Positions 1-64,000 of a DNA stretch of 64,000 bases are shown here, one piece after another. The DNA is from Deltaproteobacteria bacterium. GTDB lineage: Bacteria > Desulfobacterota > GWC2-55-46 > DRQE01. Where the stretch lies: assembly GCA_015492245.1 (NCBI GenBank), contig WGFM01000025.1:1-64000 (forward strand), given 5' to 3'. The notes under the pieces were generated by a model. It searched no databases. It had not been told where the DNA came from and saw only the letters and a program-made list of their open reading frames with translations. Positions within the stretch are counted from its first letter, which is position 1. Every line of letters starts with the position of its first letter. A program made the position numbers and the translations under genes.

Positions 1-179
1 GGAGCCATTTTGATGGCTGTTTCAAACTCCTTCAAGGTCTCCTTCCGACTTACCCGCACAAGAGAAAAGGCAGGGAAAATAAAACTCTCCCTTTCTCCTT
101 TGCTGGATTGATGATAATGAAATCCACCCACACCCGCCCAGAAAAGGAATTTGACTTTTTGCTTTTCTTTGCTATCCAT
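1..179 (-). CDS. Truncated hypothetical protein at the left window edge
   Basis: An open frame on the minus strand starts at ATG 179-177 (first residues MDSKEKQKVKF) and runs without a stop to the window edge, giving 59 residues. Composition looks protein-like (a W-A-G-V-G-G stretch near residue 14, later R-V-S-R-K-E-T-L-K-E-F-E). I recognise no family. There is no clear Shine-Dalgarno sequence before the ATG, so the start is provisional. It is divergent from the HTH gene at 236 with only 56 bp between them. It could be a chance open frame in AT-rich DNA; extending the sequence to the left would settle this. Confidence 0.35.
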   Translation of the reverse strand, partial: MDSKEKQKVKFLFWAGVGGFHYHQSSKGERESFIFPAFSLVRVSRKETLKEFETAIKMA

Positions 180-235
180 TATTATGTGATGTTAAATGAT
201 GATAAACTCTGGCAGGTTAAAAAGGAGTTAAAACT

Positions 236-442
236 ATGATGGAAGGGTTTTCTGAAATAATGACCCTTAAGGAGACGGCAAAATATTTAAAAATAGGAAA
301 ATCTACTCTTTATAGAATGGCAAGGGAAGGCAAAATCCCTGCGGTGAAAATCGCTAATCAATGGAGATTTAGAAAAGATGAAATTGATAAATGGTGGCGT
401 GAAGTAAGAAATAAGGAAATTCTTACCCACAAAGAAAAATAA
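236..442 (+). CDS. Excisionase-family (MerR-like HTH) DNA-binding protein
   Basis: This 68-residue protein is almost entirely one winged-helix domain of the excisionase/AlpA type (HTH_17), residues about 9-58. It shows the family pattern L-x-E-x-A-x-Y-L at 11-18, the recognition helix around K-S-T-L-Y-R (22-27), the G-K-I-P-A wing at 32-36 and the closing W-R-F-R-K-D-E-I-x-x-W. A strong ribosome site AAAGGAG (221-227) lies 8 nt before ATG 236. Members regulate or direct integrases, or act as small regulators beside restriction or toxin genes. No integrase is visible here, so the role is open. It sits in AT-rich accessory DNA next to an attC-like site, which fits a mobile-element origin. Confidence 0.8.
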   Translation: MMEGFSEIMTLKETAKYLKIGKSTLYRMAREGKIPAVKIANQWRFRKDEIDKWWREVRNKEILTHKEK

Positions 443-543
443 ATCTTCTCTCTTTCTATTCAACTCTTAAAAGCCGAAAGTTTGAGGGCTGGGAACTTTT
501 TGGTATTTATGGCGATGTAGGCTTCTCCGCCGTTATTATTTCA
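443..543. other. Intergenic spacer before the attC-like site
   Basis: About 100 bp between the HTH gene and the attC-like palindrome. I see no gene, no convincing promoter and no terminator hairpin with a T-run. Confidence 0.5.
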
Positions 544-626
544 GTATAACGTTCCGCGGACATACGAAGTTCGGCTTTGCCGAATTTCCGCGGAGCGAAA
601 CGTAGCTGGTATGTCCGCTGTTAGGC
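544..626 (-). repeat. Integron attC-like recombination site
   Basis: Reading the minus strand, the site opens with GCCTAAC (626-620), which fits the R'' core RYYYAAC, and closes with GTTATAC (550-544), which fits the R' core GTTRRRY at six of seven positions. Inside are perfect 10-bp arms, GCGGACATAC (556-565) and GTATGTCCGC (609-618), unequal spacers next to the cores, and a variable-centre hairpin, TTCGGC/GCCGAA at 570-575/579-584. Size (83 bp), core boxes and imperfect palindrome match attC (59-base element) architecture. The site lies just after the stop of the 642-1760 gene, where a cassette attC belongs. A non-integron palindromic repeat is the main alternative. No intI gene is in the window. 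Confidence 0.65.
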
Positions 627-641
627 GACGTTGCCACATTT

Positions 642-1760
642 TTACTGACCATCCTGAACATATTTAAATCCAAGTTTAATCGAAAGTTCAGCCTTCATCA
701 GTTCCTTCCCAAGGTATGCAGCATGTGTTAGCTGGGTAATCCATCCATTTTTGATAATTGTCCAGTATATGCTTCTTGCATCTTTCCCTTCAATGATCCT
801 TAACAGCCTGTTATCGTAAGAATAATGCTCCACTGTAATAATTTTCTTTTCAGGCTGTGGAATGATAACAAAATAACCTGCTTTATCCATTTCAACTTTA
901 TCAGGCTCCTGAGCTTGAATGACAGGTGCGGAGAGAACTTGGCTGGAATCAGCTTTCTCTATATATTCCTTACAACCACAAGATGCAATAACTTCTTGGG
1001 AGAGTTCTTTTATTATTTTAACGATTTCCTTTTCATTCTCACATCCAATCATATCTACAACCTGAACCTGTTTCCGAAAGACCTCTATCTCCTTCTGGGT
1101 AACATTTCTTAAGATAGGACGCTTTCCGGGAGAGCCTACAACTCTCATATTCTCATCTACACCATTTTTCCACAGAGCAAGCAGTGTTTTACCACTATGA
1201 TGACCCTCAGGGTCTTTACCAACCAAAAGAAGAACGCGAATGGTAGGATTTGTTATCGTATTCTTGATAATTTTGTCAATGCCTATATTCTCTGTCTCTG
1301 TCTTACCCACAATACAGAGTTCTTTTGGTCTTATGCTGACAAGCTTTTCTGCGAGTTCCATATTTGCAAGGGTTGAAACTGCTACAGGGCAGTTTGCTCC
1401 GTCGCAGAAAGCAAAATACTCACCAGGGACAGGAGGCCAAGTTTGCTCCCCAATCTTAAAGGTGCAATTTGTAGCATGAAAGCCAGCATCAGGAAAAGCG
1501 TGGCTAAAAATATTCATTGCTACCGCAGGATAGCAGTATTCACATCCAAGGCAAGCATATTTTACTGGTTCCATCTCCTTAAGCCACTGTTTTATATTAT
1601 TGAGTAATTCAGAAAAGCCTTCAATTTGGACTAAGGAAAGAGAATACCGAAGACTTTCCAAAGTTTCCTTCATGCATCCACATTTTTTACATTTTGCAAG
1701 TTCCATTCCTTTCTCCAGTTCGGATTGAATGTTGTCTATTTGTTTTTTCTTTAACATCAT
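642..1760 (-). CDS. MtrA-like corrinoid-binding protein with C-terminal DUF4346-like domain
   Basis: The 372-residue protein has two parts. Residues about 105-235 resemble subunit A of methanogen methyl-H4MPT:coenzyme M methyltransferase: P-P-V-P-G-E-Y at 109-115, P-V-A-V-S-T-L at 125-131, I-V-G-K-T-E-T-E-N-I-G at 150-160, and G-K-D-P-E-G-H-H-S-G at 181-190, where the family places the histidine that binds cobalt. Residues about 290-365 look like the DUF4346 domain found fused to bacterial MtrA homologs. Ahead of these are cysteine clusters C24/C27/C29 and C70/C73/C76, which could bind metal or Fe-S. A good ribosome site (AAGGAG, 7 nt spacing) supports ATG 1760. A stand-alone MtrA cannot be the membrane sodium pump; a methyl-carrier role is inferred. 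It is the only gene of the putative cassette. Confidence 0.8.
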   Translation of the reverse strand: MMLKKKQIDNIQSELEKGMELAKCKKCGCMKETLESLRYSLSLVQIEGFSELLNNIKQWLKEMEPVKYACLGCEYCYPAVAMNIFSHAFPDAGFHATNCTFKIGEQTWPPVPGEYFAFCDGANCPVAVSTLANMELAEKLVSIRPKELCIVGKTETENIGIDKIIKNTITNPTIRVLLLVGKDPEGHHSGKTLLALWKNGVDENMRVVGSPGKRPILRNVTQKEIEVFRKQVQVVDMIGCENEKEIVKIIKELSQEVIASCGCKEYIEKADSSQVLSAPVIQAQEPDKVEMDKAGYFVIIPQPEKKIITVEHYSYDNRLLRIIEGKDARSIYWTIIKNGWITQLTHAAYLGKELMKAELSIKLGFKYVQDGQ

Positions 1761-1775
1761 TCTTCATCTCCTTAA

Positions 1776-1793
1776 GTGGCAATGTCGCCTAAC
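1776..1793. repeat. Inverted copy of the 620-637 sequence (cassette start core)
   Basis: This 18-bp segment ending in GCCTAAC is the reverse complement of 620-637, with one mismatch. It lies 15 bp upstream of the start codon of the MtrA-like gene and includes the putative cassette core GTTAGGC on the minus strand. Just beyond it (1794-1812) are bases that resemble half of another attC before the IS end at about 1820. Confidence 0.6.
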
Positions 1794-1819
1794 TCGTTCA
1801 TATACGCATTTCGGAAAAT

Positions 1820-2965
1820 TGTACAGCTAATGGACAAGGTCTCCACCTTGATGTGGTAAGATTAAGGTGGATGAACCCCAAAGAACTTACCACATTGGAA
1901 AAGAGGAGACACCTTGTCCCCAATAGAATATTACCAGTTAATAAAAGATATGAAAAGTAGTTTTGACTTAAGATTAAGAATGGTTCAATATGCCCTGAAA
2001 CACTCAAAGTCAGAGGCTTCAACGGTCTTTGGCACAACGAGGGATACCGTCCGAAAGTGGGTTGAGCGTTATCTCAAAGAAGGTCCAAAAGGGCTCATCG
2101 ATAGACCCAGAAGACCCAGACACTCTCCCCACAAGATACCCGATGAGCTTGAAAAGAGGATACTCTCCCTGAGAGAGGACTTTCCCCACATGGGTCCAGA
2201 AAGGCTCAAGAGCCAGTTTTCTCTACCCTGCTCCAGTGGTGCCATATACAGGGTATTGAAACAGAACGGGATGATTAAACCCCGAAAGAAGAAGTACCAG
2301 AGAGAGAGGGATTTAAGGCACATAAAGGCTCTCTATAGGCCCTTTGAGAAGATACAGATAGATGTGAAGGAACTTAAGGATATAGTGGAGCTATATCCAG
2401 CACTCAGGCGGTATAAACTTCCTGTGTATCAGTATACGGCAAGATGTGTAAGGAGTGGGGCGAGTTTCATCTCCTATGGGTTTGAACAGAGCCTTACCAA
2501 TTCCACTGTTTTTGCGAGGTATGTGCTTGGGCACTTAAGGGATATGGGTATAGATGTGGGGGTTGTTCAGACTGACAATGGAGGTGCGTTTGTTGGGGGA
2601 TGGCAGAGCAAGGGGGGCGAGTGTTTTTACTGGGACTGTTGAGGGGGAATTTTGTATGATACACAGGCGTATTCCCCCTGGGGCTAAGACATGGAACTCT
2701 CTTGTCGAGGCCTTTCACAGGCTTATAGAGGAGGAGCTGTACAGGGTTGAGGGATTTGGTTCTCTGGGGGATTTTCTGCGTAAGGCATATACCTATAATC
2801 TTTACTTCAACTATCTGAGGAAGAACAGTTACAAGGGAGGAACTCCGTGGGAGATTGTGGTGGAGTGTTTTGGAGAGGTGGATAAGAAACTTCTATCTCT
2901 ACCACCTGTAATCCTCGATAATCATCCCCCATGGAAAACTGAAGACCTTGTTGGTGAAGAGTACA
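1820..2965 (+). mobile_element. IS481-like insertion sequence, degraded
   Basis: The element encodes a DDE transposase split by a frameshift. Tentative terminal inverted repeats are 1820-1844 (starts TGTACAGC and includes GGACAAGGTCTCC) and 2941-2965 (ends GTACA); aligned as complements they match at 17 of 25 positions, including GACCTTGT and the terminal GTACA. The second transposase frame stops at 3012, beyond the proposed right end, so the right boundary is uncertain. Target-site duplications were not identified. The left end cuts into DNA next to the putative cassette core. Confidence 0.55.
1832..1919. repeat. Large imperfect hairpin at the IS left end
   Basis: Nested inverted repeats lie just before the transposase start: GGACAAGGTCTCC (1832-1844) pairs with GGAGACACCTTGTCC (1905-1919) with a 2-nt bulge, and ATGTGGTAAG (1851-1860) pairs perfectly with CTTACCACAT (1887-1896). 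The right outer arm contains the likely ribosome site (GAGGAG, 1903-1908) and the TTG start at 1914, so folding could block translation, for example of read-through transcripts entering the element. Confidence 0.55.
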
Positions 2966-3012
2966 CTTTCATATCATATCCGCACCCATTTGATTTATCC
3001 CCCTTCTTGTGA
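1914..3012 (+). pseudogene. IS481-like DDE transposase, frameshifted
   Basis: The first frame (1914-2642, TTG start with GAGGAG 5 nt upstream) encodes an N-terminal helix-turn-helix (residues about 20-65, with T-R-D-T-V-R-K-W) and the first catalytic aspartate in I-Q-I-D-V-K-E-L (near residue 144), then Q-T-D-N-G-G-A-F with the second. Homology then moves into the +1 frame (open to 3012), which continues G-A-K-T-W-N-S-L-V-E-A-F-H-R-L-I-E-E-E and supplies the glutamate. The switch falls at a run of six G at 2612-2617; removing one G restores one frame. The shift is +1, not the -1 usual for programmed frameshifting in IS elements, so an inactivating insertion or a sequencing error is more likely. 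Confidence 0.8.
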
Positions 3013-3026
3013 TTAAATAGAGTATT

Positions 3027-3743
3027 ATGAATGAGAAGCCCTTCTCGGTTGTGCTTGTAAGTGGTGGGATGGACAGCCTCGTGTGTGCAGGTATTGCTGT
3101 GGCTGAATCCCGGAGGTGTGCCTTTCTGCATGCAAACTACGGGCAGAGAACAGAGAGACGGGAGCTTGAAAGCTTCCACAGGATAGCAGACTTCTACAAC
3201 ATAAAAGAGCGGCTCCTTGTAGACCTCAACTATCTCAAACACATCGGTGGGTCTGCCCTTACGGATACATCCATAGAGGTGCCCCCTGGGGAGCTTGAAA
3301 GAAAGGAGATACCACCGACCTATGTGCCCTTCAGGAATGCCCATTTTCTTTCTATAGCCACAAGCTGGGCAGAGGTCCTGGGTGCAGGGCGCATATACAT
3401 TGGTGCTGTTGAGGAGGACAGCTCTGGTTATCCCGACTGCAGGGGGAGTTTCTATCGTGCCTTCGAGGGTGCCATAAAGGAGGGCACGAGGCCCACAACC
3501 CAGATAGAGATAATAACCCCCCTTATACACATGAAAAAGGCAGAGATTGTCAGAAAGGGTGCAGAACTGGGTGTGCCCTTCGAGCTCTCCTGGTCCTGCT
3601 ACAGGGATGGAGGGGTGGCCTGTGGCAGGTGTGATTCCTGTCTTCTAAGGCTTCGGGGGTTCATAGAGGCAGGTATGGAAGACCCCATACCATACGAGAC
3701 TGTAGACATTCTACAGAAGACCAGCGAGGAGGAAGGCCCATGA
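3027..3743 (+). CDS. queC: 7-cyano-7-deazaguanine synthase
   Basis: QueC converts 7-carboxy-7-deazaguanine to preQ0 using ATP and ammonia, in the cytosol, on the way to queuosine. The 238-residue length is normal. The PP-loop signature S-G-G-M-D-S is at 12-17 and the zinc site is the C-terminal cysteine set C191, C199, C202 and C205. No queD, queE or folE is adjacent, so the other steps must be encoded elsewhere. It starts 14 bp after the degraded transposase frame. The ribosome site is weak. Its stop codon overlaps the start of a 43-codon ORF. Confidence 0.96.
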   Translation: MNEKPFSVVLVSGGMDSLVCAGIAVAESRRCAFLHANYGQRTERRELESFHRIADFYNIKERLLVDLNYLKHIGGSALTDTSIEVPPGELERKEIPPTYVPFRNAHFLSIATSWAEVLGAGRIYIGAVEEDSSGYPDCRGSFYRAFEGAIKEGTRPTTQIEIITPLIHMKKAEIVRKGAELGVPFELSWSCYRDGGVACGRCDSCLLRLRGFIEAGMEDPIPYETVDILQKTSEEEGP

Positions 3744-3871
3744 CCTTCATAGAGTTCCTCGAGAAGAGAAAGAAGATAGACCTGGAGGATAAGGACCTTG
3801 ATGAGCTCATGGACGAATACTACGACGAATACATCGCCTTCATGCGCGGCCTGAAGGACGGCTGCGGATGA
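3740..3871 (+). CDS. Small acidic protein coupled to queC (hypothetical)
   Basis: ATG 3740-3742 overlaps the queC stop (ATGA), and the frame runs 43 codons to TGA 3869-3871. The product starts MTFIEFLEKRKKIDLED, is strongly charged, and contains E-L-M-D-E-Y-Y-D-E-Y. The sequence looks helical. Codon usage resembles the neighbours and the ATGA overlap is the arrangement used throughout this genome, so I regard it as a real gene too short for usual ORF cut-offs. I recognise no family. A QueC partner or simple co-expression are both possible. Confidence 0.65.
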   Translation: MTFIEFLEKRKKIDLEDKDLDELMDEYYDEYIAFMRGLKDGCG

Positions 3872-4384
3872 TCAGGGATAATAGTGGGGCGGTGGATAGT
3901 AGGGCGGATAGTAGTACCACCATGGAGGTGGAACAGGGTAGAGATCCTCTGGTGGGTCAAAAAGATGCAGTTCTACAGGTTCTACCACTGGATAGGTGTA
4001 GCTCATGTTGCCAATCTTTCTTGCCATCGTTCCCTTTATGGTGCCTGCAACCGTTATGCCCCGTTTGGGGCTGTATATGAGGCGGTCGAGAAAGCCAGGG
4101 GCCTCTATGAGGAACCTGCCACTGGATGTGTCCACTGAAAAGCTCGGCCTGTGGGTGGATGTAAGCTCTGTCTGGAATACCTCAATGAGGGTGCTGTCTT
4201 CGAGATACTCTACAGACACTATTATACCACCCCATAGAACGGTATGGCCTGTGTATCGTTCAGGGTCATCCAGTACAGCCTCCAGTGTGATTGAGGGCTC
4301 AACCCTTCCCAGCACCTCGGGCGATATTACAGAGGCACAGCCTGCCAGAAGAAGGGCGCAGAGGATTACAGAGGTGTATCTCAT
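3872..4384 (-). CDS. Slp-family outer membrane lipoprotein
   Basis: A lipoprotein signal peptide is evident, with the lipobox L-A-G-C at residues 13-16, followed by serine rather than aspartate, which fits outer-membrane sorting. The body (residues about 25-140) resembles Slp starvation-inducible lipoproteins: V-L-D-D-P-E-R-Y-T-G, a V-L-W-G-G-I-I segment and the later V-A-G-T-I-K-G. The last 20 residues are a run of Pro and Tyr. Total length is 170. It converges on the small ORF with zero spacing (3871/3872) and is divergent from the dGTPase gene. No ribosome site precedes the ATG. Its function beyond envelope association is unknown. Confidence 0.85.
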   Translation of the reverse strand: MRYTSVILCALLLAGCASVISPEVLGRVEPSITLEAVLDDPERYTGHTVLWGGIIVSVEYLEDSTLIEVFQTELTSTHRPSFSVDTSSGRFLIEAPGFLDRLIYSPKRGITVAGTIKGTMARKIGNMSYTYPVVEPVELHLFDPPEDLYPVPPPWWYYYPPYYPPPHYYP

Positions 4385-4391
4385 AAAGGAT

Positions 4392-4419
4392 ATTTTATAG
4401 CATCCCTCAGGTGTGTCAA
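4392..4419 (-). promoter_or_regulatory. Candidate sigma70 promoter for the Slp lipoprotein gene
   Basis: On the minus strand TTGACA (4419-4414) and TAAAAT (4397-4392) are 16 nt apart. Transcription would start near 4385, practically at the ATG (4384), so the mRNA would be leaderless or nearly so. This agrees with the missing ribosome site. The element also overlaps the start region of the divergent dGTPase gene. Confidence 0.45.
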
Positions 4420-5571
4420 ATGAAGGGTATAGACATAAACGAGATAGAATCCAGAAGGATTGCGCCCTACGGGGTCAGGAGCAGGGATTCCCGTGGCAGG
4501 CGTCATCCCGAAAGGGAGCATCCCTTCCGCTCTCTCTTCCAGCGCGATAGAGACCGCATAATCCATTGCAACGCCTTCAGAAGGCTTGAGTACAAGACCC
4601 AGGTCTTCGTCTACCACGAGGGAGACCACTACCGCACCCGCCTTACCCACACCATAGAGGTCTCCCAGATCTCACGCACCATTGCAAGGGCATGCGGGCT
4701 GAACGAAGACCTTGCAGAGGCCATCGCCCTTGCCCATGACCTTGGGCATCCCCCATTCGGCCATACGGGCGAGAACATGCTCAATGAGTTGATGAAAGAC
4801 CACGGCGGGTTCGAACACAACCGCCAGAGCCTTCGCATAGTGGATGAGCTCGAGAAACGCTATCCTGACTTCAGGGGGCTCAACCTCACATGGGAGGTAA
4901 GAGAAGGCATAATAAAACACCGCTCCGAGCACGATCATCCCGAGGCCCTCGAGGAGTTCGCCCTCTTCAGACACCCCTCCCTTGAGGCCCAGATTGTGGA
5001 TGTGGCAGACGAGATAGCCTACAACAACCACGACATAGACGATGGGCTCTCCTCAAAGATGATAGCCCTCGAGGACCTTGAAGGGGTTACTCTCTGGCAG
5101 GAGAACTTCGATGTGGTGAAAGGGGAGTTCAAAGAGGCAGACATTAAGATATTGAAATACCAGACCATAATAAGAATAATAAACGCACAGGTTACAGACC
5201 TGGTGGAAAACATTCTCGAGACGGTCAAGAAAGAGGGCATAGACTCTCCAGACAAGGTGAGACAGAGAAGGGCCCCCATATCCAGGTTCAGCCCCGAGAT
5301 GGAACAGAAGAACACAGAGCTTAAGAGATTTCTCAGAAAGCACCTCTATGACCACTACCGGGTCTTGAGGATGGCAGACAAGGCAGAAAGGATACTCAGG
5401 GCTCTGTTCGATATATATCTTAAGAAGCCAGAGCTAATGCCCCCCCACTTTGTGGCAGACATCGAGAGGGTTGGCAAAGAGCGCCTCATATGCGACTACA
5501 TAGCAGGCATGACCGACAGGTTCGCACTGACAGAATACAAAAAACTCTTCGATCCCTTCGAAAGGGTCTGA
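4420..5571 (+). CDS. dgt: Deoxyguanosinetriphosphate triphosphohydrolase-like protein (HD domain)
   Basis: This protein hydrolyses dGTP or other dNTPs to the nucleoside and triphosphate, controlling dNTP pools. The metal-binding HD set is visible: H77 in R-L-T-H-T, H106-D107 and H-P-P-F-G-H at 110-115; a second D is in the I-V-D-V-A-D-E-I stretch. The start chosen is ATG 4420 (383 residues). An in-frame GTG at 4411 would add three residues; neither has a strong ribosome site. Length fits the shorter (type 2) dGTPase-like subfamily rather than E. coli Dgt. It is divergent from the Slp gene. Confidence 0.9.
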   Translation: MKGIDINEIESRRIAPYGVRSRDSRGRRHPEREHPFRSLFQRDRDRIIHCNAFRRLEYKTQVFVYHEGDHYRTRLTHTIEVSQISRTIARACGLNEDLAEAIALAHDLGHPPFGHTGENMLNELMKDHGGFEHNRQSLRIVDELEKRYPDFRGLNLTWEVREGIIKHRSEHDHPEALEEFALFRHPSLEAQIVDVADEIAYNNHDIDDGLSSKMIALEDLEGVTLWQENFDVVKGEFKEADIKILKYQTIIRIINAQVTDLVENILETVKKEGIDSPDKVRQRRAPISRFSPEMEQKNTELKRFLRKHLYDHYRVLRMADKAERILRALFDIYLKKPELMPPHFVADIERVGKERLICDYIAGMTDRFALTEYKKLFDPFERV

Positions 5572-5690
5572 CACCACATACTTAAGCCCCTTCTTTAACC
5601 TCTGCAGACAGGAAAGATGGCCCAGGACAAAAGTGGCATACATACCCCCCTTTTTAAATCTCTGCTATACTTTGAGGTAGAGCCTGCAGG

Positions 5691-5718
5691 TTGTCCCACT
5701 CCATTCAGGGGCTATAAT
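5691..5718 (+). promoter_or_regulatory. Candidate sigma70 promoter for ppsA
   Basis: TTGTCC (5691-5696) and a perfect TATAAT (5713-5718) are separated by 16 nt, 35 nt ahead of the ppsA start and 15 nt ahead of its ribosome site AGGAGG (5741-5746, counting from about 5726). It lies in the 181-bp gap after the dGTPase gene, which holds no other feature I recognise. Confidence 0.55.
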
Positions 5719-5752
5719 CTATTAAAAGTTTTTTTTCATAAGGAGGTTTGCC

Positions 5753-8173
5753 ATGGAGAAGGTCCTAAGATACATTCGCTGGTTCAGGGAGATTGGGATA
5801 GACGATGTTCTGCTCGTGGGCGGGAAGAATGCCTCCATAGGGGAGATGTATCGCGAGCTCACCCCCCTTGGGGTCAAGATTCCAAACGGGTTTGCCACAA
5901 CCTCTGAGGCATACTGGCATCTTTTGGAGGAAGGCAGTATTCTCGAGAAACTCAAGGATACCCTCAGGGGGCTTGACAAGAAGGATGTGGCAGACCTGTC
6001 GGAGCGTGGCAAGAGGGCGAGGGAGCTCATACTTGGAGCAGGCCTGCCAGAGGACCTCTGGCAGGAGATAAGGGAATCCTATGACCGCCTCTGTGCCGAA
6101 TACGGGCCTGATACCGATGTGGCTGTGCGTAGCTCTGCCACCGCTGAGGACCTTCCCACAGCATCCTTTGCAGGCCAGCAGGAGAGTTTCCTCAATATCC
6201 GTGGCCACGCAGCCCTCAAGGAGGCCTGTCTGAAGTGCTTTGCCTCGCTCTTTACAGATAGAGCCATATCCTACCGTATAGACAACGGTTTTGACCACTT
6301 CAGGGTTGCCCTGTCTGTGGGGATAATGAAGATGGTAAGGTCAGACCTTGCCTCAAGCGGGGTCGTATTCACCCTCGATACAGAGTCGGGCTTCAGGGAT
6401 GTGGTCTTTATCACCGGCTCATACGGGCTTGGTGAGAACATTGTGCAGGGCGCAGTCAACCCCGATGAGTTCTATGTGTTCAAACCCACATTCAGGGAGG
6501 GCTACAGGGCCATAATAAGAAAGAACCTCGGTGAGAAGAGGATGAAGATGATATACGGTGTTGGCGGCTCGAAGGTGCTCACAAGGAATGTGGAGGTTCC
6601 AGAGGCAGAGCGCAGACGGTTCTGCATAACCGATGAGGAGGTCTTAAGGCTTACAGAATACGCCGTAATCATAGAGGACCACTATTCCCGAAGGGCTGGC
6701 AAGAGATGGCCGATGGACATAGAGTGGGCAAAGGATGGCCTTACAGGGGAACTCTTCGTGGTGCAGGCAAGACCAGAGACGGTGCAGTCCCAGAAGGCGG
6801 TGGATGTCCTCGAGATATACCACCTTGAGGAGAAGGGCAGGGTGCTGGTTACAGGCAAAAGCGTGGGTGAGAAGATTTCCACAGGCAGGGCCCGTGTAAT
6901 AACCGATGTGGCACACCTGGGCAGCCTGAACCCCGGAGAGGTCCTCATTGCCGATACCACCACCCCTGACTGGGAACCTGTCATGAAGAAGGCCTCTGCC
7001 ATTGTAACCAACAGGGGTGGCAGGACCTGCCATGCTGCAATAGTAAGTAGAGAGCTGGGCATACCTGCTGTTGTGGGGGCAGAGGCTGCCACAGAGAAGA
7101 TTTCCACAGGCCAGCCAGTAACCGTAAGCTGTGCAGAGGGAGATAGTGGCATCGTCTACGAGGGAGAACTCCCCTTCAGGGTTGAGACCATAAGCCTCAA
7201 GGAACTCGGCAGACCCCGCACGAAGATAATGATGAACCTTGGCAACCCTGAGGAGGCCTTCTCCCTTTCCATGATACCCAACGATGGAGTGGGGCTTGCC
7301 AGGATGGAGTTTATAATAAACGGCTACATAAAGATACACCCCATGGCACTGGTGCACCCTGAAAGGGTGGATGATCCCGCAGAGAGAGAGAAGATAGAGG
7401 AGCTCACCTGCGGATATGAGGACAAGAGGCTCTACTTTGTGGAACGCCTTGCCCAGGGGGTTGGCACCATAGCCGCAGCCTTCTGGCCGAAGCCTGTTGT
7501 GGTGCGTATGAGTGATTTCAAGACCAACGAGTACGCAAGCCTTATTGGCGGAAGATACTTTGAGCCCCAGGAGGAAAACCCCATGATAGGGTTCCGTGGG
7601 GCCTCGCGCTACTACAGTGAACGCTACAGAGAGGGCTTTGCCCTTGAATGCATGGCCATGAGGCGGGTAAGAGAGGAGTTTGGCCTTAAGAACCTCATCA
7701 TAATGATACCCTTCTGCCGCACCCTGAAGGAGGCAGAACGGGTGCTCCGTGTCATGGAAGAGGAGGGGCTTAAAAGGGACGAGGACGGCCTCAAGGTATA
7801 TGTTATGTGCGAGATACCCAACAATGTGCTCCTTATAGAGGAGTTCGCACGACTCTTCGATGGCTTTTCCATAGGCTCCAACGACCTCACCCAGCTCACC
7901 CTCGGTGTGGACAGAGACTCTGCCCTCCTTTCCACCATATTCGACGAGCGAGATCCAGGGGTAAGGCGCCTTGTCTCCATGTGTATAGAAGGGGCAAGGA
8001 GGTGCGGCAAACACACTGGCATCTGCGGGCAGGCCCCAAGCGATTATCCAGAGTTCGCAGAGTTCCTGGTAAGAGAGGGTATAGACTCCATCTCACTCAA
8101 TCCTGACTCTGTGATGAAGATAACCCTCAGGGTGAAGGAGATGGAAGAGAGACTGTTGACCGAGAGGGTGTGA
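5753..8173 (+). CDS. ppsA: Phosphoenolpyruvate synthase
   Basis: PpsA makes PEP from pyruvate, ATP and water, the entry step to gluconeogenesis. The 806-residue protein has the three expected parts: an N-terminal ATP-grasp domain with G-G-K-N-A-S at about 24-29, the swivelling phosphohistidine domain with G-G-R-T-C-H (His427), and a C-terminal TIM barrel ending with G-I-C-G-Q (Cys758), the pyruvate site. A consensus ribosome site AGGAGG (5741-5746) precedes ATG 5753. It is transcribed alone between a promoter at 5691 and a terminator hairpin at 8210-8265. Autotrophic or acetate/pyruvate-fed growth would need it. Confidence 0.96.
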   Translation: MEKVLRYIRWFREIGIDDVLLVGGKNASIGEMYRELTPLGVKIPNGFATTSEAYWHLLEEGSILEKLKDTLRGLDKKDVADLSERGKRARELILGAGLPEDLWQEIRESYDRLCAEYGPDTDVAVRSSATAEDLPTASFAGQQESFLNIRGHAALKEACLKCFASLFTDRAISYRIDNGFDHFRVALSVGIMKMVRSDLASSGVVFTLDTESGFRDVVFITGSYGLGENIVQGAVNPDEFYVFKPTFREGYRAIIRKNLGEKRMKMIYGVGGSKVLTRNVEVPEAERRRFCITDEEVLRLTEYAVIIEDHYSRRAGKRWPMDIEWAKDGLTGELFVVQARPETVQSQKAVDVLEIYHLEEKGRVLVTGKSVGEKISTGRARVITDVAHLGSLNPGEVLIADTTTPDWEPVMKKASAIVTNRGGRTCHAAIVSRELGIPAVVGAEAATEKISTGQPVTVSCAEGDSGIVYEGELPFRVETISLKELGRPRTKIMMNLGNPEEAFSLSMIPNDGVGLARMEFIINGYIKIHPMALVHPERVDDPAEREKIEELTCGYEDKRLYFVERLAQGVGTIAAAFWPKPVVVRMSDFKTNEYASLIGGRYFEPQEENPMIGFRGASRYYSERYREGFALECMAMRRVREEFGLKNLIIMIPFCRTLKEAERVLRVMEEEGLKRDEDGLKVYVMCEIPNNVLLIEEFARLFDGFSIGSNDLTQLTLGVDRDSALLSTIFDERDPGVRRLVSMCIEGARRCGKHTGICGQAPSDYPEFAEFLVREGIDSISLNPDSVMKITLRVKEMEERLLTERV

Positions 8174-8209
8174 GGTTTGAACACACTCTCTTCGATTAAG
8201 CACCAAAAA

Positions 8210-8265
8210 ACACCCGAACCATGGGGGCCCGTAGAGAGGGGGTCGGCCATCCCATGTTCGGGTGT
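8210..8265. terminator. Bidirectional terminator between ppsA and the porin gene
   Basis: The arms ACACCCGAACCATGGG (8210-8225) and CCCATGTTCGGGTGT (8251-8265) pair over about 15 bp with a single bulge; the loop contains a further GGCC/GGCC pairing. An A-run (8205-8210) before the left arm provides T-rich 3' sequence for minus-strand transcripts. The location between convergent stops (8173 and 8332) fits a shared terminator. Confidence 0.65.
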
Positions 8266-8331
8266 GCGCAGATCTTCGAGGTTTCAGGAGGTTGATAGGT
8301 CTTTTACATCTCTTCTTATATGTTAAAGGGC

Positions 8332-9507
8332 TCAGTAGTAGAGCTGGCCCTGTACCTGAAAGACATCCTTCGAGTCGTCGTCTACAAGCCAGCCCGATGC
8401 CTTCTTGTCGAACTCGGTGTGTGCCCAGTTGAAAGAGAGCTTCATGGAGTGCCCCATGAGATAGCAGTTCATCCCCAGGGTGGTTATCTTCTCTTTCTTG
8501 TCGGCACTCGTCGAGTCCTGGTCGTATTCTTCATACCTTATTGCTGGCTCCAGATTGTAGCCTGGTATGTAATAGCCTGCCTGAAGATACCAGCCCTCGG
8601 GCTCTTTTGTGCCTATGGCAGGGTCTGTGGAGTCTATCTCCCAGGTGTTGTATTCGAACTGAAGGGTTATGTTCTCCCTGTGGGCAGAGATGTCGAAGCC
8701 CTTCAGTGTCCTGTCCTCGCTGTATGAGTTCTCCTGGTACTCTATGGAGTGCTGCTGTGCGTAGTGAAGCCCCAGGGTGAGGTGTCTTCCCTTTCCAAGG
8801 TGGGCATCGCTCCTTTTCTTCTCCACCCAGCCAGGCGGAGAGAGCTCAACCCTGCCGGCAAAGAGTATGCCAGAGGTCTCAACAGTCCTTGTGGTGGATG
8901 TGTAGAGGGTGTCCCCGTTCTGCCAGCCATCACCAAAGCCCACTGTGTATTTGACCACACCACCGTTGAGCTTTCCATACGCCTTGAAGAAGGGCTGGTA
9001 GAAGGCATTTGAGGGGCCAAAGAGCTTTTTTGCCTTCTCTGTGGAGACAGCCCTCTCTATTACGAGCTGCTTCGAGGATGATGTAAGCGATACCCTTGAA
9101 TAGGGCAGCTTGTGTTTGCCGAACTCAAGGTTGAAAAGTGGTGAGAAGCTGTAACTTAGATATGCAAAATAGAGGTTTACACTGTCTGTATGACCTGTCT
9201 TGCTCCACTTGTCCGCATCGAAGGTGAGGTTGTATTTGAGCCCCTTTACAAGGTGGCCTGACATCTCGAGCCTCACCCTTCTGAAATATATATCCGACTC
9301 TGTTGAATAGGCCGTACCAGATGCGTTCTTTACAAGCTCTCCAAAATCGAGCCTTGGCTGAAGCCTTATCCGTATCTTCAGGTCTGCATCGCCCTTTTCG
9401 AACTTTACACCATTTGTTGGCTCTCCCAGAATGAATCCATGGCCTGTGGCAGGATACATTACAGCCGCCATGACAACAACAGCAATAAACCGTGTAACAA
9501 TACCCAT
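8332..9507 (-). CDS. Outer membrane porin, OprO/OprP (phosphate-selective) type
   Basis: This 391-residue beta-barrel porin begins at ATG 9507, placed by the strong site AAGGAGGTCAG at 9522-9512; an upstream ATG at 9540 is unlikely. The signal peptide is residues 1-24 (M-G-I-V-T-R-F then a hydrophobic core ending A-T-G-H-G). The mature part opens with I-R-I-R-L-Q-P-R-L-D-F and F-R-R-V-R-L-E-M-S-G, typical of OprO/P porins, with alternating aromatic strands and a C-terminal Q-V-Q-G-Q-L-Y-Y. Substrate is uncertain; many members called phosphate-selective are general anion or solute channels. It is a single gene, converging on ppsA and divergent from nhaA. Confidence 0.82.
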   Translation of the reverse strand: MGIVTRFIAVVVMAAVMYPATGHGFILGEPTNGVKFEKGDADLKIRIRLQPRLDFGELVKNASGTAYSTESDIYFRRVRLEMSGHLVKGLKYNLTFDADKWSKTGHTDSVNLYFAYLSYSFSPLFNLEFGKHKLPYSRVSLTSSSKQLVIERAVSTEKAKKLFGPSNAFYQPFFKAYGKLNGGVVKYTVGFGDGWQNGDTLYTSTTRTVETSGILFAGRVELSPPGWVEKKRSDAHLGKGRHLTLGLHYAQQHSIEYQENSYSEDRTLKGFDISAHRENITLQFEYNTWEIDSTDPAIGTKEPEGWYLQAGYYIPGYNLEPAIRYEEYDQDSTSADKKEKITTLGMNCYLMGHSMKLSFNWAHTEFDKKASGWLVDDDSKDVFQVQGQLYY

Positions 9508-9699
9508 AAGCTGACCTCCTTCGTTTTTTTGCTTTAACAAGCCCTCATCTCTTTTCTGAAAGACTCTAACCGATATTTGTTACAAAAATATTACCAGTAT
9601 GTTAAAATTAGGCAAAATAATAAACACAAACCACCTATATGTCAGATTGATATTTTAAATAATAATTTTTTCTTATAGATCTTTTTTCAGGAGGTTCTT

Positions 9700-11055
9700 A
9701 TGCGGGACTTTGATCTTCTTGCCGTGGAGGATGTGGCAAGGACCATAATACAGCCATTTCAGCGGTTCTTCCGCAGGGAGGCCATTGGTGGTCTCCTGCT
9801 CGTTCTGGCAAGTATTGTGGGGTTATGGCTTGCCAACAGCTCCTTTGCAGGGTTTTATCATGGGCTTCTTCACACCCCCATAACAATATCCATAGGTGAG
9901 TTCACCCTCTCGCGGGACCTTCTCCACTGGATAAACGAGGGGCTCATGGTCCTTTTCTTCTTTCTCGTGGGGCTTGAGATAAAGAGGGAGTTTCTTGTGG
10001 GAGAGCTTTCTCGCTGGAAGCATGCGGTGTTGCCTGTATTTGCCGCCATTGGTGGAATGGTTGTGCCAGCCGTTGTCTATCTGGCCTTCACCCTTGGCGG
10101 GCCCGGGGAGAGCGGCTGGGGGGTGCCCATGGCGACAGACATAGCCTTTGCCCTTGCCTGTCTCTCGCTTCTGAGCGGCAGGATCCCCATAGGGCTTGTT
10201 GTATTTCTCACGGCCCTGGCCATAGTGGATGATATAGGCGGCATACTGGTTATAGCCCTATTCTACACAGAGAGCATTTCCACAGGTGCACTCATAGCAG
10301 GTGGCGGGATGGTTCTGCTCTCGTTTCTGCTCAACAGGGTTGGCGTACGCTCCACCTATCCCTATGCCATAATAGGGGTGTTCCTGTGGTTGTTCTTCCT
10401 CGAGTCCGGCATACATGCAACGGTGGCCGGTTTCCTTCTGGCCTTGACCATACCTGCCTCAACAACCATAGGACACACAGAGTTTGTAAAAAGGATAAAG
10501 GAGCAGCTTCTCTATCTTACAGGAGAGAAGGAAGGAATGAACTACTGCCCTGTGGAAATGGAAGAGGATAGAAAGCAGTCCATCATACAGTCTCTCGAGA
10601 AGACCTGTTTCGATGCAGAGGCCCCGCTTGACCATCTGGAGCACAACCTGCACCCATGGGTGGGGTACTTCATCATCCCTCTTTTTGCCTTTGCCAACGC
10701 AGGGGTGGAGATAGATGTGGCAGGCTTTCAAGCTGCCCTTACGAACGAGGTCTTCTGGGGGATACTGGCAGGGCTTATAGTTGGCAAGCAGGTGGGTATT
10801 GTGGGCTTTTCCCTTCTGGCCGTAAAGCTCGGCCTTGGTGCACTGCCCAAGGGTGTTACATGGAAGACGCTGTATGGAGCGGCATGTCTTGGAGGCATAG
10901 GGTTCACCATATCGCTCTTTATATCCACCCTGGCCTTTGATGATGCGGCACTTCTTCAGGTGGCAAAGCTCTCCATATTTACCGCATCTATCATATCGAT
11001 GGTGCTGGGTATACTGGTGCTCTGGATATTCTCAGAGAAGATAGAGAAGAAGTAA
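9700..11055 (+). CDS. nhaA: Na+/H+ antiporter NhaA
   Basis: NhaA exports sodium in exchange for protons across the inner membrane. The 451-residue protein shows the family core: M-A-T-D-I-A-F-A-L with Asp147 and the ion-binding pair D177-D178 in A-I-V-D-D-I-G-G (equivalent to D133 and D163-D164 of E. coli NhaA). About twelve membrane segments can be traced. A 50-residue hydrophilic loop (about 270-315, with C-P-V-E-M-E-E-D-R-K) lies before helix W-V-G-Y-F-I-I-P-L, as in longer bacterial homologs. The ribosome site is AGGAGG at 9689-9694. The upstream 190 bp (9508-9699) is AT-rich and should contain divergent promoters, but I could not pick one confidently. Confidence 0.95.
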   Translation: MRDFDLLAVEDVARTIIQPFQRFFRREAIGGLLLVLASIVGLWLANSSFAGFYHGLLHTPITISIGEFTLSRDLLHWINEGLMVLFFFLVGLEIKREFLVGELSRWKHAVLPVFAAIGGMVVPAVVYLAFTLGGPGESGWGVPMATDIAFALACLSLLSGRIPIGLVVFLTALAIVDDIGGILVIALFYTESISTGALIAGGGMVLLSFLLNRVGVRSTYPYAIIGVFLWLFFLESGIHATVAGFLLALTIPASTTIGHTEFVKRIKEQLLYLTGEKEGMNYCPVEMEEDRKQSIIQSLEKTCFDAEAPLDHLEHNLHPWVGYFIIPLFAFANAGVEIDVAGFQAALTNEVFWGILAGLIVGKQVGIVGFSLLAVKLGLGALPKGVTWKTLYGAACLGGIGFTISLFISTLAFDDAALLQVAKLSIFTASIISMVLGILVLWIFSEKIEKK

Positions 11056-11064
11056 GACAAGGAA

Positions 11065-11096
11065 AGCCCTGCCAGGTAGAAACCTCCGGCAGGGCT
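11065..11096 (+). terminator. Hairpin downstream of nhaA
   Basis: AGCCCTGCC (11065-11073) and GGCAGGGCT (11088-11096) form a perfect 9-bp stem with a 14-nt loop, between the convergent nhaA and nfnL stops. No T-run follows on the plus strand, so it may be a weak or factor-assisted terminator for both genes. Confidence 0.55.
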
Positions 11097-11122
11097 CAAT
11101 ATCTACGAAAACGCTGTGTGGC

Positions 11123-12535
<1,413 letters not shown>

Positions 12536-12539
12536 TTAT

Positions 12540-13397
12540 CTACACCCCTTTCTTTTCATAGCATCTGGGACCTTCGTGGTAGGTCAACTCTTCCATGGCT
12601 ATGCGTTCTTCCTTGAGGTAGGTCCTGTTTCTTCGTATGAGTTCATCGAAGTCCACCTGGTGGGCATCGAACTCGGGCCCATCCACACATACAAACTTCG
12701 TCTGGCCATCCACGGTAACCCTGCAGGCACCACACATGCCAGTGCCATCAACCATTATGGGGTTGAGGCTTGCCATGGTGTATATGCCATTGGTGCGGGT
12801 AACCGAGCTTACTGCCTTCATCATGGGCACGGGGCCAACGGCAATCACCACATCTATCTTCCGGCCTTCTCCGATGAGTTCTTCCAGCACAGCCGTAACA
12901 AAGCCATGGTGACCGTAGCTTCCGTCATCGGTTGCTATAAAGAGCTCATCGCTTACGCTACGCATCTCCTCTTCGAGTATGAGGAGGTTTTTCGTTCTGG
13001 CACCCATTATGGATATTACATGTGTGCCCGTCTCTTTCAATGCCTTCGCTATGGGATAGGTAACTGCACAGCCTATACCACCACCAACACAGACGGCTGT
13101 GCCATAGTTCTCTATATGTGTGGGTTTGCCCAGTGGGCCAACCACATCGAGCAACCTGTCGCCTGCCTTGAGGCTACACAGAACAGAGGTGGTCTTTCCC
13201 ACCTCCTGCACAATTATGGTTATTGTGCCCTCTTCGGAGTCTGAGTCGGCTATGGTAAGGGGTATCCTCTCACCATGCTCGTTTATCCTGAGTATTATGA
13301 ACTGCCCCGCCCTGCGTTTTCTGGCAATAAGGGGTGCCCTTATTCTGAAAAGGCAGACCCTGTGGGCAAGCTCTCTCTTTTCTACTATCTCAAACAC
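12540..13397 (-). CDS. NfnS/SudB-type FAD/NAD-binding 2Fe-2S subunit
   Basis: The 285-residue protein resembles PyrK and ferredoxin-NADP reductases: an FAD segment with R-I-P-L-T-I-A-D, an NAD motif V-G-G-G-I-G-C at about 104-110, and a C-terminal cluster site D-G-T-G-M-C-G-A-C plus a later C (Cys222, Cys225, Cys237). An aspartate and three cysteines are known to bind the 2Fe-2S cluster in NfnA. The start is GTG 13397 (A-V-F-E-I-V-E-K), since a longer frame back to 13472 would overlap tlyA by 59 bp. It is the second-to-last gene of the ispA-dxs-tlyA-nfnS-nfnL run, 16 bp after tlyA. Confidence 0.87.
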   Translation of the reverse strand: MFEIVEKRELAHRVCLFRIRAPLIARKRRAGQFIILRINEHGERIPLTIADSDSEEGTITIIVQEVGKTTSVLCSLKAGDRLLDVVGPLGKPTHIENYGTAVCVGGGIGCAVTYPIAKALKETGTHVISIMGARTKNLLILEEEMRSVSDELFIATDDGSYGHHGFVTAVLEELIGEGRKIDVVIAVGPVPMMKAVSSVTRTNGIYTMASLNPIMVDGTGMCGACRVTVDGQTKFVCVDGPEFDAHQVDFDELIRRNRTYLKEERIAMEELTYHEGPRCYEKKGV

Positions 13398-13413
13398 AGC
13401 CTTTCCACCCCCC

Positions 13414-14157
13414 TTAAGATATTTTATCAGCCAGTGAGAGATAAAGCCAGAATTCCCTGTTTCCCTTTGCACCCTTTATGGGTGAAGGACATTCACCCAT
13501 AACCCTGAGCCCCATACCAAGGGCAAACCCCTTTATGCCCTCGACCACCCGGCGTTGCTTCTCGGCATCCCTCACTACACCGCCCTTTCCAACCTCTCCT
13601 TTTCCTGCCTCAAACTGTGGCTTCACAAGTGCCAGTATGATGCCACCCGGGATGAGAAACCTTGCAACCACAGGAAGAACCTTTCGCAGCGAGATGAACG
13701 ATACATCCATCACCGCAATATCCACCCTTTCTCCCAGTTCGTCCTCACAAAGTTCCCGTATGTTCTTGCCCTCTATGAGGTGCACCCTGACATCCTGGCG
13801 CAGCTTCCAGTCCATAAGGCCCTTTCCCACATCCACGGCGTGCACACGGCTCGCACCATGCTGCAAAAGACAATCGGTGAAACCACCTGTAGAGGAGCCC
13901 ACATCGAGGGCTACAAGCCCTGTAACATCTATGTGGAACTCATCGAGTGCCCCCTCGAGCTTGAGTCCACCTCTGCTCACATAGGGGAGCTTTTCTTTTA
14001 CCAGAACTTCTGCCCCTTCGTCAACCATTTTTCCTGGCTTATCGATGGTCTCTCCGTCTACCAGCACAACGCCTGCCATCAGAAGTGCCTGTGCCTTGCT
14101 GCGGCTTGTGGCAAGTCCTCTTTCGGTGAGGAGTATGTCTATGCGTTTTCTTGCCAT
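13414..14157 (-). CDS. tlyA: TlyA-family rRNA 2'-O-methyltransferase
   Basis: TlyA-family enzymes methylate the ribose of cytidines in 16S and/or 23S rRNA. The 247-residue protein has an N-terminal S4 RNA-binding domain (1-62) with the typical R-I-D-I-L-L-T-E-R-G-L-A-x-S-R-S-K-A start, then a Rossmann methyltransferase domain with L-D-V-G-S-S-T-G-G-F-T-D-C at about 84-96 and the conserved D-V-S-F-I-S and V-K-P-Q-F-E motifs. It lies 23 bp downstream of dxs, a linkage common in many phyla. Which cytidines it modifies cannot be read from sequence. Confidence 0.93.
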   Translation of the reverse strand: MARKRIDILLTERGLATSRSKAQALLMAGVVLVDGETIDKPGKMVDEGAEVLVKEKLPYVSRGGLKLEGALDEFHIDVTGLVALDVGSSTGGFTDCLLQHGASRVHAVDVGKGLMDWKLRQDVRVHLIEGKNIRELCEDELGERVDIAVMDVSFISLRKVLPVVARFLIPGGIILALVKPQFEAGKGEVGKGGVVRDAEKQRRVVEGIKGFALGMGLRVMGECPSPIKGAKGNREFWLYLSLADKIS

Positions 14158-14180
14158 GAGAAGATGGAAGGAAAAAGGAG

Positions 14181-16094
14181 TCAGAGGGCTACACTCTTGT
14201 CTTTACTGTCTGTAGATTGGAGCATCTTGAGTGCTGTCTTCTCTATGCCCCCGGCTGTGAGGAGGCACTCTTCTCTCAGCTCCTTCTGTGTGCCCTGTGG
14301 CAGGAACCTGTCCGGTATGCCCAATCTCTTTACATGGCAGAGTGTGTCAGCATCGTGGAGGGCCTCGAGCACCGCACTGCCGAAGCCTGCCTGGAGGGCG
14401 TTCTCTTCGACTGTGATGATGCGGCCTGTGGCTGAAGCATACTTCAGGATGCACTCCCCATCGAGAGGTTTTACGAACCTTGCGTTTATAACCGTTGCGT
14501 GTATCTTCTTTCTTTCGAGCCTCTCGGCGGCCTCGAGCGCGGGATATACCATGGTGCCTATGGCGATTATGGTTATATCCTTGCCCTCCCTCAAGACCTC
14601 TGCCTTTCCAGGGGGGATGATTCGGGGTTCAGGGTTTATCGAGGCATCAGGGCAGCCACCTCTGGGGTATCTTATGGCAGTGGGCCTACCATATCCTGTG
14701 GCAGAGAAGAGAAGGTCTTTCAACTCCTCGCCATCCTTTGGTGCACATACCACCATATTGGGTAGATGTCTCAGATAGGATAGATCGAATGCCCCGTGGT
14801 GGGTCTGTCCATCGGCACCAACGATGCCGGCCCTATCGAGGGCAAGTATTATCGGGAGTCCATCTATACATATATCGTGGCATATCTGATCATAGCTTCT
14901 CTGCAGAAATGTGGAGTATATGGCTGTTACAGGCAGGAACCCCTCTTTTGCAAGTCCTGCCGAGAAGGTTATGGCGTGCTGTTCCGCAATACCCACATCG
15001 AAGAACCTCTTGGGAAATCTTCTGGCAAAACCAGTGAGCCCCGTGCCATCTGGCATGGCAGCTGTAACCGCCACTATGCGGCGGTCTTTCGCTGCAATAT
15101 TCACAAGGGTGGAGCCGAATGCCTCTGTGTAGGTGAGCCCCCCTTTTGAAAGGGGCTTGCCTGTGGAAATATCGAATGGGCCTATGCCATGGAACCTTGC
15201 GGGGTTCTCTTCGGCATGCCTGTAGCCCTTACCCTTCCTTGTAAGTGTGTGCACAAGCACAGGCCCGTTGAGGTGTTTTATCTCCTGAAGCACCGCTATG
15301 AGCTCACGAATGTTGTGTCCATCTATGGGCCCGACATAGTGAAAGCCGAGCCCCTCGAACAGCATCCCAGGTGTAAGTAGTGTTATAAGAGAATCCTCTG
15401 CCTTCTTGACAAAGCTTACAAGCCCTTCACCTATCTTTGGTATGTTCTTTACGAAGGACTCTATCTCGTTCTTCACCCTCGTTGCAAAGCGGCTGGTGAT
15501 CTTCTTACTCAGGAATGCCGAAAGGGCACCAACATTTCTGGATATACTCATCTCGTTGTCGTTGAGTATGACGATGAGGTCTTTTTTCAGATGACCTGCC
15601 TGGTTGAGCCCCTCGAAGGCCACCCCCGCGGTCATGGAGCCATCGCCTATAACGCAGATGACCTTGTTGTTCCCGCCCTTAAGGTCCCTGCCGACTGCCA
15701 TACCGAGCCCGCTCGATATTGACACAGAAGAATGCCCTGACACGATCGCATCATAGGGGCTTTCCCATGGTTTTGGAAAACCACTTATACCACCGAACTG
15801 CCGCAGCGTGGGAAACAGGTGTTTTCTTCCTGTAAGTATCTTGTGGGCGTATGCCTGGTGTCCCACATCCCAGATGAGTTTGTCCCGTGGGGTGTCGAAC
15901 ACATAGTGGAGTGCCAGGGCGAGTTCCACCGCACCCAGGCTCGAGGCAAGGTGCCCACCTGTTCTGGAAACGGTCTCCACTATGAGGGAGCGTATCTCCT
16001 CGGAAAGATGTGGCAGCTCTTCTGCCGACAGGGTCTTGAGGTCTTCCGGGGTGTTTATCCTTTCAAGAAGCCTTTTCATCTCTGTTGTCAACAC
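14181..16094 (-). CDS. dxs: 1-deoxy-D-xylulose-5-phosphate synthase
   Basis: Dxs condenses pyruvate and glyceraldehyde 3-phosphate with thiamine diphosphate, the first step of the MEP isoprenoid route. The 637-residue length is usual. Visible are the ThDP/Mg motif G-D-G-S-M-T-A-G ending with N-D-N-E-M-S-I-S, and the pyrimidine-domain motif V-G-I-A-E-Q-H-A with its catalytic glutamate. Its first codons overlap the ispA stop by 7 bp (16088-16094), indicating coupled expression with the prenyl transferase that uses its downstream products. Confidence 0.96.
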
Positions 16095-16978
16095 TTCCTT
16101 TCCACTATGAATCTTGCAAGAGCCCTGAGGGGTTCCGCCCTTTCGTCGAGTGTGGAAAGGGCACTCATGGCCCTTTCCACGAGCTCGGTGGCAAGCCTTT
16201 TTGACTCACCTATGCCCATCAGTGCAGGGTATGTGGCCTTCTTGTTCCTATCATCCGAGCCAACCTTCTTTCCCATCTCTTCTTCAGAGCCCTCCACATC
16301 GAGTATGTCGTCCATTATCTGGAAGGCAAGCCCTATGGAATGGCCATATTCTGTAAGGTGTTCAAGGGTAGGGGTGTCTGCCCCGCCTATTATGGCACCA
16401 CACCTTACAGACGAGGTTATGAGTGCTCCTGTTTTGTGTATATGTATGTCCTCTATAAGTGGAAAAGAGAGTTCCTCTATGCCTTCGGCCTCCATGTCGA
16501 GGGCCTGTCCCTTGATCATCCCCATGCATCCTGCTGCATGGGCAAGCTCTTTTACCACCCTCAAGAGCCGTTCCTTGTCTGCAACGGGTGAGTCTGCCAC
16601 CATCTCGAAGGCTATGGTAAGTAGCGCATCGCCTGCGAGTATGGCCGTTGCCTCACCGAACGCCTTGTGGCATGTGGGCATACCTCTTCTCAGGTCATCG
16701 TTGTCCATTGCCGGCAGATCATCGTGTATCAGAGAATAGGTATGCACACATTCAAAGGCACATGCTGTGTTCATGGCATCATGAAGGCTTCCGCCCACCG
16801 CCTCTGTGGAGGCAAGAACCAGAGCGGGTCTCAGTCTCTTTCCGCCTGCAAAGATGCTGTATCGCATGGCCCTGTAGAGGCTTGCGGGAAATTCATCCTC
16901 TGCGGGCAGAAGCCTTTCAAGTGCCTCTTCTACAAGTCGTGCCCTTCGAGACAGATATGTCTTGAGGTCAAGCAACAT
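16088..16978 (-). CDS. ispA: Polyprenyl (farnesyl/geranylgeranyl) diphosphate synthase
   Basis: This short-chain trans-prenyltransferase builds FPP or GGPP from IPP and DMAPP. The first aspartate-rich motif [10 protein letters not shown] is at 86-95 and the second, D-D-I-L-D, at 223-227; G-K-R-L-R-P is at 46-51. The residues just before the first motif (T-Y-S-L-I-H) include a tyrosine, in line with FPP-type enzymes, but product length is not certain. It is the first gene of the minus-strand block; a promoter lies 32-60 bp upstream and a CAGGAG site precedes the ATG. No xseB is next to it. Confidence 0.92.
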
Positions 16979-17009
16979 CTTCTCCTGTAGATTATCCCTG
17001 AATTACCAA

Positions 17010-17038
17010 ATCATAACAGAATACAGAGACAATTACAA
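17010..17038 (-). promoter_or_regulatory. Candidate sigma70 promoter for ispA-dxs-tlyA-nfnSL
   Basis: On the minus strand TTGTAA (17038-17033) and TATGAT (17015-17010) are spaced 17 nt apart in the 81-bp gap between the cspA stop and the ispA start. The expected leader is about 25 nt. Confidence 0.55.
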
Positions 17039-17059
17039 GAAAAGGGGGTTGCCGGTTTT

Positions 17060-17260
17060 TCAGACCTTTACAACATTTACTGCCTGGGGACCCTTTGTGC
17101 CATCCACTATCTCGAACTCCACTTCTTCACCCTCCTTAAGGGTCTTGAAACCATCGCCCTGGATGCCGCTGTAGTGGACGAACACATCGTCTCCCGAGTC
17201 CTGCTTTATGAAGCCGAATCCCTTCTTTTCATTGAACCACTTTACTTTCCCCTTTGGCAT
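17060..17260 (-). CDS. Cold shock protein (CspA family)
   Basis: A 66-residue single OB-fold cold shock domain. RNP1 K-G-F-G-F-I is at about 13-18 and RNP2 V-F-V-H-Y at about 26-30, the latter with tyrosine in place of the usual phenylalanine. Such proteins bind single-stranded RNA or DNA and melt mRNA structure. A strong site AAAGGAGGTAA lies just before the ATG. Only 24 bp separate it from the polysaccharide deacetylase gene upstream, so it may be the last gene of the ftsE-ftsX-envC block or have a promoter inside the preceding gene. The paralog cannot be named from sequence. Confidence 0.95.
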
Positions 17261-17284
17261 TACATTTACCTCCTTTTGTGTTTT

Positions 17285-18118
17285 TTACCGGGTAAGTTCT
17301 GAAACTCTTACGAGTTCAATTCCGTCGTTTTGCAGTTCCTTGATCACCTCCTTTAATGTAGCTATTGTTTCAGGATAGGGATGTCCTATGCCAATGGCCT
17401 CTCCGCGTCTTTTCGCTATGGTTTTTAGTTTTTCTATCTGTCCACGGATGTAGTCCCTGTCCCTTTCGTTGTCCAGAAAGACATCCCTCGAGGCCACAGG
17501 AAGCCCCATCTTTTTTGCAAGCCCTTCGGCAACAGAGCGGCCTGTGGTCTTGCTGTCTACGAAGAAAAAGCCCCTCTCTTTCAGCACCATAAAGACAAAC
17601 TTCATCTTCTCCCCATCCTCTGTGAACTTTGAGCCCATGTGGTTGTTCACCCCTGTTATGTGGGGCACAGAGTCCATGTCTGCCTCGACCCTCAGGCGTA
17701 TCTCCCTTTCATCCATGTGGGTGAACAGGGCACCCTCTCCGGGGCTGTGTGCGGTGGTATCCTTTGGTTCCATGGGCAGATGCAGAAGCACCTCTATGCC
17801 TTCAAGGTGTGCCCGTTCGGCTATCCTGCGAGAGTGGGCAAGATGTGGAAGCACAGCTATTGTTACGGGGGCATCAAGCCCCAGTATCTCTTCAAGGGGT
17901 TTCATGTCATAACCCATATCGTCTATAACGATGGCTATTCTGGCATAGGGTTTTTCTTCTACCACAGGGGGTGCCTTCTCAGGCAGGGGTAGTGGTGGTT
18001 CAGGCGGCTCGATGGGTCTTTGCCTCAAAACATGTAGAACAACAACAAGGGCAAGCACCGAAACAATAAGGAGCGCAACAACCGTAACCTTTTTGAAACC
18101 TTTAGTAGCCATAAACAA
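17285..18118 (-). CDS. Divergent polysaccharide deacetylase family protein (YibQ/DUF610)
   Basis: The 277-residue protein has an N-terminal membrane anchor (about 10-28) and a proline-rich linker (P-P-E-P-P-L-P-L-P), then a NodB-like barrel of the divergent deacetylase type. Recognisable are I-A-I-V-I-D-D-M-G-Y-D at about 61-71, H-L-P-M-E-P near 114, T-G-V-N-N-H-M-G-S-K near 154 and I-G-I-G-H-P-Y-P near 246. It should face the periplasm and act on an unidentified glycan, probably peptidoglycan-linked given its position behind envC and ctpA. A start at the third residue (ATG 18112) is also possible. Confidence 0.85.
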   Translation of the reverse strand: MFMATKGFKKVTVVALLIVSVLALVVVLHVLRQRPIEPPEPPLPLPEKAPPVVEEKPYARIAIVIDDMGYDMKPLEEILGLDAPVTIAVLPHLAHSRRIAERAHLEGIEVLLHLPMEPKDTTAHSPGEGALFTHMDEREIRLRVEADMDSVPHITGVNNHMGSKFTEDGEKMKFVFMVLKERGFFFVDSKTTGRSVAEGLAKKMGLPVASRDVFLDNERDRDYIRGQIEKLKTIAKRRGEAIGIGHPYPETIATLKEVIKELQNDGIELVRVSELTR

Positions 18119-18145
18119 ACTTCCCTGTAGCCGTAAGCTCGCCCC

Positions 18146-19456
18146 TTACATAGCCTTCTTCATGGTTGTGCTGAAGATGTACCAGCTCTTGAGGTAGTCC
18201 AGAGCACGCTTGAGCTGATAATCTTCCTTCGCATCTTTTGGTATCTTCTTCTCTATCACCTTTATCTTCTCTTTCTCTTCTTCCTTCTTTTTGGTGTCAT
18301 CCTCTTTTTCTTCCAGGTGTCTCGGCAGGTCTTTCTCTTTTATGTGTCCCTTCACTTCTTCACCAATTATTATATCGGGCTCTATACCCTTTGCCTGTAT
18401 GGACCTGCCCGAGGGTGTGTAGTATTTGGATATGGTGATCCTCACTGCAGAGCCATCTGCAAGGGGTATTATGGTCTGCACAGAGCCCTTGCCGAAGGTT
18501 GGGGTTCCCAGCACCACAGCGCGCTTGTGGTCCTGCAGGGCACCTGCAACTATCTCGGAGGCGCTGGCGCTGCCATCGTTTACAAGCACTATCATGGGAT
18601 AATAGGGATGGGTACCCTTCTTTGTTGCCTCGTAGACCATGGTCTGTCCCGGCACCCTGCCCTTGGTGGACACTACAACACCAGAGTTTATGAACTTGTC
18701 CGAGACCTCTATTGCCTGCTGCAGAAGCCCTCCGGGGTTGTTCCTGAGATCAAGTATGAGTCCTTTGAGTTTGCCATTCTTTGAGCCAAGTTCGTTGAGG
18801 GCATTCTCAAGGTCGTCAGCGGTTCTCTCCTGAAACTGGGTAACCCTTATGTAGCCAAAGCCATCTTCGAGGGGCTTCCACTTGACACTCTTTATCTTTA
18901 TCACATCACGAACTATCTCGAAGGGCCTTGGCTCCTTGAAGCCCTTGCGCATGATCCACAGCGTTACTGTTGAGCCCCTCTCACCCCTTATGAGTTTTAC
19001 CGCCTCACTGAGGGACATATCCTGGGTGGATGTGTCATCTATCTTGACTATCCTGTCCTTTGCCTTTAAGCCTGCCTTGTATGCCGGGGTGTCCTCTATG
19101 GGGGATATGACGGTAAGAATGCCATCCCTTATACCTATCTCTATACCCACACCGCTGAAAGATCCCTTGGTGTCTATCTGTATCTCCTTGTATTCCTCGG
19201 GGGTCATGAAAGAAGAATGAGGGTCAAGCCCACGCAGCATGCCCTTTACTGCGTTGTAGATGAGCTCTTTTGTGTCAACCTCTTCGGTGTAGTTCTCCTT
19301 GATGATGTGCACCACATCAGAGAATATCCTCAGGGTTTCATATTCCTCTGTAGGGATGGCAGAAACATTCTTGCTCAAACCCCATAGAGAGAACGAAACA
19401 AGTGTAAGGACCACAAGTCCTGTTACAATCCTTTTACCCCACCGTCTTGCAGGCAT
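18146..19456 (-). CDS. C-terminal processing peptidase (S41 family)
   Basis: The 436-residue periplasmic serine protease has an N-terminal signal/anchor (about 9-28), a PDZ domain (about 95-175), and the S41 catalytic core with N-D-G-S-A-S-A-S-E at 293-301 (Ser298 as nucleophile) and K323 in F-G-K-G-S-V-Q-T as general base. L-D-L-R-N-N-P-G-G-L is at 235-244. The charged tail (about 365-425, rich in K and E) is long for the family and may be a coiled coil. Enzymes of this type trim penicillin-binding proteins or degrade cell-wall hydrolases, which fits the envC/ftsEX neighbours. Confidence 0.93.
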   Translation of the reverse strand: MPARRWGKRIVTGLVVLTLVSFSLWGLSKNVSAIPTEEYETLRIFSDVVHIIKENYTEEVDTKELIYNAVKGMLRGLDPHSSFMTPEEYKEIQIDTKGSFSGVGIEIGIRDGILTVISPIEDTPAYKAGLKAKDRIVKIDDTSTQDMSLSEAVKLIRGERGSTVTLWIMRKGFKEPRPFEIVRDVIKIKSVKWKPLEDGFGYIRVTQFQERTADDLENALNELGSKNGKLKGLILDLRNNPGGLLQQAIEVSDKFINSGVVVSTKGRVPGQTMVYEATKKGTHPYYPMIVLVNDGSASASEIVAGALQDHKRAVVLGTPTFGKGSVQTIIPLADGSAVRITISKYYTPSGRSIQAKGIEPDIIIGEEVKGHIKEKDLPRHLEEKEDDTKKKEEEKEKIKVIEKKIPKDAKEDYQLKRALDYLKSWYIFSTTMKKAM

Positions 19457-19471
19457 CTTTTCTGTTCCTCC

Positions 19472-20641
19472 TTATCTCTTTTTGTTGCTTATCCAGGCAA
19501 GGGGGTCTCTGGGTATACCCCTCTCTCTTATCTCAAAGTAGAGGGCAGCCCCCTCGTGGGGGCCACTATCACCCACAAGCCCTATTATATCGCCTTTTTT
19601 GACCATGTCTCCCTTTTTTTTGAATACCTCCGAGAGGTATGCAAAAAGGGTGTAGAACCCACTCCCGTTATCTATTATTATAACCCTTCCATAGCCTCTC
19701 AGCCAGCCCACATAGACCACCCTTCCACCATATATGCTCTTTACCCCTGTGCCATAGGGTGCCTTTATTACTATGCCGTTGTTGAATGTTACGGTCTTGA
19801 ACTTTGGGTGGACCACCTTTCCATAGAAAGAGACCACCCTGCCACGGACCGGCATGGGTAGTTTTCCCTTCATCAGTGCAAACCCTGATGCCTTCATGCG
19901 GCTTTCTTTCTTGAGTTTCTTTATGAGCTGGCTCAGGTTCTTCTTCGATGCGCGAAGCTCTTCCATGAGCTTAAGGTAGCTCTTCTTCTCCTTTCTTATG
20001 CTCGCCAGAAGAAGTGCCCTCTCTTTTCGTGCCTCCTCAAGCTTCTTCTTTTCAGCCCGCTTCTCTGCCCTTCTCTGGTTCAGCTCTGCCCTCAAGTGTT
20101 TCAGCCTTGCCCTTTCCCTGTCAAGGGAGAGGATGTTTCCCCTTATATCCTCCATGAGATTTCGGTCGTGTTCCATTATGACAGATAGGTAACGATACCT
20201 CTTGCCTATATCCAGTGAGCTGCCTTCTGTAAATACCATGCGCATCATTCCACCGTTTCTCATCTTATATAGCCCCCGAAGCCTTTTTTCAAGAAGCCCC
20301 TTGAGCCTTCTTCTTTCCCTTTCAAGCTGCAGAATGCGTTCACCCGTGCTTTTGATTTCTGCAGATGTCTTTTTAAGTGATTCGTCTATTCTTTTCATCT
20401 CCTGTCTTTTCCTGGAGAGCCTTTTGTTAATGTCCTCAAGCTCTTTCAAGATGCCTCTTTCCTTGCCCCTTATCTCTCTTACAGTCTTTCTGGTCTCCCT
20501 GAGCTGTCTTTTTATGTCCTCAAGTTTCTTCTCTTCTGTAACGAGCCTTCTGTTGAGGTGTATCTTCTCCTCTGCAAATGAGGTGCCCCCGAAGAGTATA
20601 AAGCCCAGCAATATGGTTGTTATGAGACAACCTCTTTTCAT
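19472..20641 (-). CDS. envC: Murein hydrolase activator EnvC-like (coiled coil plus LytM domain)
   Basis: The true start is ATG 20641, overlapping the ftsX stop as ATGA; a longer frame from 20833 lies inside ftsX. The 389-residue product has a signal peptide (1-22), a long coiled coil (about 25-245, rich in K, E, R and L) and a C-terminal LytM/M23 domain (about 280-385). The metal-binding residues are degenerate: the usual terminal H-x-H is replaced in A-L-Y-F-E-I-R-E-R-G, as expected for a non-catalytic activator of amidases. FtsEX is known to drive EnvC-type activators during septum splitting, and the three genes are adjacent here in that order. Confidence 0.9.
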   Translation of the reverse strand: MKRGCLITTILLGFILFGGTSFAEEKIHLNRRLVTEEKKLEDIKRQLRETRKTVREIRGKERGILKELEDINKRLSRKRQEMKRIDESLKKTSAEIKSTGERILQLERERRRLKGLLEKRLRGLYKMRNGGMMRMVFTEGSSLDIGKRYRYLSVIMEHDRNLMEDIRGNILSLDRERARLKHLRAELNQRRAEKRAEKKKLEEARKERALLLASIRKEKKSYLKLMEELRASKKNLSQLIKKLKKESRMKASGFALMKGKLPMPVRGRVVSFYGKVVHPKFKTVTFNNGIVIKAPYGTGVKSIYGGRVVYVGWLRGYGRVIIIDNGSGFYTLFAYLSEVFKKKGDMVKKGDIIGLVGDSGPHEGAALYFEIRERGIPRDPLAWISNKKR

Positions 20642-21528
20642 ACCCTCAGGAATCTGCTTAAAGAGAGAAGGCTTCCCACCCCTCCGAGCACAAGGCCTGC
20701 TGCCACAAGCCCTCCAAAGAGGGCCACCGTGGAGAAGGGGTTCTCTATTATGAAGGCAAAGTGTCCAGGCACATAGAGTGATAGTATATACTGGCTTGCA
20801 AGCACTAAAAGCCCTGCAAGAATGCCTCCACACACACCCTGCACGGTTCCCTCTATAACGAAGGGGGTCTTTATGTACCAGTCATCCGCCCCCAGGTATT
20901 CCATTATCTCTATCTCCTCTTTCCTCGAATATATCGCAAGCTTTATGGTATTGGCTATTATAAAGAGGGTTGCCCCTGTAAGGAACGCCCCTATCACGAG
21001 TGCCCATACCTCCATGAACCTTACAAAGGATGCGAACCGCTGGACCCACTCTGTCCCGTACTGTATGTCCTCCACCCAGGGAAGCCTCTTTATCCTTGAG
21101 GCTACAATATCCATACCCTCTGGAGACAGGAGCTCCCTTTCCACCCTTACATCGAAGGAGGCAGGCAATACCTCTTTTCTTATCCCCTCGAGCACACCCT
21201 CCATGCCTTTGAGTTCTTTTCTCAGAAGCCCGAATGCCTCGTCTTTCGATACATACCTTACCTCTTTTATCCCTTCCATCTTCTCAAGCGTTCGGGCAAG
21301 CCTTTCTGCCTGCCTTGTTGCGTCATCCTTTATGTATATTACCATGTGTGTTCTGTCTGCCCATTGCCATATGACACTGTGAAGGTTCGTGAAGACCATG
21401 ACGAAAAATGCCAGTATGAAAAGGGAAAACCCCACGGTTATGGCAGAGAGTATGGCAAGCGATAGGTTCTCCCGCAGGTTCCTGAACCCATCTGCCAGTA
21501 TATAGAGGAGGCTGAATTTTCTCTTCAC
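20638..21528 (-). CDS. ftsX: Cell division protein FtsX
   Basis: FtsX is the membrane subunit of the FtsEX ABC-type complex and transmits ATP hydrolysis to periplasmic cell-wall hydrolase activators. The 296-residue protein has a cytoplasmic N-terminus, a first helix at about 22-45, a periplasmic extracellular loop (about 46-165, with M-V-I-Y-I-K-D-D), and three further helices near 170-192, 222-245 and 265-290. The start is GTG 21528, sharing one base with the ftsE stop (TAGTG). Its stop overlaps the envC start by 4 bp. Confidence 0.94.
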   Translation of the reverse strand: MKRKFSLLYILADGFRNLRENLSLAILSAITVGFSLFILAFFVMVFTNLHSVIWQWADRTHMVIYIKDDATRQAERLARTLEKMEGIKEVRYVSKDEAFGLLRKELKGMEGVLEGIRKEVLPASFDVRVERELLSPEGMDIVASRIKRLPWVEDIQYGTEWVQRFASFVRFMEVWALVIGAFLTGATLFIIANTIKLAIYSRKEEIEIMEYLGADDWYIKTPFVIEGTVQGVCGGILAGLLVLASQYILSLYVPGHFAFIIENPFSTVALFGGLVAAGLVLGGVGSLLSLSRFLRV

Positions 21529-22181
21529 TATGCAACAAGCCTCCCACCCTCTAACGCAATGGTTCTCTTGTTCATCCTCTTTATAAGGCTTCTGTCGTGG
21601 GTTGCCACCACAACGGTGGTTCCACGGGAGTTCACCTCCTTGAATATCTCCATCATCTCAAGGGCAAGGTCAGGGTCGAGGTTTCCTGTGGGCTCATCGG
21701 CAAGAAGTATTGCAGGCTCCTTCACTATGGCCCTTGCAACGGCCACACGCTGCTGCTCACCACCAGATAGAACCCTGGGACCGAAGTTTGCCCTGTGCTG
21801 CAGCTTCACATAAGAGAGTGCCTTCCACACCTTCTTCTTCACTTCCGCAGGACCCATGCCCATGACCTTTAAAGAAAGGGCTATGTTGTCAAACACCGTT
21901 CTGGTGTTTATGAGCTTGAAGTCCTGAAATATAAAGCCCATCCTTCTTCTTAGGGGAGGGACATCCCTGGGAGGGATCTTCAGGTAGTTCCTGCCATCTA
22001 TTATGATGCTTCCTCTGGAAGGTATGATGGAGCCGAATATTATCTTTAAAAGCGTGGTCTTTCCCGCACCACTCGGACCTGTAACAAAAACAAACTCACC
22101 CTTTTCTACCCTCAATGTAATGTCGGAAAGAGCGGTTACATTACCCTCGTAGGTCTTGAAAATATGGAAAAGCTGGATCAT
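21528..22181 (-). CDS. ftsE: Cell division ATP-binding protein FtsE
   Basis: FtsE is the ATPase of FtsEX. Start ATG 22181 gives 217 residues, the family's usual size; a frame extending to 22271 crosses the promoter. Walker A G-P-S-G-A-G-K-T is at 35-42, the signature L-S-G-G-E-Q-Q at 138-144 and Walker B I-L-L-A-D-E at 158-163, with F-I-F-Q-D-F-K-L at 83-90 as the FtsE-type Q-loop. It is the promoter-proximal gene of the minus-strand envelope block. Confidence 0.95.
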   Translation of the reverse strand: MIQLFHIFKTYEGNVTALSDITLRVEKGEFVFVTGPSGAGKTTLLKIIFGSIIPSRGSIIIDGRNYLKIPPRDVPPLRRRMGFIFQDFKLINTRTVFDNIALSLKVMGMGPAEVKKKVWKALSYVKLQHRANFGPRVLSGGEQQRVAVARAIVKEPAILLADEPTGNLDPDLALEMMEIFKEVNSRGTTVVVATHDRSLIKRMNKRTIALEGGRLVA

Positions 22182-22208
22182 CCTCTTAAAAACCACTAAA
22201 TATAAGGT

Positions 22209-22237
22209 ATTATCCCAGCTTAAAGGGGCTGTGTCAA
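22209..22237 (-). promoter_or_regulatory. Strong sigma70 promoter for ftsEX-envC block
   Basis: On the minus strand TTGACA (22237-22232) and GATAAT (22214-22209) are separated by exactly 17 nt, placing the start site near 22202, about 20 nt before the ftsE ATG. It is among the best promoter matches in the window. Confidence 0.7.
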
Positions 22238-22341
22238 GCAATATAAGGTGGATTTCTGCAGAAAACCTCACAAAAGGCGCTGCATCAGGCCTGGCAATAA
22301 ATTATTGTAATCTAAGGGTAAAAGTGGTATTTTTATTATTC

Positions 22342-22370
22342 TTAACAGAAATCTACATCTATGGTAGAAT
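22342..22370 (+). promoter_or_regulatory. Candidate sigma70 promoter for lipA and following genes
   Basis: TTAACA (22342-22347) and TAGAAT (22365-22370) have 17-nt spacing, 18 nt before the lipA ATG. With the ftsE promoter it makes the 207-bp region 22182-22388 a divergent promoter region; the remaining sequence is AT-rich and shows nothing else I recognise. Confidence 0.6.
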
Positions 22371-22388
22371 AAAGGTTTACCGGAAGCC

Positions 22389-23234
22389 ATGGCAAGACTG
22401 CCCATTTATCTTAAAAAACCGCTGGGAAGACCCTCTGAACTGCACAGGGTAAAGTCCCTTCTGAGACAAAGGGGGCTTCATACGGTATGTGAGGAGGCAA
22501 GGTGTCCCAACATAGGCGAGTGTTTCGCAAGGCCCACGGCAACATTCATGATACTGGGCGGGGTGTGCACAAGAAGGTGTGGCTTCTGTAGTGTGGAAAA
22601 AGGCACAGCCCCACAGGCTGTGGACAGCAATGAGCCAGAAAACATAGCCATCACGGTAAAGGAGCTGGCCTTAAGGCATGTGGTCATAACATCTGTAACA
22701 AGGGATGACCTGCCGGACGGGGGTGCCCAGCAGTTCGTAAGAACCATAAGGGCCATAAGGAGGCATAACCCTGGGGTAACTGTAGAGGTTCTAACCCCTG
22801 ACTTTGGTGGAAATGTGGATGCCCTCGATATGGTGTTTTCCGAAAGGCCTGATGTGTTCAACCACAACCTTGAGACCGTAAGGAGGCTCTACCCTGTTGT
22901 AAGGCCAGAGGCAGATTACGAAAGGTCTCTCGGCGTGCTCCAGGAGGCCCGAAGGCAGGGGCTCTTCACAAAATCAGGCATAATGGTGGGCCTTGGTGAG
23001 GAGGTTGAAGAGGTAAGGGGGCTTATAAGGGAGGTCTCCGCCATAGGGTGCACGGCACTTACAATAGGGCAGTACCTGAGGCCCACAAGGAAAAACCTCG
23101 AGGTAAGAGAGTTCGTCTCTCAGGAGACCTTCAAAGAATACGAAGAATACGGGATGGCTCGGGGCATAAGCTTTGTATACAGTGGGCCATTTGCAAGAAG
23201 CTCCTACAACGCAGAGGAGGTCTATCGCAGCTGA
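22389..23234 (+). CDS. lipA: Lipoyl synthase
   Basis: LipA inserts two sulfurs into protein-bound octanoyl groups. The 281-residue radical SAM protein has the auxiliary cluster cysteines C34, C39 and C45 (C-x4-C-x5-C) and the radical SAM cluster C60, C64 and C67 (C-x3-C-x2-C). A serine that ligates the auxiliary cluster is expected in the C-terminal A-R-S-S-Y-N-A-E stretch. No lipB is adjacent. It begins the long plus-strand run; its stop shares one base with the next start. Confidence 0.96.
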
Positions 23235-24415
23235 TGGAGGATTTTCACAGGATAAAGAGGCTACCACCCTATGTGTTCAACATAGTTACAGAGCTCAGAA
23301 CACAGGCGAGAAGGCGTGGTGAGGACATAATAGACCTGGGTATGGGCAACCCCGACCAGCCCACACCTCCACACATTGTGGATAAACTGGCGGAGGCTGT
23401 AAAGAACCCCCGCAATCACAGGTATTCCCTGTCCAGGGGCATATACAAGCTGAGGCTTGCCATAGCAGACTGGTATGGCAGGCGCTACGATGTGGATGTA
23501 GACCCCGAGACAGAGGCAATCGCCACCATAGGCTCCAAGGAGGGACTTGCACACCTCGTGCTGGCAATGATAGGCCCGGGAGATGTGGTGCTGGTGCCGA
23601 ATCCCACATACCCCATACATGCCTACTCGGTCATAATAGCAGGTGGAGACATAAGGAGTATCCCCCTTGTGCCAGGGATAGATTTTTTCGAGGAACTCCA
23701 GAGGGCAACGAAGGAGGCATGGCCGAGGCCGAAGCTGCTTATACTGAACTTTCCACACAACCCCACCACAGAGGTGGTAGAGCTGTCTTTCTTTGAGAAG
23801 GTGGTGGACTTTGCAAAGGAACACGAGATGATGGTAATCCACGACCTTGCATATGCAGACATAGTCTTCGATGGCTACAGGGCACCAAGCCTTCTTCAGG
23901 CCCAGGGGGCAAAGGATGTGGGTGTGGAGTTTTTCAGCCTCTCAAAGAGCTACAACATGCCGGGCTGGAGGGTAGGGTTTGCAGTGGGCAACAGAAAGAT
24001 GATAGAGGCACTTATGAGGATAAAGAGCTACCTTGACTACGGTATGTTCCAGCCCGTCCAGATTGCGGCCATAATTGCGCTCAACGGGCCACAGGACTGC
24101 GTGGAAGGGGTACGCCAGACCTACAGAAGAAGGAGGGATGTGCTCATAGATAGCTTCGGTAAGGCAGGCTGGCAGATAGAGCGCCCGAAGGCAACCATGT
24201 TCGTGTGGGCAGGGATACCAGAGCCCCTGAGAGAAATGGGCTCCATTGAGTTCTCGAAGTTCCTCCTCAAAGAGGCAAAGGTTGCCGTATCTCCGGGTAT
24301 CGGCTTTGGTGAGTATGGAGACGAATATGTAAGGCTCGCACTGGTTGAGAACGAACAGCGTATAAGACAGGCAGCAAGGGGGATAAAGAAGGCCTTTGAA
24401 AAGGCATGCCTGTAA
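23234..24415 (+). CDS. PLP-dependent aminotransferase, AlaC/AspC-like (class I/II)
   Basis: Fold-type I aminotransferase of 393 residues starting at ATG 23234, which overlaps the lipA stop. The PLP lysine is K238 in [15 protein letters not shown]. Also visible are [10 protein letters not shown] at about 38-47 and N-F-P-H-N-P-T-T near 180. The sequence is closest in feel to alanine/aspartate transaminases of the AlaC/YfdZ group, which are often placed before homoserine dehydrogenase. An aspartate or glutamate-pyruvate role beside hom-thrC is therefore plausible, but the substrate is not proven. Confidence 0.88.
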
Positions 24416-24442
24416 AAAAACATCGAGGAGAATAGAGAGGAG

Positions 24443-25762
24443 ATGGAAAGGATCGGGCTTGGGCTCATAGGTTTTGGCACGGTGGGCACCGGGGTGGTAA
24501 AGGTGCTCGAAGAGAACAGGGATGTTATAAAGGAGAGGCTCGGGGTGGAGCTGTCCATAAGGAGGATTGCCTGCAGGGACAGGACCAGAAAGAGGGCGGT
24601 GGAGGTAAATCCTGATGTTCTCACGACCAGTGCAGAGGAGGTTCTAAAAGACCCCGGGGTATCCATAGTGGTGGAGCTTGTGGGTGGCACAGAGAGGGCA
24701 AGGGAGTTTGTAATCGGTGCCATAGAAGAGGGCAAGCATGTGGTTACAGCAAACAAGGCCCTTTTGAGTGAATATGGCCGTGAGGTGTTTGGTCTTGCCA
24801 CAGAGAAGGGTGTGGATGTGGGGTTCGAGGCAAGTGTTGGTGGCGGCATACCGGTCATAAAGGCTCTAAAGGAAGGGCTCTGTGCAAACAGGATAGAGGG
24901 TATAACAGGTATAATAAACGGCACTGCAAACTACATACTCACCAGGATGACCGAGGAGGGTGGAAGGTTCGAGGATGTATTGAAGGATGCACAGAAGAAG
25001 GGCTATGCAGAGGCAGACCCGACCTATGATGTAGAGGGCATAGATACGGCACACAAGCTCGCAATACTTGCGAGTATGGCCTTTGGCACCTGGATAGAGC
25101 TCGATGATATATACACCGAGGGGATCGGCCGTATCACAGAGCTCGATGTGAAGCTTGCAGGTGAGCTTGGCTACAGGATAAAGCTTCTTGCCATAGCAAA
25201 GTGCGAGCGAGACGGGGTGGAGGCAAGGGTGCATCCCACCATGATACCCACAGGGCATCCCCTTTCAACTGTGCGAGGAGTCTACAATGCGGTGCATATA
25301 TACGGGAATGCCGTGGGCTCGGTTATGCTCTACGGGAGGGGTGCAGGCATGATGCCAACGGCGAGTGCCGTGGTCTCTGACATAATGGATATTGCAAGAA
25401 ACATTGCAAAGGGTGTTACGGCAAGGGTGCCTCCGCTGGGCTACATCCAGCAGAGCATGAAAGAGCTCAAGGTAAGGCCTGTGGACTACATAGAGGTGCC
25501 CTATTACCTGAGGTTCTCGGCAATAGATAGACCAGGGGTTCTTTCGCGAATATCAGGGGTATTTGGTGCACACAATATAAGCATAGCATCGGTCATACAG
25601 AAGGGTAGAGACATAGGGGGTGCCGTGCCACTCGTTATAACAACACACCATGCAAGGGAGAAGGAGTTGAGGACAGCCCTTCAGGAGATAGAAAAACTCG
25701 ATGTGGTAACGGCAGAACCACTGTATATCCGCATAGAGGAGTGTGGCGGTGAAGATGGATAG
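24443..25762 (+). CDS. hom: Homoserine dehydrogenase
   Basis: Reduces aspartate semialdehyde to homoserine with NAD(P)H. The 439-residue monofunctional enzyme has the Rossmann motif G-F-G-T-V-G-T-G at 9-16, the central A-N-K-A-L-L segment, the substrate region with G-I-I-N-G-T-A-N-Y-I-L, and a C-terminal ACT domain (about 360-435, R-F-S-A-I-D-R-P-G-V-L) expected to give feedback inhibition by threonine. It is followed by thrC with an 8-bp overlap and by apgM. No aspartate kinase is in the window. Confidence 0.95.
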   Translation: MERIGLGLIGFGTVGTGVVKVLEENRDVIKERLGVELSIRRIACRDRTRKRAVEVNPDVLTTSAEEVLKDPGVSIVVELVGGTERAREFVIGAIEEGKHVVTANKALLSEYGREVFGLATEKGVDVGFEASVGGGIPVIKALKEGLCANRIEGITGIINGTANYILTRMTEEGGRFEDVLKDAQKKGYAEADPTYDVEGIDTAHKLAILASMAFGTWIELDDIYTEGIGRITELDVKLAGELGYRIKLLAIAKCERDGVEARVHPTMIPTGHPLSTVRGVYNAVHIYGNAVGSVMLYGRGAGMMPTASAVVSDIMDIARNIAKGVTARVPPLGYIQQSMKELKVRPVDYIEVPYYLRFSAIDRPGVLSRISGVFGAHNISIASVIQKGRDIGGAVPLVITTHHAREKELRTALQEIEKLDVVTAEPLYIRIEECGGEDG

Positions 25763-26819
25763 AAAGGGTCTATGGCTCGGTATTGTAAGAGAGTTCAGAG
25801 AGCATCTTCCACCGGTAAGGGAGGATGGAGTGGTTACCCTCCTTGAGGGTAACACCCCACTTGTAGAGGCAGAGAACCTCGCTGATGTTGTGGGCAGTAT
25901 AAGGCTTCTTTTCAAGTTCGAGGGGCTGAACCCCACGGGCTCTTTCAAGGACAGGGGTATGACCCTTGCGGTCTCCAAGGCGAAGGAAGAGGGTGCACAG
26001 GCTGTTATATGCGCCTCAACGGGCAACACCTCTGCATCTGCGGCAGCCTATGCCTCGAGGGCAGGGATCAAGGCGTATGTGCTCGTGCCGGAGGGCTCCA
26101 TAGCCCTGGGCAAGCTGCTGCAGGCGATAATGCACGGGGCCGTGGTGCTCGAGGTAAGGGGTAGCTTCGATGATGCGCTAAACATTGTAAAGGAGATTAC
26201 CAGCAACTACCCTGTAACCATGGTCAACTCCCTTAATCCCTACAGGCTCGAGGGGCAGAAGACGGCGGCCTTCGAGGTATGCGAGCACCTGGGCTATGCG
26301 CCCACATACCACTGCCTGCCAGTGGGCAATGCAGGAAACATTACCGCCTACTGGATGGGATATAAAGAATACAGAGAGAAAGGCTATGTATCGAGCCTTC
26401 CCCGTATGATGGGTTTTCAGGCAGAGGGGGCAGCCCCTATTGTGAGGGGCGAGGCTGTGGAAGAGCCAAAGACCGTTGCATCTGCCATAAGGATAGGTAA
26501 CCCTGCGAGCTGGAAGCCCGCCCTCAGGGTAAAGGAGGAAAGTGGCGGAAGGATAGAGATGGTATCGGACGAGGAGATACTCCATGCCTACAGGCTTGTG
26601 GCCAGTAGAGAGGGCATATTCTGCGAACCAGCTTCTGCAGCTTCTCTTGCAGGGCTTATAAAGATGAAAAAAGAGGGCCTCCTCAAGGATGGGGATACAG
26701 TGGTATGCACCCTTACAGGCCATGGGCTTAAAGACCCCGATACAGCAATGAGCATCTCGGTAAAGCCCAGAAAGGTTGATCCCAGTATGAAGGAAATAGT
26801 AGAGGCACTTGGTTTATGA
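25755..26819 (+). CDS. thrC: Threonine synthase
   Basis: PLP enzyme that converts phosphohomoserine to threonine. ATG 25755 gives 354 residues; in-frame GTG codons at 25743 and 25749 are alternative starts. The PLP lysine is K65 in G-S-F-K-D-R-G-M-T, preceded by E-G-N-T-P-L at 31-36. The phosphate-binding loop is seen in the later G-N-A-G-N-I-T-A stretch. It is the short, single-domain type. Its stop overlaps apgM by ATGA, so both are translated together. Confidence 0.95.
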   Translation: MDRKGLWLGIVREFREHLPPVREDGVVTLLEGNTPLVEAENLADVVGSIRLLFKFEGLNPTGSFKDRGMTLAVSKAKEEGAQAVICASTGNTSASAAAYASRAGIKAYVLVPEGSIALGKLLQAIMHGAVVLEVRGSFDDALNIVKEITSNYPVTMVNSLNPYRLEGQKTAAFEVCEHLGYAPTYHCLPVGNAGNITAYWMGYKEYREKGYVSSLPRMMGFQAEGAAPIVRGEAVEEPKTVASAIRIGNPASWKPALRVKEESGGRIEMVSDEEILHAYRLVASREGIFCEPASAASLAGLIKMKKEGLLKDGDTVVCTLTGHGLKDPDTAMSISVKPRKVDPSMKEIVEALGL

Positions 26820-28021
26820 AGTACATAATACTCATAGGCGATGGCATGGCAGATGAGCCGCTCAAAGAGTGTGGTGGAAAGACTCCACTCGAGTATGCCG
26901 CCACACCCAATATGGATAGGATGGCAGGGACAGGCAGGTTCGGCCTTTTCAAGACCATACCGGATGGCTTCCCACCTGGTAGCGATGTGGCAGCCCTTAG
27001 TATATTCGGCTATCCACCCCAAAGATACTATACCGGCAGGGCCCCCCTTGAGGCCGCAAGCCTGGGGGTGAGGCTCGGTGAGGATGATGTGGCCTTCAGA
27101 TGCAACCTTGTAACCCTCAGGGAGGATGGAAAGACCCTCATGGAGGACTACAGCGCAGGCCATATATCCACAGAAGAGGCGGCAGGCATTATCGAGGCAC
27201 TTAACGAAAGGCTCTCCTCTCTTGGGGTTACATTCTATACAGGTAAGTCCTACAGGCACCTTATGGTGTGGCACAATGGGATGGATGGCATAGAGACCAC
27301 ACCACCACATGACATGATGGGCCAGCCCATAGAAGAGCATCTGCCAAGTGGCAATGGTGCCGAAAGGCTTCTGGAGATCATGGAGCTTTCAAGAGAGGTG
27401 CTGAAAGACCACCCGGTAAACATGGCCCGAAGAAAGGAAGGCAGGCCCACTGCAGACTCCATATGGCTCTGGGGTGGTGGCAGAAGCCCCTCGTTGCCCA
27501 CACTTGGTGAGCGGTTTGGCATGGAAGGGGCAGTTATATCGGCGGTAGACCTGGTAAATGGCATAGGGGTCCTTGCAGGCCTTGAGGTGATAAGGGTTCC
27601 AGGAGCCACCGGCTACATAGACACCAACTACGAGGGCAAGGCAGACAGTGCCCTTGAGGCACTCATGACAAAGGACTTCGTCTGTGTCCATGTGGAGGCC
27701 CCTGATGAGGCAGGCCATGAAGGAAGCCTTGCAAAGAAACTGCGGGCAATAGAAGACTTCGACAAAAGGGTAGTGGGAAGGATACTCGAAGGCCTTAAGG
27801 CCTTCGAGGCCGTAAGGGTGGCAGTGCTTGCAGACCATCCCACACCAGTGCGCCTCAGAACCCACACCCCGGACCCTGTGCCCTTTGCCATCTGCACAGG
27901 CACGCCCGAGGTGGGTAACAACAAGGTGGGCTTCTGTGAGAAGGATGCCCAAAAAAACGGGGTATTCATAGAGAGCCCGGAAGACTTCGTAGAGGAGTTT
28001 CTGGGAAGAAGAGCCACATAG
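26816..28021 (+). CDS. ApgM-type phosphoglycerate mutase homolog, candidate homoserine kinase
   Basis: This 401-residue member of the alkaline-phosphatase superfamily resembles archaeal-type cofactor-independent phosphoglycerate mutase (COG3635). The metal/active-site residues include D9 in I-G-D-G-M-A-D and Ser56 in P-P-G-S-D-V-A-A; later come H-V-E-A-P-D-E-A-G-H-E-G and A-D-H-P-T-P. Position between thrC and trpE, with an ATGA overlap to thrC and no thrB in view, fits the established proposal that COG3635 proteins in such clusters act as non-orthologous homoserine kinase. Mutase activity, or both, remain possible. The family assignment is firm; the role is inferred. Confidence 0.85.
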   Translation: MKYIILIGDGMADEPLKECGGKTPLEYAATPNMDRMAGTGRFGLFKTIPDGFPPGSDVAALSIFGYPPQRYYTGRAPLEAASLGVRLGEDDVAFRCNLVTLREDGKTLMEDYSAGHISTEEAAGIIEALNERLSSLGVTFYTGKSYRHLMVWHNGMDGIETTPPHDMMGQPIEEHLPSGNGAERLLEIMELSREVLKDHPVNMARRKEGRPTADSIWLWGGGRSPSLPTLGERFGMEGAVISAVDLVNGIGVLAGLEVIRVPGATGYIDTNYEGKADSALEALMTKDFVCVHVEAPDEAGHEGSLAKKLRAIEDFDKRVVGRILEGLKAFEAVRVAVLADHPTPVRLRTHTPDPVPFAICTGTPEVGNNKVGFCEKDAQKNGVFIESPEDFVEEFLGRRAT

Positions 28022-28023
28022 AG

Positions 28024-29508
28024 ATGATGAAACGGTTCACACCAGAGCTTAAGGAGTTCCTGAAACTTTCAGTGGGGTGTAACCTTGTGCCCATCTCTTA
28101 CGAGATGATTGCAGACACAGAGACCCCCGTGTCCTCCTTCATGAAGCTCGACAGCGGGGGAGAGGCATTCCTTCTTGAAAGTGTTGAGGCAGGTGAAAGG
28201 TGGGGTAGATACAGCTTCATAGGGGTTGAGCCGAAGGCCATAATAAGGGGTAAAAACGGCGCCGTGGAGATAGTAGAGGCAGAAGGTGTAAGGGTTGAAT
28301 ACCAGGACCCCTTCACAGTCATCCGTGACTACATGAAGAGGTTCAGACCCGCAGTGTTGGAGGATATGCCACGCTTCTTCGGTGGTGCCATAGGATACTT
28401 GAGCTACGACATGGTAAGATACATAGAAGAGTTGCCAGACCGAGCAGAAAAGGACATCGATATATACGACTTCTCCTTCATGATTACCGACACACTCGTC
28501 GTGTTCGACAATGTGGACCACACGGTAAAGATAATCTGCAACGCCTTCATAGAGGACAGCAAGGAGCCCGAAGAGGTCTACAGAGAGTCTGTTGAAAAGA
28601 TAAAGGGGATTGCAAGAAGGCTCAAAGAGGGCACCATCAGAGGGGAAGAGAAGAGGCGCCACCGGAAGATGGCGCCTGTGAGCTCGAACTTTGAAAAAGA
28701 TGACTTCATGGGGGCTGTTGAGAAGGTAAAAGAATACATAAGGGCAGGCGATGTTATACAGACGGTAATCTCCCAGCGCTTTGAGACAGACAGGAGAGCA
28801 CCCTCTTTCGAGATATACAGGGCATTGAGGATAACCAATCCATCTCCATATATGTTCTTTCTAAGGGCCTCTGGGCTGGAGCTTGCGGGCTCATCCCCGG
28901 AGATACTGGTAAGGGTTGAAGATGGCAGGGTTGTTGTAAGGCCCATTGCAGGCACAAGAAGAAGGGGCAGGGACGAAGAGGAAGACAGGATGCTCGAAGA
29001 AGAACTCCTCTCAGACCCGAAGGAGAGGGCAGAACATGTGATGCTTGTGGATCTGGGAAGAAACGATGTGGGCAGGGTCTCCAAGGCAGGCACAGTAAGG
29101 GTAAACGAGTTCATGGTGGTGGAGCGATATTCACAGGTCATGCACATAGTGTCCAATGTGGAGGGCCGTCTTAAGGAGGGGCTGGACTCGATAGAGGCCC
29201 TCAAGGCGTGCTTTCCTGCAGGAACCCTCACGGGAGCACCAAAGATAAGGGCAATGGAAATCATAGAGGAGATCGAGCCACACAAAAGGGGTGTCTACGG
29301 AGGGGCGGTTGGATACATAGGGTTTCAGGGCAATATGGATATGTGTATAACCATAAGAACGGTGCTCCTAAAGGATGACGCTGTCTATGTGCAGGCAGGG
29401 GCAGGTGTGGTGGCAGACTCGGTGCCAGAAAGGGAGTACGAAGAGACGGCAAACAAGGCAAAGGCAGTCTTAAGGGCAGTGGGGCTTGCCACAGAAGGGC
29501 TTGACTGA
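28024..29508 (+). CDS. trpE: Anthranilate synthase component I
   Basis: Converts chorismate to anthranilate using ammonia from TrpG. The 494-residue length is normal. The feedback-site region L-L-E-S-V near residues 48-52 is preserved, and the chorismate-binding half contains P-I-A-G-T-R-R-R-G-R, D-L-G-R-N-D-V-G-R-V and F-P-A-G-T-L-T-G-A-P-K. It starts 3 bp after apgM (two ATG codons in tandem, 28024 and 28027). No leader peptide with tandem Trp codons or attenuator hairpin is seen before it. Confidence 0.96.
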   Translation: MMKRFTPELKEFLKLSVGCNLVPISYEMIADTETPVSSFMKLDSGGEAFLLESVEAGERWGRYSFIGVEPKAIIRGKNGAVEIVEAEGVRVEYQDPFTVIRDYMKRFRPAVLEDMPRFFGGAIGYLSYDMVRYIEELPDRAEKDIDIYDFSFMITDTLVVFDNVDHTVKIICNAFIEDSKEPEEVYRESVEKIKGIARRLKEGTIRGEEKRRHRKMAPVSSNFEKDDFMGAVEKVKEYIRAGDVIQTVISQRFETDRRAPSFEIYRALRITNPSPYMFFLRASGLELAGSSPEILVRVEDGRVVVRPIAGTRRRGRDEEEDRMLEEELLSDPKERAEHVMLVDLGRNDVGRVSKAGTVRVNEFMVVERYSQVMHIVSNVEGRLKEGLDSIEALKACFPAGTLTGAPKIRAMEIIEEIEPHKRGVYGGAVGYIGFQGNMDMCITIRTVLLKDDAVYVQAGAGVVADSVPEREYEETANKAKAVLRAVGLATEGLD

Positions 29509-29526
29509 AAGGGGTGAGGCAGCACA

Positions 29527-30090
29527 ATGATACTGATGATAGACAACTATGACTCCTTTACATACAACCTTGTGCAGTATCTACTCGAGATGGGCCAGGA
29601 TGTGGTGGTAAAGAGGAATGACGAGGTCTCTCTGGATGAGATAGAAAGGCTTGCCCCAGAGCGGATGGTAATCTCCCCGGGGCCCTGTGATCCAACCAAG
29701 GCAGGCATATCTGTTCCTGCAATAAAGGAGTTTGCAGGCAAGCTTCCCATACTCGGGGTGTGCCTGGGGCATCAGTCCATAGGCTATGCCTTCGGTGCAG
29801 AGATAGTGAGGGCAAAAAGACTCATGCACGGCAAGACCTCCATGATACACCACGATGGCAGGACCATATTCAGGGCTCTGCCAAACCCCTTCGAGGCAAC
29901 AAGGTATCACTCGCTCGTGATAAGAAGAGAGAGCCTTCCTGCCACCTTTGAGATAACCGCATGGACAGAGGATGATGAAATAATGGGTATAAGACACAGG
30001 GAGTTTGTGCTCGAAGGGGTGCAGTTCCACCCCGAGTCCATCCTTACAGAGGTGGGTAAGACTTTGCTTGAAAACTTCACAACCCTTTGA
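29527..30090 (+). CDS. trpG: Anthranilate synthase component II (glutamine amidotransferase)
   Basis: Class I glutamine amidotransferase of 187 residues supplying ammonia to TrpE. The nucleophile is C79 in L-G-V-C-L-G-H-Q, the oxyanion segment is S-P-G-P-C-D-P near 50-56, and the His-Glu pair is in F-H-P-E-S near residue 170. Such subunits often also serve aminodeoxychorismate synthase (PabA), and no separate pabA is visible here. A G-rich ribosome site ends about 8 nt before ATG 29527. Confidence 0.95.
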
Positions 30091-30105
30091 GAGGGAGGTT
30101 CGGTG

Positions 30106-31119
30106 ATGAACATAAAAGAGGCCATCGGGAAGGTTGTACGGGGGGTTGACCTTACCGAAGAGGAGATGGTGCAGGTAATGGAGGAGATAACAGGAGGGCT
30201 TGCCACAGCCGCGCAGATAGGCGCCTTTCTCACGGCCCTGAGGATGAAGGGTGAAACTGTGGATGAGATAACAGGGGCTGCAAGGGTCATGCGCAGGAAG
30301 GCGACATGTATACGCACCCCCAGTGAGCACACCATAGATACCTGTGGCACCGGTGGGGACGAGGCCATGACATTCAACATATCCACCGCTGTGGCCTTCG
30401 TTGTGGCAGGCTGTGGTATAACAGTGGCAAAACATGGCAACAGGTCTGTCTCTTCAAGAAGCGGCAGTGCCGATGTGCTGAGGGCCCTCGGTGTGAATAT
30501 AGAGATAGAGGTGAACAGGGTCGAGGAGTGTCTTGAAGAGGTGGGCATAGGGTTTCTCTTTGCCCCGCTTCTCCATGGTGCCATGAAGTATGCAACGCCT
30601 GTAAGAAGGGAGATAGGGATAAGAACCGTGTTCAACCTCCTTGGCCCCCTTACAAACCCTGCTGGCACAAGGTATCAGCTCATGGGTGTATACGATGACA
30701 TCCTTACCGACATGCTCGCAAAGGTGCTCGCCCGCCTTGGCACAAAAAGGGCCATGGTTGTGCATGGAGAGGATGGGCTCGATGAGATAACGCTTACCAC
30801 CTCTACGAAGGTTACAGAGCTCAGGGATGGCTCCATAAGGACATACCACATAGAGCCGGAAGAGTTCGGTTTCAAGCGCTGCCTGCCAGAAGAGCTCAAG
30901 GGTGGGTCGCCCGAGGAGAATGCAGAGATAATACTGGACATACTTACAGGTAGAAAGGGGCCGAAACGGGATGTGGTATTACTCAATGCAGCTGCAGGTG
31001 TGGTGGTTGCCGGAAGGGCCGACTCACTTGAAGAGGCCATAGGGCTTGCAGAAGAGTCCATAGACAGCGGCAGGGCACTCGAGAAACTACAGGCACTGAG
31101 GGAGAAGACACGGCAGTAA
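30106..31119 (+). CDS. trpD: Anthranilate phosphoribosyltransferase
   Basis: Transfers phosphoribose from PRPP to anthranilate. The start is ATG 30106, 7 nt after GGAGG (30094-30098), giving 337 residues; a GTG at 30103 is just upstream in frame. Motifs: D-T-C-G-T-G-G-D-E near 78-86 for PRPP binding, K-H-G-N-R-S-V-S-S near 106-114 and the D-E-I pair in G-L-D-E-I-T near 226. It is the stand-alone form, not fused to TrpG. Confidence 0.95.
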   Translation: MNIKEAIGKVVRGVDLTEEEMVQVMEEITGGLATAAQIGAFLTALRMKGETVDEITGAARVMRRKATCIRTPSEHTIDTCGTGGDEAMTFNISTAVAFVVAGCGITVAKHGNRSVSSRSGSADVLRALGVNIEIEVNRVEECLEEVGIGFLFAPLLHGAMKYATPVRREIGIRTVFNLLGPLTNPAGTRYQLMGVYDDILTDMLAKVLARLGTKRAMVVHGEDGLDEITLTTSTKVTELRDGSIRTYHIEPEEFGFKRCLPEELKGGSPEENAEIILDILTGRKGPKRDVVLLNAAAGVVVAGRADSLEEAIGLAEESIDSGRALEKLQALREKTRQ

Positions 31120-31129
31120 GGATAATGAG

Positions 31130-31912
31130 GTGGCAGGCGTGATACTCGAAGAGATAGTGGAAAAAAAGAGAGAGGAAGTCGATGCCCTTAAATCTCTTAA
31201 GCCCCTTGAAGAGCTTAAAAGAGAGGTGGAAAGGGGGCTTCCAGATACCAGGGACTTCAGTGCCCCCCTCAAGGAAGAGGGCATAAACATAATAGCCGAG
31301 ATAAAGAGGGCAAGCCCCTCACAGGGTATAATAAGGGAGGAATTCAACCCCACCGAGATAGCCCGCACCTACGAGCAGGCAGGGGCAAAGGCACTCTCTG
31401 TGCTCACAGAGAAGAACTACTTCCTCGGGGCACCAGAATATATAGGGGCAGTAAAGAGGGTGGTGGGGCTACCTGTGTTGAGGAAGGATTTCATAGTAGA
31501 CCGATACCAGCTCTATGAATCGAGGCTACTTGGGACAGACTGTGTGCTCCTCATAGTGAGGATACTCTCGCCCGAAGAGCTCAGAGCGTTCACAAGGCTT
31601 GCAAAGGGGCTGGGGATGGCCACCCTCGTTGAGGTGCACAACCGCAGAGAGCTTGAGGTGGCACTTGCAACCGATACGGATATGATAGGCATAAACAACA
31701 GAGACCTCGAAACATTCCATACGGATATGAACACAACCCTCGAGCTTGTAAAGGACATACCAGAGGAGATGGTGGTGGTGAGTGAGAGCGGTATACAGAA
31801 CAACGAGGACATAATGAGGCTTAAGGCCTGTGGGGTGGATGCCTTCCTTGTGGGCGAGGCCCTGATGAGGGAGAAGGATATAGAAAAAAAGTTCAGAGAA
31901 CTTGCAGGATGA
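31130..31912 (+). CDS. trpC: Indole-3-glycerol phosphate synthase
   Basis: A (beta/alpha)8 barrel of 260 residues that closes the indole ring. Visible motifs are I-I-A-E-I-K-R-A-S-P-S-Q-G (catalytic K), V-L-R-K-D-F-I-V-D (catalytic K) and S-E-S-G-I-Q at the phosphate site, with I-G-I-N-N-R-D-L. The start is GTG 31130 with AAGGA upstream. It is separate from trpF, whose ATG overlaps the trpC stop. Confidence 0.95.
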   Translation: MAGVILEEIVEKKREEVDALKSLKPLEELKREVERGLPDTRDFSAPLKEEGINIIAEIKRASPSQGIIREEFNPTEIARTYEQAGAKALSVLTEKNYFLGAPEYIGAVKRVVGLPVLRKDFIVDRYQLYESRLLGTDCVLLIVRILSPEELRAFTRLAKGLGMATLVEVHNRRELEVALATDTDMIGINNRDLETFHTDMNTTLELVKDIPEEMVVVSESGIQNNEDIMRLKACGVDAFLVGEALMREKDIEKKFRELAG

Positions 31913-32577
31913 ACACGCGGATAAAGATATGCGGTATAACAAATAGAGAAGACGCCCTTATGTGTGTGGACTGTGGCGTGGATGCCCTGGGGTTTGTCTT
32001 CTATGAGGATAGCCCCAGGTTTGTGCGACCAGATGTGGCAGCAGATATTGTGAGTGAGCTGCCCCCCTTCGTTACGGCTGTGGGGGTGTTTGTAAACGAG
32101 TCCCGTAATAATATAGTGGATGTAGCCTGCAGGGTGGGGCTTGACTCTGTGCAGCTACATGGCGACGAGGGGGTTGGTGGGTGTGAGGCCCTTTCATCCC
32201 TCAAGCCGATAAAGGCCATAAGGATAAAGGAGCCTGAAGACCTCGAGGGGATGGAGGGCTACCGTGGGGTGGTGGCTGCCTTCGTTCTGGATACACGGGT
32301 TGAGGGTGCCTATGGAGGCACAGGCAGAAGTTTCGACTGGAGGCTTGCCCTGCCTGCAAGACAACATGGAAGGGTGATACTCTCTGGAGGACTCACCCCG
32401 GAGAATGTGGTGGAGGCAATAAGGATGGTAGAGCCCTATGGGGTGGATGTATCTACAGGGGTCGAAAGAGAGCCGGGAAGAAAAGACCCCATCAGGGTAA
32501 GGGCATTCATAGGGAATATAAAGAGGTATGAGGCCACACTACTAACAGAGGATAAAGAAGGAGAACCACAGAGATGA
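31909..32577 (+). CDS. trpF: Phosphoribosylanthranilate isomerase
   Basis: Isomerises PRA to CdRP. The 222-residue barrel begins K-I-C-G-I-T with the catalytic cysteine C8, shows V-G-V-F-V-N and V-Q-L-H-G-D-E, has the catalytic aspartate in L-D-T, and ends with [10 protein letters not shown] and G-V-D-V-S-T-G-V-E. Overlaps trpC and trpB by 4 bp each. Confidence 0.95.
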
Positions 32578-33776
32578 AAAGGCAGGCGAGGCTTCCAGAC
32601 AGAACGGGACACTTTGGCCCCTACGGGGGCAGATACATATCAGAGACCCTCATGCCAGCCGTCATGGAGCTTGAGGAGGCCTATCTCAGGTACAGCAAAG
32701 ATGCGGGGTTCAAGGAGGAGCTCGACTACTATCTTCGCTACTATGTGGGCAGGCCCACCCCGCTCTATTTTGCAAGAAACCTTACCGAGAGGCTCGGTGG
32801 AGCAAGGATATATCTCAAAAGAGAAGACCTCTGCCATACAGGTGCACACAAGATAAACAACACCATGGGGCAGATCCTTCTTGCAAGGCGGATGAAGAAG
32901 AGCCGTATTATTGCAGAGACAGGCGCTGGCCAGCACGGTGTGGCAACCGCCACGGTGGCGGCAATGTTCGGGCTCGAGTGTGTAGTATACATGGGCGAGG
33001 AGGATATGGAGAGGCAGGCCCCGAATGTGTTCAGAATGAGGCTCCTTGGGGCAGAGGTCGTGCCTGTAAAGAGTGGTAGCAGAACCCTAAAGGATGCAAT
33101 GAACGAGGCACTCAGAGACTGGGTTACCAATGTGCGAAATACCTTCTACATAATAGGGAGTGTGGCAGGCCCACATCCCTATCCCGTGATGGTAAGGGAT
33201 TTTCAGTCTGTGATAGGCAGAGAGGTGAAGAGGGATATAAAGAGGCTCGAAGGAAGGCTCCCGACACTGCTTGTTGCATCTGTCGGAGGAGGAAGCAATG
33301 CCATGGGGCTCTTCCATCCATTCCTTGATGATGAGGATGTTGAGATGGTCGGCGTTGAGGCAGCAGGCCTTGGGCTTTCTACAGGCAGACACGCAGCAAG
33401 CCTCTGCAGGGGGAGTGTGGGTGTGCTCCATGGTAGTAAGTCCTATGTGCTGCAGGACAGGTACGGTCAGATCCTCCATACACACTCTGTATCTGCCGGG
33501 CTCGATTACCCAGGGGTGGGCCCTGAACACTCCTACCTTAAGGATACAGGAAGGGTTCACTACACAACCGTTACAGACAGAGAGGCAATAAGGGCGTTCC
33601 AGACACTCTGCCAGACCGAGGGCATAATACCTGCCCTTGAGAGCTCACATGCCCTGGCCTATGCTATGAAGGTGGCAGGAGGGATGAAAAAAGAAGAGGT
33701 CATAGTTATAAACCTTTCTGGAAGAGGCGATAAGGACTTATCGACCGTATCCAAAATACTGGGATTCAATATATGA
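32574..33776 (+). CDS. trpB: Tryptophan synthase beta chain
   Basis: Makes tryptophan from indole and serine with PLP. The 400-residue protein is the classical TrpB1 type. The PLP lysine is K93 in [20 protein letters not shown] follows, and G-G-G-S-N-A-M-G binds the phosphate. The start overlaps trpF (ATGA) and the stop overlaps trpA, so both subunits of the complex are made together. Confidence 0.97.
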
Positions 33777-34585
33777 AAAGAGAGAACAGACTTGCAGAAC
33801 TGTTCGGGAAGCCCAAAGACAGGGGGGAGAAGGCACTCGTTGCATTCATAACCGCTGGAGACCCGAACCTTGAGCTAACAGAGGCCCTCGTAGAGGGGCT
33901 TGCCAGAGGGGGGGCCGATATTGTAGAGCTCGGGGTGCCATTTTCAGACCCCATGGCAGACGGGCCCACCATACAGGCATCGAGCGAGAGGGCGCTTGAG
34001 AGCGGCACCACACTGCCAAAGGTACTGAAACTGGTAAGAAGGCTGAGAAAGAGAGGGCTTGATACCCCCATAGTGCTCTTTGGCTACTACAACCCTGTCT
34101 TCGTCTATGGACACGAAAGGTTTGCCAGGGATGCAAAACAGGCAGGGGTGGATGGGGTGCTGATAGTAGACCTTCCACCAGAAGAGGCAACAGAGCTTGC
34201 AGAAAAGCTCAAAAGGGTGGGTATAGAGTTTGTATACCTGCTTACACCAACGAGCGATGAAAAGAGGATAGGCCTTGTGGCCAGAAAGGCAGGGGGGTTC
34301 ATCTACTATGTAAGTGTTACAGGGGTTACAGGTGCAAGAAAGAAGGTGGCAGGCCAGATAAAAGACCATGTAAAGAGAATAAAAAAGTTTACAGAGCTGC
34401 CTGTGTGTGTCGGGTTCGGTATATCCACCCCCGAGCAGGCCCGAAAGGTGGCCCTGTGGGCAGACGGTGTGGTGGTCGGTAGCGCCATAGTGGATATTAT
34501 AGCCCGTAACAGAGGCTCAAGAGGGCTTGTAGAAAAGGTTGCCAGGTTTGTAAGAAGCATTAAAGATGGTATGCGTTCTGTATGA
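33773..34585 (+). CDS. trpA: Tryptophan synthase alpha chain
   Basis: Cleaves indole-3-glycerol phosphate to indole. The 270-residue barrel carries catalytic E52 in [10 protein letters not shown] and D63 in A-D-G-P, and S-V-T-G-V-T-G-A for the phosphate loop. It completes a full trpEGDCFBA set in pathway-like order. Its stop overlaps the next gene, a signalling protein, by 4 bp. Confidence 0.97.
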
Positions 34586-36141
34586 AGGGGGAGAGATACA
34601 AAAGAGAACTGGAAGGGCTCAAAACAAGGTTGAGGATCAAAGAGCTGGAACTCTCTCTTTACAGGCACACAGAAAGGCTCTACAACAAGGGGTTCCATAT
34701 TGACAGGATATGCGGTCTTCTTATGGATGGCATAAAAGAGGCCATCCATACAGAAGACATCTTTATCCACCTAAAAGACCCTGTAAGGGGCACAGAGGCA
34801 GGCTCCCTTGTCTCTGGTAGATTCAGAAAAGAGGAGTTCTTGAAGAAGGCCATCCTTCTTACTGAAAAGACGATCGAAGAGGGAGGCCCCCTTTACAAGG
34901 AGGAGCAGGCCATGCTGGTGCTGCCAGTAAAGGTGAAAGGAAGCGGATGTGGAGCCATAGGTGTGGTGGTAGAAGGGGATAGGAGAGAGGCCCAGAAGAT
35001 ACTCAGGGGTATCGCTGGCCAGCTTGCATCACTCATCGAAAGAAAGAGCATGTTCGATACCCTTGAGGAAAAGGTGGCCCAGCTTTCGGCCCTCCATGAG
35101 GTGGGCTCCCTTCTTGTGTCCACGCTGGATGAGAAGACAGTAAGGGAGAGGGCCATATCCTCTATAACCAGGCTCATAGGGGCAGAGGCAGGCTCGCTCC
35201 TGCTTGTGGACAAGGAGAGAAGAGAGCTTTACTTCGAGGTTGCACTTGGCGAGAAGGGAGACAGGGTGAAGACCATAAGGCTGAAGCTGGGCGAGGGTAT
35301 CGCAGGATGGGTTGCAAAACATGGAAAAGCCATTATAGTAAATGATGTTACAGGTGATGACAGGTTTCAGTCAAGGGTGGACAGGCACAGCAGGTTCAGG
35401 ACCAGAAGCATAATTTGTGTGCCTGTAAGGATAAAGAATGATATAATAGGGGTGCTCGAGGGTATAAACAGGATAGACGGAGAGTTCACAGAGAAGGACC
35501 TTTCCATACTGGAGCTGTTCTCGAACCAGGTTGCCATTGCACTGGATAACGCGAGGTTGTACAAAGAGATAAGGGATACATTTTACGCGACAAGTGAGGC
35601 ACTGGCAGACGCCATAGAAAAGAGAGACCCCTATACAGGTGGACACACAAAGAGGGTGTTTCAGTATTCCATGGCAATAGCAGAAGAGCTCGGCCTCGAT
35701 GACAAGACAAAAGAAGATGTGAGGTTTGCCGCAGTCCTCCATGATGTGGGAAAGATAGGCATAGACGACTGCATACTGAGAAAACAGGATAGACTGAACA
35801 GGGAAGAACAGGATATAATGGAGACACATCCACAGCTTGGTGCAGAGATATTGAGCCATATACCACATCTCAAGGATGTGGTGCCGGGCATACTGTACCA
35901 CCACGAAAGGGTGGATGGCAATGGCTATCCAGAGGGGCTTGAAGAAGAGGATATACCGGTGATAGCAAGGATTATATCTGTGGCAGACACATACGATGCC
36001 ATGACCACGACGCGACCCTACAGGAAGGCTCTCTCCAGAGAGGCTGCCCTGAGGGAACTGAGAAGGTGTGCAGACACCCAGTTCGACAGAACCGTGGTGA
36101 ATGCCTTCGTAAGGGCTTTCAAAAAGAGGCGCTGCAGATGA
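34582..36141 (+). CDS. GAF and HD-GYP domain protein, probable cyclic-di-GMP phosphodiesterase
   Basis: A 519-residue cytosolic protein. Residues 1-35 form a short coiled coil; 36-150 look like a diverged GAF domain; 170-320 are a clear GAF domain with [10 protein letters not shown] and S-I-I-C-V-P-V. Residues 335-515 are an HD-GYP domain with H-T-K-R-V near 358, the metal pair in L-H-D-V-G-K-I-G (H near 386) and [11 protein letters not shown] near 437-447. All HD-GYP hallmarks are intact, so hydrolysis of c-di-GMP is expected. No membrane segments or receiver domain are seen, so the GAF domains should sense a soluble ligand. It is locked between trpA and accD by ATGA overlaps. Confidence 0.9.
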
Positions 36142-36977
36142 TATGGTTTAAAAAGGACATATTCTCAAGGGGAAAGGAGAAGACCGTAAGGGTCCCCCAG
36201 GGGCTGTGGGTAAAGTGCAACCACTGTAACGAGATAATATACAGAAAAGAGGTTGAAAGAAACAGTGAGGTCTGCCCCAAGTGCAACTACCACTTCCGAA
36301 TATCTGCAAGAAGAAGGATAGAGATTACCCTCGATGAAGGCTCATTCGTAGAACATGACGGAAATATTTCACCTGTTGATGCCCTGGGATTCAGGGACAT
36401 GAAGAGATACACAGAGAGGATAGGGGCTGCCCAGCAGAAAGCCGGCCTCAAGGATGCCATAGTATGTGGAGAGGGCACAATAGAGGACAGAAGACTCCTT
36501 CTCGGTGTGTTCGAGTTTTCATTCATGGGCGGAAGCATGGGCTCTGTGGTGGGTGAGAAGATAGCAAGGCTCTTCGAGAGGGCGATGGAAGAAAGGGTGC
36601 CGGTTGTGATATTCGCCTCATCAGGTGGGGCAAGGATGCAGGAGGGAATACTCTCTCTTGTGCAGATGGCAAAGACCAGTGCGGCAATCGAAAGGATCAG
36701 GAGAAAGGCCATACCATATATATCGGTGCTTACAGACCCGACCACAGGCGGGGTTACGGCAAGTTTCGCAACCCTTGCAGATGTGATAATTGCAGAACCC
36801 CGTGCCCTCATAGGGTTTGCAGGCCCAAGGGTCATAGAGGAGACCATCAGACAGAAACTTCCCGAAGGATTCCAGAGGGCAGAATACCTCCTTGAACACG
36901 GGATGATAGACATGATAGTGGAAAGAAAGAAGATGCGCCACACACTCGCAAAACTCATAGAGCTCCTCACAGATTAA
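36138..36977 (+). CDS. accD: Acetyl-CoA carboxylase carboxyltransferase subunit beta
   Basis: AccD and AccA transfer carboxyl from biotin to acetyl-CoA. The start is ATG 36138, overlapping the HD-GYP stop, giving 279 residues; a frame extending further upstream lies inside the previous gene. The N-terminal zinc ribbon is C27, C30, C46 and C49. The carboxyltransferase core has [10 protein letters not shown] and [11 protein letters not shown]. accD-folC after trpA is a known arrangement in several Gram-negative phyla; accA is not in the window. Confidence 0.95.
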
Positions 36978-36989
36978 AAGACACAACCT

Positions 36990-38279
36990 ATGCCTCCCCT
37001 GAAGGATGCAATCGGCTACCTGTATGGCCTGCAGAAAAGCGGTATAAGGCCAGGGCTTGAAAGGATAAAGAGGCTACTTGCCCTCCTCAATAATCCCCAG
37101 ATGGGATACCCCTCCATACTTGTGGCAGGAACCAACGGTAAGGGCTCCACCGCCAGGATGCTCTCCACCATGCTGACACAGGCAGGCTACAGAACCGCCC
37201 TTTACACATCTCCACACCTTTTAAGGTTCAACGAAAGGATAAGCATAGATAACAAAGAGATAGGGGGCAGGGAGCTTGCCCGTCTCATCTGGAGACTTAA
37301 GGAACTTGTGGAAAAAGATATGTCCCATTGTCCACCCACATTCTTTGAGTTCTCCACAGCCATGGCATTCGAGTACTTCAGGCAAAAGAGAGCCGATATG
37401 GCGGTGATAGAGGTGGGCATGGGTGGAAAGTTCGATGCAACGAATGTTGTCAACCCACTTGTGGGGGTGATAACCAGCGTGGGATACGACCACACAGAGT
37501 ATCTGGGCAGAACCCTTAAGGAGATAGCACATCAGAAGGCAGGTATCATAAAGAGGGGGATGAAGGTTGTAACAGCGGCAGACGACAGGGAGGCGAAAAG
37601 GGTGATAGAGAGGGTCTCAAAGGATATGGGTGTGCCCCTCTATGGCTACGGAAGAGATTTTACAGTGGAGAAACAAAAGAGCGGTGGGTTTGTATACAGG
37701 GGAGAAGCTACCATAAGGTGTGCCAGGCCCGGGCTCAAGGGAGATTTTCAGCTTAAGAACGCAGGATGTGCCATAAAAGTGGTCGAGCTTCTTTCCACTA
37801 TGGGTTATGAAGTCTCAAAGGATGCGATAGTAAGGGGTATGGAGAATACCAGATGGCGGGCACGGTTTCAGGTGATAGGGACACACCCCCTTGTGGTGCT
37901 CGACTGTGCCCACAACCCAGAGGGTGCTGTGGCACTGCGGAAAAGCCTCGAGGGGATAAGGTTCAGAAGGCTCATCCTCGTTACAGGAATGATGAAGGAT
38001 AAGGATATAGATGCTATAATGGGTAATCTCTCGGGGGTGGCCTCCACCATTGTATGCACAAGGCCTGCATACTGGCGAAGCGAAGAGCCAGAGAGGCTTA
38101 AGGCCATCGCAGAAAGATATGGTAAAGAGACGATGGTGAGAAGAAGGGTGGGACAGGCCGTGGCAGCAGCACTTGAGCTGGCAGACAGCGATGATGCAAT
38201 ATGTGTTACAGGTTCAATATTCACCGTGGCAGAGGCATTAAGGTATCTTGAAAGAAAAGGATACACAAGCGAGCCATGA
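36990..38279 (+). CDS. folC: Bifunctional folylpolyglutamate synthase/dihydrofolate synthase
   Basis: Adds glutamate to dihydropteroate and to reduced folates. The 429-residue Mur-ligase-like protein shows the P-loop G-T-N-G-K-G-S-T at about 48-55, the Y-T-S-P-H-L motif near 70 and F-E-F-S-T-A-M-A, with the later D-C-A-H-N-P-E-G. Starts 12 bp after accD and overlaps lptD by 4 bp. Whether both activities are present cannot be decided from sequence. Confidence 0.94.
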   Translation: MPPLKDAIGYLYGLQKSGIRPGLERIKRLLALLNNPQMGYPSILVAGTNGKGSTARMLSTMLTQAGYRTALYTSPHLLRFNERISIDNKEIGGRELARLIWRLKELVEKDMSHCPPTFFEFSTAMAFEYFRQKRADMAVIEVGMGGKFDATNVVNPLVGVITSVGYDHTEYLGRTLKEIAHQKAGIIKRGMKVVTAADDREAKRVIERVSKDMGVPLYGYGRDFTVEKQKSGGFVYRGEATIRCARPGLKGDFQLKNAGCAIKVVELLSTMGYEVSKDAIVRGMENTRWRARFQVIGTHPLVVLDCAHNPEGAVALRKSLEGIRFRRLILVTGMMKDKDIDAIMGNLSGVASTIVCTRPAYWRSEEPERLKAIAERYGKETMVRRRVGQAVAAALELADSDDAICVTGSIFTVAEALRYLERKGYTSEP

Positions 38280-40417
38280 GGAAGAGCGTTTTCCTTGTAT
38301 ATACGATTTTTTTTGTTCTCTCCCTCTCTGCCCCCGCGGGGGCAGAGCTTGGCGGAAAGCTGTTCGATGAGGACAAACCTTTCCATGTAGTTGGTGATGA
38401 GGTCTCCTACGATAGCGAGGCCAGACGCTACAATGCAAGGGGAAGGGTGGTGGTGTCCCAGGAAGCAACGGTGCTCACCGCAGACAGAGTGGTGGTGGAT
38501 GTGGAACAGGGATGGGCACAGGCTGTAGGAGATGTGAGGCTTACAGACAAAGAAGGTGATTACCTTGAGGCCCACAGGCTGGATATAGACATGACAGATG
38601 ACACCGCAGTTGCCCACAGGGCTACAGTATACCTTACGGACATAAATCTGCGCATAACAGGGGACATGATAAGGAAGAGGGGTGAAGACCTCTTCGACGC
38701 CAGAAAGACAACCTTTACCACCTGCGACTGCCCCGAAGGCCGTTCCCCTGCATGGAGCTTCTATGCCAGGAAGGCAGGGTTCAGGACAGAGGGTTTCTTT
38801 ACCGCAGCCAACCTCTTCTTCTATGTCAGGGGGGTGCCGGTCTTCTACACGCCCTTCATGGCATTGCCTGTCAAAAGAAAGCGACAGACAGGGTTTCTCA
38901 CCCCTGAGCTTGGCTACTCGGAGCTCAGGGGCTACAAGATAGACAACGCATTCTTCTGGGCCATATCGAGAAGCAAGGATGCCACCTTCTACCTCGATGT
39001 GGAGACAGAAAGGGGCACTGGCAAGGGTATGGAGTACAGATACTACAGAACAGCCCGCAGCTATGGAACCCTCTACATGTATCACTTCGGTGAGAAGGAT
39101 ATAGACAGGGTAAGGGAGTTCAGGAGCGGGGTGGACAACCTCTCGAGACCCCTTTCTGCTACCAACAACCGCTGGCAATTCAACTTACAGCATACAGAAC
39201 TTATGCCAGGCGGGCTGACGATGAAGGCAGACATAAGGCTTGTAAGCGATGACGAGTATTTCATAGACTTTGCAAAGGACTCGAAGGAGAGAAGCCTCGA
39301 GAGCCTTGAGAGCAACATCTCCTTGAGCAAGAGCTGGCAGCGTTACAACCTTACAGTACAGTTCAGGGTCTTCGACAACCTTCTTCTGAAAGACGACTCC
39401 TCTGTGCTCCAGAGGGTGCCCGAGGTAAACTTTACAGCCTCTGCAAAGAGCATCCCCCACACACCGTTCTTTCTCTCCATGGAGTCTTCCCTTGTGAACT
39501 TCGAGAGAAAAGAGGGCATAAGGGGGCAGCGGGTAGATGTTACACCAAAGTTGAGTCTTCCCCTCAACCCGTGGAGGCTTTTCGAGTTCACCTCCTATTT
39601 CAAGCCAAGGTTCACACTCTACCATACGCCAACAGACCTGGAAGATAGCTATTACAGCCGTTACATATACGAGCTATCGGCTGATGCAACCACCACCCTT
39701 GTGCGATACTTCAAGGTGGGCGGACAGAATATCAACAGATTGCGCCATACCATAAGGCCGAAGCTCACCTACACATACATACCGCCCCTTACCCAGACAG
39801 AACTCCCCCAGTTTGATGGGCTCGATAATATAGCGCCAAAGAACGAGGTAAGGTATTCCCTCAACTCTACACTTTCAGGTATATCGCGCAAGAGCTGGAC
39901 AGGACACCAGTACCTTTATATGGACATAGGCCAGAGCTATAATATAAGGGAGGTCAGGGGGGACTCGCGGGTAGACCCGAAAAGAAAGAGACCATTCTCC
40001 GATGTGGATGCGGAGATAATATTCACCCCATCCGACTGGATGACCATAACATCAAAGGCAAAGTACGATGTTTATGACAAGCGGTTCGAGACCTATGATG
40101 CCCTGTTCAGCACCAGAGGCTCAAGGGGTGGCGGTATATCACTGGTATACAGGTTTATAAGGAATTCAGCGGAATACCTTGAGACCAATATCAACATGAG
40201 GCTTGTATCTTCCATAATGGTAGGCTACAGGGAGAGGTATTCCTTCACAGAGGATGAGTCCATAGAGAAGCAATACTCCATGGAGTATACCCATCAGTGC
40301 TGGAAGCTGAGCCTTAGGTATCTTGAAAGGCTCGAGGAGGATGTGCTCTTCTTCATGTTCACCCTCAGGGGGCTTGGTGAGGCATTTGGTGGAAGGGCTG
40401 TTCTGAGGGAAGGATAA
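38276..40417 (+). CDS. lptD: LPS-assembly protein LptD
   Basis: Outer-membrane beta-barrel that inserts lipopolysaccharide. The 713-residue protein has a signal peptide (1-23), an OstA/LptA-like jellyroll domain (about 30-140, V-V-G-D-E-V-S-Y-D and N-A-R-G-R-V-V-V) and then the LPS barrel (about 190-700, beginning G-V-P-V-F-Y-T-P-F-M-A-L-P). It has a C-x-C pair in T-T-C-D-C-P near residue 148. It is shorter than E. coli LptD (784). Good evidence for an LPS-bearing outer membrane. Confidence 0.92.
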   Translation: MRKSVFLVYTIFFVLSLSAPAGAELGGKLFDEDKPFHVVGDEVSYDSEARRYNARGRVVVSQEATVLTADRVVVDVEQGWAQAVGDVRLTDKEGDYLEAHRLDIDMTDDTAVAHRATVYLTDINLRITGDMIRKRGEDLFDARKTTFTTCDCPEGRSPAWSFYARKAGFRTEGFFTAANLFFYVRGVPVFYTPFMALPVKRKRQTGFLTPELGYSELRGYKIDNAFFWAISRSKDATFYLDVETERGTGKGMEYRYYRTARSYGTLYMYHFGEKDIDRVREFRSGVDNLSRPLSATNNRWQFNLQHTELMPGGLTMKADIRLVSDDEYFIDFAKDSKERSLESLESNISLSKSWQRYNLTVQFRVFDNLLLKDDSSVLQRVPEVNFTASAKSIPHTPFFLSMESSLVNFERKEGIRGQRVDVTPKLSLPLNPWRLFEFTSYFKPRFTLYHTPTDLEDSYYSRYIYELSADATTTLVRYFKVGGQNINRLRHTIRPKLTYTYIPPLTQTELPQFDGLDNIAPKNEVRYSLNSTLSGISRKSWTGHQYLYMDIGQSYNIREVRGDSRVDPKRKRPFSDVDAEIIFTPSDWMTITSKAKYDVYDKRFETYDALFSTRGSRGGGISLVYRFIRNSAEYLETNINMRLVSSIMVGYRERYSFTEDESIEKQYSMEYTHQCWKLSLRYLERLEEDVLFFMFTLRGLGEAFGGRAVLREG

Positions 40418-40439
40418 AACAGACAAGGAGGTATGGAAT

Positions 40440-41231
40440 ATGTTCTATAGAAATGTTACCACTGAAGAGGCCACCTCCCTTGTTGTTCTCACGCCTTCGG
40501 AGTCTAAAAGGCTTATAGCAAGGGCTGTAAGGGCTCTGCCGGAGGTAAGGCAGGCACTCAGGGAGGGTATGATAGTAATCATAGGAGGAACCACCAACGC
40601 CTTTGTGCTGGAAGAGTTGCTCTCAAAAGATATAGACAAGGTGCGATTTGCCGCAGGCCTTGTTGCAAGGGGAAGGCTCGATGTAAACAGGCCTGAAGAG
40701 AGGATACCCCCGGTGGTGCTCAAAAGGGGTGAGCCCCTGCTGGGTGTGCATCCAAAGGATGCCATAAAGGAGTTTACAGCCAGAGATGTATACATAAAGG
40801 GGGCAAATGCGGTGGATACAGAGGGCAATGCCGCCGTGTTTATGGCAGACCCCCGGGGAGGCACCATAGGGGCTGCCCTGGGAGTGCTCAGGGCAAGGGG
40901 GGCAAACCTTATAGTGCCTGTGGGGCTCGAGAAACTCGTCCCATCTGTTAAAGAGGCAGCCCCTCTTTGTGGAATAGAGAGGATAGAGCAATCCACAGGT
41001 GAGAAGGTGGGACTCATGCCCATTGTGGGTGCAAAGGTTGTAACAGAGCTCGATGCAGTGGATGTGCTGTTTGGCACAGAAGGTGTGAGGGCCGTGCATG
41101 TGGCCTCTGGCGGGGTGGCAGGCTCAGAAGGGGCAGTAGTCCTTGCCCTTACTGGAAAGAAGGAAGGGGTAAGAAAGACCTTCCACTATATAACAGAATT
41201 TAAGGGAGAGCCCCCTCTGAAGAAAAATTAA
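40440..41231 (+). CDS. Conserved hypothetical protein, function unknown
   Basis: I do not recognise a characterised family. The 263-residue soluble protein opens with L-T-P-S-E-S-K-R-L-I-A-R-A-V, has an I-I-G-G-T-T-N-A-F-V-L-E-E-L turn near 48-61, then V-Y-I-K-G-A-N-A-V-D-T-E-G-N near 115-128 and G-G-T-I-G-A-A-L-G near 138-146. It ends with H-V-A-S-G-G-V-A-G-S-E-G. The alternation of hydrophobic strands and glycine turns suggests an alpha/beta sugar-isomerase or CoA-transferase-like fold, but this is only an impression. It has its own ribosome site (AGGAGG before 40440) 22 bp after lptD and ends the long run before the FNR-type site. Confidence 0.75.
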   Translation: MFYRNVTTEEATSLVVLTPSESKRLIARAVRALPEVRQALREGMIVIIGGTTNAFVLEELLSKDIDKVRFAAGLVARGRLDVNRPEERIPPVVLKRGEPLLGVHPKDAIKEFTARDVYIKGANAVDTEGNAAVFMADPRGGTIGAALGVLRARGANLIVPVGLEKLVPSVKEAAPLCGIERIEQSTGEKVGLMPIVGAKVVTELDAVDVLFGTEGVRAVHVASGGVAGSEGAVVLALTGKKEGVRKTFHYITEFKGEPPLKKN

Positions 41232-41246
41232 AAAATTTTAAAAATA

Positions 41247-41260
41247 TTGATAAATATCAT
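41247..41260 (+). promoter_or_regulatory. FNR/Dnr-family operator upstream of the heme d1 locus
   Basis: TTGAT-AAAT-ATCAT matches the FNR/CRP-superfamily consensus TTGAT-N4-ATCAA at nine of ten fixed bases. Its centre lies about 42 nt before a start site predicted from the downstream -10 TATGGT (41283-41288), which is the position for a class II activator. It is in the only AT-rich gap (41232-41323) before the SUMT gene. An oxygen- or NO-responsive Crp/Fnr regulator is therefore likely; the regulator gene is not in the window. Confidence 0.65.
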
Positions 41261-41282
41261 ATTAATTGTCTTTAAAATTATC

Positions 41283-41288
41283 TATGGT
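41283..41288 (+). promoter_or_regulatory. Candidate -10 element of the heme d1 locus promoter
   Basis: TATGGT (4 of 6 bases of TATAAT) is placed so that the FNR-type site is centred near -41.5. No good -35 hexamer is present, as expected for an activator-dependent promoter. Confidence 0.4.
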
Positions 41289-41323
41289 TAAGTTAGTTTT
41301 GCACGAAAGAGAGGGGGCTTTCA

Positions 41324-42106
41324 ATGGCAGGCGGGGTTTACATCGTCGGGGCAGGTCCCGGGGACCCTGAACTCTTGACTATTAAGGCTTTAAAGATCCT
41401 CCGCAAAGCAGATGTGGTAATCTATGACAGGCTTGTGGGCAAAGAGATACTTGCCTGCGCCAGACCCTCGGCACTACTTCTCTATGTAGGAAAGGAAGAC
41501 GGCCACCACTCACTCACCCAGAGCAGAATAAACAAACTTCTTATTAAATATGCAGAGAAGGGTTGCACCGTCGTAAGGCTCAAGGGTGGAGACCCTTTTG
41601 TGTTTGGCAGAGGTGGTGAAGAGGCCCTGTTTCTTGCCTCAAAGGGGATACCTTTCGAGGTGATACCTGGCATAACCTCGGCAATAGGGGTGCCCATATA
41701 CGCCGGCATACCACTTACATACAGGGGGGTGGCATCGAGTTTTGCAGTGGTTACAGGCAGAGAGGCGGAGTTCAAGAAGGAGTCAACCATAGACTTTGGC
41801 TCCCTTTCGGGTATAGACACGCTCGTGTTCCTGATGGCAGTCTCATCCAGAAAAGAGATTGCACGAAGGCTCATTAAGGGAGGAAGAGACCCTGCAGAGC
41901 CTGTTGCGTTCATAGAAGAGGGCACCACAGATAGCCAGAGGGTTGTGCTTTCAACACTCGGAGAGGTTGCCACCAGCCCCCCGCTGGTAAGGCCTCCGGC
42001 AATATTTCTGGTGGGAAGGGTTGTGATGTTCAGGGAAAAACTTGGATGGTTCGAAAGAAGAGACTACGGAGAAGCAAGATTTTATGATGGAATAGGTTAT
42101 ATTTAG
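41324..42106 (+). CDS. Uroporphyrinogen-III C-methyltransferase (SUMT; NirE/CobA)
   Basis: Methylates uroporphyrinogen III twice to precorrin-2, the branch point to siroheme, cobalamin and heme d1. The 260-residue single-domain enzyme begins with V-G-A-G-P-G-D-P-E-L-L-T at 7-18 and has the G-G-D-P-F-V-F-G-R-G-G-E-E motif near 84-96 and P-G-I-T-S-A near 113. As first gene of the d1 locus it corresponds to NirE in role, though it may also feed siroheme or B12. The ribosome site GAGGGGG lies before ATG 41324. No precorrin-2 dehydrogenase/ferrochelatase gene is in the window. Confidence 0.94.
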   Translation: MAGGVYIVGAGPGDPELLTIKALKILRKADVVIYDRLVGKEILACARPSALLLYVGKEDGHHSLTQSRINKLLIKYAEKGCTVVRLKGGDPFVFGRGGEEALFLASKGIPFEVIPGITSAIGVPIYAGIPLTYRGVASSFAVVTGREAEFKKESTIDFGSLSGIDTLVFLMAVSSRKEIARRLIKGGRDPAEPVAFIEEGTTDSQRVVLSTLGEVATSPPLVRPPAIFLVGRVVMFREKLGWFERRDYGEARFYDGIGYI

Positions 42107-42157
42107 ATATATAGATGTATGTATCAATGTAGAACAGCCTTAAAAAGAGAGGCTAAG

Positions 42158-43147
42158 ATGTTAATTCCCACAGATACAATCCTTGAAGAAAGGGTTGTAA
42201 GGGAGCTTCAGGAGGGAATCCCCATCGAGAAGGAGCCCTTCAGGGTGCTCGCCGAAAGGCTCGGCTCCGATGAGAAGAGGTTTCTCACCATCGTAGCACA
42301 TCTTAAAGAGACAGGTCTTATAAGAAATATATCCCCCATATATGATACAAGGATGCTCGGCTACGACTCTGCACTTGTGGCATTCAGGGTGAGGCCCGAA
42401 AGGCTCGAGGATGTGGCAGCCCATGTGAGCCTGCACCAGGGGGTCTCTCACAATTATGAACGCCAGCATGTGTTCAACCTGTGGTTTACACTTGCAGTGC
42501 CATCCAGTGGTAACGGTATGCTCGAAGGTGAGGTTGAAAGACTTGCACAAAAGGATGGGGTGGAAGAGTTTGTGGTGCTCCGCACGAAAAAGATGTTCAA
42601 GATAGGGGTAAGGCTTGATCCCTCTCAGGATGCAAGGGCAAAAGAGAGAGTGGAAAGAAAGAGACACAGCTTTATGCCCCTTACAGAAGAAGAAAAGAAT
42701 GTTGTGCGTATAACCCAGATGGATATGGAGCCGGCTCAAAGACCCTTCCTTGTATATGCAGAGAGGCTGGAGATGAAAGAGGATGCCCTCATTGAAAAAC
42801 TCCGTGAGTTCCATGAAAGGGGGGTATTGAGAAGGGTTGCGGCCATATTCAGACACAGAAGGGTGGGGTTCGTGGCCAATGGTATGAGTGTGTGGAAGGT
42901 GCCTTCCCAGAGGGTTGAAGAGGTTGGTGGATTTGTGGCTTCCTTCAAGGGGGTCTCTCACTGCTACGAGAGAAGTATTGATGGTAACGGATGGGACTAC
43001 AATCTTTTTGCAATGATACATGGTAAAAAGACAGAGGATGTTAGAGGTGTAGTAGAGGAAATCAAAAAAGAGACGGGCATAGATGACTGCCAGATCCTTT
43101 ACACGAAGAGGGAGTTCAAGAAAGAGCGTATCAGGTACTTTATTTAG
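42158..43147 (+). CDS. nirDL: Fused siroheme decarboxylase NirDL (AhbA/AhbB-like)
   Basis: Decarboxylates siroheme at C12 and C18 to didecarboxysiroheme, the shared intermediate of heme d1 and alternative heme synthesis. The 329-residue protein is a tandem of two Lrp/AsnC-like units: each has a winged helix (about 10-60 and 175-225) and an alpha/beta domain. The paired motifs are G-V-S-H-N-Y-E-R near 98-105 and G-V-S-H-C-Y-E-R near 267-274, the histidine-bearing active-site signature. ATG 42158 (AGAGG 5 nt upstream) is preferred to an in-frame codon at 42119. The position after SUMT and before d1 proteins supports the d1 branch. Confidence 0.92.
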   Translation: MLIPTDTILEERVVRELQEGIPIEKEPFRVLAERLGSDEKRFLTIVAHLKETGLIRNISPIYDTRMLGYDSALVAFRVRPERLEDVAAHVSLHQGVSHNYERQHVFNLWFTLAVPSSGNGMLEGEVERLAQKDGVEEFVVLRTKKMFKIGVRLDPSQDARAKERVERKRHSFMPLTEEEKNVVRITQMDMEPAQRPFLVYAERLEMKEDALIEKLREFHERGVLRRVAAIFRHRRVGFVANGMSVWKVPSQRVEEVGGFVASFKGVSHCYERSIDGNGWDYNLFAMIHGKKTEDVRGVVEEIKKETGIDDCQILYTKREFKKERIRYFI

Positions 43148-44573
43148 CACTTTTATCTTTATTTTCACAGTTTTTTTCCTTGCTCTTTTTTGCACGACCC
43201 CTCGAGCCGACATTGAGGCAGGCAGGGCCCTGTATTTGAAGCACTGTGCTACCTGCCACAGTGCAGACAGATACGGAAGCTCTGCCCCGCCGCTGATACC
43301 GCTTACCCTCGGCAAGCATGGAAAGTTGCGGGTGGAGAAGATTATAGCCGATGGGCTTCCTGCAACGAACATGCCTTCCTACAGGGGCGCCATAGATGCC
43401 AGAGGTATAAAGGCGATTGTGGACTACATATTCTCACCAGCAGCCCCGCCTGTATGGACAATAAAGGAGATGCTGAAGACCCACAGGGTAAGCTCCACCC
43501 CGAGCTCCCGGCCAGTGCATGGACATGATCTTTCAAACCTCTTTCTCGTGGTGGAAGGTGGAAAAGGGGAGGTCTGTGTCATGGAGGGCAAGGGGTTCAA
43601 TGTGCTCGACCGTGTAAAGGTGGGCAAGATTCATGGGGGGCCAAAGTTCGACTACTCTTTCCGCTATGCCTACATGGTCTCGAGAGATGGATGGATAGTA
43701 AAATACGACCTTTATGGTCTCAAAGAGATAGCCCGCATAAGGGCAGGTATAAACACACGCAACATAGCTGTCTCAGACGATGGAAGAATGCTTGCCGTGG
43801 CAAACTATCTGCCTCAAGGTGTGGTGCTCATCGATACAGAGAGCATGAAGCCTGTCAAGATGCTTACAAGCACAGGCAGGATCGGGGCGGTGTACAACAT
43901 GAAGGGGAAAAAACTCTTCATAGCCCTTCCAAGGGGAAGAGAAGAGTTCTTCCTTATAGACTACAGCGGAAAGGGAGTAAGGGTAAAAAGGGTGGGTATC
44001 CCTGTAAGTTTCGATGATGTCTTTATGGAGCCAGGAGGCAGATACCTTGTGGGCACCTCAAGAGACAAGGAGAAGATGGTGGTGTTCGATATGATAAGTG
44101 GCATGGTGTCAAGAGAGTTTCGTGTGGACGGTATGCCCCATCTGGCATCAGCAGCATTGTGGAAAGATGGTAGCACCATATACGCGGCAATACCCCATAT
44201 AAAGAAGCCTGTGCTTACCATAATGAGGCTCTATGACTGGAAGGTGGTAAAGACTGTCAAGCTCAAAGGGGCAGGATTCTTCGCAAGAACACACCCTGGA
44301 ACAGACTACATATGGGTGGACACCAATACAGATACAATACAGCTTATAGATAGAAAGAGCCTCGAGATAAAGAGAGAGATTACACCGGAAAGAGGCAGAA
44401 GGGCCATGCATATAGAGTTTACAAAAGATGGCAGATACGCACTGATAAGTATATGGGAGAAAGAGGGGGCAGTTGTTATATACGATACAGAAAGGCTGAA
44501 GCCTGTTAAGGTTCTGCCTTTCAGTAGACCTGTGGGTAAATATAATGCAACAAATAAGACCCACATTATGTAG
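43083..44573 (+). CDS. Cytochrome c-heme d1 domain protein, NirN-like
   Basis: The 496-residue exported protein has a signal/anchor (about 17-42), a monoheme class I cytochrome c domain (C55-x-x-C58-H59, Met97 as likely sixth ligand in N-M-P-S-Y-R) and an eight-bladed heme d1 propeller (about 145-496) that ends with G-K-Y-N-A-T-N-K. In the d1 domain, the position of the NirS His327 (L-H-D) is F-D-D, while the second pocket histidine is kept in G-M-P-H-L. This fits NirN (dihydro-heme d1 dehydrogenase or d1 carrier) better than catalytic NirS. No ATG, GTG or TTG codon follows 43083 before the signal peptide, so it overlaps nirDL by 65 bp. Confidence 0.82.
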   Translation: MTARSFTRRGSSRKSVSGTLFSTFIFIFTVFFLALFCTTPRADIEAGRALYLKHCATCHSADRYGSSAPPLIPLTLGKHGKLRVEKIIADGLPATNMPSYRGAIDARGIKAIVDYIFSPAAPPVWTIKEMLKTHRVSSTPSSRPVHGHDLSNLFLVVEGGKGEVCVMEGKGFNVLDRVKVGKIHGGPKFDYSFRYAYMVSRDGWIVKYDLYGLKEIARIRAGINTRNIAVSDDGRMLAVANYLPQGVVLIDTESMKPVKMLTSTGRIGAVYNMKGKKLFIALPRGREEFFLIDYSGKGVRVKRVGIPVSFDDVFMEPGGRYLVGTSRDKEKMVVFDMISGMVSREFRVDGMPHLASAALWKDGSTIYAAIPHIKKPVLTIMRLYDWKVVKTVKLKGAGFFARTHPGTDYIWVDTNTDTIQLIDRKSLEIKREITPERGRRAMHIEFTKDGRYALISIWEKEGAVVIYDTERLKPVKVLPFSRPVGKYNATNKTHIM

Positions 44574-44601
44574 CCCTGCTATGTAGCCCTAACAGCAGGG
44601 C
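44573..44601 (+). repeat. Hairpin between the c-d1 gene and the stand-alone d1 gene
   Basis: GCCCTGCT (44573-44580) and AGCAGGGC (44594-44601) form a perfect 8-bp stem with a 13-nt loop, starting over the last codon of the upstream gene. No T-run follows. It could be an mRNA processing or stability element, or a weak terminator. The rest of the 159-bp gap (44602-44732) is AT-rich; it holds two G-rich ribosome-site-like motifs but no convincing promoter. Confidence 0.55.
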
Positions 44602-44732
44602 ATACATTAAAAACAACTTAAAGAAGAAGAAAGGAGGTGTGGTATTTGAGGGTAGGCTTTACATAGGAGACTATCTTATGTATCGAGTAATTTAAATTAT
44701 AAAGTTAAAATTTAAAAGGAGGGGCAGTAGAG

Positions 44733-45968
44733 ATGGGTAGAAAGGCATTACTAACTTACTTTTGGATGATACTTCCTGCCATAGTTGTAGCACTTACCCT
44801 CTCAACAGGTGTGGCTTTTGCCAAGAAGGCACCTGGCACCTATGGCACCGCCAATCTCATGGTGGTGGTTGAGAGGGATCCTGCGAGTATACTCATAATA
44901 GATGGCACAGACCATGAGGTCATAGGCAGGGTGAAGCTTCCTGATGCGAAGCAGCCCCATGCGCCAGTATTCTCGCCCGATGGCAGATACTACTATGTGA
45001 TGGGGCGTAACGGGATATACTACAAGGTAGACCTCATGAAGCAGAAGGTTGTGGCAAAGCAGACGATAGGTGAGGACTCAAGGGGGTCTGCCATAACTCC
45101 TGATGGAAAGTATGTGGTGGCAGGCAACTACAGGCCAGGTACAGCCGTTATAATGGATGCAAGGGACCTCAAGATACTGAAGACCATAAAGGGCCCGAAG
45201 GCCCTGGCAAAGGGTAAGATCATACAGTCAAGGGCTGCATCCATAACCGATGTGGGTGGTGTGAAGAACCTTATGGCCATAGCATGGAAGGACGCTGGAG
45301 AGGTATGGATCGTGGACATGAAGAACCCCAAGTTCCCCATTATAAAGAAGTTCAAGGGTGCAGGGGCAGCGCTGCATGATTCCTTCGTTACAGAGGATGG
45401 CCGTTACTACATGCTCGCCTCGCAGGCATCACACCACATGTGGATACTGGATGCCTACGAGCTCGAGTATCTGGGAACCATAAGCACCCATCCGAACTCA
45501 AAGGTGCCAGGTAAGATTCCCCATCCGGGCCCTGGTGCATGTGTGGAGGATATATGTTTCGAAACCAATGTGGCCACAGGCACGGTAACCGCCTACAAGC
45601 CCGCAACACTTGAGTTCGTGAAGAACATACCCACCTCTGGTGCGAAGAATCCGGGTGGGCTCTTCATAAGGAAGCATCCTGGAGCCAAGGTTGTGGTGGC
45701 AGACGCAGTCTTCCATGAGGGCAAAAAGCACAGCAAGGTTTATGTGATAGATGCAGAAACCCTCAAGGTGGTCAAAAAGCTCGAAGTAGGTCCTGGTGCC
45801 CTACATCCTGAGTTTACAGCAAAGGGAGCATACATGTATGTCCCCTCATGGGGTGGCAATAAGATAGTTGTGTTTGATGGTAGAACCTTCAAGAAGATAA
45901 AGGAGATACCGGCAACCACCCCAACTTCCATAATAAACTCGGGTAGAACACATGAAAATGGGCTATAA
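44733..45968 (+). CDS. Stand-alone heme d1 propeller protein, NirS-like without cytochrome c domain
   Basis: This 411-residue protein has a Sec signal peptide (1-30, ending A-F-A) and then only a d1-type beta-propeller. Aligned by eye with the d1 half of cytochrome cd1 nitrite reductase, it keeps three key histidines: H76 (Q-P-H-A-P-V-F-S, the proximal iron ligand position), H215 (A-A-L-H-D, the His327 position) and H264 (I-P-H-P-G-P-G, the His369 position in Pseudomonas numbering). NirF and NirN lack the full set. The CxxCH of NirS is absent, so electrons must come from another protein; a CuA cupredoxin gene follows 27 bp later. Nitrite or NO chemistry is plausible but unproven. A d1 carrier role is the alternative. 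Confidence 0.82.
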   Translation: MGRKALLTYFWMILPAIVVALTLSTGVAFAKKAPGTYGTANLMVVVERDPASILIIDGTDHEVIGRVKLPDAKQPHAPVFSPDGRYYYVMGRNGIYYKVDLMKQKVVAKQTIGEDSRGSAITPDGKYVVAGNYRPGTAVIMDARDLKILKTIKGPKALAKGKIIQSRAASITDVGGVKNLMAIAWKDAGEVWIVDMKNPKFPIIKKFKGAGAALHDSFVTEDGRYYMLASQASHHMWILDAYELEYLGTISTHPNSKVPGKIPHPGPGACVEDICFETNVATGTVTAYKPATLEFVKNIPTSGAKNPGGLFIRKHPGAKVVVADAVFHEGKKHSKVYVIDAETLKVVKKLEVGPGALHPEFTAKGAYMYVPSWGGNKIVVFDGRTFKKIKEIPATTPTSIINSGRTHENGL

Positions 45969-45995
45969 CCCTGAAATAAAAAGGAGATTGTAGGC

Positions 45996-46367
45996 ATGAG
46001 AAGGATAATCCTTACGGGATTGATAATCCTTTCACTATCTTTGATAGTCTTTTCACCAAAAATCTCTGCGGCTACAGTAGAGATGAATATGGTGGCTGAC
46101 CAGTACTACTTCGACCCCGAGGTGATAAAGGTCAAAAGTGGTGATACGCTCATAATTCATATAGAATCCCTGATGAGCGAGATGGAGAACTTTCCGCTTC
46201 ACAGCATATTCTTCCCGGCGCTTAACAAGAGGTGGGATCTGCCAACAGGGAAGACTACCACAATAAAGTTCAAGGTGGACCTGCCACCAGGTGAGTATCC
46301 TTTCGAGTGTGACATATACTGTGGCCTTGCGCATCCAGACATGAAAGGGGTACTGATAGTGGAGTAG
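45996..46367 (+). CDS. Secreted single-domain CuA-type cupredoxin
   Basis: A 123-residue protein with a signal peptide (1-25, ending I-S-A-A) and one cupredoxin fold. The C-terminal loop C105-D-I-Y-C109-G-L-A-H113-P-D-M116 has exactly the CuA spacing C-x3-C-x3-H-x2-M of cytochrome oxidase subunit II and nitrous oxide reductase, and H69 in F-P-L-H-S supplies the upstream histidine. There is no oxidase or N2O reductase gene nearby and no extra membrane helix. As the gene sits between a d1 catalytic-type protein and nirJ, I infer that it delivers electrons to the d1 protein. Ribosome site AAGGAG precedes ATG 45996. Confidence 0.85.
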   Translation: MRRIILTGLIILSLSLIVFSPKISAATVEMNMVADQYYFDPEVIKVKSGDTLIIHIESLMSEMENFPLHSIFFPALNKRWDLPTGKTTTIKFKVDLPPGEYPFECDIYCGLAHPDMKGVLIVE

Positions 46368-46373
46368 GCTGGC

Positions 46374-47531
46374 ATGTTGAATGTAACCAAGATGATACGG
46401 GGGGCTTCCTGCAAGAGGAAGCCCCCATCGTATCCGCACAGACCTGTTGTGGTGTGGAATGTAACGAAACGGTGTAACCTCAGTTGCGAGCACTGTTACT
46501 CTGCCTCAAGTGATACACTATACCCTGATGAACTCACCACAGAAGAGGCACAGGAGTTCATAAGAGACCTTGCAGACTACAGAGTGCCAGCCCTCATACT
46601 CTCGGGGGGCGAGCCCCTTCTGAGGAAAGACATCCTTGAGCTTGCCTCGTTGAGCTCGAGGCTCGGCATAGGCACAGCCCTTTCCACAAATGGAACCCTC
46701 ATAGATGAACAGATGGCAAGGCGGATAAAAGAAAGTGGTATATACTATGTGGGTATAAGCGTAGACGGTGATGAACAGACCCATGATATGTTCAGGGGAG
46801 AGAAGGGTAGCTTCCACAGCTCCATAGAGGGCATAAGGGCATGCCTCAAGGCCGGCCTCAAGGTGGGCCTGCGGTTCACCATGACACAGAAGACCCTTGA
46901 GTGCCTGCCGTTTGTGTTCGAGCTTGCAAAGATGGAGGGATGTCACAGGCTCTATCTGTCCCATCTTGTGTATGTGGGCAGGGGCCGAAGGCTCTCTTCG
47001 GATGCCCCGGATACAGAAAAGATGCGTAATACCATGAACATTGTGTTCGGTCATGTGGAAAAGATGCTAAGAGAAGGCTCCCAGTTGGAAGTGGTTACAG
47101 GCAATAATGATGTGGATGGAATATACCTCTACTACAGGTATCTCACCATAGACCCCCATATGGCAAACTCCATATATCTTGGGCTTGAGGAGAGGGGAGG
47201 AAATACAGCAGGCAGACTCATAGCCTCTGTGGATAGCTTCGGCAATATACACCCCGACCAGTACTGGTCCCTTTACAGGGTGGGCAATGTGAAAGAAAGG
47301 AGGCTTTCTGATGTGTGGAGCGATGAAGACCAGCCACTGCTACGAAGCCTCAGAAACAGGCTGGATTTCCTCAAGGGCAAGTGCAGTATATGCATGCACC
47401 GCAGACTTTGTGCAGGAAACTCAAGGATAAGGGCAAGATATTTCTATGGAGACCTCTGGGCAGAAGACCCCGCATGCTACCTTACAGACACTGAGCGGGG
47501 CATAAATACAGATTCTCTGGAGGCTATATGA
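46374..47531 (+). CDS. nirJ: Heme d1 biosynthesis radical SAM protein NirJ
   Basis: NirJ replaces two propionate side chains of didecarboxysiroheme with oxo groups. The 385-residue radical SAM/SPASM-type protein has the SAM cluster C34-x3-C38-x2-C41 in K-R-C-N-L-S-C-E-H-C-Y, the glycine motif S-G-G-E-P-L-L near 79-85 and a C-terminal cysteine set in G-K-C-S-I-C-M-H-R-R-L-C, expected to hold a second 4Fe-4S cluster. It starts 6 bp after the CuA gene and overlaps nirF by 4 bp. Confidence 0.93.
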   Translation: MLNVTKMIRGASCKRKPPSYPHRPVVVWNVTKRCNLSCEHCYSASSDTLYPDELTTEEAQEFIRDLADYRVPALILSGGEPLLRKDILELASLSSRLGIGTALSTNGTLIDEQMARRIKESGIYYVGISVDGDEQTHDMFRGEKGSFHSSIEGIRACLKAGLKVGLRFTMTQKTLECLPFVFELAKMEGCHRLYLSHLVYVGRGRRLSSDAPDTEKMRNTMNIVFGHVEKMLREGSQLEVVTGNNDVDGIYLYYRYLTIDPHMANSIYLGLEERGGNTAGRLIASVDSFGNIHPDQYWSLYRVGNVKERRLSDVWSDEDQPLLRSLRNRLDFLKGKCSICMHRRLCAGNSRIRARYFYGDLWAEDPACYLTDTERGINTDSLEAI

Positions 47532-48703
47532 AGCGACTCATTTTTATTATAACAATGCTTATCCTTACACCCATGCCCTCACCTGCGATGGACTATGGCA
47601 CAGGGGGGCTGGTGGTAATCGTTGAAAGAAAAGCGGGTAGTGTGCTCATTGTAGACTCTACACGGCACAGATTACTCAAAAGGATAACAGGGGTTGGCAA
47701 CCTTCATCACGGAACAGTAAAATTTTCAAGGGATATGCACCATGCCTATGTCATTACAAGAACCGCAGGGGTTACCAAGATAGACCTCCATACCCTCAAG
47801 ATTGTAAAAAAGGTTAGTGCAGGCAAGGATTCTGTGGGTGGGGTTATGAGCCAGGATGGTAGATATATCGCCCTCAGTAACTACGAGCCAGGAGAGGTGA
47901 AGATCCTCGATGCAGAGAGCCTCAATGTGGTCAAAAGCATAAGGGCATACGCAAAAGATACCGTCGGCAAACCCATAGAAAGCAGGGTGGTGGGGCTTGT
48001 GGATGCTCCTGGGGGAAGGCTTGTATTCTCGCTTATGGATGGCAGGGAAATTTGGGTTGTGGATGCATCGAGGAAGGATTTCCCCATTGTAAAGAGGTAT
48101 AAACATATAGGCGGTTTTCCCTATGATGCCCTTATAACGCCGGATGGCAGATACTATATAGCAGGGCTGCTTGGCTCGAACAAGGTGGCCGTGGTGGACC
48201 TCTGGAAGGAGAGGGTAAAGCTTGTAAGCCTGCATGAAGAGGAGAACAAAGATGAGGCACCCCTCTGGAAGATACCACATCTTAAGGGATGGGCCATAAC
48301 AGGCAGGTATGCCATACTGCCGGATGTGCAGAGGGAATGGGCAGTGGTGCTGGATATGGAAGAACTCAAGGTGGTAAAACGCATCCCCCTCAATGGCACA
48401 GCCCTATACACGGTAGTCCAGCCGGGTGGAAGGTATGTGTGGGTAGATCTTGTAGGAGAAAAGGGCGACATGATAGACATAATAGATGTGGAGAAACTCA
48501 AGGTCATAAAGACCATAACCCCTGGCAGGGGTGCCACCCACCCGCAGTTTACGGCCAAGGGTGAATATGCCTATATATCCCTTATGAAGGGCGGCAGGGT
48601 TGTTGTCTATGAGACCGCCACATTTAAAAAGATAAAGGAGTTTCCTGCCGACCATCCATCAGGCATATTCTTTACCTACAGGGCATACAGGTTCGGCATG
48701 TAA
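47528..48703 (+). CDS. nirF: Heme d1 biosynthesis protein NirF
   Basis: NirF acts late in d1 assembly as a dihydro-heme d1 dehydrogenase in the periplasm. The 391-residue protein has a short signal peptide (about 1-20, ending S-P-A-M) and a d1 propeller. The F-P-Y-D-A-L-I-T-P-D-G-R-Y-Y segment is the NirF signature, with tyrosine where NirS has the His327 pocket residue; H58/H59 are at the iron-ligand position and P-H-L at the second pocket position. It closes the locus. No lipobox cysteine is present, unlike some NirF proteins. Confidence 0.9.
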   Translation: MKRLIFIITMLILTPMPSPAMDYGTGGLVVIVERKAGSVLIVDSTRHRLLKRITGVGNLHHGTVKFSRDMHHAYVITRTAGVTKIDLHTLKIVKKVSAGKDSVGGVMSQDGRYIALSNYEPGEVKILDAESLNVVKSIRAYAKDTVGKPIESRVVGLVDAPGGRLVFSLMDGREIWVVDASRKDFPIVKRYKHIGGFPYDALITPDGRYYIAGLLGSNKVAVVDLWKERVKLVSLHEEENKDEAPLWKIPHLKGWAITGRYAILPDVQREWAVVLDMEELKVVKRIPLNGTALYTVVQPGGRYVWVDLVGEKGDMIDIIDVEKLKVIKTITPGRGATHPQFTAKGEYAYISLMKGGRVVVYETATFKKIKEFPADHPSGIFFTYRAYRFGM

Positions 48704-48763
48704 ACATTGTTTTGCAGGACACCGGGCTTTTACAGAACACCACAATGCTCCCATCAAAAATAC

Positions 48764-48792
48764 TTGACACACAGGGACAAAACAATTAAGAT
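48764..48792 (+). promoter_or_regulatory. Sigma70 promoter for rplU-rpmA
   Basis: A perfect TTGACA (48764-48769) and TAAGAT (48787-48792) are separated by 17 nt, in the gap after nirF. The predicted start site near 48799 gives a leader of about 27 nt. This sharply separates ribosomal protein expression from the d1 locus. Confidence 0.72.
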
Positions 48793-48825
48793 AAATTATT
48801 CACTTATGTGCAGGGGGTTTGTGTG

Positions 48826-49140
48826 ATGGATTATGCAGTTGTAGAGACAGGTGGAAAGCAGTACACCCTAAAGGAAGGCGAACTTGTAAGGGTTGAAAAG
48901 CTGCCTGTGGAAGAGAACGCCACCGTGGAGCTGAAAGAGGTGCTCGTTGTAAAGAAGGGTGAAGAGCTCAGGGTGGGTAACCCCACTGTTGAGGGTGCCA
49001 CCGTTGTGTGTGAGGTGGCAGGCACCGACAGGGCAAAGAAGATTGTCGTGTTCAAGAAGAAGAGGAGAAAGGGTTATTCCAGAAAGCAGGGACACAGGCA
49101 GTGGTTCACCACATTGAGGGTTAAAGAGATAAGGCTCTGA
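48826..49140 (+). CDS. rplU: 50S ribosomal protein L21
   Basis: The 104-residue protein begins [13 protein letters not shown] and ends with the [15 protein letters not shown] block typical of L21 (23S rRNA binding). ATG 48826 follows AGGGGG; a GTG 18 bp earlier is unlikely because homologs start here. Followed by rpmA as in most bacteria. Confidence 0.97.
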
Positions 49141-49156
49141 AAAGGAGGGATCAAGG

Positions 49157-49411
49157 TTGGCACATAAAAAGGCAGGTGGAAGCTCAAAGAACGGTAGAGA
49201 CAGCCAGGGGCAAAGGCGTGGTGTAAAACGTTTTGGTGGCCAGTTCGTGCGCGCAGGTTCCATACTGGTACGCCAGCTTGGCACAAAGATACACCCTGGG
49301 CTCAATGTGGGTGTGGGTAAGGACTACACACTTTTTGCCCGTATCGATGGTGTGGTAAGCTTCAGGCAGAGTGGCACAAAGCGCATAGTAAGTGTGCTGC
49401 CACAGGAATAG
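49157..49411 (+). CDS. rpmA: 50S ribosomal protein L27
   Basis: The 84-residue protein starts with [15 protein letters not shown] after the initiator, the N-terminal extension that reaches the peptidyl transferase centre. The start codon is TTG 49157, with AGGAGG at 49143-49148. There is no cleavable N-terminal extension of the Firmicutes type. A terminator follows at 49438. Confidence 0.97.
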
Positions 49412-49426
49412 CCTTTTACCACATAA

Positions 49427-51630
<2,204 letters not shown>

Positions 51631-51660
51631 AACCCGGAAAAGAAAGGAGTAGAAGGAGCG

Positions 51661-52917
51661 ATGACCACAGAAGAACTCATCCTTTCCATGGCAAGGGAGG
51701 CAAGAGAGGCCTCCAGGGAGGTGGCAAAACTCTCGACAGAAAAGAAAGACCGCATACTTCTCAAAGTGGCAGAAAAGATCGAGAAGAGCGCAGAGTATCT
51801 TAAGGGCGAGAACAGGAAGGACCTTGAGGAGGCAGAAAAAAGAGGGCTATCGAAGGCCATGATAGACAGACTCACCCTTTCTGATAAGGTCATAAGGGGG
51901 ATGGCCGAGGGCATGAGGGATGTGGTAACCCTTAAGGACCCCGTGGGCGAGGTTACCTCAATGTGGCGAAGACCAAATGGGCTTTTGGTGGGAAGGATGC
52001 GCATACCACTTGGGGTTATAGGTATAGTGTATGAGTCGAGACCCAATGTAACGATAGATGCAGCAGGGCTGTGCCTTAAGTCGGGCAATGTGGTAATACT
52101 GAGAGGTGGCAGCGAGGCAATAAACTCCAACAGGGCACTGGGCACCATGTTTTCAGATGTCTTGAGGGAAGAGGGTGTTACAGAGAAGGCGGTTCAGGTT
52201 GTGCCCACAACAGACAGGGCAGCGGTGCTCGAGCTTCTTAAACTCGAGGACCATATAGACCTTGTAATACCCCGTGGTGGCGAGGGGCTTATAAGGTTCG
52301 TGGTGGACAACTCAAAGGTGCCTGTTATAAAACACTACAAAGGGGTGTGCCATCTGTTTGTGGATGAGTCCGCAAGGGTTGAGATGGCAGTTGACATAGC
52401 CTATAACGCAAAGGTGCAGAGACCAGGGGTCTGTAACGCCATGGAGACCCTCCTTGTCCACAAGGGGATTGCAGAAAGCTTCCTGCCAGAGATTTACGAA
52501 AGATACAGGGAGGCAGGCGTTGAGCTTCGGGGTTGCGAGCGGACACGAAAGATTCTTCCAGAGATAGGGGAGGCTGCCGAGGATGACTGGTATGCAGAAT
52601 ACCTTGACCTTGTGCTGGCTGTAAAGGTTGTGGACACACTCGATGATGCCATAAGGCATATAGAAAAGTATGGTTCTCTCCATACAGAATCCATAGTTAC
52701 AGAAAGCTACGAGAATGCAAAGCGGTTTGTGGAGGAGGTGGCCTCCTCGACGGTGCTGGTTAATGCCTCGACGAGGTTCAGCGATGGCGGACAACTCGGC
52801 CTCGGTGCAGAGATAGGTATCTCCACCACAAAGCTGCATGCCTTTGGGCCCATGGGTCTTGAAGAGCTTACCACAAGGAAGTTCATAGTCTATGGAGAGG
52901 GTCATATAAGGGAATAG
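51661..52917 (+). CDS. proA: Glutamate-5-semialdehyde dehydrogenase (gamma-glutamyl phosphate reductase)
   Basis: Reduces glutamyl phosphate to the semialdehyde. The 418-residue aldehyde-dehydrogenase-like protein shows the NADPH region L-R-G-G-S-E-A-I near 146-153 and the catalytic cysteine region [10 protein letters not shown] near 260-269. An AAGGAG site lies before ATG 51661. Pairs with proB; proC is not here. Confidence 0.96.
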
Positions 52918-52925
52918 GGGCCTCT

Positions 52926-53630
52926 ATGTTTTTTAGAACCATTGCTGTATGGCTTCTGGGTATACCCCTGACGGTGGCACTCTTTCCCTTTGCCCTTCTG
53001 GGCTGTCTTGTGGACAGAACAGGCCGGCTCACCCACAGGGTGGGCTCTCTGTGGTGCAGGGCGGTGCTACGGCTTTCAGGGGTAAGGGTTGTAATAGAGG
53101 GCAGGGAGAACCTGCCCCAGGGGCAGAAACCATGTGTCTTTGCAGTAAACCACAAGGGGGCCTTCGATATACCTGTGCTCCATGCATATCTTCCATATGA
53201 TTTTAAATGGATAGCCAAAAAGAGCCTTTTCTACATACCCCTTGTGGGATGGGCCATGTGGCTTGCGGGCTACATACCCATAGACAGAAGGCTCGGTGGA
53301 AGGGCATATATCAAGAGCATAAACGATGCCATAGAGAAGGTAAAAAAGGGAATATCTGTTATAATCTTTCCAGAGGGAACCAGGCACCCCGGAAGGGGGC
53401 TTCTGCCCTTCAAGAAGGGCGGGTTCGTTATAGCAACAAGAGGTGGAGCAGATGTGGTGCCTGTTGCCATAAGCGGCACAGAGAATATCATGAAAAAAGG
53501 GAGCCTCCTTATAAGGCCTGCCACTGTCAGGGTGAATATAGGTGGCCCCATAAGCCCGGAGGGACTTGATGATAGAGCACTCTGTGAGACCACAAGAAAG
53601 AGGCTTGAAGAACTCTTGAAGGAGATATAA
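52926..53630 (+). CDS. plsC: 1-acyl-sn-glycerol-3-phosphate acyltransferase (PlsC family)
   Basis: Acylates lysophosphatidate to phosphatidate at the inner membrane. The 234-residue protein has an N-terminal hydrophobic helix (8-28), the catalytic motif N-H-K-G-A-F-D (H76 and D81, the H-x4-D pair) and the phosphate-binding F-P-E-G-T-R near 145-150. It is separated from proA by 8 bp and from the RNase J gene by 12 bp. Confidence 0.92.
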   Translation: MFFRTIAVWLLGIPLTVALFPFALLGCLVDRTGRLTHRVGSLWCRAVLRLSGVRVVIEGRENLPQGQKPCVFAVNHKGAFDIPVLHAYLPYDFKWIAKKSLFYIPLVGWAMWLAGYIPIDRRLGGRAYIKSINDAIEKVKKGISVIIFPEGTRHPGRGLLPFKKGGFVIATRGGADVVPVAISGTENIMKKGSLLIRPATVRVNIGGPISPEGLDDRALCETTRKRLEELLKEI

Positions 53631-53642
53631 CGGTAAAAGACT

Positions 53643-55298
53643 ATGGATAAAAGCTTGAGGATAATACCCCTTGGTGGGTGTGGAGAGATAGGGCTTAACA
53701 TGATGGCCATGGAGTGTGGTGATGACATAATAGTTATAGACTGCGGATTGATGTTCCCCGAGGACTACATGCTGGGCATTGACATAGTCATACCCGAGAT
53801 AGGTTATCTTAAAAAGAACAGGGACAGATGCAGGGCCTTCATAATAACCCATGGCCATGAAGACCACATAGGGGCATTGCCCTTTGTCTTGAGAGAGCTG
53901 AATCTACCAGTGTATGCCACAACCCTTACCACAGGGCTCATAGAGTCCAAGCTGAAAGAGTTCAGACTCCTTGGAGATGCAAGGCTCAACGCTGTAAGGC
54001 CAAGGGATGTGATAACCATAGGGAATTTCAAGATAGAGTTCCTGCGGGTTAGCCACTCCATACCCGACTGTGTGGCCCTTGCGATAACCACACCCCTCGG
54101 TGTAATTATACACACAGGGGACTTCAAGCTCGATCAGACCCCGGTGGACGGAGAGAGGATCGATTACTCGAGGTTTGTGGAGTATGGGGAGAAGGGGGTG
54201 CTTCTTCTCCTTTCAGACTCAACCAATGTTGAGAGCGAGGGCTATAGCCCCTCTGAAAGTGTTATAGGCGGGGTGTTCGAGGATATATTCCGGAAGGCAG
54301 AGGGAAGAATCATTGTAAGTGTGTTCTCCTCCAACATACACCGTATACAGCAGGTCTTCCAGTGTGCCTTCAGGACAGGCAGAAGGGTCATACTCAACGG
54401 TAGGAGTATCATTGAAAATGTAAGGATAGCCAGGGAGAGGGGGTATCTTCTTGCCCCTGATGGAGTCATGGGGGACATAAAGGAGGTGGAAAGCCTTCCG
54501 GCCCAGCGTGTGGTGGTGCTCACCACGGGAAGCCAGGGTGAGCCCATGAGTGCGTTGATCCGTATGGCAATGGGCGAGCACAGGCACATAAAGATAAGGG
54601 AGGGAGATACGGTGCTCCTTTCGGCCAAGTTCATACCAGGCCATGAAAAGGCCATAGCCAACATGATGAACCACCTTTACAGGCGTGGTGCAGATGTCAT
54701 ATACGAGCGGGTCTCGGAGATACATGTCTCTGGACATGCAGCCCAGGAAGAACTGAAGCTCATGCTCAACATGACAAGACCACACTACTTCATACCCATA
54801 CACGGTGAGTATCGCCATATGGTTCAGCATGGAAAACTGGCGGCAACTGTTGGCGTGCCAGAGGAGAATGTGTTTGTGCTCGAAGATGGCGATGTGGTGG
54901 AACTTAAAGAGGATGTGGCAGAAAAGATCGATAAGGTTGAGGCAGGAAAGGTCTTTGTTGATGGCAAGGGTGTGGGCGATGTGAAGGATATGGTGCTGAA
55001 ACACAGAAGAGACCTCTCGAGAGACGGTATGGTCATAACCGTTATAGCCCTCAATGAGGCCACAGGTGAGGTCATATACGGGCCAGATATAGTAACCCGC
55101 GGGGTGGTCTCAGAAGAGGCAGCCCCACTTCTGGAAGAGGCAAGAGAACTTGTGCTCTCGACCCTCAAGGGCTTAAGCCGTGAGGTAAAGGTTGATCAGA
55201 TGGAGATACAGGAGGAGATAAGAAGAACACTCAGGAAGTTCTTCAATGTAACACTTGAGAGAAGGCCTGTCATACTGCCTGTCATAATAGAGATATGA
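53643..55298 (+). CDS. rnj: Ribonuclease J
   Basis: A metallo-beta-lactamase/beta-CASP nuclease of 551 residues with the H70-x-H72-x-D74-H75 metal motif in T-H-G-H-E-D-H, S-D-S-T-N-V near 183, the beta-CASP segment with T-T-G-S-Q-G-E-P and H-V-S-G-H-A near 362, and a C-terminal domain. RNase J combines 5'-exonuclease and endonuclease activity in RNA turnover. Its presence is consistent with non-proteobacterial Gram-negatives. The stop overlaps the next gene by 4 bp. Confidence 0.95.
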   Translation: MDKSLRIIPLGGCGEIGLNMMAMECGDDIIVIDCGLMFPEDYMLGIDIVIPEIGYLKKNRDRCRAFIITHGHEDHIGALPFVLRELNLPVYATTLTTGLIESKLKEFRLLGDARLNAVRPRDVITIGNFKIEFLRVSHSIPDCVALAITTPLGVIIHTGDFKLDQTPVDGERIDYSRFVEYGEKGVLLLLSDSTNVESEGYSPSESVIGGVFEDIFRKAEGRIIVSVFSSNIHRIQQVFQCAFRTGRRVILNGRSIIENVRIARERGYLLAPDGVMGDIKEVESLPAQRVVVLTTGSQGEPMSALIRMAMGEHRHIKIREGDTVLLSAKFIPGHEKAIANMMNHLYRRGADVIYERVSEIHVSGHAAQEELKLMLNMTRPHYFIPIHGEYRHMVQHGKLAATVGVPEENVFVLEDGDVVELKEDVAEKIDKVEAGKVFVDGKGVGDVKDMVLKHRRDLSRDGMVITVIALNEATGEVIYGPDIVTRGVVSEEAAPLLEEARELVLSTLKGLSREVKVDQMEIQEEIRRTLRKFFNVTLERRPVILPVIIEI

Positions 55299-56404
55299 TG
55301 AACAGGGCAAGTGTATACTTTGTAGATGCAAGGGCAGATGCAAGGGAGAACCTGGTGGACAAACTCTCAAGGCTCCTGGAAGAGGTAGGCCTTCCCTCGC
55401 TTTTTCAAAGGAGTGAGCTTGTTGCAGTAAAGCTCCATTTTGGCGAGCGCGGGAACACCTCTTTCGTAAACCCTGTCTTTGTCGAGAAGGTCTGCCAGTA
55501 TGTAAGAGAGGCAAGGGCCCACCCCTTTCTTACCGACACCAACACCCTCTATGTGGGCACAAGGACAAACAGTGTAACACACCTTGAGACAGCCATGAAA
55601 AACGGCTTCACCTATGCCACCACATCTGCGCCCATAATAATAGCCGATGGACTGAGGGGTGAAAGCAAGGAGTATGTGTCGATAGAGGGCAACTATTACA
55701 GAGAGGTGAGCATTGCAAGGGAGATTGTATCTGCAGATGGTCTGGTAGTGCTCACACACTTCAAGTGCCATGAGCTTACAGGCATAGGCGGAACATTGAA
55801 GAATGTGGGTATGGGATGTGCAACGAGGGAAGGCAAACTGAGCCAGCACTCAAGCTCCGCACCAAGGGTGGAGCCTGCAGGATGTACAGCCTGTGGAGTG
55901 TGTGTCGAGGCCTGCCCCGTGGATGCCATAGACCTTGGTGAGAAGGCCGTCATAAGAGAGAAGGACTGCATAGGTTGTGCCCATTGTGTTGCCCTGTGCC
56001 CCGAGGGAACCATAAAGATAGAGTGGAACGAAAGGGCAGAGGATGTGCAGAAAAAGATGGTCGAGCATGTGATGGGTGTCCTTAAGGGAAAGGAAGGAAA
56101 GTGTGTGTTCATAAACTTTCTCCTCCATATAGGCCCTGTGTGCGACTGCTACGGGTTTACAGACAGGGCAATAGTGCCCGATGTGGGAATCCTTGCCTCA
56201 CAGGACCCTGTGGCGATAGATAGGGCCTCTGCAGAGCTTGTCTGCAGAGAACAGGGGCTTACCGGCACGGCCCTCAAAGAGGGTTTTAAGAGGGGTGAGG
56301 ACAAGTTCCGGGGTGTGCACCCTTCGATAGACTGGCAGGTTCAGCTCGATTATGCAGAGAAGATGGGGCTTGGAAGCAGGCTCTATGAGCTCATAAAACT
56401 GTAG
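55295..56404 (+). CDS. DUF362 domain protein with 2[4Fe-4S] ferredoxin insert
   Basis: The 369-residue protein is a DUF362-type protein (residues 1-185 and 250-369, with V-K-L-H-F-G-E-R-G-N-T and V-L-T-H-F-K-C-H) carrying two 4Fe-4S motifs: C-T-A-C-G-V-C-V-E-A-C-P near 195-206 and C-I-G-C-A-H-C-V-A-L-C-P near 224-235. The family is common in anaerobes and its function is not established; electron transfer or Fe-S delivery is only a guess. Translational coupling to RNase J may reflect operon packing alone. Confidence 0.85.
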   Translation: MMNRASVYFVDARADARENLVDKLSRLLEEVGLPSLFQRSELVAVKLHFGERGNTSFVNPVFVEKVCQYVREARAHPFLTDTNTLYVGTRTNSVTHLETAMKNGFTYATTSAPIIIADGLRGESKEYVSIEGNYYREVSIAREIVSADGLVVLTHFKCHELTGIGGTLKNVGMGCATREGKLSQHSSSAPRVEPAGCTACGVCVEACPVDAIDLGEKAVIREKDCIGCAHCVALCPEGTIKIEWNERAEDVQKKMVEHVMGVLKGKEGKCVFINFLLHIGPVCDCYGFTDRAIVPDVGILASQDPVAIDRASAELVCREQGLTGTALKEGFKRGEDKFRGVHPSIDWQVQLDYAEKMGLGSRLYELIKL

Positions 56405-56411
56405 GAGTTTG

Positions 56412-58823
56412 ATGGGTACTATGAAGAAAGACGGGTTTTCAAAGAGACTTAAAGAGGGTTTCCTTGTGTTCGATGGAGCCACAGGCACCATGCTCCAGGC
56501 CCTGGGGCTTGAACCAGGTGGTTGTCCCGATGAGCTCAATCTTTCAAGACCAGAGCTTGTGGAGAAGGTCCACAGGCTCTACCGAGAGGCAGGTTCTGAT
56601 GTGGTAACCACCAACACTTTTGGTGCCAACAGGGTGAAGCTCAAAGAATACGGGCTTGAGGCAAGACTTAAGGAGATAAACATTGCCGCTACAAGGATTG
56701 CAAGAAAGGCCATAGGTGATGGGTTCGTTGCAGGCTGTATCGGGCCAACAGGAAGGTTTGTCGAGCCCGTGGGCGATATGGCCTTCGATACCATGGTGGA
56801 TATATTCAAGGAGCAGGCACAGGCACTCAAAGAGGGCGGGGCAGACCTTATAATAATAGAGACCATGATGGATATAAAGGAGCTCAGGGCTGCACTGATA
56901 GGGGCAGCGGAGAGTGGGCTACCTCCTGTTGCCACCATGACATTTGACGAGGCCATGCGCACCGTTCTTGGCACACCTCCAGAGGCCTTTGCCATAGTGG
57001 CCGAGGCGCTTGGGGCTACTGCGCTGGGGGCAAACTGCTCCCTCGGGGCCGAGGGCATATACCAGGCACTCTCCAGAATGAGCCCTGTTACAGCCCTTCC
57101 ACTTATAGCTCAACCCAATGCAGGCCTGCCGGTGCTCAAGGAGGGTAAAACCATATTTCCCGCAACACCCCAGGAGATGGCAGACCATGTGCCAGCCCTT
57201 GTCGGTGCAGGCGCAAGGATTATAGGCGGATGCTGTGGCACCACCCCTGAGCACATAAGGGAGATGAAGCGGATGCTCACCACACTCAAGCCCGAAGAGA
57301 GGAGGAGACCTTCTTTCACAAAACTTGCAGGCAGAACCACCCATGTAACCTTTGGCAGAGGTTCAAAGCCCATAGTCATAGGTGAAAGGATAAACCCGAC
57401 GGGAAGAAAGAAGTTTGCACAGGAGTTGAAAGAGGGCAAAACCCTTACCATAAGACGAGAGGCAAGGGAGCAGAAGGAGGCTGGTGCAGATGCGCTGGAT
57501 GTAAATGTGGGGGTGCCAGGCATCGATGAGAAGACCATGATGCGAAGGGCTGTGTTCTGTGTGAACGAGAATACAGACCTGCCGGTGGTTATAGACTCTT
57601 CAGATGTAGAGGTGCTCGAAGAAGGGCTGAAGGCCGTGGATGGAAAGGCCATTGTAAACTCTGTCTCTGGAGAGGAGAAGAAACTCAACGAGGTGTTGCC
57701 ACTGGTAAAAAGATACGGGGCAGCCGTCGTAGCGCTCACACTCGATGAAAAGGGCATACCGGAAAGCACCGAAGAGAGGGTAAGGATAGCCCGTAAGATT
57801 ATAGAGAGGGCAACATCTCTTGGTATACCGAAAGAAGATGTGGTGGTGGATTGCCTTGCCATAACCGTGAGTGCAGAGCCAGAGGCAGCAGGCCAGACAC
57901 TCGATGCAATAAGGGAGGTGAAGAGAAGGTTCTCTGTTCCAACTGTTCTGGGTGTAAGTAATATCTCCTTTGGACTACCCAACAGAGAGGTGATAAACTC
58001 CGCCTTCTTTGCCATGGCGCTCGAGGCAGGCCTGGATTGCGCAATAATAAACCCAAAGAACAGGGCTATGATGGATACCTACCATGCTGCCATGCTCCTT
58101 ACAGGGTTTGATACCAACGCGGAAAGATACATCCAGAGGTTTCGGGCAGAGCCAGAAAGAAGGATTGAGAGCAAGAAAGAGGGGGAAAGACCCCTTTCCA
58201 TAGAAGAGAGGCTTTCCCGTGCTGTGGTGGAGGGCGATGAGGCATCTATTGTGGGGCTCGTTGAAGAGGCGCTTGAAGGTGGCATGTCGCCGATGGATGT
58301 GGGAGAGAAGGGACTCGTAAAGGGGCTTGAAGAAGTGGGTAGACGCTTTGCCGATGGCAGATACTTCCTGCCACAGGTAATCCTTTCTGCCGAGACCGTA
58401 AAAAAGGGGTTTGACAGGCTGAAAGAAGAGTTCAGGGGAAGAGAGGGACCAAAGCTCGGAAAGGTAATAATGGCAACAGTTGAAGGCGATATACACGATA
58501 TAGGAAAGAACATTGTGTGCACACTGCTCGAGAACCATGGTTTCGAGGTATACGACCTTGGAAAGAATGTGCCAGCAGAAAGGATAGTAGGGGAGGCAAA
58601 AAGGCTCAAGGTGGATATAGTGGGCCTTTCGGCACTGATGACCACCACCGTGATGGAGATGGACAATGTCATAAAGAGGCTTAAAGAGAGTGGTGTCAAT
58701 GTTAAGACCATAGTGGGTGGTGCGGTGGTAACACCTGAGTTTGCCGAGAAGATAGGGGCTGAATATGGCGGGGATGCAACAGAGGCCGTTGAGAAGATGA
58801 AAAGACTTCTGGGAAAGAGCTGA
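56412..58823 (+). CDS. metH: Methionine synthase (MetH-like), lacking the activation domain
   Basis: Cobalamin-dependent homocysteine methylation. The 803-residue protein has the homocysteine domain (about 10-295; zinc cysteines in A-N-C-S-L-G and G-G-C-C-G-T), the methyltetrahydrofolate domain (about 320-580; G-E-R-I-N-P-T-G-R and D-V-N-V-G-V-P), the B12 cap (about 600-670) and the B12 domain with D-I-H-D-I-G-K-N (histidine cobalt ligand near 695). The E. coli-type C-terminal SAM-dependent reactivation domain is absent, so oxidised cobalamin must be reactivated by another protein or avoided by anoxia. ATG 56412 is chosen; TTG 56409 and ATG 56421 are alternatives. No cobalamin or SAM riboswitch is visible upstream. 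Confidence 0.92.
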   Translation: MGTMKKDGFSKRLKEGFLVFDGATGTMLQALGLEPGGCPDELNLSRPELVEKVHRLYREAGSDVVTTNTFGANRVKLKEYGLEARLKEINIAATRIARKAIGDGFVAGCIGPTGRFVEPVGDMAFDTMVDIFKEQAQALKEGGADLIIIETMMDIKELRAALIGAAESGLPPVATMTFDEAMRTVLGTPPEAFAIVAEALGATALGANCSLGAEGIYQALSRMSPVTALPLIAQPNAGLPVLKEGKTIFPATPQEMADHVPALVGAGARIIGGCCGTTPEHIREMKRMLTTLKPEERRRPSFTKLAGRTTHVTFGRGSKPIVIGERINPTGRKKFAQELKEGKTLTIRREAREQKEAGADALDVNVGVPGIDEKTMMRRAVFCVNENTDLPVVIDSSDVEVLEEGLKAVDGKAIVNSVSGEEKKLNEVLPLVKRYGAAVVALTLDEKGIPESTEERVRIARKIIERATSLGIPKEDVVVDCLAITVSAEPEAAGQTLDAIREVKRRFSVPTVLGVSNISFGLPNREVINSAFFAMALEAGLDCAIINPKNRAMMDTYHAAMLLTGFDTNAERYIQRFRAEPERRIESKKEGERPLSIEERLSRAVVEGDEASIVGLVEEALEGGMSPMDVGEKGLVKGLEEVGRRFADGRYFLPQVILSAETVKKGFDRLKEEFRGREGPKLGKVIMATVEGDIHDIGKNIVCTLLENHGFEVYDLGKNVPAERIVGEAKRLKVDIVGLSALMTTTVMEMDNVIKRLKESGVNVKTIVGGAVVTPEFAEKIGAEYGGDATEAVEKMKRLLGKS

Positions 58824-58834
58824 CAGAACAGGGG

Positions 58835-60073
58835 ATGGCTTTAAGGCTCACAATAGAGGGTATAGTGTATGGCGGCAGCGGCATGGGAAGAAGAGAGGAT
58901 GGAAAGATCGTATTTGTGCCATACACTGCACCAGGGGATGTATGCACAGTCGAGGTGGTGGAAGAAAAGAGGGATTTTTCAAGGGCCAGGGTTGCAAGGA
59001 TGGAGGAGCCATCTCCTGTAAGGATAGAGCCCTTCTGCCAGCTCTTTGGCAGGTGCGGTGGATGCCAGCTACAGCACCTGCCATACGGAGAACAACTTAA
59101 ATGGAAGACAAAGACCTTTCAGGAAACCATAAAACGCTCTGCCAGAGTAGAGCTTACCCCCTGTGTTATACCTGCAGAGTCTCCACAACACTACAGGGCA
59201 AAGGCAACATTTCATGTAGATAGAGGAAGGATGGGCTTTTTCGAGCCATCAAGCCACAGGGTGGTGGAGGTCGAAGATTGTCCTCTCCTTGAGCCCGCAA
59301 TAAATACAACCCTCAGGGCTATTAAAGAGGATACTCCAGCTGGTGTGCACACCATAGATGTGGCACTCGATATGAATAGCGGAAAGACAACCGCTGTGTT
59401 CTATACAGAAAAGACCTGGTTGGGTATGGATGTTCCACTTTCCGGGGCGCTGAAGGGCTACGAGGTGAGGGCTAAAAGAAGGTTCCAGAGGGGCAGGGGG
59501 AGAAGGCTCCTCGAAAGGGGAGATACAGAGTGTAGCTATACTGTGGAAGGTGTGGTTGTAGAGTATGCCGCTACGGTATTCTTTCAGGTAAACCCTGAAG
59601 CCAACCGCAGGCTTGTCCGGAAGGTGGTTGAGTCCGTAGGGGGCAGGGCTTCCGTGGTGGATGCCTTCTGCGGGGTGGGAAACTTCAGCCTTCCCCTTGC
59701 AAAGACATGTTGCAGGGTGGATGGATTCGACATGGATGGTCTTGCAATAGGATACGCGAAGAAGGCTGCCCGGCTCAACCGTGTGGACAGGGTGAGGTTC
59801 CATCAGATGGATGTGGAAGGGGGTAAAGTCCTTGAAAAAATGATACCTTCTGTGATAGTATTAGACCCACCAAGGTGTGGCTGCAGAAGGCTTGCCAGAG
59901 AGCTGGCAGAGAAGGGTGTGGAGAGGATAATCTATGTGTCATGCAACCCTTCAACCCTTGGCAGAGACATCAAAGAGTTTCTTGAAAAGGGTTACAGGGT
60001 TGTCTCTTCCACCCTGGTCGATATGTTTCCACAAACATATCATGTAGAAGGTATAGTGGTGCTCACACTTTAA
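58835..60073 (+). CDS. RlmD/TrmA-family (uracil-5)-methyltransferase
   Basis: SAM-dependent RNA m5U methyltransferase of 412 residues. An N-terminal TRAM domain (1-58, I-E-G-I-V-Y-G-G-S-G-M-G-R) is followed by a 4Fe-4S site (C68, C74, C77 in F-G-R-C-G-G-C-Q-L and a later cysteine in V-E-D-C-P) and the methyltransferase domain with D-A-F-C-G-V-G-N-F-S near 272 and the catalytic cysteine in Y-V-S-C-N-P-S-T-L near 370. The architecture matches RlmD/RlmCD of 23S rRNA, but site specificity is not readable from sequence. Confidence 0.9.
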   Translation: MALRLTIEGIVYGGSGMGRREDGKIVFVPYTAPGDVCTVEVVEEKRDFSRARVARMEEPSPVRIEPFCQLFGRCGGCQLQHLPYGEQLKWKTKTFQETIKRSARVELTPCVIPAESPQHYRAKATFHVDRGRMGFFEPSSHRVVEVEDCPLLEPAINTTLRAIKEDTPAGVHTIDVALDMNSGKTTAVFYTEKTWLGMDVPLSGALKGYEVRAKRRFQRGRGRRLLERGDTECSYTVEGVVVEYAATVFFQVNPEANRRLVRKVVESVGGRASVVDAFCGVGNFSLPLAKTCCRVDGFDMDGLAIGYAKKAARLNRVDRVRFHQMDVEGGKVLEKMIPSVIVLDPPRCGCRRLARELAEKGVERIIYVSCNPSTLGRDIKEFLEKGYRVVSSTLVDMFPQTYHVEGIVVLTL

Positions 60074-60086
60074 AGAGGTGATGGGA

Positions 60087-60572
60087 ATGAAGGAAATTCC
60101 TGTTCTTGAGAGGTTGAGGGAAGAGGTCAGAAGGATAGAAAGGGAGTTGAGGGTGGAGCTTCCAAAGGAGCTCCAGAAGGCTGCTGCCCATGGGGATCTG
60201 CGTGAGAACGCAGAGTACCAGGCAGCAAAGGAGAGGCAGAGCTATCTGAATGCAAGGCTTGTTCATCTTACACAGAGGATACATACCCTCGCCTCCATAA
60301 AGCTCGATGATATACCACAAGACCGTATAGCCTTTGGCTCAAGAATCTATCTTGAGGATATGGAAACAGGCCGCGAGGTGGTCTACGAGCTTGTAACACC
60401 CGAAGAGGTGGCACCGAAGGAAGGCAAGATTTCCGTGAGCTCTCCCATAGGCAGAGAGCTTCTTGGCAAGCAGGAAGGAGACCTTATAACCATACACCTG
60501 CCGTCTGGCACCAAAGAATATGAAGTATGCCGTATAGAGACACTCCATGACCTCTTGGGAGAAGACCTGTAA
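60087..60572 (+). CDS. greA: Transcription elongation factor GreA
   Basis: GreA rescues backtracked RNA polymerase by stimulating transcript cleavage. The 161-residue protein has the N-terminal coiled coil (about 8-75), with G-D-L-R-E-N-A-E-Y near 36-44, whose acidic tip residues act in the polymerase channel, and the C-terminal FKBP-like domain (about 85-158, with S-P-I-G-R-E-L-L-G-K). ATG 60087 is placed 9 nt after AAAGAGG; GTG 60078 and ATG 60081 are too close to it. Confidence 0.95.
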   Translation: MKEIPVLERLREEVRRIERELRVELPKELQKAAAHGDLRENAEYQAAKERQSYLNARLVHLTQRIHTLASIKLDDIPQDRIAFGSRIYLEDMETGREVVYELVTPEEVAPKEGKISVSSPIGRELLGKQEGDLITIHLPSGTKEYEVCRIETLHDLLGEDL

Positions 60573-60624
60573 GAGAGGGCCTTCCTGTACACACTAAACC
60601 AGACAAGGGAGGCATATCCTGACC

Positions 60625-60921
60625 ATGGTAAAGGGAAGAGTTGTAACAGCCTTTCTTCTTGCCCTTGTGTTGAGCGTAACGCCTGTTGTGGCTGGTTCCA
60701 TCAAGGTACACTGGGGATGGGAAGGCAAGGCAGGTATGAGCTTCTTACAGTTTCACTTCCATGCACCAGTCGAGCACACCGTGGATGGCAAGCCATATCC
60801 AATGGAGATGCATCTTGTCCACAAATGTAGGGATGGAAGCATGGCAGTGGTGGGTGTCTTCATAGAGGAAGGGGCAGGAAACAGGGCTATAGAGAAGATA
60901 ATGGACGCACCACAGGTTTAG
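60625..60921 (+). pseudogene. Shrunken alpha-carbonic anhydrase (internally deleted and C-terminally truncated)
   Basis: The 98-residue product has a signal peptide (1-23) and fragments of a periplasmic alpha-carbonic anhydrase: V-H-W-G-W-E-G-K-A-G (28-37) from the N-terminus joined directly to F-L-Q-F-H-F-H-A-P (40-48) and P-M-E-M-H-L-V-H (59-66). All three zinc histidines (H44, H46, H63) and V-V-G-V-F remain. About 60 residues between the first two blocks and the last 80 or so residues of a normal (about 240-residue) enzyme are missing. The deletion is in frame and the signal peptide is intact, so a residual zinc-binding protein is possible, but loss of function is more likely. No other pieces are found in the 52 bp upstream or after the stop. 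Confidence 0.75.
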
Positions 60922-60931
60922 AAAAGTAGTA

Positions 60932-61360
60932 ATGGAGAAGAAGGCCTTTATATTTTCCATACTCACTGCCATCATATGGGGGCTTGCCCCGGCCTTTGAA
61001 AAGATAGGGCTTCGGGGCAAGCTTGATCCATATGTAGGGGTGGTGCTCAGAACACTTCCAATAGCATTCCTTGGGGTCGCAGGGCTTGTGGCTCTTGGAA
61101 AGACGAGAGCCCTCGAGATGGTGGATGCCAAAAGTGTAATCTATGTTATGATAGGAGGGTTTCTTGCCGGTTTCCTTGGACAGATAACATTCTACCATGC
61201 CCTTAAGTCAGGCGAGGCATCCATGGTGGTGCCCCTTGCGGCCATATACCCGCTTTTCGCACTGTTCGTGTCTGTTCTATTCCTTGGCGAGGCCTTTACA
61301 TGGTATAAACTTGCTGGAATACTGCTCATCATAGCAGGTATAACACTTTTGAGATTATAA
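60932..61360 (+). CDS. Half-size EamA/DMT-family membrane protein
   Basis: The 142-residue protein contains a single EamA repeat with about five membrane helices (about 5-24, 37-55, 67-90, 97-115, 122-140) and the conserved I-I-W-G-L-A-P near 14-20 and P-L-A-A-I-Y-P-L-F near 101-109. Full-length DMT transporters have two repeats, so this one should work as a dimer. Substrate unknown. It lies between the carbonic anhydrase remnant and ileS with 13 bp to the latter. Confidence 0.85.
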   Translation: MEKKAFIFSILTAIIWGLAPAFEKIGLRGKLDPYVGVVLRTLPIAFLGVAGLVALGKTRALEMVDAKSVIYVMIGGFLAGFLGQITFYHALKSGEASMVVPLAAIYPLFALFVSVLFLGEAFTWYKLAGILLIIAGITLLRL

Positions 61361-61373
61361 GAGGAGTGGCTAC

Positions 61374-64000
61374 ATGGATTACAAGTCAACGCTGAATCTG
61401 CCCAGGACAGACTTTCAGATGAAGGCAGACCTGCCAAAGAGGGAACCAGAGATTATGAGGCGGTGGCAGGCTCAGGGGCTATACGAGAAGATAATCAGCA
61501 AAGGTAACAAAAGAGATAGCTACATACTCCACGATGGACCACCCTATGCAAATGGCAGCATCCATATGGGACATGCCCTCAACAAGATTCTAAAGGACAT
61601 CATCGTAAAGAGCAGGTTTATGATGGGCTACAGGACAGACTATGTGCCAGGCTGGGACTGCCATGGGCTGCCCATAGAGCTTCAGGTGGAAAAAAGTCTG
61701 GGTAAGGATAGAGAAAGGCTCTCAAAGGTTGAGATAAGAAGAAGATGCAGGGAATATGCCGCAAGGTTCGTGGAGATACAGAAAGAAGAGTTTGTAAGGC
61801 TCGGGGTCTTTGGCAGATGGGACAGGCCATATCTTACCATGGATTATTCCTACCAGGCAACCATATTGAGGGAGCTTGGAAGGGTTCTCAAGGAGGGGCT
61901 CATCTACCGGGGTAAAAAACCTGTCCACTGGTGCGCCTCCTGCAGAACCGCACTTGCAGAGGCAGAGGTGGAGTATTATGAGAAAATCTCACCTTCCATA
62001 TATGTGAAATTCAGGGTTAAAGATGACAGGGGGCTGGGGCTTCCTGAGGACACATACCTCGTAATATGGACCACTACCCCATGGACACTTCCTGCCAACC
62101 TTGCCATAGCAGTGCATCCTGAGCTCACCTATAGAGTTGTAAGAACAGAAAAGGGTAACCTCATACTCTATGAGGGGCTCGTTGAAGTATGCATGAAGGC
62201 ATTTGGTATAGAAGACTACAGTGTCGAAAAGGGTATCAAAGGCGAAGAGCTCTGTGGCAGTCTATGTGCCCATCCCTTCATAGAGCGGGACTCCAGGGTT
62301 CTCTCTGCCGGGTTTGTAACCACCGAGGCAGGCACAGGCTGTGTCCATATGGCACCAGGCCATGGCAGCGAGGACTACGAGCTTGGCCTCAGAGAGGGGC
62401 TCGATGTATACGCACCGGTAGATGAAAGAGGCAGGTTCACAAAGGAGGTGCCCTCGCTGTGTGGACAGGGGGTCTTCCAGGCAAACCATGCCATAATAGA
62501 GCTTCTTGAAGAAAAAGATGCCCTCCTGTCAGAGTCCACACTTACACACTCATACCCCCATTGCTGGAGGTGTAAGAACCCGGTGATATTCAGGGCAACA
62601 GAACAGTGGTTTGTGGCGATGGATGGTGGGTTGAGGGAGAAGGCACTGGAGGCCATAGAGAAGGTCGAGTGGATTCCACGCTGGGGAAAGGAAAGGATAA
62701 GGGGTATGGTCTCGCAGAGGCCCGACTGGTGCCTTTCAAGGCAGAGGGTGTGGGGGGTGTCCATACCGGCACTTGAATGCAAGAGCTGTGGAGAAGTATT
62801 CCTTGATGGTGCGGTAGTAGAACACCTTGCAGGTATCGTGGAGAAAGAAGGGGCGGATGTGTGGTTCGAGAAGGATGCGGGTAGCCTCATCCCAGAGGGG
62901 TTCGGTTGTCCTCGTTGCTCTTCTACACAGGGGTTTGAGAAGAAAGAGGACATACTGGATGTGTGGTTCGACTCAGGGGTGAGCTTTGCAGCGGTGCTCG
63001 AGAGAACAGAGGGGCTACAGATGCCCGCAGACCTGTATCTTGAAGGAAGCGACCAGCACAGGGGGTGGTTTCAGTCCTCACTTCTGGCGGCCCTGGGAAC
63101 TCGAGGGGCCGCACCATACAGGACGGTGCTCACCCACGGGTTTGTGGTGGATGGTGAGGGAAGAAAGATGAGTAAATCCCTGGGCAATGTAATCTCCCCA
63201 CAGGAGGTGATAAAGAGATACGGCGCAGAGGTCCTGCGACTATGGGTTGCGGCAGAGGACTACCGTGAGGATATAAGAATATCAGAGGAGATACTGAAAA
63301 GGCTTTCTGAGGCATACAGGAGGATGAGAAACACCATGAGGTTCATCCTTGGTAACCTCTATGACTTTGATCCCGCCAGCCACACCGTTGAATACAAGGA
63401 GCTTGAAGAGCTTGATCGCCTGATTCTTCACAGACTCACAGGGCTTACAGAGCGGGTCCTCCTGGCATACAGGGAGTTCGAGTTCCATGTGATATTCCAC
63501 AGTGTGCACAACTTCTGTAGTGTGGACTTAAGCTCCTTTTATCTCGATATACTCAAGGACAGGCTCTATACCACAAAGGCCCGTTCCCTTTCAAGAAGGG
63601 CCGCCCAGACCACACTCCACAGTATACTGGACCATCTCTTAAGGCTTCTTGCACCGGTGCTCGTGTTCACAACAGATGAGGCATGGCAGTTTGTTCCACA
63701 GAAAGGGGTGGAGAGTGTGCATCTTTCAAGCTTCCCGGTGCCCAGAAAGGACTGGCTCGATGAGGAGCTTGAAAAAAAGTGGGGTGTAATACTCTCTGTG
63801 AAGGATGAAATATCGAGGGCTCTGGAGGTGGCAAGAAAGGAGAAGGTTATAGGCCACCCTCTCGATGCAAGGGTTTGTGTGAAGCTACCCGAAGAGTTGA
63901 AGCCTCTTCTTTCTGGAGCAGAGGAAACATTGCGGGAGGTCCTCATAGTATCACAACTTGAGTTCAAAGACCATGTGGAGGGCACCGAGGGCAAGGAGCT
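61374..64000 (+). CDS. ileS: Isoleucyl-tRNA synthetase (runs off the right edge)
   Basis: The first 875 residues of a class I synthetase, open to the window end. ATG 61374 follows GAGGAG by 7 nt. The H-M-G-H signature (HIGH) is at 64-67 in P-P-Y-A-N-G-S-I-H-M-G-H and K-M-S-K-S at 598-602. The CP1 editing domain (about 190-390) has T-T-T-P-W-T-L-P and H-M-A-P-G-H-G-S-E-D-Y. The start V-x-L-P-x-T-x-F-x-M-K and this spacing fit the bacterial type. The zinc-binding C-terminus lies beyond the window. Confidence 0.96.
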   Translation, partial: MDYKSTLNLPRTDFQMKADLPKREPEIMRRWQAQGLYEKIISKGNKRDSYILHDGPPYANGSIHMGHALNKILKDIIVKSRFMMGYRTDYVPGWDCHGLPIELQVEKSLGKDRERLSKVEIRRRCREYAARFVEIQKEEFVRLGVFGRWDRPYLTMDYSYQATILRELGRVLKEGLIYRGKKPVHWCASCRTALAEAEVEYYEKISPSIYVKFRVKDDRGLGLPEDTYLVIWTTTPWTLPANLAIAVHPELTYRVVRTEKGNLILYEGLVEVCMKAFGIEDYSVEKGIKGEELCGSLCAHPFIERDSRVLSAGFVTTEAGTGCVHMAPGHGSEDYELGLREGLDVYAPVDERGRFTKEVPSLCGQGVFQANHAIIELLEEKDALLSESTLTHSYPHCWRCKNPVIFRATEQWFVAMDGGLREKALEAIEKVEWIPRWGKERIRGMVSQRPDWCLSRQRVWGVSIPALECKSCGEVFLDGAVVEHLAGIVEKEGADVWFEKDAGSLIPEGFGCPRCSSTQGFEKKEDILDVWFDSGVSFAAVLERTEGLQMPADLYLEGSDQHRGWFQSSLLAALGTRGAAPYRTVLTHGFVVDGEGRKMSKSLGNVISPQEVIKRYGAEVLRLWVAAEDYREDIRISEEILKRLSEAYRRMRNTMRFILGNLYDFDPASHTVEYKELEELDRLILHRLTGLTERVLLAYREFEFHVIFHSVHNFCSVDLSSFYLDILKDRLYTTKARSLSRRAAQTTLHSILDHLLRLLAPVLVFTTDEAWQFVPQKGVESVHLSSFPVPRKDWLDEELEKKWGVILSVKDEISRALEVARKEKVIGHPLDARVCVKLPEELKPLLSGAEETLREVLIVSQLEFKDHVEGTEGKE

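Follow-up and report, generated by a model that had tools for sequence, protein, structure and literature searches.

Heme d1 is classically regarded as the cofactor of a single enzyme, NirS, whose cytochrome c domain supplies the electrons. The 64,000-nucleotide stretch of DNA analyzed here (the window), which comes from a bacterium of hydrothermal vents, carries a heme d1 cluster that encodes, besides NirF and a NirN-like protein, a d1 propeller standing alone. The question is what such a protein may do: reduce nitrite, take part in the synthesis or delivery of the cofactor, or serve in another respiratory reaction.

Organization of the locus

The genes of the cluster lie on the forward strand in the order CobA/NirE, fused siroheme decarboxylase, NirN, d1 propeller, CuA cupredoxin, NirJ and NirF (Table 1). 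The product of the d1 propeller gene starts with a hydrophobic segment ending in AFA-KK, judged by eye to be a Sec-type signal. PF02239 is the sole domain covering the protein (233.6 bits against a cut-off of 25.5, profile positions 2-368 of 368), and neither a CxxCH motif nor a c-type domain was found in its 411 residues. The earlier note had described a secreted protein made of a d1 propeller only, without cytochrome c domain, and this description holds. The match to the d1 family is not a matter of chance.

Table 1. Features of the heme d1 locus (positions counted from the first nucleotide of the window)
Feature	Position	Strand	Details
FNR/Dnr-like box	41247..41260	+	TTGATAAATATCAT; 63 bp upstream of the first cluster gene
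Uroporphyrinogen-III C-methyltransferase CobA/NirE	41324..42106	+	TIGR01469, 290 bits (cut-off 185)
Fused siroheme decarboxylase NirD-NirL / AhbA-AhbB	42119..43147	+	AsnC_trans_reg2 and NirDL HTH domains, two of each
NirN-like protein	43083..44573	+	c-type domain and d1 propeller; Asp in place of the LHD histidine
Ribosome-binding site of the d1 propeller gene	44716..44722	+	AAGGAGG, read directly; 10 bases upstream of the ATG
Stand-alone d1 propeller gene	44733..45968	+	411 aa, intact ORF, ATG start
Small secreted CuA-type cupredoxin	45996..46367	+	123 aa; ligands H69, C105, C109, H113, M116
NirJ-like radical SAM protein	46374..47531	+	best model TIGR04051 (NirJ) 424.7 bits, below its cut-off of 515; AhbC 383 bits
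NirF	47528..48703	+	Tyr in place of the LHD histidine; PHL motif

The d1 pathway around the gene had previously been called complete. More exactly, it comprises CobA/NirE, with which the siroheme/d1 pathway starts, the fused NirD-NirL, on which the AhbA and AhbB models both exceed their cut-offs, the NirJ-like protein, which scores below its curated cut-off, and NirF and NirN; a separate NirC was not recognized in the cluster. The fused decarboxylase may serve both heme b and heme d1 in this genome, where AhbD is also present (L115). Anaerobic regulation is possible, but it is only the position of the FNR/Dnr-like box that suggests it, since such boxes occur in the window no more often than chance predicts. 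Upstream of the cluster, positions 40440-41231 encode a 263-aa protein with no Pfam or NCBIfam match.

Distribution of the gene and of its CuA neighbor

The d1 propeller gene was detected in three of the 63 genomes of the class, namely the window genome, G001 (HyVt-575, of the same genus; a partial ortholog with 88% identity over its 243 residues) and G015, which belongs to a different family of the order (64-66% identity), so that the group is known from three sequences, two of them from one genus and one partial. A sample of 395 genomes of the phylum contained no carrier besides the window genome, a scan of genome contigs with the ortholog alignment matched only the same-genus MAG HyVt-575, and no homolog was present on the viral contigs scanned.

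Behind the d1 propeller gene, all three carriers have a CuA cupredoxin gene. In the window its product possesses the complete CuA ligand set (His, Cys-x3-Cys, His, Met), while the cupredoxin of G015 is missing the first histidine, a point against nitrite reduction. The CuA partner assumed in the earlier note is thus a homologous gene conserved at this place.

Residues of the heme pocket

The pocket was aligned with those of NirS, NirN and NirF from the class itself as well as from proteobacterial and Thermus plasmids. The residues concerned are R48, H76, R92, R117, H215, H264 and W373. H76 is equivalent to H182, the proximal histidine of NirS, and lies 16 residues before R92, exactly as H182 does before R198; H215 (in L-H-D) aligns with H327 (in LHD) and H264 (in P-H-P-G-P-G) with H369 (in PHPGR). 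The retention of the NirS histidine set, claimed earlier, is thereby borne out at the level of the alignment. R48, R92 and R117 correspond to R156, R198 and R225, and W373 to W498. The roles of H182, H327, H369, R156, R198, R372 and W498 have been described for NirS (PMC7278500; see also PMC8756737), whereas R225 enters the comparison with no role cited for it. The sole change among the NirS pocket residues compared is that of R372, which together with R156 and R198 holds the acid groups of d1 (PMC7278500) and is replaced by P267. This replacement also speaks against a nitrite reductase; a Ruegeria protein of the NirS family likewise has a proline at the position. H215 and H264 are kept in the orthologs of 88% and 64-66% identity, and H76 in the single ortholog that covers it.

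The LHD histidine was found in 11 of 11 NirS, in all three members of the d1 propeller group and in one haloarchaeal sequence, but its position is occupied by tyrosine in NirF (10/10) and by Asp, Ser, Thr or Glu in NirN (9/9), including, as noted before, the NirF and the NirN-like protein of the locus itself. NirF additionally has no equivalents of R225 and W498, and NirN none of R156. Since LHD and PHPxxG are common to NirS, the d1 propeller group and the haloarchaeal protein, the simplest reading of the sequences would be that NirF and NirN have lost the catalytic histidine. NirN, which is also of the d1 propeller family, differs from the protein studied here in its c domain as well.

Denitrification genes and a candidate for the nitrite step

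The window genome encodes NarG (1478 bits) with NarH-, NarJ- and NarI-like neighbors, and two heme-copper subunits, each following a subunit II, with the active-site glutamine that marks eNOR (GHPSQQINV; PMC8756737). The two are located at L088:8134-10184 and L091:3474-5517, and a further eNOR-type subunit lies in G015 at L095:2079-4125; the motif across these loci is GHPSQQINV or GHASQQINV. A CuA motif was seen in the subunit II that was checked, which precedes the L088 copy. Next to the eNOR-type subunits lies a cytochrome b, and at L088 it is, judged by eye, a fusion with ferredoxin-type and HdrD/MvhD-like stretches.

A lactonase-type NosZ (L-NosZ) is present as well, with 778 bits against the cut-off of 700 (NCBIfam NF052460). 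In the L-NosZ of this order (L087:6145-7911 in the window genome, L099:3954-5666 in G015), C-x3-C-x3-H-x2-M is retained and a methionine stands in DVTMG or DVQMG, at what we take to be the position of the first copper histidine in the CuA domains of other NosZ.

In this MAG, listed as 100% complete, we found no NirS, no NrfA (weak partial matches occur in other genomes) and no NirK above the cut-off, bearing in mind that the absence of a gene from a MAG is no proof. The search for NirK yielded nothing but multicopper oxidase fragments scoring under the cut-off. Two of them were read, one in the window genome (L100, C4 near 27748) and one in G015; unlike NirK, both consist of two domains and have HCH motifs that belong to a trinuclear site. 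Within the class, d1-family proteins occur in 29 genomes and NirS in 25 of them, the remainder being the three carriers and G037. NirS is hence missing from 3/3 carriers versus 1/26 of the other d1-family genomes (one-sided Fisher p=0.001, a value that ignores kinship, two carriers belonging to one genus).

Given that Nar, eNOR and L-NosZ were found and NirS, NirK and NrfA were not, one gap remains in the pathway, the step from nitrite to NO. The stand-alone propeller is the only d1 protein of the genome with a NirS-type pocket, and its earlier nomination as the best candidate user of d1 is supported by this survey. We consider it most likely, with moderate confidence, to be a c-heme-free d1 nitrite reductase that forms NO and is fed by CuA. 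The analysis shows the assignment of the fold, the residues of the pocket, the position in the tree, the gene neighborhood and the inventory of enzymes in the genome, from which we infer heme d1 as its cofactor, the CuA protein as its donor, nitrite as its substrate and NO as its product. Heme d1 made by the surrounding gene products would sit in the eight-bladed propeller in the periplasm, with H76 as proximal ligand like H182 in NirS, and on the distal side H215 and H264 would bind nitrite and donate protons to it, like H327 and H369. Electrons, for which NirS uses its own c domain, would be supplied from outside, by the neighboring CuA protein or else by a c-type cytochrome. The eNOR-type reductases would take over the NO and the lactonase-type NosZ the N2O, which would complete the chain Nar - d1 - eNOR - NosZ.

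It might also be argued that the propeller binds a metal and, with CuA on a separate chain, constitutes a split lactonase-type N2O reductase, as it is rich in histidines, adjoins a CuA gene (L-NosZ carries CuA in the same chain) and is weakly matched by the L-NosZ model. We consider this very improbable. The match of 77.8 bits is far under the cut-off of 700, which rejects membership in NF052460, and equals that of NirF (77.5 bits), whereas the d1 model gives 233.6 bits; moreover, the true L-NosZ is encoded elsewhere in the genome.

The G015 locus

The genomic context differs in G015. Upstream of the ortholog lie genes for NrfD, a molybdoenzyme, a NapC-type cytochrome and an ethylbenzene-dehydrogenase-type heme protein; downstream of it the contig ends after two CuA-like genes, of which the first is complete and the second truncated. 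Such a context could indicate a d1- or heme-dependent respiratory enzyme which acts on another substrate as part of an NrfD - molybdoenzyme module. However, G055 has a homologous operon of NrfD, molybdoenzyme and cytochrome (42-55% identity), and the genes behind it encode a true NirS, a cytochrome and NirN; the ortholog therefore occupies the place of NirS. The window genome, furthermore, has no close homolog of the molybdoenzyme (best match 25% identity), and we regard an enzyme for another substrate as rather improbable. The molybdoenzyme of G015 (L034:6746-9271) is PhsA-like, with 277 bits against a cut-off of 694, and is without the N-terminal Fe-S cysteine motif that its G055 homolog has.

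The strongest negative finding for a nitrite reductase is that the G015 bin contains no d1 synthesis genes (NirF, NirN, NirJ and siroheme decarboxylase were looked for), and thus the G015 ortholog may not use d1. The notion that G015 is devoid of heme d1 is weakened, though, by two observations. AhbD is present in the bin without siroheme decarboxylase or NirJ/AhbC, and AhbD needs the same upstream enzymes; in addition, three NirS-bearing bins, G029 (L111), G040 (L112) and G046 (L113), also have neither NirF nor NirN. For these reasons the missing pathway is probably, at least in part, a gap in the bin. One of the three NirS-bearing bins is 96% complete, in about 30 contigs, and these organisms may have an alternative way of making heme d1.

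Predicted structure and phylogeny

An AlphaFold2 model of the d1 propeller protein, built from 20 aligned sequences, reached a mean pLDDT of 86 and a pTM of 0.84, with low confidence in the loop immediately before H264. Its best matches in the PDB are NirF (6tv2, TM 0.80), NirS (TM up to 0.80) and NirN (TM 0.73-0.76). In the maximum likelihood tree of propeller domains, the NirF sequences make up a fully supported clade, and the window protein and the G015 ortholog group together outside it, as its sister (100/100). Placement inside NirF, tested as grouping with the NirF of the class, was rejected (AU p=2.8e-5), as was a position as sister of NirS (AU p=0.002). The protein therefore does not group as a biosynthetic copy of NirF, in line with the earlier note. 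Judged by sequence, it is a real and conserved lineage of d1 proteins with a NirS-type pocket, separate from the others and closest to NirF, not to NirS. With NirS it shares the eight-bladed periplasmic d1 propeller, the proximal and both substrate histidines and the equivalents of R156, R198, R225 and W498, and it differs in the absence of the N-terminal cytochrome c domain, in the proline at R372 and in its position in the tree.

That the nearest relative in tree and sequence is a biosynthetic protein counts against nitrite reduction. As a second NirF-type protein, with CuA replacing NirC, the propeller could finish, carry or insert d1, the terminal enzyme being unrecognized or absent. Like NirF, it is a secreted single-domain d1 propeller; NirF is also its sister clade and its best PDB match, and its gene has its place in the d1 synthesis cluster, after NirN and before NirJ. 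It was recently reported that NirF and NirC introduce the keto groups of d1 (2026, PMC13168839), and a separate NirC was not recognized in the cluster; because of this report we keep a biosynthetic or chaperone role with CuA as the main rival explanation, although we find it unlikely. The cluster already holds NirN as well as NirF, the latter encoded 1.6 kb downstream of the d1 propeller gene. The substrate histidines and the tryptophan of NirS, partly or wholly lost in NirF and NirN, are kept: the protein has LHD, PHPGPG and the R225 and W498 equivalents where NirF has Y-D and PHL. Besides the rejected position inside NirF, the G015 ortholog is found in a locus of respiratory type, not in a synthesis cluster, and no other nitrite reductase was found that could receive the d1.

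Relation to haloarchaeal d1 proteins

The earlier note knew of no described enzyme with this architecture. This has to be qualified, as a Halobacteriota NirS-like clade without cytochrome c domain has been mentioned (PMC10999283, 2024); that clade appears there as an outgroup only and is uncharacterized. In the literature searched, we came across no account of a d1 enzyme from bacteria that lacks the c domain and is paired with CuA. There may be a separate family of c-less d1 nitrite reductases fed by soluble CuA, possibly spanning vent bacteria and haloarchaea and possibly representing the form before fusion with the c domain, an idea that we put forward only tentatively. A d1 enzyme that has no c domain and draws on a CuA donor would, if true, be a second architecture and would bear on the origin of the trio of NirS, NirN and NirF. 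Its carriers would be true denitrifiers that are left out by surveys demanding a c domain.

A haloarchaeal gene for a c-less d1 propeller, unannotated and frameshifted, is found on the Natrinema thermotolerans plasmid CP031304.1 (L055:6001-7106), and it probably belongs to the Halobacteriota clade. Joining the vent proteins with this sequence gave AU p=0.15, by which a common clade is neither favored nor rejected; this result concerns one frameshifted haloarchaeal sequence whose membership in the published clade is assumed. Neither a d1 cluster nor a CuA gene is annotated in the 13-kb stretch around it. The Natrinema protein differs from that of the window in being archaeal and uncharacterized, with a protein identity of about 34%, and resembles it in having a d1 propeller with no c domain and in the motifs LHD and PHPTPG, the latter being PHPGPG in the window protein.
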